This document shows positions 1-64,000 of a stretch of DNA of 64,000 nt, piece after piece. Position 1 is the first letter of the stretch. Every line of letters starts with the position of its first letter. The stretch lies in assembly GCA_033439265.1 (NCBI GenBank), contig JAVTVX010000027.1, positions 8,943,001-9,007,000 of the forward strand, in the 5' to 3' direction. The translations under genes and the position numbers were made by a program. The DNA comes from Dillenia suffruticosa (lineage: Eukaryota; Streptophyta; Magnoliopsida; Dilleniales; Dilleniaceae). The notes under the pieces are model-generated. The model searched no databases and had not been told where the DNA came from. It saw only the letters and a program-made list of their open reading frames with translations.

Positions 1-662
1 GGTAGGATGTGAAGTGAAGAGCTCTCTGTTCTCATACAGTGTGAAACAAACAACTCCTCCAATGGTGTAAGCTGATAGAGGAAGGTATGTTTGTGTATGT
101 TTTATATCCCTGCAATGTTGTAGTGTAATCAGTCCTTGTCATGAGCATGAACTATTAAGAGTTGTTGCATGTCACCAATCAGGTGATTTACCTTGATGAT
201 CATACCAATAACTTTATAACCTTGTCTTCTTGACTTGAAATCCTTAGTGAAAAAATCATTTGCGATAGTTTGTTCCATTCAGACTTTTGAGTGGTTGGTG
301 GCCTACTTGACCCTTAGGTGGGGCTATCATGATAGGCCTATCCCTGGAAGTACCCAGGGTTCAAACACAACACTCTATAGCAGGTGGAGGTTCTAATAGT
401 GATGCCTAGGGTCGCAAACGCTAGTTATCCCTCTCCATCCTTTTTGTAAACAAAAAACAGAAAATAAGTCATTGTATATCGATATTCTTCTTTTTTTCAA
501 AATTCGTTTCTTTTTCAAGGGGCCATTTTTTCTTGTTTTTGTTTTCTGGTTCTATGATAGCCATTTTAGGTGGCACTTATGTTCACTGATTATAATTTAT
601 ATACACCTATATTGTATCCTTTTCACTGACGCAGCTTATGGTGGATATTGACCTTTGGTTAG
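1..662 (+). other. Upstream or intronic sequence of the A9-like gene
   Basis: No coding exon could be supported here. The stretch is T-rich before the acceptor at 661-662, as expected of intron sequence. The window may begin within an intron, or the first exon may be too short to recognise. Confidence 0.5.
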
Positions 663-3600
663 AAAGCAGATGAGCCAACTGACCAGAGAGCTCATATAGA
701 TGATCCATGGAGTGTGCGGATTCGGGGACCCCACGGGGCTCATCAAGCAGTTTCCTCTGTGGCTGCTCAAGAAGATAGAGTCAGCACCATAGATAATGCT
801 TCTTTACACTGTCTACCTGGTATGCTAGTTCTTCATCCAGAATTAGTGCTCAAGGGTGAGGATCCTGCTCATGCAGATGGCCACCCTGCGAGCATCAAGA
901 AAAATGGGACATGGAAAATAGCTCCTGGTGGTCAGCCACCTGGAGCGATTGCTGGCTTGTCTCAGTTTTCTTCTGCATCTACGATGTCTCCTGGCAGGTA
1001 TTTCAACTAGAAAAAAGAAAAAGATAATTAAGGCTTTGCTTTCGGATTTGGGATTGAGTTTTATGAAACAACCTTTTCAGGAAAAAAAAATCCAACTTTT
1101 GGCAAACTTCAACTTCTTTTTTCAGGTATCAAATTGAAGGAGATTATGATCCCAGATTACATTTATCTGCACAAGGTTTGATGCCAATGGCTGAAGTAAA
1201 TAATCCTAGCAACAATTGGAAACAAGTATATACCAATTTCATCATTGCTCTGATGAATATTATAGCTCCAGAGGTTGTTGTTCTATGTAATAAGTAAACA
1301 AAAAAGAAAATGAAAAAAAATTTGAAGGGTGATTTTTTTTTTAGATCCAGGTCTTAGGGGACTGCTCTGTTGATGCTTTTTCTTTTTCTCTTTTAGGATA
1401 CAATGATCCTCTATGTTATACATATGTACATAAGGTTTCTTTTAAATTAATTGAATGGGAATAAAGTTTCCTACAGTCAAAGATGAGGCATATGGGTAGT
1501 TTGGTGATGAGGAGGCAACCATAATGAATTAATTGTGAATCTCAAAGAAGGGAAACATCAGACTGAGCAACAGAGTGCTTTGATGGTATAAACACATTTT
1601 GAATGAGAAGGATTTATGGTTTACACTGTACAAAATGTGCACCACATGGTTCAATACATCTGTATATGTATTTATTTATTTTAGGGGTTGTATGTGCTTG
1701 ATTCCGTTGACTGAATTTTGTCTTTATCTTTTATAAATTTCCTACAGGATCTTGCTCTGAAAATTCGGGAACGTGAAGAAGAGATATTGCAGTTGCGGAA
1801 ACATCTTGCTGAATATTCAATCAAGGCATGAAGGAAGTCTAATATTGCTCTGTTTTGCTGGTGTCCTTTTTATTTACATTAAGATTCACGCCCTTCTTTC
1901 TGTTGACAGGAGGCACAAATACACAATGATAAGCTTGTTCTGGAAAAGCGCATTGCTTATATGCGTATGGTAGGCAGAGATTAGTTTGTGCCTTAAGTAA
2001 CAGCTCCTGGTGGTTAATGTGTTGATTATGTTCTTTTTCCTCTTTGAACTTATCTCTTGCTACTAGGCCTTTGATCAACAGCAGCAAGATTTAGTTGATG
2101 CAGCATCAAAAGCGCTCTCTTACCGACAAGACATAATTGAGGAAAACATACGTCTGGCATATGTGTTGCAGGTAATATTATTTCTTTACCTGGCAAATAC
2201 TCATGCCTGCGTGCAGCATTTTTCTTTTGGATGTAGTATTGTTTTAAATATAGGAATTTTGAATTTTTTTGTGATCTTTTTAAACTGCCAATGGTATGTC
2301 CTACAATGTTATTCCAATGTTGTAGAAATTAATGTATAACCACATCTGCATCCTAAATTAGACAATTTGGGTGGCTGATTGTAAGATTCTGCTTGGCAAG
2401 AAAATTTATTCACAACAAAACCCTAGAGAAAGAGCACTAAAGCAGTGCCACTCCACCACCGACAGACTCCACAAAATTAACAATATCTACAAAGAAATCA
2501 AATGAGTTGGAAAACAACTGACAATAGACACTTAATGACAATGTCCAACACACTCATCAAGGGTCTCTCCACCCCTGGAAAATCTTCGTGTTATGTACTC
2601 TGCAAAACAACAAAAACACAGCTAGGTGTAGCAACTTAAATTCTCCTTCTGCCTGTACATACTCTAACACCATTTTAATCCCATGACTTACTCTAGTGAC
2701 AGCTTGAAGTCGCCAAAAATATGCAAAAGGGAGAGGATCTTTCCCCATAAAGAACAAGTCTAGTGCAATGAAGAAGCAGGTGACCCATGGACTTAAACTC
2801 TCTTTTGCATGAAGCACATCTGTTTGCGAGAGCAATTGCTCTTCTTTGGAGATTATCTTGAGTTTGAATTCTTTCCCAACGGTCTCATACCTATAGAAGG
2901 TTGGAAAGGGACACTTCAAGGGAGACTTTTTTTTTGGGGTGGGTTCATGTTGTGGTTAGGATTATAAAGAGGTTGGATGGTTGGACAAGGACTTTCCTTT
3001 CTCTGGATGGGCGTATGACCTTGATATGTGCATGTCTTTTTAAAATCCCTATTTAAGTTCCTTATTGGGATGGTTGAGTTGAATAAGAATTTGATCAGAC
3101 TTTCTATGGTTGGGGGTGGCTTGAATAGGAAAGACCCTTGGGTGAGTTGGACAAGGTATCCGAAGATAAATTTAAGGGTGGTTTGGGCCTGGGTAATTTT
3201 GTATCACGTAGGCTGGAAAATATCTATGTAGATTTGAACTCAAATTCTTTATGGTATGAGGTCATCACAAGCAAGTATAGTCTTCAGTAGAATGGATAGG
3301 ATGCCAATGCAGAATGAGGACTTTTTGGCTGTTAGAAATTCATTTCTCAATTCTGTCATCTCCTTGTCCCTTTAGTATGTTTCTTAGCGGGAGATGATTG
3401 TCGTCTTCTATTTTGACAGGATTCCAGAAATGAGAATTCATCCCTCCGCTGCTTTGTGTTGACTCTACTGGTCATCTATGCTTTGCCCATATCAAAGATT
3501 TTAATCACTGTGAGATTCAGTACCTGATATTCCATTACTAGTGATGGCAAAAGCTATAGAGTTCTCCTCCCTTATTTTCTCCTCATGAGGAAGATACTAG

Positions 3601-6600
3601 AGTTCGGAGCCTTGACTCTTTATGTGCTTTCTCTTTCAAATGTTTCTTTCATAATCCTTTCTGCCTCCAAACCCCCTTTAATCAAGTTTATTTGAAAAGT
3701 AAATATTTTCACTGAAATTATAGGTTTTATTTGGTGTGTCGTGCTCAACAAGATCAATACAAATGTCTTGATATTGGGAAAAGCTTTTTAAGTTTATATC
3801 ACCGGAACTTAAGGCCACTTCTTTTGACGTGGCCTTGTATCTCAAAAGATGTGGAAGTGTCTCTTTGCTATTTGTGATAATCAATGAGCTTGTGTGTTTT
3901 TGACAAAGTTAAGAGATTTAGGAGTGCGAAGAGATGATTTTCAGTTTTGGAGATTTGCCATACTGTGGTGCATTTGGAGGGAGCAAAATTTGGATTTTTA
4001 GAAATCAAATTCTTAGTCCATCTCTGCTTTTGGACAAAATTGCGTTTTTTTTTTTTTTTTTTATGTTTACCTTTAGATTTATGCTTTAGAAATATTTAGA
4101 TTATAGTCTAGAGCACTTGAAAATAATTGGCTGGCAGTTCTTTGTTAGTTTTTTGCCTTTTTCTTTCTGTTGTTCTTTTCTTCCAGGATTTCTCATCCTT
4201 TGAGCATTATGTGTTGTTCCTACTCATCCAACACAATTCCTTTTTCTATAAAATGAAAGACAAGAATCTTCTAAGAACTCAAGTTTCCAGCAACATAATT
4301 CTTTATGTAAATAGTTTCAAAATACAAATGTCTTGACATTGAGAAAACCTTTTTAAGTTTATATCACTGGAACTTAAGGCCACATCTTTTGGAAGGCCAC
4401 TTCTTTTGGCACGGCCTTGTAGCTCAAAAGATGTGGAAGTGTCTCTTTGCTATTTGTGATAATCAATGAGTTTGTATGTTTTTGACAAAGTTAAGGGATT
4501 TAGGAGTGCGAAGGGATGATTTTCAGTTTTGGAGATTTGCCGTACTGTGGTGCATTTGGAGGGAGCAAAACTAGGATTTTGAGAAATCAAATTCTTAGTC
4601 CATCTCTGCTTTTGGACAACATTGGTTTTTTTTTTTTTATGTTTTCCTTTAGATTTATGCTTTGGAAATATTTTGATTATAGTCTAGCGCACTTGAAAAT
4701 AATTGGCTGGCAGTTCTATATTAGTTTTTTGCCTTTTTCTTTCTGTTGTTCTTTTCTCCCAGGATTTCTCATCCTTTGAGCATTATGTGTTGTTCCTACT
4801 CATCCAACACAATTCCTTTTTCTATAAAATGAAAGACAAAAATATTCTAAGAAATCAAGTTTCCAGCAACATAATTCTGTATGTAAATAGTTTCAAAATA
4901 CAAATGTCTTGATATGGAGAAAAGCTTTTTAAGTTTATATCACTGGAACTTAAGGCCACTTCTTTTCGCACGTCCTTGTATCTCAAAAGATGTGGAAGTG
5001 TCTCTTTGCTATTTGTGATAATCAATGAGTTTGTATGTTTTTGACAAAGATAAGAGATTTAGGAGTGCGAAGAGATGATTTTCAGTTTTGGAGATTTGCC
5101 ATACTGTGGTGCATTTGGAGGGAGCAAAACTAGGATTTTTAGAAATCAATTTCTTAGTCCATCTCTGCTTTTGGACAAAATTGGGTTTTTTTTATGTTTA
5201 CCTTTAGATTTATGCTTTAGCAATATTTAGATTATAGTATAGAGCACTTGAAAATAATTGGCTGGCAGTTCTTTATTAGTTTTTTGCATTTTTCTATCTG
5301 TTGTTCTTTTCTCCCAGGATTTCTCATCCTTTGGGCATTATGTGTTGTTCCTACTCATCCAACACAATTCCTTTTTCTACAAAATGAACAGCAAGAATCT
5401 TCTAAGAACTCAAGTTTCCAGCAACATAATTCTGTATGTAAATAGTTTCTAAATACAGTTAAAGACCAAAATTACAACCAAGAACACTTGTATCTGGACC
5501 AAAAATATCTCTTCTTTGTTGTGTAACCACTGTTTTATGCCCTAGGCTGCCATTTTTCCCTAACCAATGGATTTCTGCACCATCACTTTTGCTCTCTGTG
5601 CGTGTGTCGGCATGTGATTTTCTTCTCTGCATATGTTGATGGAAATTTGAGAAATCAGAAGGGACGGAGAGAGCTGGGTATCCCTGTACTTCATCTGGGA
5701 TTGGGCTCAATTTCCTTGTCGGGAAAACAGGTTGAGGATGGGGAGGGAAATTGAGTTTTGGTGGAGATGGTGGTGGTGGATACTGCTGCTGCTTTGCCAT
5801 AATGATGCTGTTAGGAGCATTCAGGCCATGCAAATTTGTCATTGTGATTTTCGCCTTCTTAGAATCATTGACTACCTTTTTTTTTCTCCTTTTTTTTTGT
5901 TTAAAATTGAAAAGAATTAAATCATTGATTACCTTTTCTGCCAAAACTTTTGTGTTTGTGATAATGGTTATGAAGTGAAATGAATGTTAAATTCAGATTA
6001 AATTCCGGAAACAATGTTGGTCTAATTTACTATTGCTGCTCCAATTATGGATTTTCCAGGATGCTCAACAAGAACGATTGACATTTGTATCATCTTTGCT
6101 ACCTCTACTTGCAGAATACTCTCTTCAGCCTCCTGTTGCTGATGCCCAATCTATTGTCAGTAATCTCAAGGTCTGTATGAACTACTTTGGTGGTTGTTTG
6201 TCTTTATCTTGTTATTAAGTTATTTATTTTTTGCCATACTTAGCTGTTATGCTCTAAATGTTTATTTCGGGTTAATGTTGAATTGAAACTCCCAAGCTTG
6301 GTAAGCTGCCTGTTTGATCCCTAGCAACTGTCGAACATTAGAATAGGGTTTGGTGTTTGGTTAGTAGATGTTTCTATATGAAAAGGTGATTGTTAATGCA
6401 GAGAGTAAACAGTGAGCATTTAGGAAAGAACAGAGAGCATGTAGGAGAGAAAACAGAGAGCATGTCTATAGTCATCGAAATGCTATATTCCGATGATATT
6501 CTTTGTTAATTTTTTGGGTTTTATCTCTGTTAGTGGAAATAATTAGTGGTTATTACTTTTGATAAAGATTTCATGGGCTTTTATAGCTGATTGAAAGGTT

Positions 6601-9600
6601 TTTAAGGTTCGACTCTTTGGTGATATGTTTAATTTTTGTCAGTTGGGGGAAAATAGGGGAGTAGATGTCTTGGTCTGATTTCTTTAGGCTGAGATTCCAC
6701 TTGGTATTTATGTGGCCTGTTGGATAAGAGACTAGGCAATTTAAAAAATCTGATCTTTTTATTGAAGTTTTCAGAGAACACAGTCAGCTTTATTGGGTGA
6801 AGAAAAGTAGTAATAATGGACGGCGCATTCATGGAAGTTATCTGTTACTCAGGGGGATGGAAAGAGGTAGAATTTGCTTGTGCAGTGGTGAGAAATTTAG
6901 AGGCTGGTACTTGCTGAGGCAAGTTTTTAGGAGTTTATGCAGGCTGGGAGAGGGAAGAATTATTCTCTGGTTGTTTGAGATACAGAGGTTGTTGATTCTG
7001 TTGGAGAGAACATTTTTAGAGGATCGGCACCAGAATTACATAATCATTCTATTCCATGCATTCCTTATTATCAGAATCTGAACTATGATATCAACCCTGG
7101 GCGGAAAAAATGGCAGATAAGTGACGGCAGAGACTCAGTCATGAATATGATCGTAGCATTCAGCCGCTGATCCCTTGTGCTTAGTTGAGGCGGTGGGTTG
7201 ATTGGGTGAAGAATGATTCTTGTCAGAAAGATGTATTTTATGGCAGTGGAAGACCGAAACTGTGTGTGTTATAGACGCATTCATTGGCTAAGTGTATAAA
7301 AGGAGACAATTTGATTAATTGAGATATTAGAGGAAGTCTTAAGTGGATGTTCAGATGAGGTCATGATTTAATAAGGAGTTTGAAGGATCCAATCTTATTA
7401 AAAAGGTGCAAAATAGGGGAAGCCATAGAAGTCTTTTCAACTTCTGAAGACTAAGATTATAAACATGCAACATGTGCAGCAAGTTACCAAAATCAACAAC
7501 CTTTTATGGCTTTTTAGCAATAAACAACATATGTTTCATCCTTTTAGTTGCTAGGATTATTCATGTATTTAGTTCTAGAATTCTATAGATGTCATAAATA
7601 TGGGTCTAGACTAGACTAATATATAAACGTGCTTTTGTAACTCAGTTGTAACTAAGCAATTTCAATCAATGCAAGTTATTTTATTTCTTTTCTTGCATAG
7701 ATTGGAGGGTTCTCTCTGTTGAGCCCTCATGTGCATGAGATCGGAGGGTTCTCTCTAGTGAGCCCTAATTCAGTCTTCCATCATAGGTTCTAAAGGACAA
7801 AACATAAATATACACCAATACATTGTCAATCATCTCTAGACTAGATCCTAAACATAAGCACATGACAGTCAGCCTCTGTTTCTTGGAATACTGATACAAG
7901 AAAGGGAGTTGGAAAGGAAGGTCTAATCTGTGGCAGGAATCATTGGGATTATTTGTGAACTCTAATTCAATAAATTTTCCGGGGGTCGTTGTTGATCAGT
8001 ATTTGGAAGGAGAAAGTCGAGGTGGGAGATAAGTAATCAGTTGAAGATGATGATGAACAGTAATTGTGGAGATTGACATGGCTCATAATTAGAATTAGTG
8101 AAGATGAGCTGAGATGTCTTTGGGCCAGGAGAGAAAAAAGAGCCCAAGAAAGTGAGAAGGACTTGGTCTGTTTGGATCGAAAAGAAAGTCCAGCTGAATG
8201 CATTTACTGACTCCGTGTTAGATCAGGCTCCATCGGGTAAAAAACAACCTGTAGTTGAAATAACCTGTGACTTGAGATACGGGTTTCATCATTGCTGAAT
8301 GTTCAGATTCCACCATTCCCGACATCTGAAGCTTAGAATCCAGATGTTGTACGATTTCTGATCACAACGGTGGACTCAAAACAGTCTCCCAATCAAATTT
8401 CGAGCTCAAATACAGCGTCTCCCCTAATGAAACAAGGTTCCTTGCATCCGAGATCTCGCCTTTCTCCGGCTGTAGTTGTCATAACAGCTGAGGGACTTCT
8501 TAGACTTAAAAACTGGGGCTCAGATTGGTGATGCTGAACATTCTACTAGGTCAATATGATCAACAGAGGAGTTTTGGAATTATCAGGTGCTACAGGGTGC
8601 ATGGTAAGGGTTTTGACCGACAGATATGAGCAGGAATATGAGGAGTCTAATGAAGGACTGGGCAGAAAAGATGAGGATTGGAGTGCTGTGGGTTCTAATG
8701 GTAGTCTGTTGTTGGACGGTATTAGGAAGTTAGATGATGAAAATTAGACTAATAAACCAGCTGAGGCGGTCCAGCCCGTGGAGACGGTTTTTGGGCCTGT
8801 TCTTCAGCATGATGACATAGTATGCTGTGGGAATAGCTCTAGAAGTAATCCACATGATATTGGTACTAAGGTAGTGAGCAACACAAAGCTTTATAGACCT
8901 TACGGAGTTTGAAAACCTAATCCTTTTTCACAAATATATAAGGCAGTACTCGAGGTTAGTCATGGGGGTTCAGATTGGAGTTGACAAGCAGTCGATTGTC
9001 CGTCGAGGGGGGCTCATATTCTGACACTGAAGGTAGTTGAAAAGGGCACTATTTCCACTAAAGTAGTTCTTCCACAGAGAAAAAAAATATTCCTGCTGTA
9101 ATTGTCAGAACAGAGGAGGGTTTGCTTAGGGTTCAAAGTGTGAACCAGAAGGGAGTTGACAAGCAATCAAATTGGTAGAAAAGGGTTGAGCAATACCCTC
9201 TTCGTAATCAGCAGTTGAAGCAGATAAATGTGTTGTTTGGGTTTGCATCATGATTGTGAACATGAGTTTGAGATGGTCTGAAGTTATGCTTTGGATTGTG
9301 ATTGGGATGATGAATTACATAGTTTATGGGGTTTGAGGATGGAATCTTATTGGAGGAAAATAGGGAGCTTGATGATTTTATTCCAAGTGACTTAGATGTG
9401 GAGGGTTTAATTGATGAGGTTTAGTTAGATACTCTTTTCAATAAATTGGACTTGAGGTTGTCTAAACCCGGGGTGACTCCATTAGAAGCCAAGCCCGATC
9501 TTTTGGTTGATGTAACCAGAAGGAAAAGAAATAACAAAAGGTGGAGGGTGTGAAGTCATTTTACAGCTCCTAATGGGTAGCTCGTTCATAGGGTTATAAT

Positions 9601-12600
9601 TGGAAACAGCAGACTTGGGGTGTCGGAAGAATATGGAATTCCAAAATTTGCTTTTTCTTTTTTGATCTTTTCTTTCTTGGGTTTAGATTGTGTTCTTTTT
9701 GTATGCCTAGGTTTGTAGTCGAGGGCTCTTTTCTGGTCTTGTGGAGTAGTGTTGAGATTTGGAAAATAGTTTTCCATATGTTCTTGTTACGCTTGCTTTC
9801 TTTTCTGAGAATTTCTTGTCTTTGGTGTTTTGTACATTCTTCTTTCTCCTAATAAAACTTCCCCTATCCAAAAAAAGATTAGGGAATCAGGAGCTCGCTT
9901 TTGAATAGATTGAATAAGAAATCTATTAGATAGAAAAGAGAATATTGAAGGATAGAAATTTTAAGAGTCTAAGGGAAAAAAGGGTCAAAAGTGAAAACTT
10001 TTGGATGATTGTGGTCCAATCACTCTTCAAATTCTCAAGACTATAATCTTTGTATAACCTTCAAAGCATGAGGCCAAAATTCTAGCATCCTTAAAAACAC
10101 TTAACACCAGCTAAAAGAGCACATTCAAAAAGCCTCATCTTTCCACCCTCACAAAGTCTAAAACTTTCTTAAGAACAAATAGGAGATGCTTATAAGTTTG
10201 GTCTACTGATTACCACATAGCAAAGTGGCCAAAGTATGGTCATTGCAATAGTTCGTATATTTGAAAGTGTGCCCTAGATATAGTCCTCACTGCCTCGTAT
10301 TTGAATCAATCACGTTGCAAGTCCAATCTAGGATGAAGTGGAGCAAACTTTCTGAGATAGGTTTTAAATAGCTGAGCAAAACTGGCCGGTTTGACCATCT
10401 AGTTTTCGTTCTGAAAGGCCCAGTAAATTGGGCTCTTTCAAAAACTGCTTCAAGTTGTGAGAACCGTTTTAATAGCTGGTCCGACTAGAAAAGCAGTAGA
10501 ACTGGATCTGTCCAATGATCTGAGCTGGGCATGTGTGTAAAAAAGAAGGAAAACATAGGAAGACTTTGTTTTGAAAAAAATAATGTTGTGTGTTTGCATC
10601 TCTTATCTTATTTCACTCTCCTCTGATCTGACACATAAATTGATATTTTCCCCCCTCAAACTTGTCTTTAGTTTGCCTTTTTTTCTTTGATCTTAGGGTG
10701 GGTATTGATGATGTCTTCATCCCTCATCTTCAGTGTGCTTGTGGATGGCACCTTTCCTTTTCTTGCCAAGTGATATTCGTGATGATTTTGCTGCACTATC
10801 TAATGGGTGATTTCTTGAGATGGCTGTGTTCTCGTGATTCATGCTTGTCTGTTGAGTATCCTTATTTATTCTTTGAGAATCCTATCCAGGATTGGCATGG
10901 ATACAAGTATGAAAGATCATCTTGTGAGTTGGGAGGAGGTTTCCAAGGCAAACTGTAATGGTGGTTTGGGTCTTGGTAATTTCGTCTCCAGAAACATGTC
11001 CCTAGTTGGAAAATGGATTTGGAGGTTTGCTTTGAATCTCAATCCTGTCATGAGAAGTATGATCTCTGACTGTAAAGAATAATGGGGTGCCAAGAACGGG
11101 ATACAAAGTCATTTTAGCCCATGGAAGTTCATTTTGTTGAATTTATTGGGTTTTTATTCAGCCCTTTTACTTTGAGGTTGGAGATGGATCTCAACTTCTT
11201 TTCTGGGAGGATTTCTAGATTGTTAATTATGTCTTTTCTATTGCTTTTTTCATGTCTCAATCAGGTTGCTTCTTTTAATCATGCTCAGTTTGGGTCATAT
11301 TCAATTTAGTTGGGTCATATTCAATTTAGTTGGGCCATATTCCTTGACCCCTCTGTACTCGGTTCGGGTCACCGTTAGAACACTTTTTTTAGTTGATATA
11401 TGAATACATACATGCACACAAAATAATTTCATGTATACCAATCTTAAGTAATGAATTGACCGTCTATTCCTACTGTCCTTGTGTATTGGTCACATAATCT
11501 TATGTTCTTTCAGTAGCAATGTCAATTGACATGAAGTATATGGTTCTACTAGTGTGATTGATTTGTCAAGACATAATACCTGTCTGTTGAGAGTCGCATT
11601 TCAATTTTCACTGACCTGATAAAATGAAGACTTATGTCTTTCAGCACGAAGGTTCCGAATCTAATTCAATTCCATGTTATCAGCATATTAATTGCTTTAC
11701 TTTCACTCTTGCAGGTTCTTTTCAAACATTTGCAGGAGAAGCTGATCCTTACAGAGGTTTGTCATGTGGATATTGATGCTATAAAATTTTTCTGCTTGTC
11801 CTTGACATGAAGTTTGGAGCTTGACATTTTATTGCTTTCCTTGCTCAGACAAAATTGAAGGAATCTCAATATCAATTGGCACTTCGGCGATCTGAAATAA
11901 ACCATTCAAATTTGGCACCATCATTGTCTCCCTTTGTTGGTGCAGCACTGGCCACTGTTGTATGCTCCTTTATCTGTATAATTTCTCCTTTATGCATGCT
12001 AGTCTGCTTATTTTTAAGCTTGTATGTCAGAACAATAATGGACTCGAGTTGGTGGCTCAACCAATATATTCTCTGGGAAACATGCCAGACTCTGTGGATA
12101 CTGGGGATTTGGATATATTGGGTCAGCGTGCTCATCAGGGTGTTGCTCCAAAAAATCTGGAACATGATGATGCAGGGCGATATTCACCTCTTGTAAGCAG
12201 GTGAGACTGGTCAAAGGAGACTCCTGTGTGAACTGAATGTACAAATTACCACAATCTTTTGTTGGTGGGTCCTGTTTTTCTTTGATTTTCTTCTTTAGGT
12301 AGTATGTGCTTGCATTTTGTTCATGCAGTTGTCTGTTTGAATGCGTGAGAAATTTGTTTGCCGAGTACCAAGAACTCACTCAGCATGATAATGTTTTATT
12401 AAAACGTTTTAGCTTCATACTTTTGCAGCCAAGAAAGATCATACGAATCAATTAGCTTTCACTTGGTTTGGTATTAAAAATTGGACTAGGAGCTGAATTA
12501 TGGTGTTCTGTTTATTTAGGAGGTAAAAGACTATTCATACATAAAATCCTTTGCATCCTGGATATGTGCATCTCTGATCTGTACACCTATGCCTTAAGCT

Positions 12601-15600
12601 TGATGTCCATAATGCCACCTTTCACACAGCACACTAAAACCACATATATTATTATACTATGTCAGTGAATGAGCACAAGGCATCCTGTAGTCTTAGTTCC
12701 AAATGCTTGTGTTTGTTTAACGCATCAGGGTGTCAACGAAGGTGATGCAGTTGAGGGATGTCAGTTTCATACATTGTGTCTTCTTTTCTATTTGCCACAT
12801 TTTCCTTTCCTCTGTGGCTTTTTTGTTTATTGGGGGGGGTGGATGGATTGTCTGATGACGAGGCATTCTAGCCATCTATGGTGTTGTCCATTGGTTGTTG
12901 ATTGTTGAAGCATTCTATCCTAGCAAACGTGAATAAGTGTATCTAGTTTATTTCTCCAACCTCTCCCTTAAGTACCTCTATTGTTCTCCAGGAAATCTGC
13001 AGGGCTTGATGCTGCTGTGCACGCTGTTGCTTCTTGGGGTGATACCCGTCCTGTTTGGAACAGCGAAGAATTTTCCAATAAGCAAGTCAAATTTAGTGAT
13101 CCTGTTAGTAGCAGTGAGATGGAGGATCCAGCTCCTGAGGGGCACCATAATGAGATGGAGCCATCAAGTGGTTGGACTGCTGGAATCTCTCAGTACAAAA
13201 CCACACTTGATGATCCCAACTCATACTCTTACTTGCGTCCAGTTCTTGAAGAACCTTCTTCGTCTTTCTCTGAGGGTAAAATTATCTGTGCTTTCAATTT
13301 TGGACATTTTTGAGACATAATGAAACCACTTCTCATAATAGATACTGCCATTTGCAGCTGCAGATGATGATCCATTGCCAGCTATTGACAACCTCCAAGT
13401 TTCAGGAGAGGCTTTTCCTGGACTAGAACTCCAAGCATGTGGATATTCTATTAATGGAACCACCAGTTGCAATTTTGAGGTGTGTTTTCAGAATATGAAC
13501 TTCCTATTTGTCATCTATGATTTCTTGTTCTTTTCGTTCTCATTTCCAAAGGAATCACTCCATGACTCTTGACTTCCAATATTTCTTGGATCCCATGTGG
13601 AGACAGAAGTTTCGTAGATCCATCCGTGTTGAACCTCTATTTTTATAGTTGATATCTTGTGCTTTTCTTTTCTGCACCACCAGTGGGTACGCCATTTAGA
13701 AGATGGATCTGTAAATTACATTGAAGGTGAGTGACCATTCTTCTCAATCTTGTACAGTTAATATTTTATTTACTAAGTACTGGTACAATTTGATAAGGTT
13801 CACTATTGCAGGGGCAAAGCAACCAAACTATCTTGTTACTGCTGATGATGTTGAAACATATCTTGCTATTGAAGTCCAGCCTCTAGATAACAGGAAGCGC
13901 AAGGTATAGTCTCTTTGATGGTTGGAAAATGAGGTGTATGTTCAAAACCAACGGATGAAGTTTGTTACAGTTGTGTTGTTACTGTTGTTGAAAACCTTAA
14001 ATTTGGGTGCAACTGTGATACTCCAGTTCCTGAAAGTTTAGCATCTAGACTCTGTTCTCTCGTGATTCCAGCTGCAGAGGGCATCCTTATAATAATACCT
14101 TACTAGATTCTAGAATACCTTATTGCCAATTGTAAGCCTTATAAATATTGTTGCTTTTCATACAAAAAGAATTAAAACTAAGAACTGATAGAGTCCCTGA
14201 CTCGAAAAGGCTGTTATCTCAAATCATAACCATAATGGCATTGTATAGCACTTCTAAATGTAACTGACAATCCAAGAATAAAAAGGAAAACTGTACTGGT
14301 GCTACTTAAATCCAATTAACGGGCCTTACAGTTCTGACTCTTACTATAATGAAAAGCTTTTATTATGCTCCTTAGTCTTAAACTACTATGTTTTGGTTGA
14401 TACCAAGACTCTAGAAAAATAACATGGATGCTAGCGTTTTTCCCCCTAATGGCCAGCTTTTTCTATCCATCAATGTGAGTATGGATGGTTGGGTGCTAAA
14501 TTCTGATGCAACTGTTTACTGATTTGATCGTGTCGGTTGCAATGCCATCACTTGTAAAACTAATTGTAAAATTGTCTTTTTAGCATTTCAATTGTGCCTA
14601 GAAAGAACATTCTTATAATATTGAAATTGTTACTGATGTTCTATCCAGGGGGAGCTTGTTAAGGTCTTTGCCAATGAGAATAAAAAGATTACTTGTGGTA
14701 AGTAACAATTCTCCGCCTTAGATGAGGTTCTAGCACATGTTTTTCTATTTGCTTGTCTAATTTTCTAGCATGTATCTTTTTGTTTCAGATCTCAGTATGC
14801 AGAAAACTATAGAACATTGGTATATAATCTTATGAATCATGACGAAGCACATTTCATGACATTTTTCAAATTTGCAATTGATCATATGTATATTTTCAAT
14901 TATTTTATAACTGAGTCCAATCTGTAGCTGTTGCATTGCCCCAATATTTGGAGAGAAGTATTCCTGCAAGCAAGACGTATTGTGATGATTTGTCGTTAAA
15001 CTTTGATGATTTGTCACTTTTAATTGGTTGTGGGACATGGCTATGGTGTTAAAGTAAACTAGAAATTTTGAAATTTCGTCATTTGTGATAAAAAAGGGAA
15101 TTGTAGCAAAAGGAAACGTCAAACTCCTATTTCTCAATGTTCTAAACATTGGAATTGGTAAATCTAATTTTCTTTGCAAACTTGCTTTGCTAAAATATCA
15201 CATTTGAGATTGTACTTCCTTTCTTTCCCCTTCGTGGCATTAAATTCGTTTTGCATGATGCCTGCCTCCAGAGTGAGGAAGAGGGTAAAATATATAGATG
15301 CGTCTTAATTCAATAAATTTCAAAAACTGTTATTAATTCCTGATGAAAATCTGTTTGAGAATGGAATACGTGTTAATACATAGATTTCCTTGTATTAAAA
15401 TTCATCACAATAAAATTGTTCAGAGTTCAATGATGAAATCACTATTTTGACCTCAGTCTAAGAGATGTTTTTTTCAAATGTACACCAAGCCAAAGATAGC
15501 ATAGGCCTTGACTCTCAAGCATAGATTTAATTCACCATTTTTGGCCATTTCAATGCTATCAGCTGTTACAGGTGTGATGTCATGGTAACAACCGCTGCAT

Positions 15601-18600
15601 AATGAATGTCTTTTTGACTTTTAGTTGGTGTGGCAACAGAACTGAAGCTGTGATGGCCTAATAAAGCTATGAGGGCCACAACTGCGACTATTACATGTTG
15701 CAATTGCCATTTCAGCCAACCACAACAAGGCCATTGCAGCTACTATACATATATTTATATTATTTAATTTTGATAGTACTTTATTTAAAGAGCAATTTAT
15801 GCTGACTAAAGGAAGTATAAAGTCTGATATTGTCAGATTGGCAATGAGAACTTGTACTGGCTATATCCAATTCTTGCATGAAATTGCAATAGAGCAAATA
15901 GTGTAAATGCAATAGTCTCTTGCACGGTAACTTGAGTTGATTTTTCTTCTACTGTGTTATGGTCAAGCCAACTGTTTCTCATTCAAAGAACCAAAGCATG
16001 TTCGTCTACAACCACTGCTAAATTATTGGATGAACATGTCTAGATCCAATGCAAAATAAAATGTGGTCAGAATTATTCAAAAGTTGTTCCTAGTTCCTTG
16101 ACCCTTTTTGTCTGTGTGTGTGGGTGCCATGGGGAGGGGGGGACAGGGTTGTGTGCGGATCATGTCATGGTTACTAGAATTATACTTGACAATCCAAAAT
16201 ATTGATATAAGATGAAATAAAATTAATGTGCTAATTTAATTTCATCTTGAAAAGTCATAGTTGAATAATGGTGTATCATTTCTGCCTAGTTTTTACAAAA
16301 GATTAATACTTTTGGATTTCTATTTTGGCCCCCAACACTGATTTTAGTATAATAAACCACCAGTAAATGCATAAATAGAAGCATAAAATGGGACATTTTT
16401 AGCACCTTTTGTGTCGATTTCCTTTCTTGGGTCATCCTTCTCTCTGTGCTTTGTAGAAATTAAAAACTCTTAGTTCTACTTCTTAACTTGGTTCTAATCT
16501 AAAGAAATGTTATTCTTTGTCCTGCTTCAATACTATAATTACTTCATTCATGGAATCAGTCTAACTATAATTATGGGGATTGGCCATTTTGAAATTAGTA
16601 CACATCACATTACTTCTCATTTGATGTAATTGAGGTATTGTCGTGGTTGCATTGAGGATATATGATTCATATAGCTTTGTAGGTAACTGCTTTGTTGAGA
16701 TTTTGTACTTCTTTGCTTGAGACATCATGTGTTACTTGGCTGCATGTTTCTGCATTCATTGGGCAGTGAATATGGTGGAAGGCTTTGACTGAATTTCATA
16801 AATGGTGGTTCCCTTTTTGTTAAATCTTCATTTTTTTTTTTTTTGACTTTTCTGCATCTTTTTTTCTTTTGACTTTTTTGAGATTTTCTATTGCTTCTAT
16901 TTTTGCAGATCCTGAAATGCATGAGCACATAGAGAAAAACCTTTATAATGGCCAGGCCTCATACAAAGTATCCCTGTCGGTATGAGAATTTGAACCAGCA
17001 TAATATGATTGTTGTTTTTATTTATAATCATGTCTTCCTATTTTTAATGATTTTCTATCTTAATGACATACAAATTTATTGAAAGTCAAAAGTATATGTA
17101 TTCTTCCTTCAATTGCCAGGAAGGATATCTTGATATATGGGAGCCAGCTATTTTGACAATTAAAAAGGATGGATATAGTATCAAGTGTTCCAGTTCAAAT
17201 GGTGGCACTATCACTGAAAAGTTTTCACCAACAACAATTGTACGTGTTCTGATTCAGTAATCTCATAGGGCTAACATGTTATTTGTGGAAAACAATTAAA
17301 GGATGAAGCAGTTGTGAATTAAATTGAATATGAAAATGCAAAATTAATTAATCTTCTATTATAGACATGAGATTTGGTGCTTGGGCTTTCATTACCCATA
17401 AAAGGAAGGCATTCCACTTCATGCATAAGCATATCAGCCAAATCTCCACTCAAGGCAAAGAATTAGTAGCGATGGAACACAAGAGTGTAACCTATAAATT
17501 ACTTTTTAGGATTTTATAATTTTAATGGGTTCAATTTGGTAAGGGTCTCTTGTTTAAAGAATAAATGCTGCTTTGAGCACAAGGTGATCACAATTTTATT
17601 ATGTTATAAATGCAATTCAGTATCATACATTCCCACAATGAAATTGGTTATGTTTTCACCTTTTAGTTGATTTGTTTTTCCATATTTCCTATGCATTAAA
17701 CGGCTATAGATAGGTCATGTTTCAATAGTAGGGTTTCTAGAATTAATATGAATTGATCGAAAGATATATAGTATCTATGTTTTACTTTCTGTTTCGTCTT
17801 CCTCTCGATCTCCTAGCTTCTTTTTCTTCTCTTTATTGTCTCATCCTCATTCTCAGTGTCTCTATCTTGTTCTCCCCACAAAGGACATAGAAGGAAAAAT
17901 AAAATCCTCATTCAATTCTCATCTGTTTCTGTCCTCTGTATCTTCCGTCTTATGTTCCACTATTTCTTGCCTCTCACCATCTTCTCTGCCTTCCAGCTGG
18001 CTCCAAGTAAAAGGCCTGCAATACTTAGACCCTGAATTGTATACTGTTTGTCCAATTTGTCCAAAGAAAAGGGAGAAATTTCCTAGATCCTGGTCCACCT
18101 ACTGACTGATATGATTTAGAAATCACTCTCCTGTCTTCTCCTATCTTTATTCAAAAGTGAAAGTTCACAACAATTGTTTTCTTAATCCAAAGATGCCTTT
18201 AAAGTGTTTATGTAATATCAATTGCATCCCTTGTTTTAGCCACTGTGCTTTTTATGTTGTGTTTCCCAATGTTGTTTTTCCTTATTGGATTTTTGGTACT
18301 GTTTCTTTATTTGTCCCTCATTGTTTTTGCTTCATAACTCTTGCATTTTTGGTCCAATTAACATAAATTTAGTGTCATTTTCTTTTATTTTCTTTTCTTT
18401 TTTGGATAGAAGTCATTTTCTTATTTTTCTCTTATTCGACATAATGAAGGGAATGAAAGGTGAATTGAGTATATATTATATACGTTTGGATTCCTTATTT
18501 TTGTGCTTAAAAGAAAATTGACTACATAATTCTACTCACAATTTTAAATTTTCAAACCCAGCTACGTTGAGACTGATGTTTGATTTAGTTGAGTTGTGTA

Positions 18601-21600
18601 TTACATATAACACAGGCATATGTACTACCTCTGTTCTGCTTCAAGTGTCTTTTAAGGTTATTGCACAAAGATTAAAGGAAATTGTTGAATAATCATAATT
18701 CTAGAAAAAAGTTGCATTGATTCACTAAATTACTATCACATGCTGAAAACTGAATATTTAGTGAGATGACAAGAGATATGGATGAGGTTGAAAAAGAAAA
18801 TAATTTACCTGATTTTCTAAAACGACACATGAAGTGGAATGAGACAAGTATTATTTTTAGGTAAATTAAAAATTACGCAAAATTCTAATACCAAAAAATT
18901 TTGATGCTATATATGCATATATCATTTAAAAACTAAAAAAGCGTTCAAAGTAATCATACACTCATGATTTTTTATTTTTAATACTTTATTTGGGGTCAAC
19001 TAGATTTTCTTAGTGTTTGGATTAGTAAAACTGTCCACATGAGGCTGTTGGGGTTGAAAATCTTGTTTGAGTAAATAATATGCAAGTTACTAGTAGTTTG
19101 ACACAATCAACCCTCTTGAAATGTTGGAGGTTTGTGCATTTTGGTTGTAATGTGGCAAGATTGAGGTTATGATACTGATCTACTAACTCAAGATTTTTCA
19201 CCTTCATTTTTAAGTCCACAGCGGCAAAGATCAAGATTTTAGGTTTTCACTTTTGTTTTCACACTCACCTTTTTCCATTTCTCTTCATGAGAAGTAGAGA
19301 TGAAAAATCAATAAGCCAATTTTTCATATCATCATCATCATTATTTGCACGTGGCATTCTGATATTTTATTTGGCCTTTTTTTTTGGGGGGGGGGATGTG
19401 TTACTTGATGCCACATGGATAGGATATAATAAAAGGGGCCAAATGTGCTCTTCCCTTTTAGAGTTTGGGTACCGAAAATGCACATTGCAAAGTTCTAGAG
19501 GTCAAATATGAACTTGGCCAAAAGTTTAAGGCGTAAAAAGGGTTTAAACCATTACTTTTATTTATTATTTGCTGTTGGAACACAATCAAGAAACCATATA
19601 AACTAAGAATCTCTAGTGAACTGAATTAGCATCACTAGAAAGTTTTAAGAATCCATATCATTTCAATTAAATCTACCGATGGATTTTCATATTCAACATA
19701 GGAGCATTTTTCGACTTTGTGCTCTTACCATGAGCTAAAATGTACTACATCCAGGAAAAAAATGATGTACTTCAAAACTTCTAGTTTCTCACTGCATCTA
19801 AAATGATAAAAGGGTGCCTCCTGCCCCAGGATTTCTTCTTGGTTTTCATCTTGTGCATTTAATTCAACATCCTTGGTGACGTGGGATTTGATCCATGCAA
19901 CTTAATCTATTTCTCTTGTATTTGAATTAGAGAAAAAAAAAAAAAAAAGTGAGTCTAAATTGAATTTGGGTCTTAATTTGGGAATGTTTTCACATTCAAC
20001 TGTACTTGCCCTTGATTATGTCTCAAAATTTTTAAATAATTGTCAGAAATGGAAATTTTATAATAGAAACAGAAACATTATTGAGAAGACATACTAAAGA
20101 AACTTGGAGCATGAGAAATTCTTGTGGACAGAACCAGGATCAAGAAAACTAAAAGGGAATTGTTTTTTAGTCCCTTTTGAATCCCATAATCTATATTCTG
20201 AAAACCCCAAACCCATGGCGACCTCCCCCCCCCCAAAAAAAAAAACCTATCTTAATGCATGGGGAGATGGGATGTCGGAAGGATTTTCTCAAGTGCTTGC
20301 ACCATTTTTTTAAATACGTCAAGGGAGAGCCATTTAAGCACAGCTTCACAAAGGAGAAGCCTCCTACTGGGGATATGCCTTAAGTAAAAAGGTTTTCAGA
20401 GTAAAACTGAGCCATATTCTGTGGAGATATGTCTCATTAATCACTTTATGTTTCTTTTAGTATATATCTAATTCTTGGTAATGTGCCACATTTAAATACT
20501 GGTTCTTAATATTTTTCCACTTCGAATTTTTGGACTCATTTGCTCTAGGATTTGAGTGTATTTTGTAAGGTGGCCTAATCCTTTTGCAGAATTCGTATGA
20601 CATATGAGCCATATTCCTAGATAACCATATCTGATGTGTTTTTTATTTTATTTAATTTTAAATTTTGATTGGCTGGACTCCTAGAGGCATTTTATCTCAT
20701 GTTTGTTTTCTGTTGAAATTCTTTTCACAGGTTGTCATACCGTATGGAACTGCTACAGAGTTTTCAATTGTTAATTCAAATGATGAGGTGCATTCCTTGC
20801 GAGTGGAGAACTTATCAGAGATTTGCCCGTAAGTAATATCTTATATTATAGCTGCAATCCAATCAAAGGAACCATGAAGTTTGCAACTTTTACACAAGTT
20901 GATGAGAAAGAATCACTTTCGTATGCATGTTTATGGAGATTGGCATCATAGCCTGTGAAATTAAACAGATAGATTTGTCTGTTTTTGGTCATGCTTTAGA
21001 CTGGGACTTACTTATTTGTCTTTTTGCAACTTCAATACTGTTTTATACCGGTCAATATTACGGTTGAAAGTTTGCTCCTTTGTTCTCAACAGTTGCCCTC
21101 AAGCATCTTTTTTCCACTTTTGGGTGGAGGGAACTGGCCTCACTTAATTCAAGCTTCCACTTCATAAATATTCCTAAATTTTATTTGCTGAAAAGCTACA
21201 TCTTTTTAACTGTTTCCATCACCTAAGCATGCAGGGAGTGCATGAAGAATATTACGGGTGATGCAAAATAGATAATATTTCTAGCTTATGACCAAATTCT
21301 AAGGAGAAATTATGCTTGAAATAACTGCTTTTGATATTTCTTTGAAGTGCATATATTACATCTAATTAGCTAACGAATAGATGGCAAACAACCGCGTAGG
21401 TAATGTTGTTCATTACTATCTGACTGTTTCCCTTTTTTTTGTTTTCAGATTGAGAGATACAATAGTGCTTACAATGAGATTATTCATCATACGGGTACTA
21501 CCACTAGCTTTATTATTTTTCTTGTTGGCATGACTTATGTGAAACTTTTGTGCTTTGATACTGTGAGTCTGATTCAATATAAGATTTATTTATCATCGAG

Positions 21601-22544
21601 GAATCAGTTCATTCTGGCTCTTAGTGCGAAACTGTTTTTACATGCTCGACTGATGCAAAAACCAATGGAGATCCATTCTTTATCTCTGTGGTCATTTGTT
21701 TCTAGTGCAAATTTGTGGCATCTATCTTCTCTGAGTTTCTGCAGATTTGAGTGAGACATTTAAATATGAACAGTGGAGCTACCACTTGTATTTTTCTCCA
21801 TATATTAGATGGATGACATGTGATATCTTACTAAAGTGCATTCAAAAATATATAACTGTGCAATCAATTTAGCAAGAGAAATTAGCAAATGGGTGGGGAA
21901 ATAATCGACTATGTGAAGTTTTATCAATTCATCATCACTGACAATCCACTCCATTGAGAAGAAGGAAATAGATGAATTTTCGAGTCTTAAGTGGACCTTG
22001 ACATGGTAGGCTCTAACTTGACTTTTGCATTCTTGGGGGTTTTCAGCTCTGTACTGGAGAAATTGGGTCGAGGCGACTGATTCTGGTAGCATAGATCTTG
22101 CGGTGAGTTGAAAAGAGTTGGGTCCAATTGAGGATAATATGATTGGAATCTGTAACATTGTAAAACAGATAAAATGAAGTATAAAGTGCCTAGATTTTAA
22201 CCACCAGAATCATAGGATGGTCCAGTTTAGGTAGCTTCCTTATTCTGGGAGGTAACACGTTATTTTTTTTTCGGTTCAAAAGTGTTTGTGGTCCTGTACT
22301 AGCATGAAGGGCCAAATGGTATTTGAAATTCTATTTTGTTAGAATCAAGACTATTATCTTGCCATTACTTGGCATTGATTCTTCTTTTTTTCCCCAGGCA
22401 ATCCTTCTCTTCTATTTTGCCGCATAGTCTCCCTGTCCCAGCTTTTTGCAATTTATGCATTTAACATTTTAGAGGTACATTATGAGTTTACTCTTCTTGC
22501 AGGCTGGAAGGAAAGGGAAGAAAAAAGGTTTGTTTTTCAAGTAA
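663..22544 (+). CDS. Coiled-coil protein with AIR9/A9-like C-terminal repeats (19 exons seen, 5' incomplete)
   Basis: Seen: exons 663-997, 1126-1195, 1748-1825, 1910-1969, 2067-2171, 6060-6170, 11715-11756, 11849-11956, 12031-12200, 12992-13275, 13358-13479, 13684-13726, 13812-13903, 14649-14697, 16909-16979, 17120-17239, 20731-20828, 21449-21494 and 22503-22544 join in phase without a stop, giving 681 residues and a TAA at 22542. Exon 1 follows an acceptor at 661-662 with an in-frame stop just upstream, so the true start is further 5' (none recognised in 1-660). Order in the protein: a Pro/Gly-rich segment, a long coiled coil (exons 3-8, with a QQQQDLVDAASKALSYRQ stretch), an acidic linker, then two or more beta-rich units (SGEAFPGLELQACGYSINGT; DVETYLAIEVQPLDN) like A9 repeats of the microtubule-associated protein AIR9, and a basic tail (GRKGKKKG). 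From family knowledge a cytoskeletal role is possible, but this is inference. The gene model is strong; the product name is moderate. Confidence 0.85.
1826..1909 (+). other. GC-AG intron in the A9-like gene
   Basis: The coding frame runs to AAG at 1825 and the next bases are GCATGA. The next exon begins after TTGACAG at 1909. No GT donor is usable because TGA follows in frame at 1829. Joining at GC keeps phase 0 and restores a continuous coiled coil (EYSIK-EAQIHNDK). Confidence 0.75.
2955..3330 (+). mobile_element. LINE (non-LTR retrotransposon) ORF2 relic in an intron
   Basis: Conceptual translation with frameshifts gives pieces typical of the C-terminal part of plant L1-like ORF2: RLDGW..TFLSLDGRMTLI, then KGGLGLGNFVSRRLEN, then LWYEVITSKYSLQ. 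These correspond to the end of the reverse transcriptase and the start of the zf-RVT region. Stops and frameshifts make it a dead fragment. It lies in the sense direction inside the 3.9 kb intron between exons 5 and 6 of the A9-like gene. Confidence 0.7.
3761..5457 (+). repeat. Three tandem copies (about 565, 576 and 556 bp) of a LINE 3'-end segment
   Basis: Units begin near 3761, 4326 and 4902, each with the same AAATGTCTTGATAT-type start, and end near 5457. They are near-identical apart from the length of a T-run and small substitutions. In frame, each encodes an FAILWCIWREQN-like string, the conserved end of plant L1 ORF2, followed by sequence resembling a LINE 3' tail. The array lies wholly within the intron between exons 5 and 6. 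It probably arose by unequal crossing-over or replication slippage after insertion. Confidence 0.8.
5459..5944 (-). CDS. Unrecognised proline-rich reading frame, antisense in an intron
   Basis: An uninterrupted frame of 161 codons; a later Met gives about 126 residues. It begins with a Gln/Pro segment (MAKQQQYPPPPSPPKLNFPP), continues with Ser/Lys/Arg-rich sequence and ends in GCNFGL. Composition looks protein-like, with no simple repeat beyond the prolines. I do not recognise the family. It is antisense to the host gene and immediately follows the LINE-derived tandem array. It could be a gene fragment, a retrocopy or a chance ORF. No splice partners or poly(A) signal were identified. Confidence 0.25.
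   Translation of the reverse strand: MAEKVINDLILFNFKQKKRRKKKVVNDSKKAKITMTNLHGLNAPNSIIMAKQQQYPPPPSPPKLNFPPHPQPVFPTRKLSPIPDEVQGYPALSVPSDFSNFHQHMQRRKSHADTRTESKSDGAEIHWLGKNGSLGHKTVVTQQRRDIFGPDTSVLGCNFGL
6600..9877 (+). mobile_element. Decayed LINE-like material in the 5.5 kb intron
   Basis: Broken frames around 6830-7080 and 8550-9560 give LINE ORF1-like, charged, Trp-containing translations with many stops. The block closes at 9780-9877 with a T-rich 3' tail containing AATAAAACTTCCCC and a short A-run, the usual look of a plant LINE 3' end. No catalytic motif is visible, so assignment rests on overall texture and the tail. About 7430-7800 contains a twice-repeated GGAGGGTTCTCTCT motif that may belong to another insertion. 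Confidence 0.4.
10680..11340 (+). mobile_element. LINE ORF2 relic (RT C-terminus/zf-RVT) in an intron
   Basis: Translation of 10,900-11,080 gives KDHLVSWEEVSKANCNGGLG and then LVGKWIWRF, the well-known end of plant L1 reverse transcriptases. Downstream, in a shifted frame, VGDGSQLLFWEDF matches the start of the zf-RVT domain. A near-exact duplication of TTGGGTCATATTCAATTTAG follows at 11,289-11,329. Frameshifts show it is inactive. It lies just upstream of the acceptor of exon 7 (11,714). Confidence 0.75.
14698..16908 (+). other. 2.2 kb intron of the A9-like gene
   Basis: AT-rich, with no repeat structure or coding signal that I can support. It ends in a strong T-rich tract and TTTTGCAG acceptor. 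Confidence 0.6.
17240..20730 (+). other. 3.5 kb intron of the A9-like gene
   Basis: AT-rich with homopolymer runs (A-run near 19,930; G-run near 19,385; C/A-run near 20,226). Short ORFs lack protein-like composition. No transposon motif recognised. Confidence 0.55.
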
Positions 22545-24940
22545 CGAAGTAGCATTTGTGGTCACAGTAGATAAAGACATTTTCCCCCAATCAGCAGAAT
22601 GAGCATTTGTTAGGGTATGTAAAATGCATTCGAGAAATTGCTTTTTCATGAGTAGCTTGTGAATGAGTAGCTGATCTTCAATTATTTGACTTGCAAAATT
22701 GAGGTTGAGTTAAATCTGAAGCAAGAAGGGTAAATTCTCATCCTTGTCGCAATGTCCTCTTTGCCCCAATTAAAATGTTGTTGAAACAAAAGCAAGTAAA
22801 TAGGAAGGGGCACTAGAAATAGAAATGGTGGAGAGAAAGTAAAGGGTTTTTTTTTTTTGAGTATGAAGTACAGCACTTTTATTTTTCTCAGTCTTGATTT
22901 TTTTGAGGGAGGATTTCAAATTAGTGCATGCCGAGGCCTTAATAACCAATTCAATGTGTAAACAAATTAGGTTGAAGTTCGTGCTTGTTATTGTTTTTCT
23001 GTTGTAAGAGAATAGGCTTTAGCCTTCTCTCTTTTGGAGCAATGATAGGTACAGCCTTATCTCTCTCTCTCTCTCTCTCTCAAAAAATCTAAAGGTTCGG
23101 AGTTACAAGAAGTTCAATTTGTGAAACTCCAACTTGTTTTTGTGATCGGGAATGCATTTTTGCATATGATTTTACGACTAGGGTTGTCTAATGGGGGTAA
23201 GTTGATACTAGTTTTGAGATGCTCGGAGTTGTTTGTTTAAATTTAACCGAGTTTGAGCTTGAGCTGAATTGTTCGTGTTGTCTCAATGATGTGTTTGGTA
23301 GCGCTTTCAGAAAATCTAAGGGTTAATTTTTTTTTATAAAACATCGATAAATTAATGTTCAATTGTCGACGTTTATCCTTAAAAATGTCAATAAGGGGTT
23401 TTTTTTTATTTTTAAGAGTATGGTTTATTTACATTTGCTATCAAAATCTGATCCAAAATCCAAATCAAATCCAAAACTGTTTATAACATTGTCATCAATC
23501 ACAATATGAAACATCAACGATATTAAATGTCAATCACAAAAACTCCAAATTTAATATTTTATCCGTACTTTGTATTTTAAACAGACAGCCATTGATCCTC
23601 CGATATCAAATAACTCGTTATTTCATATTTCACAATATCAAATATCGACAATATCAAACATTAACCACAATAAATCGAAACTTCATATTTCATCTGTTTT
23701 TTATATTTCAAACAAACAATCATTTAATCAATAATACAAAATGATTCATTATTCCAAACAAATATGATATATAGATATCACTTTTGAACCACAAATAATT
23801 CATTACTCTAAATATAATGTACATTTCAAACAAATTAACAATTACACACGTGATTTTGAACAAAAAATTAGTAAAGATTTTATTAACAAAAATGTAAAAA
23901 AATTTTACCAAAAAAAAGTGAATGAACCAATTTTCCATTACATATAAAATATGCATCATCTCTTAGGATGTAAGACTATCCCTTAAAAGAAATGAGAGCC
24001 ATCTCCTTCACTAGATGAACCATCATCCTGTGGAGAATAAAGTTAGTGTGTCATCTAAAATGTAATGTGAGATAATTTCTATTATGTAAAAAAACAAAAG
24101 TTAGTATATTACATGTTCTCACATCTTAAGAGTTATTTCCATATCCGAAAATCTTGAGATAGATGTCAGAAACATGATATTAAACCTTACTTTTGTTTGC
24201 TTCAATTCACGATGCACTTTGGCTAACTCTTGGTGGAGCTAGTCTTTTTACGAGAAGATTGTGATTTTTCGTAGTAGCCGGCAGGCATTGGATCTATCTC
24301 TTTACCTCTAACTCTATTCGGGCATTACTACCGGTCAATTCGAGGAACATTGTGTCATAAATTTGATTGATGGACTCTTCCATTAGGCAATTCGAGGAAC
24401 ACCGTGTCATTAATTTGATTGATGGACTCTTCCATTAGGGTGGCTTGATGAGTTGCTATTATTTTGTCAACTTATTCCTATGTATAGAAAATACAAATAA
24501 TAATATAATACAAATTTTAATAAAAATATTAACACAAATGTTTAAAATTAAGTAATATTTAATATTCATGTAACTTACCATCATATCGGGAAATTCTGTT
24601 TTTACATCGAACCATCCTTTTTTTTGTGGGTAGTTTTGTATAGTTCAATTCTATCGAGAGGATGTCATGTCTTTAATTTCTTAAAACAAAATTGTTAACA
24701 ATAAAAAATTACTATTAATTATAACATTTGTTTTTAAAATAATTACCGATTTCTTTGCTTATGATTTTGAGTTGTAAGTATGCGTATACATTAGTTGTAA
24801 TTAGTTCTGCTTATCTACTTAAGACTTCTCTAACAAAATATTTGGAGTTACTATAGTAAGTATATAAAAGTAAATAAAATGCTATTAAATAACATACATT
24901 ATTACCCTCCCATATCTTGAGTACCAATGTGCAACAATGT
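22545..24940. other. Intergenic DNA between the A9-like gene and the Mutator-like element
   Basis: Contains a TC microsatellite at 23,060-23,081, AT-rich DNA with many AATATC motifs (23,500-23,700), and a 52 bp tandem duplication at 24,336-24,439. Read on the minus strand, 24,180-24,440 gives a short protein-like string (MEESINQIYDTMFLELTGSN) that may be a transposase or gag scrap, unassigned. No gene is supported. Confidence 0.5.
24336..24439. repeat. 52 bp tandem duplication
   Basis: Two adjacent copies beginning CAATTCGAGGAACA at 24,336 and 24,388, differing at a few positions. Confidence 0.85.
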
Positions 24941-25135
24941 CGGGTTATTTATCAAAATATTGGTAATTAAAAAAATTATTTAAATATGATAATTTTTTTT
25001 ATTCCTAAAGTATCGATTTCGCATTCTGAGAGTACGAAATCAAGGTTTTTTTATGTTCCTTTTAAGGATTTTTTTTTTAATTAAGTTTCGCATTTTGTGA
25101 GTGCGAAATTAGTTTTGCACTTTGCAAGTGTGAAA
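24941..25135 (+). repeat. Left terminal inverted repeat of the MULE
   Basis: Pairs with 32,640-32,855. It contains three successive imperfect palindromes of the TTTCGCACTCT-GAGTGCGAAA type, near 25,014-25,042, 25,085-25,111 and 25,112-25,138. Confidence 0.85.
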
Positions 25136-25439
25136 CTTGCGGGCTAAATACCCATTTCCAGAACGCGAATTTATTATGCTTATGCTCTCCTTCTCTGTAT
25201 TGCGGCGACTCCCTGCGAAGGTTGAAGGTCGACTGCTCTCATCTCCAACAGCGAAGATCATCTATCTAAGGTAGATCATTATCCTTATGTCTCGTTTGCT
25301 TGGTTTTATTACTTGAATAGTTTATGTTTTAGGATTCTGTCATTGTTACGCGAATTCATTCTATTAAGATTCTGTTATTGTTACGCGAATTCAACATGTT
25401 AACAGCAAGCAAAATTAGGGTTTGTAATTTATCATTTTC

Positions 25440-25960
25440 TTGTCCGAATTGTTTATGTTTTATGGTTTTGAAATTGAAATTAGGGTTTTAAAATTGAAAA
25501 TTAAGGTTTTAAAATTAAAATTAGGGTTTTAAATTTAAAATTAGGGTTTTGAAATTACGATTTTAAAATTAAAATTAGGGTTTTAAATTTAAAATTAGGA
25601 TTTTGAAATTGAAACTAGGGTTTTAAATTTAAAATTAGGGTTTTGAAATTGAAATTAGGGTTTTAAAATTGAGATTAGGATTTTGAAATTGAAATTAGGG
25701 GTTTTAAAATTGGGATTAGGGTTTTGAAATTGAAATTAGGGTTTTGAAATTGAAATTAGGATTTTAAATTTAAAATTAGGGTTTTGAAATTGCAATTATG
25801 GTTTTAAATTTAAAAATAGGGTTTTGGAATAGAAATTAGGGTTTTGAAATTAGAGTTTTAAAATTGAAATTAGGGTGTTAAATTTAAAATTAAGGTTTTG
25901 AAATTGAAATTAGAGTTTTAAAATTGGGATTAAGGTTTTGAAATTGAAATTATGGTTTGT
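25440..25960 (+). repeat. Degenerate 20 bp minisatellite with TTAGGG cores
   Basis: About 25 tandem units of roughly TTAGGGTTTTGAAATTGAAA, alternating with TTAGGGTTTTAAATTTAAAA. The core resembles the plant telomere repeat TTTAGGG but the spacing is about 20 bp, so it is not true telomeric DNA. It sits between the left TIR and the transposase gene, in the presumed leader. Confidence 0.85.
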
Positions 25961-26045
25961 TGAAAACGAGTATCGATATAATATTGGATAAAAAATGGAT
26001 GTTGTGGTTGATAGCAGAATTAAATGACAAGAGTTTATTAAAATC

Positions 26046-28447
26046 TTGCATCCAAGAGTGGGTCAGAATATTGCATGTAAATATCCTCTCTGGTTTGGGC
26101 AATCTCTCTCTTATTATGTATTATTTATGGAGAATGATAAATTTTTACTTGAGATATTGTCACTTCCAAAATATATTGGGATTTTTATGACAGTTGAATT
26201 ATTTTTAGAAATAGAACCAATTGTGTCTCGACCTGTTGACCTACCCATGGTGGATTGCTCAAGTTGAGGCAAAGAAAATGTGGATGACATTCCGGGCAGT
26301 TCTGGACCTATTGAAAATAGTCCTGACATGATGGGTGATGGTGGTGAGAGAAATTTTTGTTATTACACTGAGCTATTGAGTAAAGGAAAAGTTGAAAATG
26401 ATTGGTTACAGTACGGTTCATTTCTTTCAGATAATGTTGCCTTGGGGCTAGTACGCGTACTCCCTATGAGGGGAAGGAGATAGATCCGGTAGATGCATTT
26501 GTTGTTGAAAAATCGGAGGGTGAAAGTGATGACCAGAATGTTGTTAATGAAAAAGATGAAATTGTCAAAGATGAAGAAAATCGGGTTGTTGAAGAGGAAG
26601 AGGAGATAACAAACTTACACACTATGGATGAAGGGGTCATGATGGTTGATGAGTATAATGATTATGATCGACCAACGTAGGATAATGATCAAATATCGGA
26701 GTTAAAAGTTAGGATGGTCTTTGTTTCGAAAGAACAAGTTCAACATATTGTTAAGTGTTTGTCGATGCGAGAGCACATGTACTTTAAAGTGTATGAAAGT
26801 TCTCCAACCATAAAGTTTGTGAGGTGTTTTTTGTACCATGAAAATAATTGTTTATGACATATTCGGTCTAAACTAAAGAACAACCATCAGTTTTAGGAAA
26901 TTACGAAGTTCAAAGCAAAACACACTTGTTTCCTTCAATTGTCTTTGGGGGATCATCCGAATGTGGACTCGAACATGGTCGTATTATTGGAAGTCATATC
27001 AAAGAAAATGTCGATTACAAAGTATGTGAAATGGTTGAGGATATGAGAACGTACGAGATAAATCTATTTTACAAAAAGGTTTGGATGGGACGTCGAAAAT
27101 CTATTGAAATGATGTAAGGTAATTGGGAGACATCTTACACATTGTTACCATAGTTTCTGGATGCTATACAGATAAGTAATTCTGGTACAATTGTTGATTG
27201 GAGGTTTACTGAATTATTGGGAGCTAATGAGAGGGTTTTTCACTCGATTTTTCTGAGCGTTCAAACCATGCATCGAAAACATTTAAACATTGCAAGCCGG
27301 TGATTAGGATTGACGGCACATTTCAGTACGGGAGATATAGGGAGAAAATTTTAATTGTCGTTGGAACCGATACAGCTAACCATATTGTTTCTTTGTGTTT
27401 TGCTATTGTCGATTAGGAGACAATTGTTAGTTAAGATTGGTTTTGTAGAACTTGATAGTGCAAATTATTGGTGATTGGCACGGGGTGTGTTTGATATCAG
27501 ATAGAGCGCTGAGTATAATGCGAGCCATAGAACGGAATGCTAATCTCCAACCACCACTTATCTATCACAGACTTTGTTTACGTCATGTGGAGACTATTTT
27601 TAGCCAACAATTCAAGAATAAACTACTAACAGAGTTGATGCATAAGGCGACCAAATAAAAACAGATAAGAAAATTTTATACCGTGATGAACAAGATGCAA
27701 GAGCTTAGTGAGCCCGGTTATAGGTGGTGGATGGAGATTCCGCTCGACAAATGGATTTTGTGTTATGATAGTGGACATAGATGGGGCAACATAACCACCA
27801 ATCGATCGGAATCATTTAATGGTGTGCTTAAAGGTGCAAGAAAACTGTCAATAACTGCATGTGTGTAGGTAAAATTGTACCGCATGGTTCAATTCTTTAA
27901 TAAGAATCGAGAACAAGTAGCTAATAGTATAAGCAACGGCAATATGTGGCTAACAAATATTATGAAAAAATTGGTGAGAAGAGTAGAAAGCCAAATTCCA
28001 TCGCGTCATTGTGTTTGATAGGTCTAGAGGTAAGTTTGAGATCATAATAGGATTTCATGATGGAAGGGACAGAAACAACCACACAGTCCTGTTAGATGTC
28101 TCATCATGTACATGTGAAAAATATACAATATTTAAACTCCTATGCTCACATATATGGAGAGTTTATGCAGATATGGGTCAGGAGTTTAGAACTTTTGTAG
28201 ACAGCCTCTATAATTGTCAATCTTTAGAGTTGACACACACAAGGACTATTGGCCCCTTCCTTGTTTCCATTTGGTACACAATATCTCATGGCTTAATAAC
28301 CAGCCAGGAACATCTCGAAATACGCAGATACACAATAAAATGGATAGAAGAAAAACTCAATGTTGTAAGGCATATGGTGAATACGGTCATAATTGTCATC
28401 ATTGCCCAAATATGGCTCGTTTACAAGCGAGGGCTAGACAAAATTGA
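26046..28447 (+). pseudogene. MURA-type MULE transposase, decayed
   Basis: Across several frames the translation follows a plant MURA protein: an acidic N-terminal region (26,470-26,660), FVRCFLYHENN near 26,815, then the transposase core. The three catalytic acidic residues are visible: Asp in RIDGTF (about 27,310), Asp in LISDRA (about 27,500) and Glu in TTNRSESFNGVLK (about 27,800). A SWIM zinc finger CTC..CSH follows near 28,110-28,150, then a CCHC knuckle of the form CxxxxGExGHNxxxCP near 28,350-28,410. In-frame stops (for example 27,117, 27,656 and 27,868) and frameshifts break it. The product would bind the TIRs and catalyse cut-and-paste transposition. It is upstream of, and co-oriented with, the plant mobile domain gene. 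Confidence 0.85.
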
Positions 28448-28590
28448 GGAGTTTGATATAAATACGTTATTGTTTTCATATTATGGATGTTAAACATTTT
28501 TATAAGTTATGATTTAACGTGATCATTTCAGTTTTTACTTGTTTTGACTATTTAGAAATGTTATTCTTATTTAATTTTGTCCTTTTAGAT

Positions 28591-31500
28591 ATGGAGTATA
28601 CTACTGTGGACTTCACTCCAGCCATACACCGATTTCAGTCTATCTAGGAGACTGGTTTAGATACCCCTCTAGAGGTGCGACGTTCGGACCGTGGATTTTG
28701 GCCTACTTGACCTCTTGATATTAAGCTACAGGAGATTTTGTTACGAGTTGGGTTTTATGGCGTGTATAGGTGTGGCCACATTCAGCATGATTATGCTCCT
28801 ATTACCGTATTTGTAGAACGGAAGAAAGAGGAGACCCATACTTTTCACTCACCCGTCGGTGAGATGATAATTACGTTACAGGATGTTTTGGTCCTACTAG
28901 GGTTGCCTGTAGATGGAGATGCAGTTATAGGAGTAGATTACTTTAGTTCTATTAGTGAGTAGAAAGACGTTTGTCGTGATTTGTTGGGTTTCTATCCTGT
29001 AGTAGAGGATTATTTTGGAGACCGTCTTAAGACGGATTTTCCTGCTTCACATCCTCTGGAGCCAGACTTAGATGCGACAGTAGTGGAGTTCCACGCACAC
29101 GATCACATTATGCAGCTTTTGGGTACTATTTTTGGGGATCAATCAAGATCGGGGGTTTAGCTTTGTTATTTGAAACTTTTACGAGATTTAAAGTGCGCGG
29201 GATAGTATAGTTGGGGCAGTGCTGTCTTGGTGACATTTTGTAGAGCTATGTTGGGCGTGTGTTGATAGAGTTAGACAGATTTGTGGTCCAGTTTTACTAG
29301 TACATGTATTTTATCTCTACTTTATTATTGAATTCTTTTTTTTAACAATACTTTATATAAATAATAGATTATTTATTCAATATATTTTCTCTGATCAGCT
29401 TTGGGCATGGGAGAGAGTTCCCATGTTTACCCCGATTAGGCATCATTATGTTGATTCGATGCTATCGGCTCCACACCTGCCCGTAAGGTCTAAAGGATCA
29501 CTGTACGAATTGTTGATTTATTTTATTTGTAAGTTATCTAAACTATCTTAATTTTGTTATTTTTAATGTTGACATTATTTTATTTGAACATGGTTGGGAT
29601 GTTTCTCATAGTTATGTACATACAGGGTAGTTTGTTCTTAGAACGTACAGGAATCAGTTGGATCACATGGGAGATACAGGGGTGAATAAAATTTTCTTTT
29701 ATTGACATGTCATTCAATTTATATATGTTTTACTAACACAATAATTTATTTTAGTTCATTTGGATGCCATATTCGCATGCTGACTTGATAGCGTTGCCTG
29801 CCTATTGTCTCATCGACAGTGATATATGACGTGCCGAGGTTCCCTTGATTTGTTTTGAGATAGTCGAATATCATTACCCTCAGAGGGTTATGAGACAGTT
29901 CGGACTTTTGCAGCGTGTTTCTTTTCTAGTACCTATGAACCAGAAGTTATATCGGACTAATTGACGTGGGAGGCAAGGGTACGATTGGGCGAGGAGACAT
30001 GCTGTACACTTGCAAGTGTGGGATAACTGGGCATACCACATTGTACAAGGTGATGACTATTTCGACGAGCCGAGGACTACATCTGACTATATGCGGTGGT
30101 ATCGTCAGATCACCCGTTTATATATTGCATCTCTTACCTATCGTTATCACCTCGGAAACCGATCCATTGAGACACAAATGGAGTATCTCGTAAGTCAATA
30201 CATGTTTTTAAGTTTACGTATGGTCGGGTTGTCGAAACCCTCAAATTAATACTGATTCCCCCAATGCAACAAACTGTAGCAATAGTGATTATCAGGTCGA
30301 ATTCCAAGGGAACTATGTTAATTTAACTCCTTAGTAAATGCCAAAATAAAATAGGGGGTTTATAAAATAAATTCCTAAACCAAAATTAAATAGCTAAAAT
30401 TAAAAGACAAATCAAATATACAAAAATACTAAAATTTAAAGAAGAAATTAAATTCACCAAACTCCGATCCAAGAGTTCATATATTTGATTGTCTTACTGA
30501 TCATTGGTTGAAAATATTATTCTTGCAATTCAAGCATTTAATCTTAAATCTATTAGGATAGCCATAATAAATCTTGTGTTTTCCTAAAATAATTGACCAA
30601 ACCCAGCATCCAGTCAAAACTTATCATTAATCGATTGGGCACGATAGCGTTTCATATCAAATAATGATAGCATTAAATTCTGTGAAAACAGTTAAATCAA
30701 AATACAAATAATCAGGATAGCTGTTACAATTATTCAATTTTGTTTTATCGATTCCTTAGGTTAAAATGAATATTGGCAAACGACTCATAAACATATATAA
30801 CCTATTTGCTACTCGTACCATTCATTCATGACAATTACGGATCACTGAAATCCTGGATGCAGTAGAAAAATTGATATTGAATTAAATTGTCAGATTAACC
30901 AATACCAATTCTTCATAAAAATAAATCAAGAATCGACGAATATTTGAATTAAAAATGCAAGAAATTAAATAAAATACATAAGCTCACAATGAAGAACAAT
31001 CGATTAAAATTCCCCTTGAATCAGAATAAAACTAGCCACTCATGGTGACTATGTTCTTGAGAATAAAAAAAAAATGTTCTTCAAAGAAAAATAAAGAAAA
31101 AAAATAAAACCTAAAACCTAAACAGATATTTTTGATGTAGCCGCCACAGCACTTGTGAATATATATATATATGAATAGTGTCGTGAACAGTAACGTGAAT
31201 AGTGGCTTCTAGGGTTAATAGGAAAGTCCTTCTTTTAATACTCTAGGTCTCCAAGATTCTTCCAAAATAATAGGAAAAAGATCCACCAAAATAGGAAAAT
31301 TTAGAAAATTTACTCCTAACAACAATTTTTACTTAAAGTAAAAATTCTTAAAATAAAATCTTCCACTTTTTGATACTTCTTCCTTTCCTTTGTAGGCCCA
31401 ATTGATATCTTGAACCATTTAATTCTAAAAACGACTCTTTAAGCCCATTTTGATCCAATCTTCATCTTTGATCCCTAAAAATAAAAAAGCCATAAAAACA

Positions 31501-32136
31501 ATTATTAGGGTACTAACCAATCCAAAATCAAACCATAATATCAACAATAAAAATGACAATTTGTGCATTATCAACGTAATGTTTTATAGTTATTCTACGT
31601 GTCCTACCCATTTATTCTTCTATAGTTGATGTAATATTTATTTCCTTTTATTTTTATAGTGTTTTGAGTTGGAAAATATGCACTTAATGGCGTTGGATAT
31701 ACTCGCTGAGGAATGAGTGGATCCGAGATTTGGACAGTTTAGAGATGCGTCATGGCGTGCAATTTTGTATGTCGGCCATGTGCCATTTGAAGATGCTGTT
31801 CCTTCGACATCCGCACACAGCTCTTTCGATATACCTTCGACCTCGGTTGCTGTGGATGATTATAATGAAGCGACGGAGCTAGTTCCATCATCTTCCTACC
31901 CCACTCCAACTCCGATATGTACCAACGATGTTGATGAGCTGCCACAACTTAGTGTTTACGAGTGGAGATGTCGTCGTTCTCGACATTCAGTTGATATTCC
32001 TCCAGTTGCATTTCCTAAGGTGCATGAGGGTGTACCATTATATGATATACCTTCATCTGCACCTGGTAGGCCAGCTCGTAGTCCCGTGAGGCGTCAACCA
32101 CAACGCTATGCTGGACGACTTTCTTGCGGCACTTAG
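28591..32136 (+). pseudogene. Plant mobile domain (PMD) protein gene within the MULE, decayed
   Basis: From an ATG at 28,591 the broken frame gives LLRVGFYGVYRCGHIQHDYA, then THTFHSPVGEMIITLQDVLV, LLGLPVDGDAVIG, YSWGSAVL, LWAWERVPMF, RTYRNQLDHM, LICFEIVEYHYPQRVMRQFG, YDWARRHAVHLQVWDNWA and MEYL, the ordered landmarks of the plant mobile domain. A likely intron ends in CAG at 29,399. Another begins GTAAGT at 30,190 and has been enlarged by an LTR at 30,221-31,573. The last exon (to the stop at 32,134-32,136) encodes a Pro/Ser-rich tail ending RRQPQRYAGRLSCGT. Host PMD proteins (MAIN, MAIL1) act in the nucleus in silencing and development; what element-borne copies do is unknown. Stops near 28,650, 28,960 and 29,160 show decay. 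Confidence 0.8.
30221..31573 (-). mobile_element. Solo LTR (1,353 bp) nested in the PMD gene intron
   Basis: The segment starts TGGTCGGG and ends GCATTATCA, and is flanked by a perfect 5 bp duplication, ACGTA at 30,216-30,220 and 31,574-31,578. TG...CA ends with a 5 bp duplication and no internal coding region indicate a solo LTR left by LTR-LTR recombination. Its 30,230-30,320 portion, read in reverse complement, resembles the 3' part of plant Ty3-type LTRs (GGAATTCGACC motif), so minus orientation is suggested. It could instead be a short non-autonomous element. Confidence 0.75.
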
Positions 32137-32639
32137 CATACATTTCCCATTTTATTTGTTTTAAATTTAAATTTTGTAGTCATTAACTTCATTTTTTATA
32201 AAGTAATTTTATTTATTATCTTTTTCTTGTTGTATATTTCTTATGTAATTCAACATTTATAAATATTTAAGTTTATGTTAATTGTTGTATATTTTTTTTT
32301 AAAGGTGATGTATTTTTATTGACATTATGTGGTGATTTTGGTTCAAAATAGTGTTGTTGGTTTATGGTATTTCGGTTGTTTGTGTTTAATTGTCTTTGCT
32401 TCTTTTCATCTAGTACTCTGGAGTATTGGTGATGGTACTCACACTATTGGTTTGGCGGTGTTTCGAGATTGCTTTATTTGTATTCGGTATAAGTAGACTG
32501 GTGATATTTTGACTGTTTTAATGGGTGAATTTGGTTTTGTGATTGTCCTGAGAATCGGATACAAGTAGGTGCACTTTCTAGATGTAGGCAAGGGCATGGG
32601 TTGCAGATCTGCGTGCTGGTAATGGGAGAGGCATGTTTC

Positions 32640-32855
32640 GCACTCTCTAACTTCGAAATTAGTTACGCACTCACAGAGTGCGAAACATGGTCTCAAAAAA
32701 AAAATAATAAATAAAATGGTTAAAAAAACCTTAAAAAGAGCATTAAAAAATTCTTGATTTCGCACTCTCAGAGCGCGAAATCGATAATTTGGGAATAAAA
32801 AAATATCATATTTAAATAATTTTTTTTAATTACCAATATTTTGGTAAATGACCCC
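32640..32855 (-). repeat. Right terminal inverted repeat of the MULE
   Basis: Reverse complement of the left terminal repeat, with the same series of CGCACTCT/GAGTGCG palindromes (near 32,636-32,659, 32,665-32,690 and 32,755-32,782). It ends in GGTAAATGACCCC before the target duplication. Confidence 0.85.
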
Positions 32856-34501
32856 AACAATATCCTATTTATGAGAGTTGTGACCCTCTAGGACATTTGT
32901 TGAAATCTTTTTAATAGTTTTCTACTCATTATAGTATTTTTTATAGTATATCTATATTTTTAAATTTTATCAAAATTGATTTAAGAACGAATGTATCAAC
33001 TCTGACCTCATTTTCTATTTTGAAAATAAATCTTTACTATAAAAGAAAACAGTTGAATTAAAACATGTTACAACAATAAATTACAATAATTGAATGGCAT
33101 TTGTTCTTTCGATATTGAAAATAAATCATATAACAATAAATGAATGTATTAGTATATTAATGAAAGATTTTATTTGTTCCATCGATGTCGCAAGGATAAT
33201 GCATCAGTCCCTATGATCAAGAGGACGAAATCGTAAACTCTTAACCATAAGACTACCGAAATTGGTTAGTATCTGTGACTCCTATGTAACAAGCTATAAC
33301 TCAGCATTGAAGGACACTACTATTCATGGAGATCATAGGTCTCATATGTCCTTAAGAGTAGTCATCTCTCTTCTTCAAGTATTTTGAAAATCATCAACGG
33401 TAAAATATGATATAATACATTAATAAACGAACAAATTTAATATGTTTATAATTAATATTTAGTTTTGATATATTACCAAATGTATTGTCCTACAATATAG
33501 AGATTCCTTCTTCAATCGAACACTAATCAATAGGTGGAAAAGATGCTTTCTTGGATGATTCCCTAGTTCTGATTCCTTTAACTTTTTTCTCTTTCTTTAT
33601 ATATGTTTCTAGCATAAAAATTAAATGTTTATAACATATGTTAGTTTGGTATAAGCGAACATGTAAAATCTATAATAGATAATATATAATGAATGAGTAT
33701 TATTTACATTAAACCAATATACAATTATATATTAAATAACTAACTAATCACTTTTCAAACTTACCATCATATTTTTATCAATGTCTATCATTCAAACATA
33801 TATATACACAAAATATGCAAACTAATATATATACATGTATGTCTGTCTATCATTGAAATCAATATACAGATCCATTTTTGTTAAACATGCAATCTTTTGT
33901 TATATGTTACTAAACTAATAGCAAATTTCTAAATTATAAACAAATTATACATATATACATATATGCCTATATATATACACATAAAAATAAATTAGTCAAC
34001 ATAAACATTTTAAAAATTTGTTTTGCAAGTAAATATTATCTTTTATTAATAAAAGTAAATGTTCTCTCTAAACCCTTAAAAATAATACATGTATAACATA
34101 TATACATATAAAAAGTATTGATTGTCTTGTGTCTTTGATCATATATTGCTTTCCCCATTTATATTTCCTTTGTCAAAAAAAAAAATCAAAGAAAAACCCA
34201 TAAGCCAATCATTAATTCATTAATATGATTGTTGGAGTTGAACCAAGAGGATTAGCATCATGTTAGCCATATAATGTATAGACACCAACCTAAATCACAG
34301 TGAATAAGATAAATCTAATACATATATGCTTCATAATGTAATTGCAAAAAGGAAGCCATTGAAATTTTAACATTAATTAATCTAGAAGTTGTGTGAGGGC
34401 TTGTCTAAGGCCAGAGTCAAACAAGAAAAAGTTGAAAATGATGCAATCTGGTTCTGCCCACCAAGAGAAAGAAAAACAAGTAGATATCAACATGACAATG
34501 C

Positions 34502-34506
<5 letters not shown>

Positions 34507-34551
<45 letters not shown>

Positions 34552-34591
34552 TATACACACCCACACACCCACACACACACACACACACACA
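34507..34591. repeat. Compound microsatellite (CT)n then (CA)n
   Basis: Direct reading: about 20 CT units to 34,547, a short spacer, then CA units to 34,591. Confidence 0.95.
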
Positions 34592-34767
34592 TATATTATT
34601 AATAAAAGTATACATGAAATAGCAATATTTATATAATTTATTAATAATAATTGTTAATACTTATCCTCTATATACATTACTTTAAAAAATTATTAATAAT
34701 TGTTAATAATTTATATGCATTTACATATAAGAAATAATATATGTTAACAAAAAAATTATTAACTAAA

Positions 34768-34769
<2 letters not shown>

Positions 34770-34804
<35 letters not shown>
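34770..34804. repeat. (TA)n microsatellite
   Basis: Uninterrupted alternating TA run. Confidence 0.95.
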
Positions 34805-34807
<3 letters not shown>

Positions 34808-35519
34808 TATACACATATATATTATTAATAAAAGTACATATGAGACTTACTTATGTATATAGCAACACTTATATCATTTATTAACAATAATTGTTAATAT
34901 TTATCTTTTTATGTATTACTTTTAAAAATTGTTAATAATTATTAATAATTTATATGCACTACATATAAAAAAGAAATTTATGTTAATAAAACAATTATTA
35001 AGTAAAGATAATATATAGTATATATACATATATATTATAATTGAAAGTATAAATGGAATTTATTTATGTATATAGCACATTTATATAATTTTTTGTTAAT
35101 ATTGTTTTTTATATGTATTACTTTTAAAAACATTTAAAAATTGTTAATAATCTTTTATTGGTATACATGAGATTTATTTTACATAAGTATTTACTTTTAT
35201 TAATAAAAATAAACAAACGCTAAGTCAGAAATTTTAAACACTAAACCCTAAATCAAAAATTCTAATTTTATCTTAAACCCTAATTTTAACCTAATTATAT
35301 CATGAAAATATGAAAAGTTTCTAATTTAATCTTAAATTAACCTAAATTCATCCTTATTTTGTCCTAATTTTACACTAATCTTTTCCTACCCTAAACTCTA
35401 GTCATGTATGGACATATCTCCTAGCTACTTCCTTCGATGGCGGGGTACAGCAGCAGCGTCTGTTGTCCAAGGATCTTCACATGTAGCAATGATGGTGAAT
35501 GGAGAGAGTGGCAGAGGAG

Positions 35520-35551
<32 letters not shown>

Positions 35552-35580
35552 AAAACTGAGAGAGAGAGAGAGAGAGAGGA
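35520..35580. repeat. A(31) run followed by (GA)n
   Basis: A homopolymer of about 31 A, a short CAAAACT spacer, then about eleven GA units. Confidence 0.95.
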
Positions 35581-35984
35581 GAGAAGTCGGAGTTTTTTAA
35601 AATAGTCTCCCAACGTTTCTCTTGTAAATGTCATGAAATATGCTGACGTTTTTAAGTAAAAACGTTAGTATATGTATTTTAAATTCCACCAATATTTCAC
35701 TGAAATGCTAGGTTTTTCCGACATTTTTTTTCTCTTAAGCATAAAAAAAATTGGTTGTTATGATATTTTTGACAAATAAAAAGTTTGGGAAATAAAAATA
35801 TTAATGATAAAATATTAAATATCGGGAAAAGATCATTGGGAAAAAAAAACATTATTTTTTGTAGTGAATATTAAGAAAATATTGCGTATAATGGGACCAA
35901 AATTTTAATGAATTTCTTGGCATTTCTAATCAAACTCCATGCTTCCTAACCCAATACTTTTTAGGCGCACTCACCCTCATTATC

Positions 35985-36660
35985 AATTTCCAACCAGAAA
36001 TACAAGGATAAAATTCCCTAAGTTTGATGGTAATGATTTTTATAAGTGAGAGCAATTCCTTCTTTTGGCTAATGGGACTCAAGTCATGTTCGGATTTGAT
36101 CTTAAAAAAAATATTCTTAAAAAGACATATTATGCGAAAAAATTACAAATCTGACCGATATTTGTCGAGTTTTCAAGATACGATAAATTCGAGAGCTTTC
36201 TGCAAAGCTCGCCCTCTTCTTTCTCATTCTATTCTCTTCTCTTTCTCTTTTCTTCTCTTCTCTTCACCCCGCGGCCGAAACCCCTAGCCCTAACCTAATA
36301 TGGCAACCTTCTGCACTTTTTGACGGATGTCCTCACCACTGCAACCGATGCAAAGTTCAAACTTCATGACTTTGAGAAAACTTTGAAATTTGTCGAGTTT
36401 TGAAAACTCAACAGATTTGAATAAGGTTTGTAATTTTTTTCTCACTATGTGTCTTTTTGAGAATTTTTTTTTTTTTTTCTTTTGAGATCAAATCCGAACA
36501 TGACTCATGGGACTCCTCATAAACTTAAGGTTCAAGCTGCAGCCATAAACCAGGAGGAAAGGAAAGGGTTCTGCAGTGGCACCAAAATTTTGTCAGCTTC
36601 AAGGGTGTTTGGTTCCTTACCTTCATATAGAATTAGGCGGTAGCCCATGGTGAAAGTTTT
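35985..36660 (+). pseudogene. Ty3-type retrotransposon gag relic, split by a MITE
   Basis: Reading 35,985-36,080 and then 36,516 onward (skipping the MITE and one duplication copy) gives RIKFPKFDGNDFYK, a stop, then LLLANGTPHKLKVQAAAI. This is the conserved N-terminal part of plant retrotransposon Gag proteins (KxPxFDGxDPxxW ... LxGxxxxAA). The translation is continuous only when the MITE is removed. It degenerates after about 36,600. No LTRs were assigned. Confidence 0.6.
36081..36506. mobile_element. 426 bp Mutator-type MITE
   Basis: About 120 bp terminal inverted repeats begin (A/G)AGTCATGTTCGGATTTGATC at both ends, and the element is flanked by a perfect 9 bp duplication, ATGGGACTC (36,072-36,080 and 36,507-36,515). 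There is no coding capacity. A 9 bp duplication with long TIRs points to mobilisation by a MULE transposase. The TIRs do not resemble those of the 7.9 kb MULE at 24,941. Confidence 0.85.
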
Positions 36661-39542
36661 GAGCGCAATCCATATAATGATCCAACGGGGGAGATAAAAT
36701 AATTGCAATAAATGTGGTGAGTTGCTGAATATGTAAATTGTCTTAATATATTGGATTCAAAGGCAAAGATGAAGGACTCTAAAAGAAAATATGGGAGCAT
36801 TCTAAATGTTTAAGTGCGATCGAGAGGTCTCAACTCTGATCTTCGTTACGAGAATTGAGATAGTTAACATATTGAAATGGATGAAATTTTCCGATTCTGA
36901 TACCAATGAGTAAGCGTAATAAAGGACTAAGAATAAACAAATTTTAATTTCAAAACTTTAAAAACAAATACTCAAAATATAATATTAATTAAATTAATAA
37001 AGAATCTCTCTCTCTCTCTCTCTCATGAAAGTAGTCTTTGAAAGTACATAAATACTAAATTTGATTTATTATAATTAATTTCTTAATTCATTTTATTTAG
37101 TTTAAATTTTTAAGTAAATTATTAATTTCAATTAAATTTCATTATCTAAATCAAGCTTTAAAACTCAATTTCAAAACAATTATCTTTATAGTTTTTATAA
37201 GAAAATTATGTAAAACTTTTCGTAAAATTCACTTTCAATTGTTTATTTTATTAATTTATAAATTGTTGTACCGATTAAACCACAAAATACACCAGAAAGC
37301 AAAACTCCGGTGTGGGGTGTTGCGTTTTGAACTCTCCTAATAATCCCCTTACTTTCTAAAGCAATCGGAAACCATATCCGATGTATCTTTGACTTCTATT
37401 TCCCGATGCTTGCTTTTTTTTTTTTGTTTTCACCGTCGATTTTTGGATTTTATCCGATTAATTCGATTCAAGTACTGTAAATTTCATTTTAAAGATCGAC
37501 TCTTCCAAATCTTTTTTCGTTAATTTTAGAGTTCAAACTCAAAATTTTTGATTAAAAGAATAAAGTATTCAATCACTCAATTCAAAAAAATTTAGTATAC
37601 TTATTCTTGCTTATTCTGGTATGCTTGCTTATTCTTCGATCTCTTCTTAGCCTTCTTTTCCTTTTAGCCAATTGGGAGATCTTTTATTGTTATAAGAGGC
37701 CCTTAATGAGACTTATACATCATAGATCCACGTCCACAAACCTATCGATCACATGTCAATATGCCACCCCGATCTTTAAAAGCACGTTGATAAGAATCTT
37801 CACTAAATTAATAAATTAATTAAAATTATTATTAAATTACTAATTTATTCTCTTTTAAAATAATTATTAATTATGCCAATAAATTATAAATCATCCTATG
37901 TGTTTTCATTTTTTAGAGATCATAAATTTAACTCTTTTCTATATAAAAAAATTATTAATTATATTAATTATCAATTTAGGTATGCTTGCACACTTTTCCC
38001 CCTATTTGTTTTGGCTTTTTCTTGAAGTGATCGAAAAGGACACCAATTTACTGGAAGACTTGCATTTATGGAAGAGTTGCCAAAATTTTCTGGATGCCAC
38101 ATTTTTTTTTTTCATTTTTATTTCAATGATTGATGGCATGGGGTTTCCGTTGTGTAGGGTTGGACCAGTCTTCTTGACTCTTTTCTTCTCTCTCCCAATG
38201 CTGGCATGGGGTGCCCTTTGTCAAGCTAGGACCACTAAGTCCTCTCTCTATCTCTCTCTCTCCCACTCCTACAAAGAGGCAAGCCACCACGACCTCCAAT
38301 TTTTTGTCTTTTTTGAACTGATGTCGTATGAGCTGTCGAATTTGATTGGACACTTCACCACCCACATCACATTATTATTATTCTTATTATTATGTTTTTT
38401 TTTTATGAGAAAATGAATTGAGAGTGAAAAAAGGATTACGTCTTGAGATAGTACATGCTAATGTGGGGATGACTCTCATGGGTACTTCATTTTTTAGTCT
38501 AATACAAAAGTATTTAAGTTACAAAATGAAAATGACTCATTTTATCTACAATTATAGCAAAATATCAAGATGGGGATTAGCTCTACACCGCTTCAAAATT
38601 TTTACAAATTCTTATTTTTTCCCTGAAAAAATTGTCCTAATTTTAAGGAGCCCACAAAAGAATTTCCTCAAATGTTATGGTTAAGTATTAGGAATGAAAA
38701 TTGTTGTAGTGTATAAATATATAGAGAGATATTAAACCGAAAACAATAACAAGAAATGTGAACAAAATTATTAAATTATGTGATTTAACATAAGTTACAT
38801 AGATGTTAGCGGATATGTCCAATATTTTTAACCCAAATTGAATCTCATTGAATTAAAATCATGCAAATGGTACTTGTTGGAGATGGGTTTGCTCCACAAA
38901 TAAATTACTCTATTAAGCCGAATGAGAAATCAGTGCTGACGTGTCAGTTGGATTTCCTATATAGAAAGATTTGCAAAATACCCGTCGAAAGTAGTTCAAT
39001 AAAGAAACTTTTTACACTCAAGTTAAAAAGAGTGATGATAAAAGAGAGAATAGACTAAGAAAGACCTTAGTTTTTTGCCCTATATTGCCCCTATATAATT
39101 TGTGTCTTGTATCTCTCTTGATGGGTCATTTTCGCTCGGTATATGTAGAATGTGTATGTATGATAAGTCTTTTATTTAGCGGTGTAAAAACTCAAATTAC
39201 ATTATGAAGAAATCGTTCAAGATCTTCTGAGAATATATGGATTGATTATCTTATGAAAAGATCGTTAGAGATCCTTCGAAAATATATATGTTGTAATTAA
39301 AGACTTTTAAGAGATTTAGAATCTTATAGGATTAAAGGAAGTTTCAATTGTCATAGAAATTTCTTTCTTTATTAGGCGGATTATAAGATATTTAAATATC
39401 ATGTGATCATGATCTTGATTTATTGGGTGGATACGTTATTCAGTAATGGCTCCTTGGAAGATCACTTGGTGGTGACCGAGAGGTTTAACTTAGAGAGTTC
39501 AACCTAACTGTGGTCGAGAGATTTAACTGAAAGTGTTCGATC
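36661..39542. other. Intergenic DNA, no gene supported
   Basis: AT-rich. The longest frame (37,898-38,416) is rich in Phe/Leu from T-runs, lacks any recognised domain and is probably chance. The 39,190-39,300 stretch holds an imperfect repeat of an AAATCGTTCAAGATC/AAGATCGTTAGAGATC type. Confidence 0.5.
37005..37024. repeat. (CT)n microsatellite
   Basis: About ten CT units. Confidence 0.9.
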
Positions 39543-40167
39543 GTGTAATATCGGAAACCAATGACTAGTTGTATTAACATCTTGTATTCCAAAGGGTAAA
39601 TTCTGGTATTATAAATTTGAACTATAAAATAGGATGAATTAAAAAGTTAAATTTTTAAATTTGGTTTAAACTAATGGTGAAACTCAAAATTTTGGAATCC
39701 ATTTCTTTAAACCCATTAGGGAGCCCAATATTCGAGTTAATAATTTTTCAATACTCTACCCATGTTTTGGTTTTCTTTAATTTTGTTCTCTTCCTTTCTT
39801 TTGAAAACAAGAATTAGAAAAAATCAATGAAAAGAAAAAATGAGTATTTAAGTGTAATACTGGTAATCAATGACTAGTTGTATTAACGTGTTGTATTCTA
39901 TAAGGTAAAATTCTGGTATTGTAAATTTGAACCATAAAATATGATGAATTAAAGAGTTGAATTTTTGAATTTGGTTTAGACTAAGGTAAAACCCAAAATT
40001 TTGGAGTCCACTTATTTGAATCCATTACGGAGTCCAAAATTTAAGTTAATAATTTTTTAAAACTCCACCCATGTTTTGGCTTTCTTTACTTTTGTTCTCT
40101 TCTTTTCTTTTGAAAATAAGAATTAGAAAAGTCAATAAAAAGAAAAAATAGGTATTTAAGTGTGATA
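39543..40167. repeat. Tandem duplication, about 309 bp unit
   Basis: Copies share AATGACTAGTTGTATTAAC (39,560 and 39,869) and end with AAGTGT(A/G)ATA. They differ by scattered substitutions and short indels, so the duplication is not recent. Confidence 0.85.
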
Positions 40168-43100
40168 GGAGTTGTTGCATTTAATGAAATTAATGAGTTG
40201 TGTGGTTTAGAAGAAAGAAGAAAAGAAGAGTTGTGTGTGTATGAGACCACGAGTGTGAAAGGCCCCTATTCTTGAACCTTCTATAGGTTTTTATGTGTAT
40301 GAGGCCAAGAAAGAAAAAGAAAGAGAAAAGGAGAGAGAGAGAGAAAGAGAGAAAGAGAGATAGAAGAGTACTTCCCTTCATCCAAACCCTAGGCACGAGT
40401 TCCATTTTTTTCCTACAAAACCATCTCAAATTTCATCAAAATCAATATTTAAACTTGAAATAAGTGTATTTATACCTTATACACAGCCCCTAAGTAGCAT
40501 AAAATGGTGTGAAAAGTCTTTAAATCAAGTTAAGAACGTTGAGAGAATGAGGAGGCCGTGGAAGGAAAATGAGAATTGAAACTTTGGAGTTTTGAAAGTT
40601 AAGTCCAAGGTAAGATTAAATTCTTGGTTTTTAGATTTTGATTTATCATTGTATTCATGGTGAATGGCATGGTTTGATGATATGAACCTAGAAGAGGGTT
40701 CAAATGTTAGAATAAGGTAAAACTCTTGATTTTTTTTGCAAACCGAACTGTTTGTACTTAATGTGATCTTTCAATCATAACTTCTTCTACAATAGGCAAA
40801 TTAAGTGATATTTTTTTCTTATAAAACTAAACTTTCATATCTTGAAAATGGTATTTGATTCAAACGATTTTGATAAAAATTGGATTTTTAATGTTTTTTC
40901 AAAAAGATGTATTCTACGGAAAAATACTTTGTTCTTGCCCTGTTTTGATTGAGTACTTTGCTGCAAATTTGAATTATCTTCTAGTCTGAATTAGGTTAAG
41001 TTTTGAATATGAGAGTTGTAAATTTAAGTCTTATCTTTAATTTGAGACTTAAATCACGTAAATTAAATATGTACAACAAAAGTTATTTCCATTTTTCTAT
41101 AACTACGCATATTAGAGTTATACAATTAGGGCAATCAAATTATGGAGTTATATTTTCGTGTGATTAGAATAGATTTGAATTATAAACATAAAAATTGTTG
41201 ATTCATACTAATGTTTGAGTAAAAATTGAAAATTTCACAATTCAGGAATGTTAGTGCAAGATATGATCATTTTTGTAAAGCATATAGGCGTTGGGAATGC
41301 TTCATTTTGTGTAAAATTAATGAAATTGGAATGGCAATGAATTTTAAGTAGCGTTTAATGAATGTCATAATAATAAAGTTACATTTGTACATCATGTATG
41401 TAGTTTCATATTTGTAATATATTAATATCTAACTTTATATTATGTTGCAATGCATACAAAATTTAGGCGAAGGTCTTTCAACCAAAAATAAAGTGATATG
41501 AGATAATGGGAGTGCACACTCTTCCCAAATAGTGAGTGAAACTTTTATGTCTTATTCAATAAGAAATGATTTTATATTTTTTGAAATCTTATTTTGAAAA
41601 ATAGTTTTATAATTTAATTTACATGTGATATGTTCTCTTTAGATGATAATACTAAAAATGTGAATTTGGTATGTTAATGGCACGTGATTTATATTGCATG
41701 GTTGACTGATATTTATTTGAAACAAAAATGAATATGAGTTGTGAAAAAGTTTTGGAATTTAATTGCGAACGAAAAAAATGTTTTATGGTAATAGAATGTA
41801 CAAGCAACTGTTGTGATTTATTGCTCACTCATGACCAATTGGAGAAAGAGTAATATGAGTAGAGCCAAATATTAGATTAAGATAGTGTGATATGGGGGGT
41901 TTACCTACTCAAGGTTTCGGTTGGACAATCATGAGTCACCAATGGTGATGTCCAAACCAATACAAAAAACGGTACATTTTTTTAAAATAAATGAATGAAT
42001 AAAAACTTTTGGTGGACTAATCTTTGACTTCGGCCAAGGTTTTGGATCGGAAAGTATATTTTCAACAATTCCAAGATTTTGAATGAATTGCAACCTATTT
42101 GATTCCTATTTTGATATTCATTTTGAATATCCATTTTGAATATCAATTTTGATACCTATTTTGAATAATCATTTTGATGTAAAGAAAAATGTTTTTAAGT
42201 GCTATGATTTTGAAAATTGTAATTTTTTTGAAATGATAAAATGAGTTTGATTGTTAATGAATTTAGAATACAATTACACTATTATTCATTGGCATGTACA
42301 TAGATTTTCCACTCATCGGTGTAATTATACTCATCCCATTCTCTTCTCTTATATTTTTAGATTTGTAATTAGTAAGTACAGTTAGAATACTTTTTTTGCC
42401 CCTTGTAAAAGTCTACCTCTGTCGAAACCATTTACTTCGTGTAAGGCAACTTCATTTTGGCTTATTTAGCTTGTAAATGGATCCATTGTGAAGATTAATA
42501 GAAGTTGAAATTTATTATATTATAGATTAATTGTAAAAAAATTTTTGTTTTTGTATATATACTATTTTGATTGGTCAATTTGTGTTAAAATTATAGAGAT
42601 TTTACTTATCTTATTTTGAAAAAGTGTTATGGAGAATAATTTATGATTATAGAGAATTGGTTGAGTAATGAAAATTGTGTTGATGATGAATTAACCTTGT
42701 GGAGTCTCGGGATGTGTGCCAGGGTTGCACGTAGTTTGCGACAATATGATGGTTGTCGTATTCTTGGGTTGGAGGATAGGGTGTGACGAGCACCTGCTCG
42801 GTCATCACAAGTGCTTATTGAGTGGTTTTATGGGTTTTGTGGTTATAGCCGAGTGGATTTGGTAGTTTCTAAGTTTTGTGGTTATGAGCTCTTTGGCCTT
42901 TTACCATTAGTTCTAATGTAGTTTTGAAAATGGAACCCTTGAGCTATTGATTTAGTTCGAGAGTTTTGAAACTAGAATTGAAACTTATAAAAACCAAAAT
43001 TGAATCAAAATCGATGTAGACTTAGAATTGGAATCATCATCTTGATTTTTATTCTGATTCTTTTTTCTCCCAACCTAAAAATATCTATTTCTATTTTGGT

Positions 43101-44209
43101 TTGGAACATCGAACATGTTTAGATGTTAGTAAATCCATCGTGAGTAGATTCCCCTTAGATAGTTGCTTGGAAGGAGAAAATTGTATGAGATAGAATATAT
43201 GCTTCTATATTTGTAGATGGGAAACCTTTTTATTATTAATTTATTGAGGAAGAGAAAAGAAGTAAGAGCTTCGAGTTATCCCAATCCTTCATTTGGAGAG
43301 TTTCATAGAGAAGTTTAGATATTTATGAAAAATTAAAAATATGACAAATTTAGTTTTTCTTTCTTTTTGGCATCCAAAGAAAAGAATGGAACATTTCATT
43401 CCATCAAATTATAACTTTTGTACAACATCTCTCAAAATCTTTTTTTCTCTCACATTTTCCTTTAAATAAGATACATTTCAAATATTATGTTAGTTATTAT
43501 TTCACAAAAATATATTTTTCATTATTTTTTTCTCTCAGTTGCACACTTTTTTCTCAAATTATATTTCTCTCTCTATCTCACAATACTGACTCTTATCAAA
43601 CTCCTTTGAATTGAGTGGTCGGATACTTTACCCCATTAATCAGAGATCTCAAGTTCGAAAACTAAGAATGATGAAAAAAAATTTAGAAAAGCTAACCCCT
43701 AAAATAGGTTTCATAGTATTCGAATTAGATTAGTCGGATAAAATCAAAATATTAGTGGTGAAAACAAAAAAACCAATATCAAATTTTGAAAAATGAATAT
43801 ATTTTTTGATTTTCCTTAAAAAAATAATACTTAAAAGATAAAATTTTTTCGCTCGAAAAATGCTTTTGGTCCTCGCCCACAAATTATAATTTACTTTTTA
43901 TAATAATAACGTGAAACAAATTTATATGAGCTTTGGTGCAAATAAAATAAAATATTTCTTTAATTATTTCCTTTTGCTGTTAACCATCTTTCAAATATTC
44001 ATTTTAGAAAATAAAAAATATTAATTATTTTTTTCTAATTTTATCTTATCATTTATTATCTTACTAAATATTCAATTTTAATATAATAAAATTTATTTTT
44101 GAAAGAGTAATATAATTAATTAATTTTATTTTTTTGAGTTATATAATTTTTTAATTATTTCCTTAATTCTTTAGATACTAGTCAACAGCGTACAGTACAA
44201 CTTAATTAT

Positions 44210-44211
<2 letters not shown>
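40168..44211. other. Intergenic DNA, nothing recognised
   Basis: AT-rich with low-complexity patches: GA-rich at 40,310-40,370, and a TTTTGAATATC minisatellite at 42,105-42,180. A somewhat GC-richer stretch at 42,690-42,850 has no sustained reading frame. No transposon ends found. Confidence 0.5.

Positions 44212-44244
<33 letters not shown>
44212..44244. repeat. (CT)n microsatellite upstream of the CLC-c gene
   Basis: About 16 CT units just before the inferred 5' untranslated exon. CT-rich tracts are common near plant transcription starts, so it may lie in the core promoter or leader. Confidence 0.9.
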
Positions 44245-44248
<4 letters not shown>

Positions 44249-44249
44249 C

Positions 44250-44910
44250 ATATCCAAATCTCCTCCTGCGAATAGACTTCCAAGTCTCACACTTGTTGAA
44301 GGGCAAGTACAACTACCTTCAAAACAGACTCTTTCGCTTTCCTCTTTGTAGTATTCATCATCTGCGTATGATACATTGAACACCCCTGTTGGTCTGTGTG
44401 TTTTGGTGGGTAGATATGAACTTCTATGAAATTTTGGGTTTTGTTTGCTTGTTTTGTTCAGCTCAATCCCACCATTGATTCAATTCAGATATTCCATGAG
44501 AATTCTATACTGGGACATCATTGAAATTTTGTGGGGTTGGTTCAATTTTCTTTTCTGTTTTTTTTTTAAAGGATAATATTGGGAATTCTGTTTTTCCATA
44601 ATCCATACGAATTGTTTTCGTTCTGGATCTTAAAAATTTATAAGTCAAAAGGTAAGCATTCCAATTCAATTTCTTCATATTCTCATATTTCGATCATATC
44701 AACAATTGCGGTTTTATGTTGTTTGTTCTGATTTCTTGACTATCTCGATCACCCTCTGCAAAGAAACCTTGTTGGGAAATTTATCAAACATTTGAATTTG
44801 GTTACATATGTTAACCTTTAGTATTTCTATGTAAGGAGTTCACCTTGTTCGTATTTTCCGGGTCTGCAGATTAAGTTGGAGCAGACAGGTGACATATTCC
44901 TCACATTCCT
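44250..44910 (+). promoter_or_regulatory. Inferred 5' leader of the CLC-c gene with an untranslated intron
   Basis: A donor AAAAG|GTAAGC at 44,651/44,652 and an acceptor GGTCTGCAG ending at 44,869 would remove a 218 bp intron. This leaves a short leader (44,870-44,910) directly before the ATG. The first exon start is not visible; it probably follows the CT tract at 44,212-44,244. This is inference from splice-site quality only. Confidence 0.45.
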
Positions 44911-47900
44911 ATGGATCGAGAAAATAGGCTTGACATTGAAAATGATGGCGGGGAGATTGAAAGATACTTGTCGGGTACCTCTGACAAAAGCTTCATCGGC
45001 AGAGAGCCACTTCTCAGGAAAAGGGTCAATACCACCTCACAGATTGCCATTGTTGGTGCCAATGTTTGCCCCATTGAAAGCCTTGACTACGAGTAAGCAT
45101 TATTGTTTACTATATTGCTTGCCATTCCCGTGTTGGGTTCTCATCTTTTTCTACATTCGAAGCCTTGATAGTTATATGCCATCTTGTTTCCTACGAATGA
45201 GAAGGCATTTCATTTGGATTTGTTATAGATGTAGTGGCTCTAAAATGGAGGACGAGGCTTATCTTATGACAAGAATTTCATTTGAGAACTTATCTTCAGT
45301 TGAGTTTGTCTAAGTAGTGCCATAGAGATTGGCGTTTAATAAGCAACCTAGGATACTCGTATAATTGGTGTCTTGATAACTACATAGTTGTAATTATTCA
45401 GGCTTTTATTTTTTTAAGAAATGGTTCAAAATTGATGGTTTCTTCTTTAGCTGATGCAATCAAGCATATGACCTTGATGGCCTTTTTCATCAGGTTTACT
45501 TGTGATATATGTGCACCAGCACTAATGAGCCCTGAAGAGGTGCTGGCTTGATGTCAGTTTGGATTCAGGAGTCTATGAATCTTGTCCTACCATTATAAGT
45601 TATGCCAACATGATCCTTGGGACTGTTACAGAAGCATATGTTGCCTTTGATACAAATATTTTCTCTAATAGTGAGTCAGTAGCGCTTTTGTGCTTTCCTG
45701 AAAAGGAAAGTGGGGCCACTGAATTTGAAGTGGTATTAGACACTATTCTAAGGTGCCGTCCTTAATTTTTGTCATAACTTGTTGAGCCTGTTATCAGGGT
45801 ATGACTAAATAAAGGTTCTATTGTTATACCAAAAGGTAAAAAAATGTGCATGAAGTATATCTTCATTTATGTGGTAGCATGAGACTTCAATTTATACCTG
45901 TCAGTAGTTTCCATTAAGGCTTTCAAAGTTCACAGTGCACACTTGGAAAACTGGCAAGTGGGATGGTCAAGCATTTGGAGCATTGCACCAATATGCTGGC
46001 ATCTAAGTTCAAGGTTATTTCTTGGCCTCCATAAGGTCAATAATATCCCCAAGCAACAGCTCTTGCATTTGCTCAAGGGTCAAGCCCACACTGGGATACC
46101 AAAATCTTAAATTCTTATTGAGTGTGAAATTTATTTTCTTCTCTTGTAGTGCCAAGCCTTGAACCATCCTGAAATAGATATCCTGGACTTAAAGGAGAAC
46201 TTATGATTGAATATGAATTAGCAATTGTGAGATCACCTTTCTCATTCGGTTGGATATTTGTCCAAACAAACTGCTTTATTACTCCAGTGCAGTTACAACA
46301 TTGCCTTTGGGACCAGGAGTGTTCGTTTGTTCCTTTTGATGTTTATCTTTTTATTCATTATGTTAATAAATGTGCAAGAGCTGATTGAAGAGTTTTCTCG
46401 GGTGTTGTAATTGAGATTGTTGAGGTATTAATAAACGTGCTAGATATAATCAATAACTATGCGAATTCTAGATTCTGAATAATTTATGGGGTGTTCAATA
46501 ACTGTCTTAAAAGCTAGCTTAAGACTGAACATGTTCAGCACTTGCCAAGAATACGGGAAAGAATTAAGACAAAATATGCTAGCTTATTGTCTAATGTAGA
46601 AATATCTTTGTATCTGTTGGTGTAAGTCGTTAATAGTCAAAAACTCAAATTAGGATCTTTCTTTTTGCCTATTAAATTTTGCACTATCGCGTACTTTTCT
46701 TTACTTAATATTCAGCTTTTATATAGTTCAGGACTTAATTTCCAGTTTGCACAGTTCCTTATGTTTGTTTGTCTTGTTTGTTTTATATCAGGATTATTGA
46801 GAATCAATTGTTTAAGCAGGATTGGAGGGCAAGCAAAAAGATTCAGATATTTCAGTATGTTGTCCTTAAATGGGCATTTGCACTTCTCATAGGGCTTGGT
46901 ACTGGGCTTGTTGGCTTTTTCAATAACATCGCTGTTGAAAATATAGCTGGCTTTAAACTGCTGTTAGTTAGTGATCTCATGTCAGAGAAAAAGTAAGCCT
47001 ATTTTCCATTGCCGTGATATAATTCTTCATTATGATGTGCCTATCTTTCATAATTTACGCCAGTAATGGTGTTCAGTTGAGTTTGAGTTCTTATATTTAG
47101 CGAGGTAATGCTGGACAATAGTCCATGACTAGTTGAAGATATTTCACAAGAGTTATCTGCATGAAATCAAACTACATAAATCACATCTTCACCTAATGGA
47201 TGGAAACTGGAGTGAGGATTCTTACAGTGTCATGAAATGCAAAACAACATTGTTTGGTCTCTGACACGGTCAATTGGAGGTTCACCGGAGAAAAGTAGGA
47301 TCATCTTATGCATGGACAAAAGGTTGGCTTCTAAGAATCATATCATTTGAAGTCATAATCATGTCTTGTCAACCTTTCTGAAAGATATTGTAGATTTTTG
47401 GTTTGAGGGGTTATGGCTTGCTAAAGTGATTGAGCAATTGATTGGATTAGGCTTAGTTCAATCTGGTGTTGGCATCATGGGGACTAACTTTAGCATTCGG
47501 ACTTCTACAGTGATTAACTCGGTAGAACCTTTTATTTGGTTAATTTGGATCATTATATCTGCTAAGTCAAGAGTAGGTTGGTGAATTGGAAAGAATTATT
47601 CTAAAAAGTGCATATTATTATAAAGAAATTTTTTAGGAGAATATTTAGAAATTAGTAAGAAAATATTTTAAAAAATAGTAGTTTTTTTTTATTTTGCTTG
47701 ATAGCTATCTTTTTAAAAATAATAATTATCTTAGTTTTGGGATTTTTCATATTATGAATGATTTTAGAATTTTGTTTTTAATAGTATATCTATTATATTG
47801 TAACCTTAATTTTTCCTATTTAGAGGGAGTATAATCAATAGAAAAGTAAGTATAATTCTTATAAAAGAAGTGTGGCAGGAAATTTGTTAGGGAACATTCC

Positions 47901-50900
47901 CAGCCATCAAACTTAGGATCTGAGAGAGGGAAAACTCTAGCAAGGGAATAGAGAAATTCCCTGCAAAGAATCCACCGACTAGATTTGTACCAGGGCTCAT
48001 ATCAATTTGGTATCACAGCCAGCCATCATGCAAAGCTCTGCAAAATGTTTTAGCTCGATGGAGAGATTCGTGAGGGAATTCGAACAGCAAATGGAGCAGC
48101 CACTGGCTAGGGTGGAGGAACTCTAGCAATCCAATGAGAAGTTGCTGTAGCAACTGTAGACAGCACTGATCTCGTTAATGGAAGGGCTTCTGCGAGAGCT
48201 GCAGGGGCGCAACAAGGTGCAACAGGTGAGGAGCAGCAGCCACACCCTTGCAGACCAAAGGGAGGAGAGTAGTCTGCTGGAAGGAGGGACTGCCATCCCC
48301 AGAAAGTACCGTAACTTCAGGGGCGCAGCAAAACCACTCAATATGGCATCAGATGGTGCGCCTCAAACCTCCTTGGCTGTTGGTCATCCTGCTCCTAAGG
48401 ATTATAGTGACCCTGAAATTGGATGCAAATTCCATTCCATACCACATCTGTCATGGTACCTCGAGACTAACTGCCCCCAGACTAAGAAGAAGAGAAAACA
48501 AAGGCATGTAATAGAAGAAAAAGTGGAAGCTGGGAAGGTTGTATCATTACCTCCAAGATGGATCAAAGAAGTCAAAGTAAAAAACTATTCTGGCAAGATC
48601 AGGTGACATCCGTACTATACAGATCCTGTTGCTGCAGTCCCATTGGTTCCATCATCCTTATTTGGCAGGCTCGCTTACCTTCCACCAGGACAAGTTATTT
48701 CTTTGCATCCAATTGTCATGCATCAACCACGGAATCCTCATTCTATTCCATCACATGTTGGGCCTTATCATTCAATCCCTGCTGTTTCATCACTTCAGAA
48801 TTGGCAAAATCAACAGGAGGCATCAGAGGGTCAAAGATCTCAAATCAGAACCAATAACAGTCTTCTCAAAGTGATCAAAACTTTTGAGATCAGATGCTCA
48901 TCATTATGATTATGAAATTTCAATGATTGGTCATGCTATCCGGCCGGATTATTGGGTTGTTCATCTCTCTCAGCCATCGGGTGATTCCTGATTCTGCGGC
49001 CCAGACATCCACAGAAGAGGGACAGATCCGTGAGTCTATTGAGAAAAGCTACATGGTTGCCTTGCAAGTGCAGTCACATGAAAACCAAATGGGGAGCAAC
49101 CTATGAAATTGCAGAATTCTGTAACATCAGTGCAATTTAATTACGTCACAAATGTGCAGCACAATTCGCTCTCTTCTTTGTCTGCATCTCTAGCATCACA
49201 GCAGAATATGATGAACTTGCTGTAGTCTACATCAAATTTGGATTCACGACAGGGAGGTTCCTTGAGTTCATTGCGGCAGGTTGCTGTTGGATCTTTGCAG
49301 CCAAATCCTGTAAGTTCTCCTCAACAAGCAAGTGTGAACACCATGACATCCCTGAGTGCGGTAAATGTACTGCAGTCAAATGTGAATCAGCTTCAGGCAT
49401 TTCTAGTTTGCTTCAACAGCAGCATTTGAAGCGCCAGCTGGAGCAGAATTCGATGCAGAGCCAACAACTTAAACAACTTCAACAGTGCCATCAGAGGCAC
49501 CGACATATGATGCAACAAAAACAGCAAATGATGCAACAGCTTCAGCGGCACTTGCACCAAGAAAGTAAGCAACAGCAGCCTTCACAGATCTAAGGACACC
49601 ATATGCCATAGATTCATCACATGAATGACGTGAATGATATGAAGATGAGGCAAATAGGTGTCCAACCAGGAGCCTTTCAACAACATCATTTAGCGGCCCA
49701 GAGAACTGCTTATCACCATGAATAGTTGAATTAGGAGCTCCATTTCTTATTTCGTCTCCACAACTTCTTCGGGTAGTATCGCTGCTGATCTCTCAGAATC
49801 CTTTGCCTCAGAATGACCAGCAAAATCTTTTAACGTCGATCATAAAAGCAGGAACATCTTTGCAATCTGCTAGCTCACCTTTTGTTGTCATCCCCTATGC
49901 CTGGGGATTCTGAGAAGGTCAGTTTGGTGTTTTCTCACTTGTGAATACCGGAAAGAGTGGACATGAACAGACAAGTGGTGCAGCAGCATCAGCTCCATCC
50001 CTTGCCATTGGTAATCCTGGGATGTCAGCATCACCCTTGTTTGAAACTATGGTAATGCATCAACCTTGGTCTTTGGCAACTTAAAGAGTTTCAGAGCAGC
50101 CTAGGGAGTGCCTTATGGAGGTGGTCATATCAATGTCACAAAAGACATTAAGCACTTCAGTCAGTGACACTGGATCAGTTGTCAGTATGATTGACAAGAT
50201 GGCAGGATCCGCACCAGGTAATGGATCACGAGCTTCGGTTGGTGAGGTCTTAGTTGCCATGACGAAGTGTCGTTTGCAAGCCAGAAACTTTGTCACTTAG
50301 GATGGATATGGGGAAAAGAAAGATTAGGCATACAAGCACAATGCCTTTAAATGTTGTGTCATCAGCTGGTCTGGCTGGTCTTACAAATATTCCCAACATT
50401 AAAGCTGTAAAACGCACACATGAGCTAGCTGCCAAGATGGGATTTCACCAAGATCCTGAATTTGCCCCACTTATAAATATGTTTCCAAGTCAATTAACAA
50501 CTGACCTAGCAATCCAGTAGAAGCCATTCAAAGCCCCACTTCATCTGGACGCAGTTGGTAGGGAAGTAGATGAACATGGAAATGTCATAAATGTGCCCAT
50601 TACATATGCTTTTGCTTTCAATTGCCAGATGGGCAAAGGAAGGACAGCCATTCTGATGGCAGAGTCAACCTCACTTAAAGAGCAAGTGGAGGCTAAGGCT
50701 AGGGATCTCGGCCAAACGAAGCTGCGTATAGAGAAACTTGAAGAAAAGGAGACAGTGGCAAGTGCAAGTGTTTAAGAACTTGTGCCAGTCATTGCTGTTG
50801 CCAAAGAAGAAATTACTAGATGGAAAGTGGCTACAGAACAAGAGGCTGCACCAGGTAAAGCTGCTGAGCAGGAATTTCTGGGATAGTGGGCAGCTCTCCA

Positions 50901-53900
50901 TCAGGAACTTGAAGAGGCTAAGCAGGGTATGATAAAGTCCAAAGAAGAGGATGAGGGTGGGGACTTCTTGAAGTTCTTGAAGACTTGAGAAGGCCCATTG
51001 TAAATTCGAGTTTAAGGACAAACTCTTTGTTCAGGAGGTGGAGTAATGACATTTACAATGCATGTATATCATTGGAAAGAATTATTCTAGAAAGTACATA
51101 TCACTAGAAAGAGATCTTCTAGGAGGACATCGAGAAACTAGTAAGAGGGAGATATTTTAGAAAAATAGTAATTTCCTTATTTTAGTTGATAGCTATTTTT
51201 TTTTTTTAAATAGTAGTTATCTTAGTTTTGGAATTCTTTCATATTAGGAACGATTTTAGGAGTTTGTTTTTAGTAGAAAATCTATTATATTGTAAACCCT
51301 AGTTTTTCCTATTTAAAGGCAATTTGATTAATAAAGAAGTAAATCTAATTCTCATAAGAAATGTGATAGGAGACTTGTTAGGGATCCCCAACCTAGAGGG
51401 AAAACTCTAGCAAGGGAAGAGAGAAATTACGTGCAGAGTATCCATTGACCAGATCATGTACTAGGGCTCATATCTATTGGATTGCACTAATTCTGTTTAT
51501 AGACACCTTTAGTGTAAATGCAATTCAAGTATGTGTACATTGGCATTGAAATATACAAGCAAGGGCATATATCGATGCATAAGCATGCAGAATGAAACTT
51601 TTTTGGGTCCAGCACCAACAAAAGAATTAGAGTGCATTCCAACCAATCTAATGCTTCTCTCTATCTCTCTCTGATTATGTGGTTGAAGAGCTTTTCTGGT
51701 TCCTCATTAACTTGTTGCACATTGCATTTCTGCTTCACAACGTTCACAAAACTTAGATATTTTCTTTTTTGAGCTTTGAAAAATTCAATTCTACTGAATA
51801 AATGCTGTTAGGTTTGAATCTTTTTTGTGTTCATTAGTACTCTCATTGAGCAGAGCAAAAATGGGTTCTCGTTTTGTTCCATTTCACTTTGCCCTTCCAT
51901 TTCATCTTATCTACGTGTAATTCACTGATGTCATGAAAAATCTGAATCCGGTCAGTCATTTTTTTTTTAATTTAAGTTCCCAAATACATAAAAAGGTAGT
52001 AGCTGTTGTAAATGCTTTATATTTTCTATACTTGGTAGTCAAATGTCCACTGTAATGTTGGTAAATGATGTAGCCAGCTGGCAAGTTGTTTTCCTGATCT
52101 CTAAAGATGATTGTGTCATGATTATGGCTCCAGTGCAGATATTACCTGGCTTTTGCTGCATATGCTGGTTGCAATTTAGGTCTTGCAGCTGCTGCAGCTG
52201 CTCTTTGTGCTTATGTTGCTCCTGCTGCTGCAGGGTCTGGCATTCCTGAGGTTAAAGCTTATCTCAATGGTATTGATGCTTATTCCATATTAGCTCCAAG
52301 TACTCTCTTTGTGAAGGTAAGAAAGCATTTTTTCCCCTTTATGAAGACCAAAATGCACTTAACCTAATTGTACATTGTTTTTATGTTGCTAGGCTATTCC
52401 CACATTATTCTCCCTTTAATTTTTATTTTTTAATTGGCAGATTTTTGGTTCCATTCTTGGCGTTTCTGCTGGATTTGTGGTGGGTAAGGAAGGTCCTATG
52501 GTACACACAGGTGCTTGTATAGCGTCTTTACTGGGACAAGGGGGTTCCCGCAAGTACCGTTTGACTTGGAAGTGGCTTAGATACTTTAAGAATGATAGGG
52601 ATAGGCGAGATTTAATCACTTGTGGAGCTGCTGCTGGTGTGGCTGCTGCCTTTCGTGCACCAGTAGGTGGTGTCCTCTTTGCCCTTGAAGAAGCTGCTTC
52701 ATGGTGAACCCTACACTCTCTCTTTCTGCATGCATGTGTTTCGTTTCTATGATGCACAGTACCTGCACTCAAGCATTTGTGCATGCATGCTCCCTGTGCC
52801 CTCTAGTACTAGTGTGTTTGTTGCAGAGAGTGTAATTTTACTGGTTGAATAAGGAAAAAGATGTGTTACACTTGGTAGATAATGTGTTTCCTTGAGCAGA
52901 GAGAAAGTATTTACAGAATCTGTTGAGCATGTTTGTGGCTGGATAAGGCCCAACTTCGGTTTTTTGACGAACATGAGAAATCCTACTTAGAGAGTGTTTA
53001 TAATGCTTTTCCATGATAATCTCATGGAGCTTGCTTGCTGTCTTCTGAATTGTGCTTCTCCTACAACCTACGCTCTAGTTCTTCTAGTTTTTTGCTCATC
53101 TTCTAAGAGAGGAATTGTCATACTTGATGTGATACAGGTGGCGGAGTGCACTTCTTTGGAGGACATTTTTCACAACAGCCATAGTTGCTATTGTTTTGAG
53201 AGCATTCATTGAATATTGCTGGAGTGGTAGCTGTGGACTATTTGGGCAAGGTGGGCTGATAATGTACGATGTTAGTTCAGCTGAGGCTACATACAGTGCC
53301 CCAGATTTGTTAGCTGTGATCCTCCTGGGAGTTATTGGAGGCATATTTGGAAGCCTATATAACTATCTTGTGGATAAGGTCCTTCGCACTTATGCCATCA
53401 TTAACGGGTATGTTCAACCTTTCTTTTATTATAATTGTTTTGACAGAAATCACTGCATTGATTTTTTATTTTTTATTTTTTATTTTGTGAAAAGATTTTT
53501 AGGTAGTGAGATAGCACAAATATGTGTCGACATGTGCACACTATACTGCATTGGCACTTCTAAAAGTGGTGATGTCCGTGTTGGAGTAGGACACTATATT
53601 CAGACATGATATGATACTACCACTTGTAACTCATGGTAATAGATTTTAACTTTTCCGGGCAACCATTTCCATGTCCTATTGTTTCCCATGTCCTGTGTTC
53701 CTTTTTGATCTTCAGAATCAGCAGACCTCCCACAACGGATAGCAAGCAACTTAGAAATTTGAAAGGTAGATAGAAAGAAATATAGTTAAACACCTATCAC
53801 TGCTGTGGTCTCCGTACTGTTTTGACCATACATATCTGTGTTAAGATCAGTACATGGTTTGACCTGATTGATTCCATTGGGACCTTGCTTTGCAACAATG

Positions 53901-55434
53901 GCCGACGGTGAGAATGTCGACATGAGCAGCAGCAGTTCTCAATGTTTTGATCCAGTGCTAACGGCGTTTGGGGACTGCAGTCAATGGTGGCTGCTGTTTC
54001 TTTTTTCCGAGTTTAAATTGTATCTCATTCTTTCTCTCCTGTTATGCAGAAAAGGTGCCGCATTCAAGATCTTGCTTGTTGTCACAATCTCTATCATCAC
54101 TTCATGCTGTGCATTTGGCCTTCCATGGCTTGCTGAATGCATTGAATGTCCCAGTAATCCCAAAGTGAGCTGCCCGACTATCGGTGAATCTGGCAACTAC
54201 AAAAGCTTCCAGTGTCAGGCAGGCTATTATAATGACCTTGCTTCTCTCTTTCTAAACACGAACGATGATGCTATCAGAAACCTGTTCAGCACCGATACAC
54301 ACAAGGAATTTCGTATTTCCACACTCTTCATTTTCTTTACTGCAATCTACTGTCTGGGAATAATCACCTATGGCATAGCTATACCCTCCGGGCTCTTCAT
54401 TCCGGTCATTCTTGCTGGTGCAACATATGGTCGCCTTGTTGGGAGACTCTTTGAGTCCATCTCTAAACTTGACACAGGTCTTTTTGCTCTACTTGGAGCT
54501 GCCTCTCTTCTGGGGGGAACCATGAGAATGACAGTTTCGCTTTGCGTTATTCTTCTTGAGCTTACAAACGATTTGTTATTGCTTCCGCTAGTGATGCTCG
54601 TTCTCCTCATCTCCAAAACAATAGCTGATAGCTTCAACAAAGGTGTTTATGACCAGATTGTAAAATTGAAAGGGCTGCCCTACTTGGAAGCACATGCTGA
54701 ACCATACATGAGGCATCTGGTCGCAGGTGATGTGGTTTCTGGTCCATTAGTTACCTTTGCTGGCATCGAGAGAGTGGGGAACATACTACATGCTCTCAAA
54801 ACAACGGGTCACAATGGGTTCCCAGTGATTGATGAGCCACCATTTTCGGATACCTCAGAACTGTGCGGGCTTGTTCTGAGGTCTCATTTACTTGTTTTGC
54901 TCAAGGGAAAGAATTTCTCTAAGGATAAAGTGCCTTGTGAGGAGGAGATAATCCAGAAATTCGCGACATTTGATTTTGGTAAGGCAGGTTCAGGGAAGGG
55001 AGTCAGATTGGAGGATCTAGATATTTCAGAGGAAGAGATGGAAATGTTTGTCGATCTTCATCCTATTACAAATGCGTCTCCTTATACTGTGGTGGAGACA
55101 ATGTCTCTTGCCAAAGCTGCAATTTTGTTTCGCCAACTTGGTCTCAGGCACATGTGCGTTGTACCAACGTCCCAAGGGGTAAGATCCTCTCTGCTTGTGT
55201 GCCCAGGTGCACCCAATAAACACTATTGGCATAATATAGGACAGAACTCTGCATGCTGTAACTGACTGACCACACCACAATTCAGCTTGTGCTATTTATG
55301 GTTTATTCTGTATATCATTTTCATTTTTTTTTTTTTGGCTGCAGAGACCTCCGATTGTTGGTATTCTGACGAGACATGACTTCATGCCGGAGCATATCCT
55401 TGGACTCTATCCTCATATGAATCCTCACAAGTAA
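44911..55434 (+). CDS. CLC-C: CLC-c type chloride channel/transporter, complete (7 coding exons, 770 aa)
   Basis: Exons 44911-45092, 46792-46992, 52139-52316, 52441-52703, 53138-53407, 54050-55178 and 55345-55434 join in phase to 770 codons plus TAA, close to Arabidopsis CLC-c. The N-terminus has TTSQIAIVGANVCPIESLDY, conserved in plant CLCs. Channel signatures are present: GSGIPEVKAYLNG (selectivity filter with Ser, the chloride-type residue, not Pro of the nitrate exchanger CLC-a), GKEGPMVHTGACIA (gating Glu), and GGVLFALEEAASWW. Two cytosolic CBS domains follow (about 54,700-55,430), ending with RPPIVGILTRHDFMPEHILG. The product moves Cl- across the vacuolar membrane in guard cells and under salt stress in known relatives. 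One oddity is IINGKG at the exon 5/6 joint, where relatives have Glu for the Gly. Intron 2 is 5.1 kb because of an LTR element. Confidence 0.95.
45480..45765 (+). other. Coding-looking segment of unknown origin in CLC-c intron 1
   Basis: Translation of 45,559-45,765 gives a 68-residue frame (YESCPTIISYANMILGTVTE ... CFPEKESGATEFEVVL) with balanced amino acid composition. The preceding 45,490-45,550 gives ICAPALMSPEEVLA in another frame. It looks like a decayed fragment of an expressed gene, but I do not recognise the family. It is not needed for the CLC-c frame. Confidence 0.3.
47582..48004 (+). repeat. 5' LTR
   Basis: Starts TGAATTGGAAAG and ends CTCATATCA. It matches the 3' LTR along its length (AATTATTCTA, ATCTTAGTTTTGG, ATCTATTATATTGTAA, GGGAAAACTCTAGCAAGGGAA, AGGGCTCATATC). 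It appears to lack about 20 bp present near the start of the 3' copy. Confidence 0.85.
48008..48020 (+). other. Primer-binding site (initiator tRNA-Met type)
   Basis: TGGTATCACAGCC lies 3 bp after the 5' LTR and matches the standard plant LTR-element site TGGTATCAGAGC except for one base. It would prime minus-strand DNA synthesis. Confidence 0.8.
48340..48640 (+). pseudogene. Captured fragment resembling a plant methyl-CpG-binding domain (MBD) protein
   Basis: The frame gives WYLETNCPQTKKKRKQ, then IEEKVEAGKVVSLPPRWIKE, a stop, and HPYYTDPVA. The LPPxWIKE...DPYYTDPV pattern is the core of plant MBD domains, and YLET is the usual following element. It is intronless and broken by one stop at 48,604. 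Identification is by motif memory only. Confidence 0.6.
48641..49100 (+). pseudogene. Captured host-gene fragment, family not recognised
   Basis: The translation is protein-like: VPSSLFGRLAYLPPGQVISL, PHSIPSHVGPYHSIPAVSSL, QNWQNQQEASEGQ, then after shifts AAQTSTEEGQIRESIEKSYM. The His/Pro/Gln-rich composition suggests a nuclear or regulatory protein. Several frameshifts and stops. It lies between the MBD-like and MED15a pieces. Confidence 0.45.
49110..50370 (+). pseudogene. Captured MED15a (Mediator subunit 15a) fragment
   Basis: The Gln-rich translation runs NLDSRQGGSLSSLRQVAVGS, VSSPQQASVNT, LKQLQQCHQRH, MNDVNDMKMRQIGVQPGAF, SPMPGDSEK, TGSVVSMIDKMAGSAPGNGS, MTKCRLQARNFVT and MPLNVVSSAG, in the order found in plant MED15a. 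MED15 links transcription factors to RNA polymerase II, and the donor gene must lie elsewhere. The copy has no introns, several frameshifts and stops (many explicable by single C-to-T changes), and internal deletions. It ends abruptly at about 50,370 where PRP3 sequence begins. Confidence 0.85.
50371..50595 (+). pseudogene. Captured PRP3 (U4/U6 snRNP splicing factor) fragment
   Basis: The translation GLTNIPNIKAVKRTHELAAK, MGFHQDPEFAPLINMFPSQL and LDAVGREVDEHGNVINV is the conserved central stretch of plant PRP3. It is in the same frame as the end of the MED15a piece, with one TAG at 50,518. It ends at about 50,595 where paladin-like sequence begins. PRP3 is a U4/U6.U5 tri-snRNP component; this piece is too small to function. 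Confidence 0.8.
50596..50658 (+). pseudogene. Captured paladin-like phosphatase fragment
   Basis: About 20 codons, VPIT followed by FAFNCQMGKGRTA, resemble the Cys-containing signature of paladin (FNCQMGRGRTTTG). Same frame as its neighbours. A short match, so only moderate confidence. Confidence 0.5.
50659..50988 (+). pseudogene. Captured plant coiled-coil (paramyosin-like) protein fragment
   Basis: LKEQVEAKARDLGQTKLRIE, then after a TAA EEITRWKVATEQEA, and after a TAG LHQELEEAKQGMIKSKEE: heptad-rich sequence like plant myosin/paramyosin-like proteins. It continues the same frame to a TGA at 50,986-50,988, 45 bp before the purine tract. The exact donor is not identified. Confidence 0.55.
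51047..51475 (+). repeat. 3' LTR
   Basis: Homologous to 47,582-48,004. The start is uncertain between 51,047 (TGACATTT, close to the purine tract) and 51,063 (TGTATATC). The end at GGGCTCATATCT is set by comparison with the 5' copy. Confidence 0.8.
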
Positions 55435-55830
55435 AGCGGCTACTGAATTCATCTACAGTTTTATGTATCCCAATTCCAGTAGGTGTTCATTAATATTTCT
55501 GTAGGGTCGTGGGGGATGGGTCAAGGCAGTGTTTGGACTTTTGAAAATGAGATGTAGATTATCTGATTTTGGCGTGCGTAGAAAAGCAATAGGCAATATT
55601 GTACACAAGATGACTGCCTCCAAAAGGCCACTGAAGCGAATAAGGCACACACAAGCGTGTTTAGATGATTTCATGCCCATTTGCAAGCCAGACACGGGCA
55701 GACAATCCTCCATAGTAAAAGGGTTTATTGTTGTGCCTTATTTATTTATTTATTTATTTATTTCCTTTTATTCTTGAAATTTGTTGTATCATTAAATTTT
55801 TGTCACAAGAAATAAAAAAAAATAAAATAA
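55435..55830 (+). terminator. 3' untranslated region and poly(A) signal region of the CLC-c gene
   Basis: T-rich tracts (TTTATTTATTTATT at 55,740-55,760) followed by AATAAA-like repeats from 55,811 are consistent with plant 3' end formation. The cleavage site is not determined. Confidence 0.4.
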
Positions 55831-56237
55831 AATTTTGTATGTTTCCTGGTATGATGTCAAGTACAAATTTGTCACGTGGGAATTCTTCATTTTAATTAGT
55901 GTGCAACTTTTTCATATTCAACCATAAACAAGCAACTGTTCAAGTCTAATTTTTGTTTGAGCTTTGTGAAAACATTTAGCATTGCAAAAAGAAAAATTTA
56001 CAAGTAAGATGCTTCTCATAAATTCCTCCATTCCTTACCCAACAAGTGGAGTCTGTGAATAATGAAATTATCATCTATAATTATAATATATCATTCACGG
56101 GACATTAAATTTATAAGTCAGACAAGGAGTGTGTGAGCTAGTTAAACTTGTGTGTTCCTTTTGACCTGAGATTGCCGCTTGAATGATATAACGGGAAGGT
56201 TACCTGACATTGGTTGGTGCAGCTGGTCAAGGGATCG

Positions 56238-56495
56238 TATTATTCCATCATTTTTGGGATTCAACTCAAGGTGGAAGCAGAAAAAATGAATGTTGGGAGA
56301 TCCATCCCCACAAAGTGAACCCTACAGCGATCGATTCAGAATAGTCAAGGCAAAACTCTGGGACTGTATTATTCCATCATTTTCGGGGTTCGACTCAGGG
56401 TGGAAGCAGAAAAAATGGATGTTGAGAGATCCATCCCTACAAAGCGAGCCCTACAGCGATCGATTCAGAATAGTCAATATAAAACTTTAAACACT
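56238..56495. repeat. 129 bp tandem duplication
   Basis: Two adjacent copies starting TATTATTCCATCATTTT at 56,238 and 56,367, differing at few positions. The unit is 43 codons, so a frame runs through both copies, but its translation is not recognised. Confidence 0.9.
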
Positions 56496-56521
56496 AGACA
56501 GTAGTCTAATCAAGATATAAA

Positions 56522-56552
<31 letters not shown>

Positions 56553-56799
56553 ACCGGAAGGTTTATTTGTTAAACACGGTTGTCTGGCGTACACACAACC
56601 GACCAGACATACAAACAAGGATTCTGTTGATTTGATGGTCAACATTCCACTAGGAGGTGGAGGATTAATAATGATATCAATGGGACCAGCTGAAGATGAA
56701 GTGTTTAAAGGTATGACAAATGGGCTCGAATGTGGTCAAGACTCAAGGCTAGAGAATATCTGAGGCAAGAACAGGCTGAATTTTACGAACGAAAAAAAT

Positions 56800-56800
<1 letters not shown>

Positions 56801-56837
<37 letters not shown>
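56801..56837. repeat. (GA)n microsatellite
   Basis: About 18 GA units. Confidence 0.95.
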
Positions 56838-56841
<4 letters not shown>

Positions 56842-57736
56842 TAAGAAAGTAATCGGACCATTTATTCATCTCTTTTGCTGCAGTGGATAAAGTATCCTTC
56901 AATCGTGGCACCATTTGCCATGGAGGCAGATGCCAACCTAGTTCTCTCCAATCACATTTATACCACCATTTGCCTATTTCTCTATCCATACTAAATTCCC
57001 CAATGTAGCTATTATGTTATCGCTAACAAACGCGCATAAAGATGAGCTCTCAATTCGAGTATTGCATGACCCACTTGCGGATATGGCTAAGCTCAAGTGT
57101 TGTAGTAAACCTTTGCACCATGTACGAGACAAGTCAACCCATCACGTTTGAGTGGGAGGTTGGAATTTGGGTCTTGGACCCAAAAGGGTGTTCATGATGA
57201 GTCGACCTGACCCGATCCGGTCTTAATTAGTCAAAAAGCTATGGGAGAAAAAGGAAAAGATTCTTTGTTTATCCATATTTTACTTTTTAAGTCAAGAATA
57301 TTCTCTTGGCCCTTTTATCATCTATTCAAATATCCTTCTGAATGCTCACAAGGTTCTTCTTCCTTGATCATAATCTTTTAAAAAATGTCCTCTCCTCACA
57401 CCCTCTCCTTTGAAACCCATCTAACCTCTTGGATTTCTTGATCTTATAACTTTGATTACTTCTTTCAAACCAACAACAACAAAGGCATCAGTGTGTGTAT
57501 TTTATTTCTATCCAACAATTTTTAAGAAATTGATACCAACAATTATTAATAATTCGGACTAAAAAGATAAAAAAACAAAAGACATAAACTAAAAATTTAT
57601 GTTAACACCATAACATATAACTTGCCTTCCTGGCTTTGTCGATGATAACAACTCTCTCCTAGAGTTGAAACCTGGTTCAATCCAAAATTAATTTACCAAA
57701 ACAAAAAAAAAAAAACGAAAAAATTGCTGGGGTGCT

Positions 57737-58759
57737 CTATGTAGCAGGGCAGCACTCTTTGTTAATGAATTCATCCACTTCGGTAAATAACAAAGAAGAC
57801 TCGGGCAATTCTGGAAACACGTAAAATGCGTGAATCGTCTTCGGATACTCCACCACTCTCGCCTCCTTTCCCATTCTCTTCAGCCACTCGTAATAAGCCC
57901 GCTGCCTATCCTGCAACGGGTCCAAACCCGCCACGAACACCAGCGTCTTCGGATATTCAATACCCGAAATATCCGCTGCATTCGGCCCGCTCACGTTTGA
58001 TGCCTCGTGGTCCCGATCCGACCCCTCCGGCAAAAACACCTTCCATAGCCAGTCCGTTCTCTTCGTCGACACGATCGGCGACTCGGGCATCCGGAGCTCC
58101 GAGCCGGTTCTCTCTTCTCCTCCGAAGAAGGGCTGTATCGAAACCAGGCCCTTTAACTTGATGTTGCGGAATTCGGACAGCCCTGCCCGAACCGCCACGT
58201 GATGGGCCAAATTGGCGCCGGCGCTGTCACCTGCGAGGAAACAGCGGGTCAAATCGGCGGATTCCGGCAGGACTGTATTTTCGTCGAGGAAGCGGAGGAC
58301 GTCGAAGCCGTCGTCGTATTGGGAAGGGTAGCGATGTTCGGGAGTGAGGCGGTAGTTGATGGAGACAACTAGGGCGGAGACGCGGCTAGAGAAGCGGCGG
58401 CAGACGGCGTTGTAGGCCTTGGAGTCGGGGCTGAGGAAGGCGAAGCCTCCGCCGTGGAAGAAGATAATGACAGGGAGCTTGTCGGTTGTTGAGGAGGCGG
58501 AGAAGGGCGTGAAGATGCGGAACCAGAGATTGCGGGAGGAGTCGACGACGACGTCGGAGGAGGTGACGCCGGAGATGGGGGAAACAGGAGAGGGAGGAGA
58601 TCGGAAATCGAGGAGTTTGAGGAAACGGCGATTAATGGTGCCGTTATCACGGCGACAGGCGTCAGTCATGGCGGAAAGTAAGGTAATTGAGATTCTAGTC
58701 TTGAATGGAAGTTCAGAGGAAGATGGGGGTTGATCAGGTTTTGTCTCGCTCAGGCTCAT
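57737..58759 (-). CDS. CXE18: CXE18-like carboxylesterase (alpha/beta hydrolase), intronless, 340 aa
   Basis: An intact frame from ATG at 58,757-58,759. Motifs in order: TINRRFLKLLDF near residue 40; the oxyanion-hole motif HGGGFAFLSP (about residues 100-110); NYRLTPEHRYPSQYDDG; the nucleophile serine in GDSAGANLAHH (about residue 178); ISIQPFFGGEER; the catalytic Asp in AGLDPLQD (about 282); the catalytic His in IHAFYVFPELPE (about 312). This is the plant CXE/GID1-type hydrolase family, closest by memory to Arabidopsis CXE18. Lack of introns and length around 340 are normal for that family. It has the triad Ser, unlike GID1 hormone receptors' His replacement, so it should be an active esterase on small esters; the physiological substrate is unknown. 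Its GC content is much higher than its surroundings. Confidence 0.93.
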   Translation of the reverse strand: MSLSETKPDQPPSSSELPFKTRISITLLSAMTDACRRDNGTINRRFLKLLDFRSPPSPVSPISGVTSSDVVVDSSRNLWFRIFTPFSASSTTDKLPVIIFFHGGGFAFLSPDSKAYNAVCRRFSSRVSALVVSINYRLTPEHRYPSQYDDGFDVLRFLDENTVLPESADLTRCFLAGDSAGANLAHHVAVRAGLSEFRNIKLKGLVSIQPFFGGEERTGSELRMPESPIVSTKRTDWLWKVFLPEGSDRDHEASNVSGPNAADISGIEYPKTLVFVAGLDPLQDRQRAYYEWLKRMGKEARVVEYPKTIHAFYVFPELPESSLLFTEVDEFINKECCPAT

Positions 58760-58860
58760 CTTTTCTCTTTCTTTCTTTCTTCACAACTTGGCAATGACAA
58801 TGAAACTGAACCAACCAACGGCTATTTGAAGAGAAAGATGGGAAAATGAATAAATAAAGA
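58760..58860 (-). promoter_or_regulatory. Probable leader and weak TATA-like region of the carboxylesterase gene
   Basis: On the minus strand a TCTTTATTTATTC stretch (about 58,846-58,860) lies some 90 bp before the ATG, followed by a GAAAGAAAGAAAGAGAAAAG purine leader. Position suits a TATA-like element, but support is weak. Confidence 0.3.
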
Positions 58861-60577
58861 GGGGGAGGTTGGGATTGGGTGGTGGGAAGGTGCAGGTGCA
58901 AAATTCAACCCCCACCATGTTTTTTCTCTGCGGCCCTTCTTTGCTATAACCATAGAATGCAACCCCTTGTCCTATTTGGTTGTTTTATATTTGAAAGAAT
59001 ATTTTATATTTTTTGAAAGTTTATAATTAAAATTTATTTTTGTGGGTCCCGCAAGACCCAAAAATAGCTTAAATTTTATGAGGGTTGGTTAAGTTTGCTG
59101 AACCTTAATATCCCAATTTATAACCGCAGCTGTCACCCGTACCACTCTGCACATTAATTGCATATGACTTTCGTTTCCACAATACTGTCCGCACCGCAGC
59201 GGCTCCGTCTCCAACCCAAGCCATAATTTAAAACTTTTATTTATAATATGTATGTCTGAAATTCTATATTTTCCATGTTGCCCAGCTTAAATAAAATCTA
59301 ATTTTTTATTTTATTTTATTTACATTTATATTTTACTGTTATTCAAAGATTATGCAGTTGGCTCATCCGTGATCACCATGCTAGGTTGTAGAAAAATATA
59401 TAAATATAAAAAAACATATTTTTATATAGATATTAATTATTTTTTAAAATTATTATAATAATCATATTCTATAAAATGATCAAATTAGCAAAATAATATA
59501 AAAAATAAAAGTTATAATTAAATAAGTTAATAATTAATTAAATATGAAAAAATTTGTATATATTAAAAATATAAAAATTTTTATATAAATATTAATTAAT
59601 TTAATATATTAAAATATTAATATCGAGAAATGTTCAGAAATCATAGTCATCGTAACCGTTCATACATGTAAAACATTACTAGTTAATAAATTTAAAATTT
59701 TACAGTAGGAGCGACCCATTACATATTAAAACTAAATAAATTTATCAGTGCTACATATGGAGTGCTCCTTTTTTTTTCTTTCTTTTTGATATATCGGGAG
59801 GTTGCGTGAGGGAAAAGATATTAATTAAATTATAACTTATTACCTTTTTCTTTTTTTCTTAAATTATGATTTTTGGTATCTGCATTTGTCATATTTATGT
59901 CAACTTCATTCGCCCAGTCCTCTTACTTAGCATACAAGCAAAAGGATTAACGTGCCGTCTGAAGAAAAGAAATACCAAAAATAACATCTTTTTAATTGCT
60001 TAAAAAGATGAATTGTTGCTTTTTCTTGTTTTTGTTTTGCAAGTTTATCCTTTGGTGTGATTAGCCCTAATCTTTTCAAAGTGGATTAGAATGACTTCAA
60101 ATCTTATTAAAGGTTCTAATTTGCATAAGCATTCATTTTGCTTATTTTGTGCTAAATATTAACCTACCAATTCTTTTGTGTTTGTTTCTACTCTTGGATC
60201 TTTTATTTTTTTTACTACTATTTATTTTATGTACTTTCATTTTTTTCTTTCTTTTTTTCTTTAAAGAGATTAACATGAGCCCAATTGATTTTTACTCCTT
60301 TAAGAGTACAACCTAACTCAAATTGGATTTACTTAAATTTAATACGGTTATACCGATGGATTTTAAAAAAATAGAATTAGAATTATTTTAAAAATTAAAT
60401 GAAAGTCAAGGAAAAATGTATGATTTAGGATACATTTAAAATAAATATAAAACTTAGACTAATAAAATTGATGGAGGTGGATTTAACTCTACAGATAATT
60501 GCTTCGCTGACTTGCATGTGAGATTGGATTGACGAGGAGTTTTCGGAGCCTTCGTGATTGATGAGACCTACAAATAC
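58861..60577. other. AT-rich intergenic DNA, no gene seen
   Basis: Very AT-rich from 59,390 to 59,640. Short frames only; no repeat structure beyond low complexity. Confidence 0.55.
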
Positions 60578-60585
60578 TGTGGGAG

Positions 60586-60884
60586 TAGAGAAGAGCCCGG
60601 ATATGGAACCGGCCCGGCCCGGCCGGTTCCAACGGCTCTTTGACCTTTTTTTTTTTTTTTGAATTTTTTTTAAAATTTTCGCCCTCCTTGTTTGGGTGAA
60701 CCGGCCCGGCCCGGTGTGAACCGGCCCGCCGGTTCTGATTCAGCGGGCCGGGCCGGTTCAAGCAAAAAAAAATTTGGAACCGGCCCGGCCCGGACTGACC
60801 TAGGAACCGCAGCCAGCCCGGCCCGCGGTTCTTGGAACCGCCCTTGAACCGGACCGGGCCCGGCCCGGCCCGGTTACATGTCTA
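60586..60884. mobile_element. 299 bp GC-rich hAT-type MITE
   Basis: Starts TAGAGAAGAGCCCGG and ends CCGGTTACATGTCTA, with inverted TAGA termini. It is flanked by a perfect 8 bp duplication TGTGGGAG (60,578-60,585 and 60,885-60,892). Both arms are packed with AACCGGCCCGG / CCGGGCCGGTT inverted motifs, and the middle carries a T-run. An 8 bp duplication and TA-starting short termini fit hAT elements. No coding capacity. Confidence 0.8.
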
Positions 60885-60892
60885 TGTGGGAG

Positions 60893-63031
60893 GGTGCTCT
60901 GGCATAGAAGAGTTCGATACTCAAGTCAAAAGGAGTGGTTTTGAGAGAATAAGAAACAGATTGAGAAGAGTTGTGAGAGAGCTCGATGTTACCTTTTGTG
61001 TAAAAGTGTGAAATTTTTGAGAACGTATCTGGTTAGCTGTCGATATTGAATATATATAACCTGTGTGTATGGTAAGTCCCGTATGAGTTCAGAGATATAA
61101 AAACCTTAATTTTTTATTAAAGAGATTGTTGAGAAATTTTGGAGATTGTAGGGATTATAATCAAAAATTTCTAAGAAGTTTAGAGTCTGGTCGACTAAGG
61201 AAAATTTAAGTTGTGGGGATTTTTTGTTTTGTTGGGAGTGATTGACGAGAACTGTTTTCTCGTTGAGAGAGATTAAGGAAGCTTTAAATTTATTAGAAAT
61301 TTACTTCTCTAATTGATGGTTTCAAGTTGTACTTATTGTATAATGGAATGAATTATACTTGTATTAATGGAACATATCCACCGAGGAGTGAGGTAACCAA
61401 GAAGCTTGAATATCGAGAGTTGGGATGACCAAGAGGATTGAAAAGAGTGCCCGACCGAGAGAGTTCTTAGTTGAGAGACAGCGATCATGTTTAGTTGCTT
61501 ATGGGCTGTATGGCCAATGGGCTTAGATAGTTCTAGTCTTGTGATAATATGCCGGTGGATCATGTACCATAAAAAACAATAAGGTATTGTAAGTGAGTAA
61601 CGAGAAACAGGTTAAATGAATTAAAGATTAAATGGACCAACTTGTATATAACAGTTCATCGGAACATTTTTTTTTCAATTTATCTAAAATATAATTTGAC
61701 TAATTTAAAATTACTTAAATTTAAAAAATTCAAATTTTTTATTAATATGAATTGTGATATTAAATTTTGTTTATTTAGTTTTTAGTTTTGACTCATTTAT
61801 TTCATGTAACATTATTTTAAAAAGGGGAAGACAAGTTGAGTTCCGCACTGAATGGTGCCCATATATCAAATATTAAAGACTAAGCCAAGGGTCGGAGCAA
61901 GGAGCCAACTTAGAAATTTATTTAAGAAGGCAAAATATAAAATGTAGGATATAGGAGGCTAGCACCCCAAAAGGATTAAATGATATTTTTAATAATTTTA
62001 CCAACATTTTTTTTATAATATTTAGTGACAGTTTTGAGCTTTTTCCTAAAATTGCCGCTGTCATTATCTATTTACCGGCATTTTATATATTTTTAGTGAC
62101 AATTTTATACTTTTTCTAAAAATATTGTTAAAAATTATAAACATTAAATTTTTTTAAACTTTAGGGGCAGTTGTCCCAGTGGGCATAGCTTCAGCCCCGG
62201 GAAGAACCCCCATAGAACACTCTTCCCCTTTTTATAGCCAAAAGTTGAAAAAGATGGCGTATAACAATTTTAGATTAATTTTCTCTTTCGGCTCCTAACA
62301 AATTACAAATAACAATTTAGCCCTTAATGTATCCTGTAATTTATATCAATTGCGTTTAATTTTGATAATTAACATTCAGTTGCACGCAAAACATACCAGA
62401 CCCAACCCCACGCCTCCAAAAATGAAATTACACAACCAATCCTCTCTCCCGGGGGAAAGGGGGGGGGGGGCTTTAGGGTTTTCTTCCACTTGTAACTGAT
62501 CTTCTCCTTCTAAGCCCCTAAAAGGTTTTATCTCTACCATTCCTTACTTTTCTAAACTTAACCCTGTTTGGATCTTCTATCTTCCGATCTAGTTTCTTTG
62601 TTAGGGTCTAAATTGTAAGAAACTCCAAATTCTTCGTCTCTTTAAGAAATTTTGGAGACGAAGCAATGAGCGGTCCCCCAATGAAAATATGAAGAGAAAA
62701 AAAATAATATTTATATTTTTAGTAAACACATAAACATTTAAAAAATCCGACTAAAAATCTTTAAAATATGGTTAAAAGTTTTAAAATTACAACTAAAATG
62801 CCATTTGTTCTCTTAAAATTATTACCTTTGCTCTCTCCGTCCATTGCCGCTTGTTTGTTATACTTCTTTCATTTAATATAAATTTTACAACCAAAAAAAA
62901 AAAATTATATAAAGTTTTAATTTCCCCCATACACAAAAGTTAATATTTTTCATGCAAACACTCATTCAAAAGTGCTCTGGTGGGTAAGCATGGAAAACGA
63001 CGTCCGGGATGAAGGCGACTGAAATCAAACC
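60893..63031. other. Intergenic DNA, no gene supported
   Basis: AT-rich with a G-run at 62,460-62,470. 60,900-61,560 has regulatory-looking GAGAG/TTGAGAG patches but no frame. Nothing else recognised. Confidence 0.5.
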
Positions 63032-63242
63032 TGTAAGTGAAATACTAATTGTATTTCTTTGTAATGATTTTGTACAAAAAAATATGACTTACATATATAC
63101 ACATCAACCAAATAAAAATAGGGAAAAAAATCAAGAGATCAACCGAGTTATAATAGGAAAGAGAATAATAGAGAATAATGGGTAATAAACTAAAATACAT
63201 AATTGAAAACTAATTATGTGTCTAAATCTATGCACATTAACA
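63032..63242 (-). repeat. 3' LTR of the copia element (211 bp)
   Basis: On the minus strand it starts TGTTAATGTGCATAG directly after the purine tract and ends CACTTACA. The partner LTR is outside the window, so the boundary is inferred from TG...CA and the purine tract. Confidence 0.7.
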
Positions 63243-63254
63243 CTCCCCTCAAAC

Positions 63255-64000
63255 TCAAGGGGGGATAGTAGAGACCAATTTGAGTTTGCGAAGTAAAAAA
63301 TTGAACCGTCCAGGAAGATGAGCTTTAGTGAAAAGATCAGTAGTTTGATTTTCAGAAGAAACCGAAACAAGTTGTAAAGTGCCGCGTTGGAGATGTTGTC
63401 GAACAAAATGACAATCAGTTTCAATGTGTTTGGTTCATTCGTAAAAGATATCATTATGAGCAATTTCAATGGCACTACGATTGTCACAGTATAAAATAGT
63501 AGCAGAAAAGTATGTAACACCCATATCCTCAAGTAACCAACGGAGCCACAGTAGTTCAGATGTAGCATCTGCAAGTGCTTGATATTCTGATTCTGTGCTA
63601 GAGCGAGAGGTGACCGTTTGCTTCTTACTACGCCATGAAATGAGGGAGTCACCCAAAAAGAAACAATAACCAGTGGTGGATCAACGATCAGTAGGGTCCC
63701 CGGCCCAATCAGCATCAGAGTATCCGGACAAAGTCAATGATGAATGAGCAGAAAAATGAAGGCCATGAAGGAGAGTACCTTTGACATACCAGAGAATACG
63801 AAGAATGGCAGTAAAGTGAGTGGTTCGCGGAGTAGACATAAACTGGCTAACAATGTGCACAACATAAGCAATATCAGGGCGAGTCACTGTAAGATAAACA
63901 AGACCACCAACAAGTTGCCGATATAAGTAGGATCAGGAAGAGGTGTACCGTCAAATGGAGTTAACTTAACATTAGTGTCTAATGGTGTGTAGAAGCAGTA
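63255..64000 (-). pseudogene. Ty1-copia reverse transcriptase end plus RNase H, decayed and partial
   Basis: Translation gives FDGTPLPDPTY, TRPDIAYVVHIVSQFM and ILWYVKGTLLHGLHFSAHSS, then the RNase H residues: Asp in SDADWAGDPTDR, Glu in STESEYQALADATSEL, Asp in CDNRSAIEIAHND, and His in TKHIETDCHFVRQHL. Two in-frame TGA codons (63,678-63,680 and 63,432-63,434) replace what is normally Arg in this family. A frameshift lies near 63,915. It would copy element RNA into DNA if intact. Inactive. Confidence 0.85.

Follow-up and report, generated by a model that had tools for sequence, protein, structure and literature searches.

How does a single retroelement come to hold pieces of several unrelated host genes? 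The question is raised by a locus in Dillenia suffruticosa, where, within the 64,000 nucleotides analysed (the window), an old, non-autonomous LTR retrotransposon spans positions 47582-51475 in an intron of a CLC-type chloride-channel gene. An earlier note, made from the letters alone, had placed such an element in a CLC-c intron, with fragments of at least five unrelated host genes joined by serial template switching during reverse transcription. The CLC type stands, the exon 5' of the element-bearing intron (46802-46993; like all features given here, on the forward strand) matching Arabidopsis CLC-a chains (phmmer, E 4.7e-18).

The element is bounded by LTRs at 47582-48004 and 51047-51475, the latter delimited by pairwise LTR comparison and by the ends of sister copies. 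The pairing is borne out by their 84% identity (336/398 aligned bases; K2P 0.178) and by a dispersed family of these same LTRs; the 5' LTR lacks ~17 nt near its start, directly after the first TGA, as judged by eye against sister copies. Outside them lies a possible target-site duplication (TSD), GTTGG at 47577-47581 and ATTGG at 51476-51480, agreeing in four of five bases. As the LTR retrotransposon class requires, a primer-binding site and a purine tract adjoin the LTRs: the former, TGGTATCACAGCC at 48008-48020, we take to be a near-match to initiator Met-tRNA, and the latter, AGGAGGTGGAGTAA, is present at 51033-51046, immediately inside the start of the 3' LTR, as previously claimed. Two further segments belong to the element itself, namely a leader (48028-48320), which opens an ORF, is coiled-coil-like in translation and is common to the family by genome matches, and a coding-looking tail (50934-51032), which is also found in copies where EF-Ts replaces the coiled-coil piece described below. 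A Pfam search of the interior, covering its three forward frames with a cut-off of E 0.1, matched neither reverse transcriptase nor integrase, nor any other retroelement enzyme, in agreement with the first reading, and an autonomous LTR retrotransposon was rejected on this result. The leader of one sister copy, L031, gave weak, below-cut-off Pfam matches only, led by a coiled-coil family (E 0.0046) and including none to gag.

What, then, fills the interior? From left to right it reads leader, PRP3/RDM16, MBD-like, DUF7725, MED15a, PRP3 again, paladin, a coiled-coil piece and tail. The left PRP3/RDM16 piece (48321-48399; exon 2, residues ~214-236), placed by tblastn and host exons, corrects the extent once given to the MBD-like sequence: 48328-48396 is PRP3, which is thus present twice, the right part (50364-50599; exon 3, residues ~361-449) resting on protein search and host exons. 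Between them, the MBD-like piece (48400-48630) is real host-gene sequence, found also in host genes on C10; its family name is putative, with a weak Pfam MBD match (E 0.16), and the protein search covering this piece returned no MBD proteins. The adjoining His/Pro/Gln-rich piece, noticed but left unnamed at first, is real and can now be assigned to a DUF7725 (PF24851) protein (48627-49071; residues ~366-511), and it is followed by MED15a (49063-50369), both by protein search and host exons. Protein search agrees with the first identification of PRP3 and MED15a, as do Pfam (PTPlike_phytase) and host exons with that of the paladin-like phosphatase (50594-50650, right edge approximate). The coiled-coil piece (50651-50933, edges approximate), presumably At3g49055-like, is likewise real and repeated in the genome, with at least 41 matches (40/47 candidates scored), among which no host gene was recognised as its donor. 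The best protein matches of the pieces are to Dillenia turbinata, to which the host PRP3 exons are up to 97% identical.

Where donors were matched, the pieces copy host genes without their introns. The host introns tested are absent from the element copies: one from the MBD-like piece, two from DUF7725 and one of ~134 nt, at 50124, from MED15a; the paladin-like piece lacks a GT..AG segment internal to a host exon. Intron-split host matches were obtained for five donors (MED15a, PRP3, DUF7725, MBD and paladin), all at separate places, the closest pair being DUF7725 and MBD, both on C10 and more than 1 million bases apart. The claim of at least five unrelated host genes is upheld by these separate intron-bearing loci, which also led us to reject a single host gene as the source of all pieces. 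A LINE-made processed pseudogene, that is, one gene without LTRs, was rejected too: several donors lie between paired LTRs.

The element in the window is one of a large dispersed family with swapped cargo. The leader has at least 40 genome matches (best 40 of 209 candidates scored), and the search proposed at the outset for copies with the same LTRs returned many, with cargo differing between them; pieces recur across many copies in varied combinations, other cargo including SAC3/GANP and EF-Ts. So many copies share leader, tail and cargo that a one-off element was rejected. The C29 copy repeats the joins of the window element and carries an exact TSD, TGGAG, on both sides, so that two sites hold the finished chimera in the form of an LTR element. 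Read by eye at 14 other loci, TSDs were exact at three (L034, L040 and L042, of which L042 has a changed LTR end), agreed in 4/5 bases at three (L031, L036 and L050) and were lacking at eight. LTR divergence across 14 other pairs (13 loci) falls at K 0.149-0.213, which suggests one old wave of the family. Two members hold further sequence: the first cargo gene of L032 ('gene X') has no Pfam match, and in L034 MED15a and PRP3 are separated by Ty1/copia pol domains, which show no flanking LTRs by self-comparison and may be a nested remnant or a capture.

Could the LTR-like segments instead be unrelated dispersed repeats, within which a Helitron or Pack-MULE captured the genes at the DNA level? 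Such capture has precedent in maize, where Baucom 2009 (PMC2774510) credits Helitrons with 1194 captures and other DNA transposons with 462. However, the host introns are absent from the element copies, the repeats are LTRs that recur as a dispersed family, some sister copies having exact TSDs, the C29 copy repeats the joins, and the sole inverted repeat listed for 46500-52500 by a general inverted-repeat scan is 23 nt long with one arm outside the element. Unrelated repeats were accordingly rejected, and we consider DNA-level capture hardly credible. Paired family LTRs, separate intron-bearing donors and the C29 copy support the reading of a captured-gene retroelement.

Sister copies also preserve something of the order of events. 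PRP3 of the window element is interrupted by the MBD-DUF7725-MED15a block, whilst it runs uninterrupted in L043 and L048, which hold PRP3 alone, and at further loci; L031 has PRP3-MED15a. Capture was layered: the PRP3 piece predates the block, which replaced part of it.

How were the pieces joined? Two of the four left edges tested (PRP3 and MBD) fall on host exon starts, host PRP3 exon 2 beginning within a few bases of 48321. The DUF7725 edge lies 8 nt inside a host exon and not at its start, and that of MED15a is not an exon start either, the host coding sequence continuing to the left. On sequence grounds, the PRP3 and MBD edges point to splicing, an element new to the mechanism first proposed. 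PRP3 intron 1, searched for element remnants in host genes on C34 and C16, gave no match to the element set. Nor did the 2.5 kb preceding each MBD exon hold a clear remnant: a match there to the L048 3' LTR (40 nt at 82.5%, E 7e-4) is too short to be decisive, and the longer upstream matches are to sequence outside element copies.

Exon-start edges, together with joins that are sense-strand and mostly in frame, would also be expected if a host chimeric gene, born of exon shuffling or trans-splicing, had been captured once as a ready-made mRNA. Yet the five donors' host matches lie at separate places, the nearest two more than 1 million bases apart, the sister copies hold other states (PRP3 alone, PRP3-MED15a), and the inner joins lie off exon edges; among the best candidates scored in genome searches, no intron-bearing locus had two neighbouring pieces. 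We regard this single capture as very improbable.

The inner joins carry a different signature. Tested against random breakpoints, with the breakpoints set by eye, 4/7 showed microhomology of 4-9 nt: DUF7725>MED15a (9 nt, P 0.00013), MED15a>PRP3 and PRP3>paladin (6 nt and P 0.0023 each) and MBD>DUF7725 (4 nt, P 0.019), the last counted on its left side only, sequence to the right of MBD exon 3 being lacking. Overlap was not significant at PRP3>MED15a (2 nt, P 0.17), PRP3>PRP3 (1 nt, P 0.43) or a join private to L036 (3 nt, P 0.06). Template switching, as put forward in the earlier note, is therefore supported by microhomology at four inner joins and not at the other three, and the two left edges at exon starts point to splicing instead. 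Perhaps captures made separately, in different members, came together chiefly as co-packaged element RNAs recombined, rather than by several host-mRNA switches in one round; the cargo pieces common to many copies in differing combinations would fit. Against it, the piece after the leader is PRP3 or an L032-type first gene, never MBD, DUF7725 or MED15a, in the readable copies within the fetched subset, and we judge recombination as the main route unlikely, if well above the two alternatives weighed so far.

Our preferred reading, which we hold to be highly probable, is a Bs1-like non-autonomous family whose middle was filled in rounds by splicing and template switching. The family would have kept its LTRs, primer site, short leader ORF, tail and purine tract, without pol in the copies scanned. 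In a given round, splicing would join a transcript begun in the leader to a host exon, through read-through or as trans-splicing, and so fix the left edge; particles supplied by another element would take up this chimeric RNA along with element RNA and host mRNAs, and reverse transcriptase, working from right to left, would switch templates, often at short matches. No autonomous partner with intact pol was identified: downstream of its leader, L046 gave no Pfam match in three forward frames with a cut-off of E 0.001, and L069, 3' of a leader match on C13 and examined as a possible partner, is a further EF-Ts copy. Since no such partner emerged, a supply of proteins in trans is something that we infer.

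The reading frame is intact in 26/30 junction instances, and all seven joins found in at least two copies stay in frame in most copies, yet all translated copies hold stops or frameshifts. There may have been a preference for in-frame joins: RNA with long untranslated stretches would perhaps be open to nonsense-mediated decay, or the fusion protein was perhaps useful to the element. We could speculate further, with rather less than even confidence, that a repeatable splice-then-switch cycle grew one fused frame from leader to tail and that frame-keeping copies spread, the element thereby selecting in-frame fusions of host exons whose products were once translated.

Retroviruses transduce oncogenes by read-through, splicing and template switching. 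The likeness lies in a left edge set by splicing onto an exon and later edges set by reverse-transcriptase switching; here, on the other hand, the vehicle is a plant LTR element, several host mRNAs enter one chimera, and there is no clear element remnant at the donors searched. The closest known system is Bs1 of maize, an LTR element whose pieces of three host genes form a chimeric gene, as a review (PMC13317346) describes it. The window element, too, carries intronless pieces of several host genes, but has five donors matched in one copy, against three, with more in sister copies, as well as a PRP3 interrupted by later captures and visible splice-type edges. Maize LTR elements at large are alike in holding host-gene pieces: Baucom 2009 (PMC2774510) counts 425 elements and at least 189 captures and, under that survey's conditions, reports none in which fragments of two or more standard nuclear genes are combined, whereas the window element has several donors. 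Abnormal template switching was proposed for LTR elements by Sabot and Schulman 2007 (PMC1950507), in whose account the Triticeae complexes are fusions of two parent elements, whereas the templates joined here are host mRNAs. Among the titles and abstract openings surveyed, a coverage that excludes most subscription literature, none reported a plant LTR element with a number of donors above three.

As a rule, gene capture by an LTR retrotransposon has to be deduced from the end product, which has a single donor. Here, sister copies keep other cargo states, so that a partial order of capture and the type of each join can be read, and a splice-plus-template-switch model for cellular retroelements becomes testable by family-wide join counts. 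Why do the joins keep the reading frame? If the cycle of in-frame fusion that we tentatively suggest is true, this element family would be a natural exon-shuffling machine with fusion products that were once translated.

The coordinates in the earlier note are correct, and the LTRs of the window copy lie at 47582-48004 and 51047-51475. The 5' LTR is followed by a primer-binding site, and the 3' LTR is preceded by a purine tract. The exon upstream of the element resembles Arabidopsis CLC-a (E 4.7e-18). The two LTRs share 336 of 398 aligned positions (K2P 0.178), which, at substitution rates of 6.5e-9 or 1.3e-8, would give an age of ~14 or ~7 million years, respectively. The flanking pentamers (GTTGG, ATTGG) differ at one position, so this copy by itself is no proof of a target-site duplication. 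Elsewhere in the window, an AT-rich array of ~20-nt units lies at 25424-25998 (counted as 20 overlapping register copies, with 63-82% identity between the reference and the rest), and a unit of ~555-580 bases stands three times in tandem at 3756-5480, with 300-nt blocks 81-95% alike.

The element is a member of a family, not a lone insertion. Our genome searches scored the best candidates only, such that copy numbers are lower bounds and loci may be missed: there are at least 43 matches to the 3' LTR (best 40 of 507 candidates scored), at least 74 to the interior (best 40 of 269) and at least 40 to the leader (best 40 of 209). Across 20 stretches fetched around LTR matches, the leader is matched to ~48290 or beyond in 16 and the tail (from ~50934) at least partly, in the same orientation, in 15, whereas the middle varies. 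When the ends of 14 loci were read by eye, exact 5-bp duplications were found at three (L034, L040 and L042, of which L042 has one LTR end altered), flanks alike at four of five bases at three more, and no visible 5-bp duplication at the other eight; a further copy, on C29, is flanked on both sides by TGGAG. Divergence is K 0.149-0.213 across 14 LTR pairs from 13 loci, and 0.193 for the C29 pair, so the wave of insertion is old. No autonomous partner with intact pol was identified. Two more long copies, at C18:9740498 and C4:3973972-3976267 of the host genome (G000), share much of the window copy's arrangement, and three consecutive LTRs at L038:3870-6620 look like two elements with a common middle LTR. 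A ~1-kb repeat outside the LTRs, 71-79% alike, adjoins several copies (L032:1-3300, L040:1-1600 and, as oriented, L045:4930-5900) and lies upstream of one MBD gene, at C10:25.31M.

In the window copy, five donors could be matched to genes of the host, and one further piece remained unmatched. Protein searches upheld the identities of MED15a and PRP3/RDM16, and recognised the piece that had been left unidentified as a DUF7725 protein, each with its best match in Dillenia turbinata. Host matches are split by introns for PRP3 (C16 and C34), MED15a (two on C8, one each on C21 and C10), DUF7725 (two places on C10), the MBD piece (two other places on C10) and paladin (C17). Missing from the window copy are one MED15a, two DUF7725 and one MBD intron; its PRP3 and paladin pieces do not reach far enough to cross the host introns concerned, whose absence was read in sister copies, namely L043 and L048 for PRP3 and L032, L039 and L045 for paladin. 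The family name of the host-matched MBD-like piece is tentative, its Pfam match being weak (E 0.16), and the coiled-coil piece, for which no donor was recognised, may be At3g49055-like. Among sister copies the cargo also includes SAC3/GANP (L045, best E 1.2e-22) and EF-Ts (E 1.9e-8 in L044, 3.2e-7 in L069). L034 holds sense Ty1/copia pol domains (gag_pre-integrs, SH3, RVT_2) between its MED15a and PRP3 pieces, at 4094-7149, with no LTRs found on the flanks of this stretch, and in L033 (oriented, 6319 onward) an open stretch after the MED15a piece, possibly still within the element, resembles, by eye, an RRM-type host gene.

Both 48328-48396 (residues 214-236) and 50335-50598 (residues 361-449) are PRP3. 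In L043 and L048 PRP3 runs uninterrupted through residue ~450, and more loci with contiguous PRP3 are among the genome matches listed; thus MBD-DUF7725-MED15a took the place of the middle of a pre-existing PRP3 piece. The C29 copy has the same joins, despite being split by two later insertions of ~0.3 and ~10 kb (the latter at G000:C29:8451617-8461847, near query 2035), and hence the finished chimera was mobile. The PRP3>MED15a join common to L031, L041, L044 and L050 may have arisen either through a later deletion or through a switch of its own.

Two of four left edges tested lie at exon starts. Allowing for a few diverged bases, the leader>PRP3 join matches the beginning of host PRP3 exon 2, and near this same base of the leader five copies that lack PRP3 depart from the family sequence; the PRP3>MBD join coincides with the beginning of a host MBD exon, and PRP3 has there the donor-like sequence AAG|GTATCT. 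The DUF7725 edge lies 8 nt inside an exon, and left of the MED15a edge the host sequence continues as coding. By eye, the paladin piece lacks a GT..AG segment of the host exon. Splice-type edges are a feature of retroviral transduction, which the element resembles in this respect. With breakpoints set by eye, overlaps at the seven inner joins tested are 9 nt at DUF7725>MED15a (P 0.00013), 6 nt at both MED15a>PRP3 and PRP3>paladin (P 0.0023 each), 4 nt at MBD>DUF7725 (P 0.019), 3 nt at a private L036 join (P 0.06), 2 nt at PRP3>MED15a (P 0.17) and 1 nt at PRP3>PRP3 (P 0.43). We found no clear element remnant in PRP3 intron 1 (two host genes) or in the 2.5 kb preceding each host MBD exon.

Taking the host reading frames as reference, we find the frame preserved at 26 of 30 junction instances, the exceptions being two in L033 and one each in L034 and L064. 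For joins that involve the leader, the tail, the coiled-coil piece, EF-Ts or SAC3 we relied on translations alone, and these stand outside this count, as does the MED15a>PRP3 join of the window copy, in frame by eye. Among nine distinct joins, all seven present in at least two copies preserve the frame in the majority of the copies that have them, for which chance expectation is ~(1/3)^7, and the two private ones are in frame (L036) and out of frame (L034). The translated copies now hold stops or frameshifts.

Baucom 2009 (PMC2774510) counts 425 LTR elements of maize that carry gene fragments and, under the conditions of that survey, reports none in which more than one standard nuclear gene is represented. 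The Dillenia element works like Bs1, for which a review (PMC13317346) gives three donors, against five host-matched donors and one unmatched piece here.
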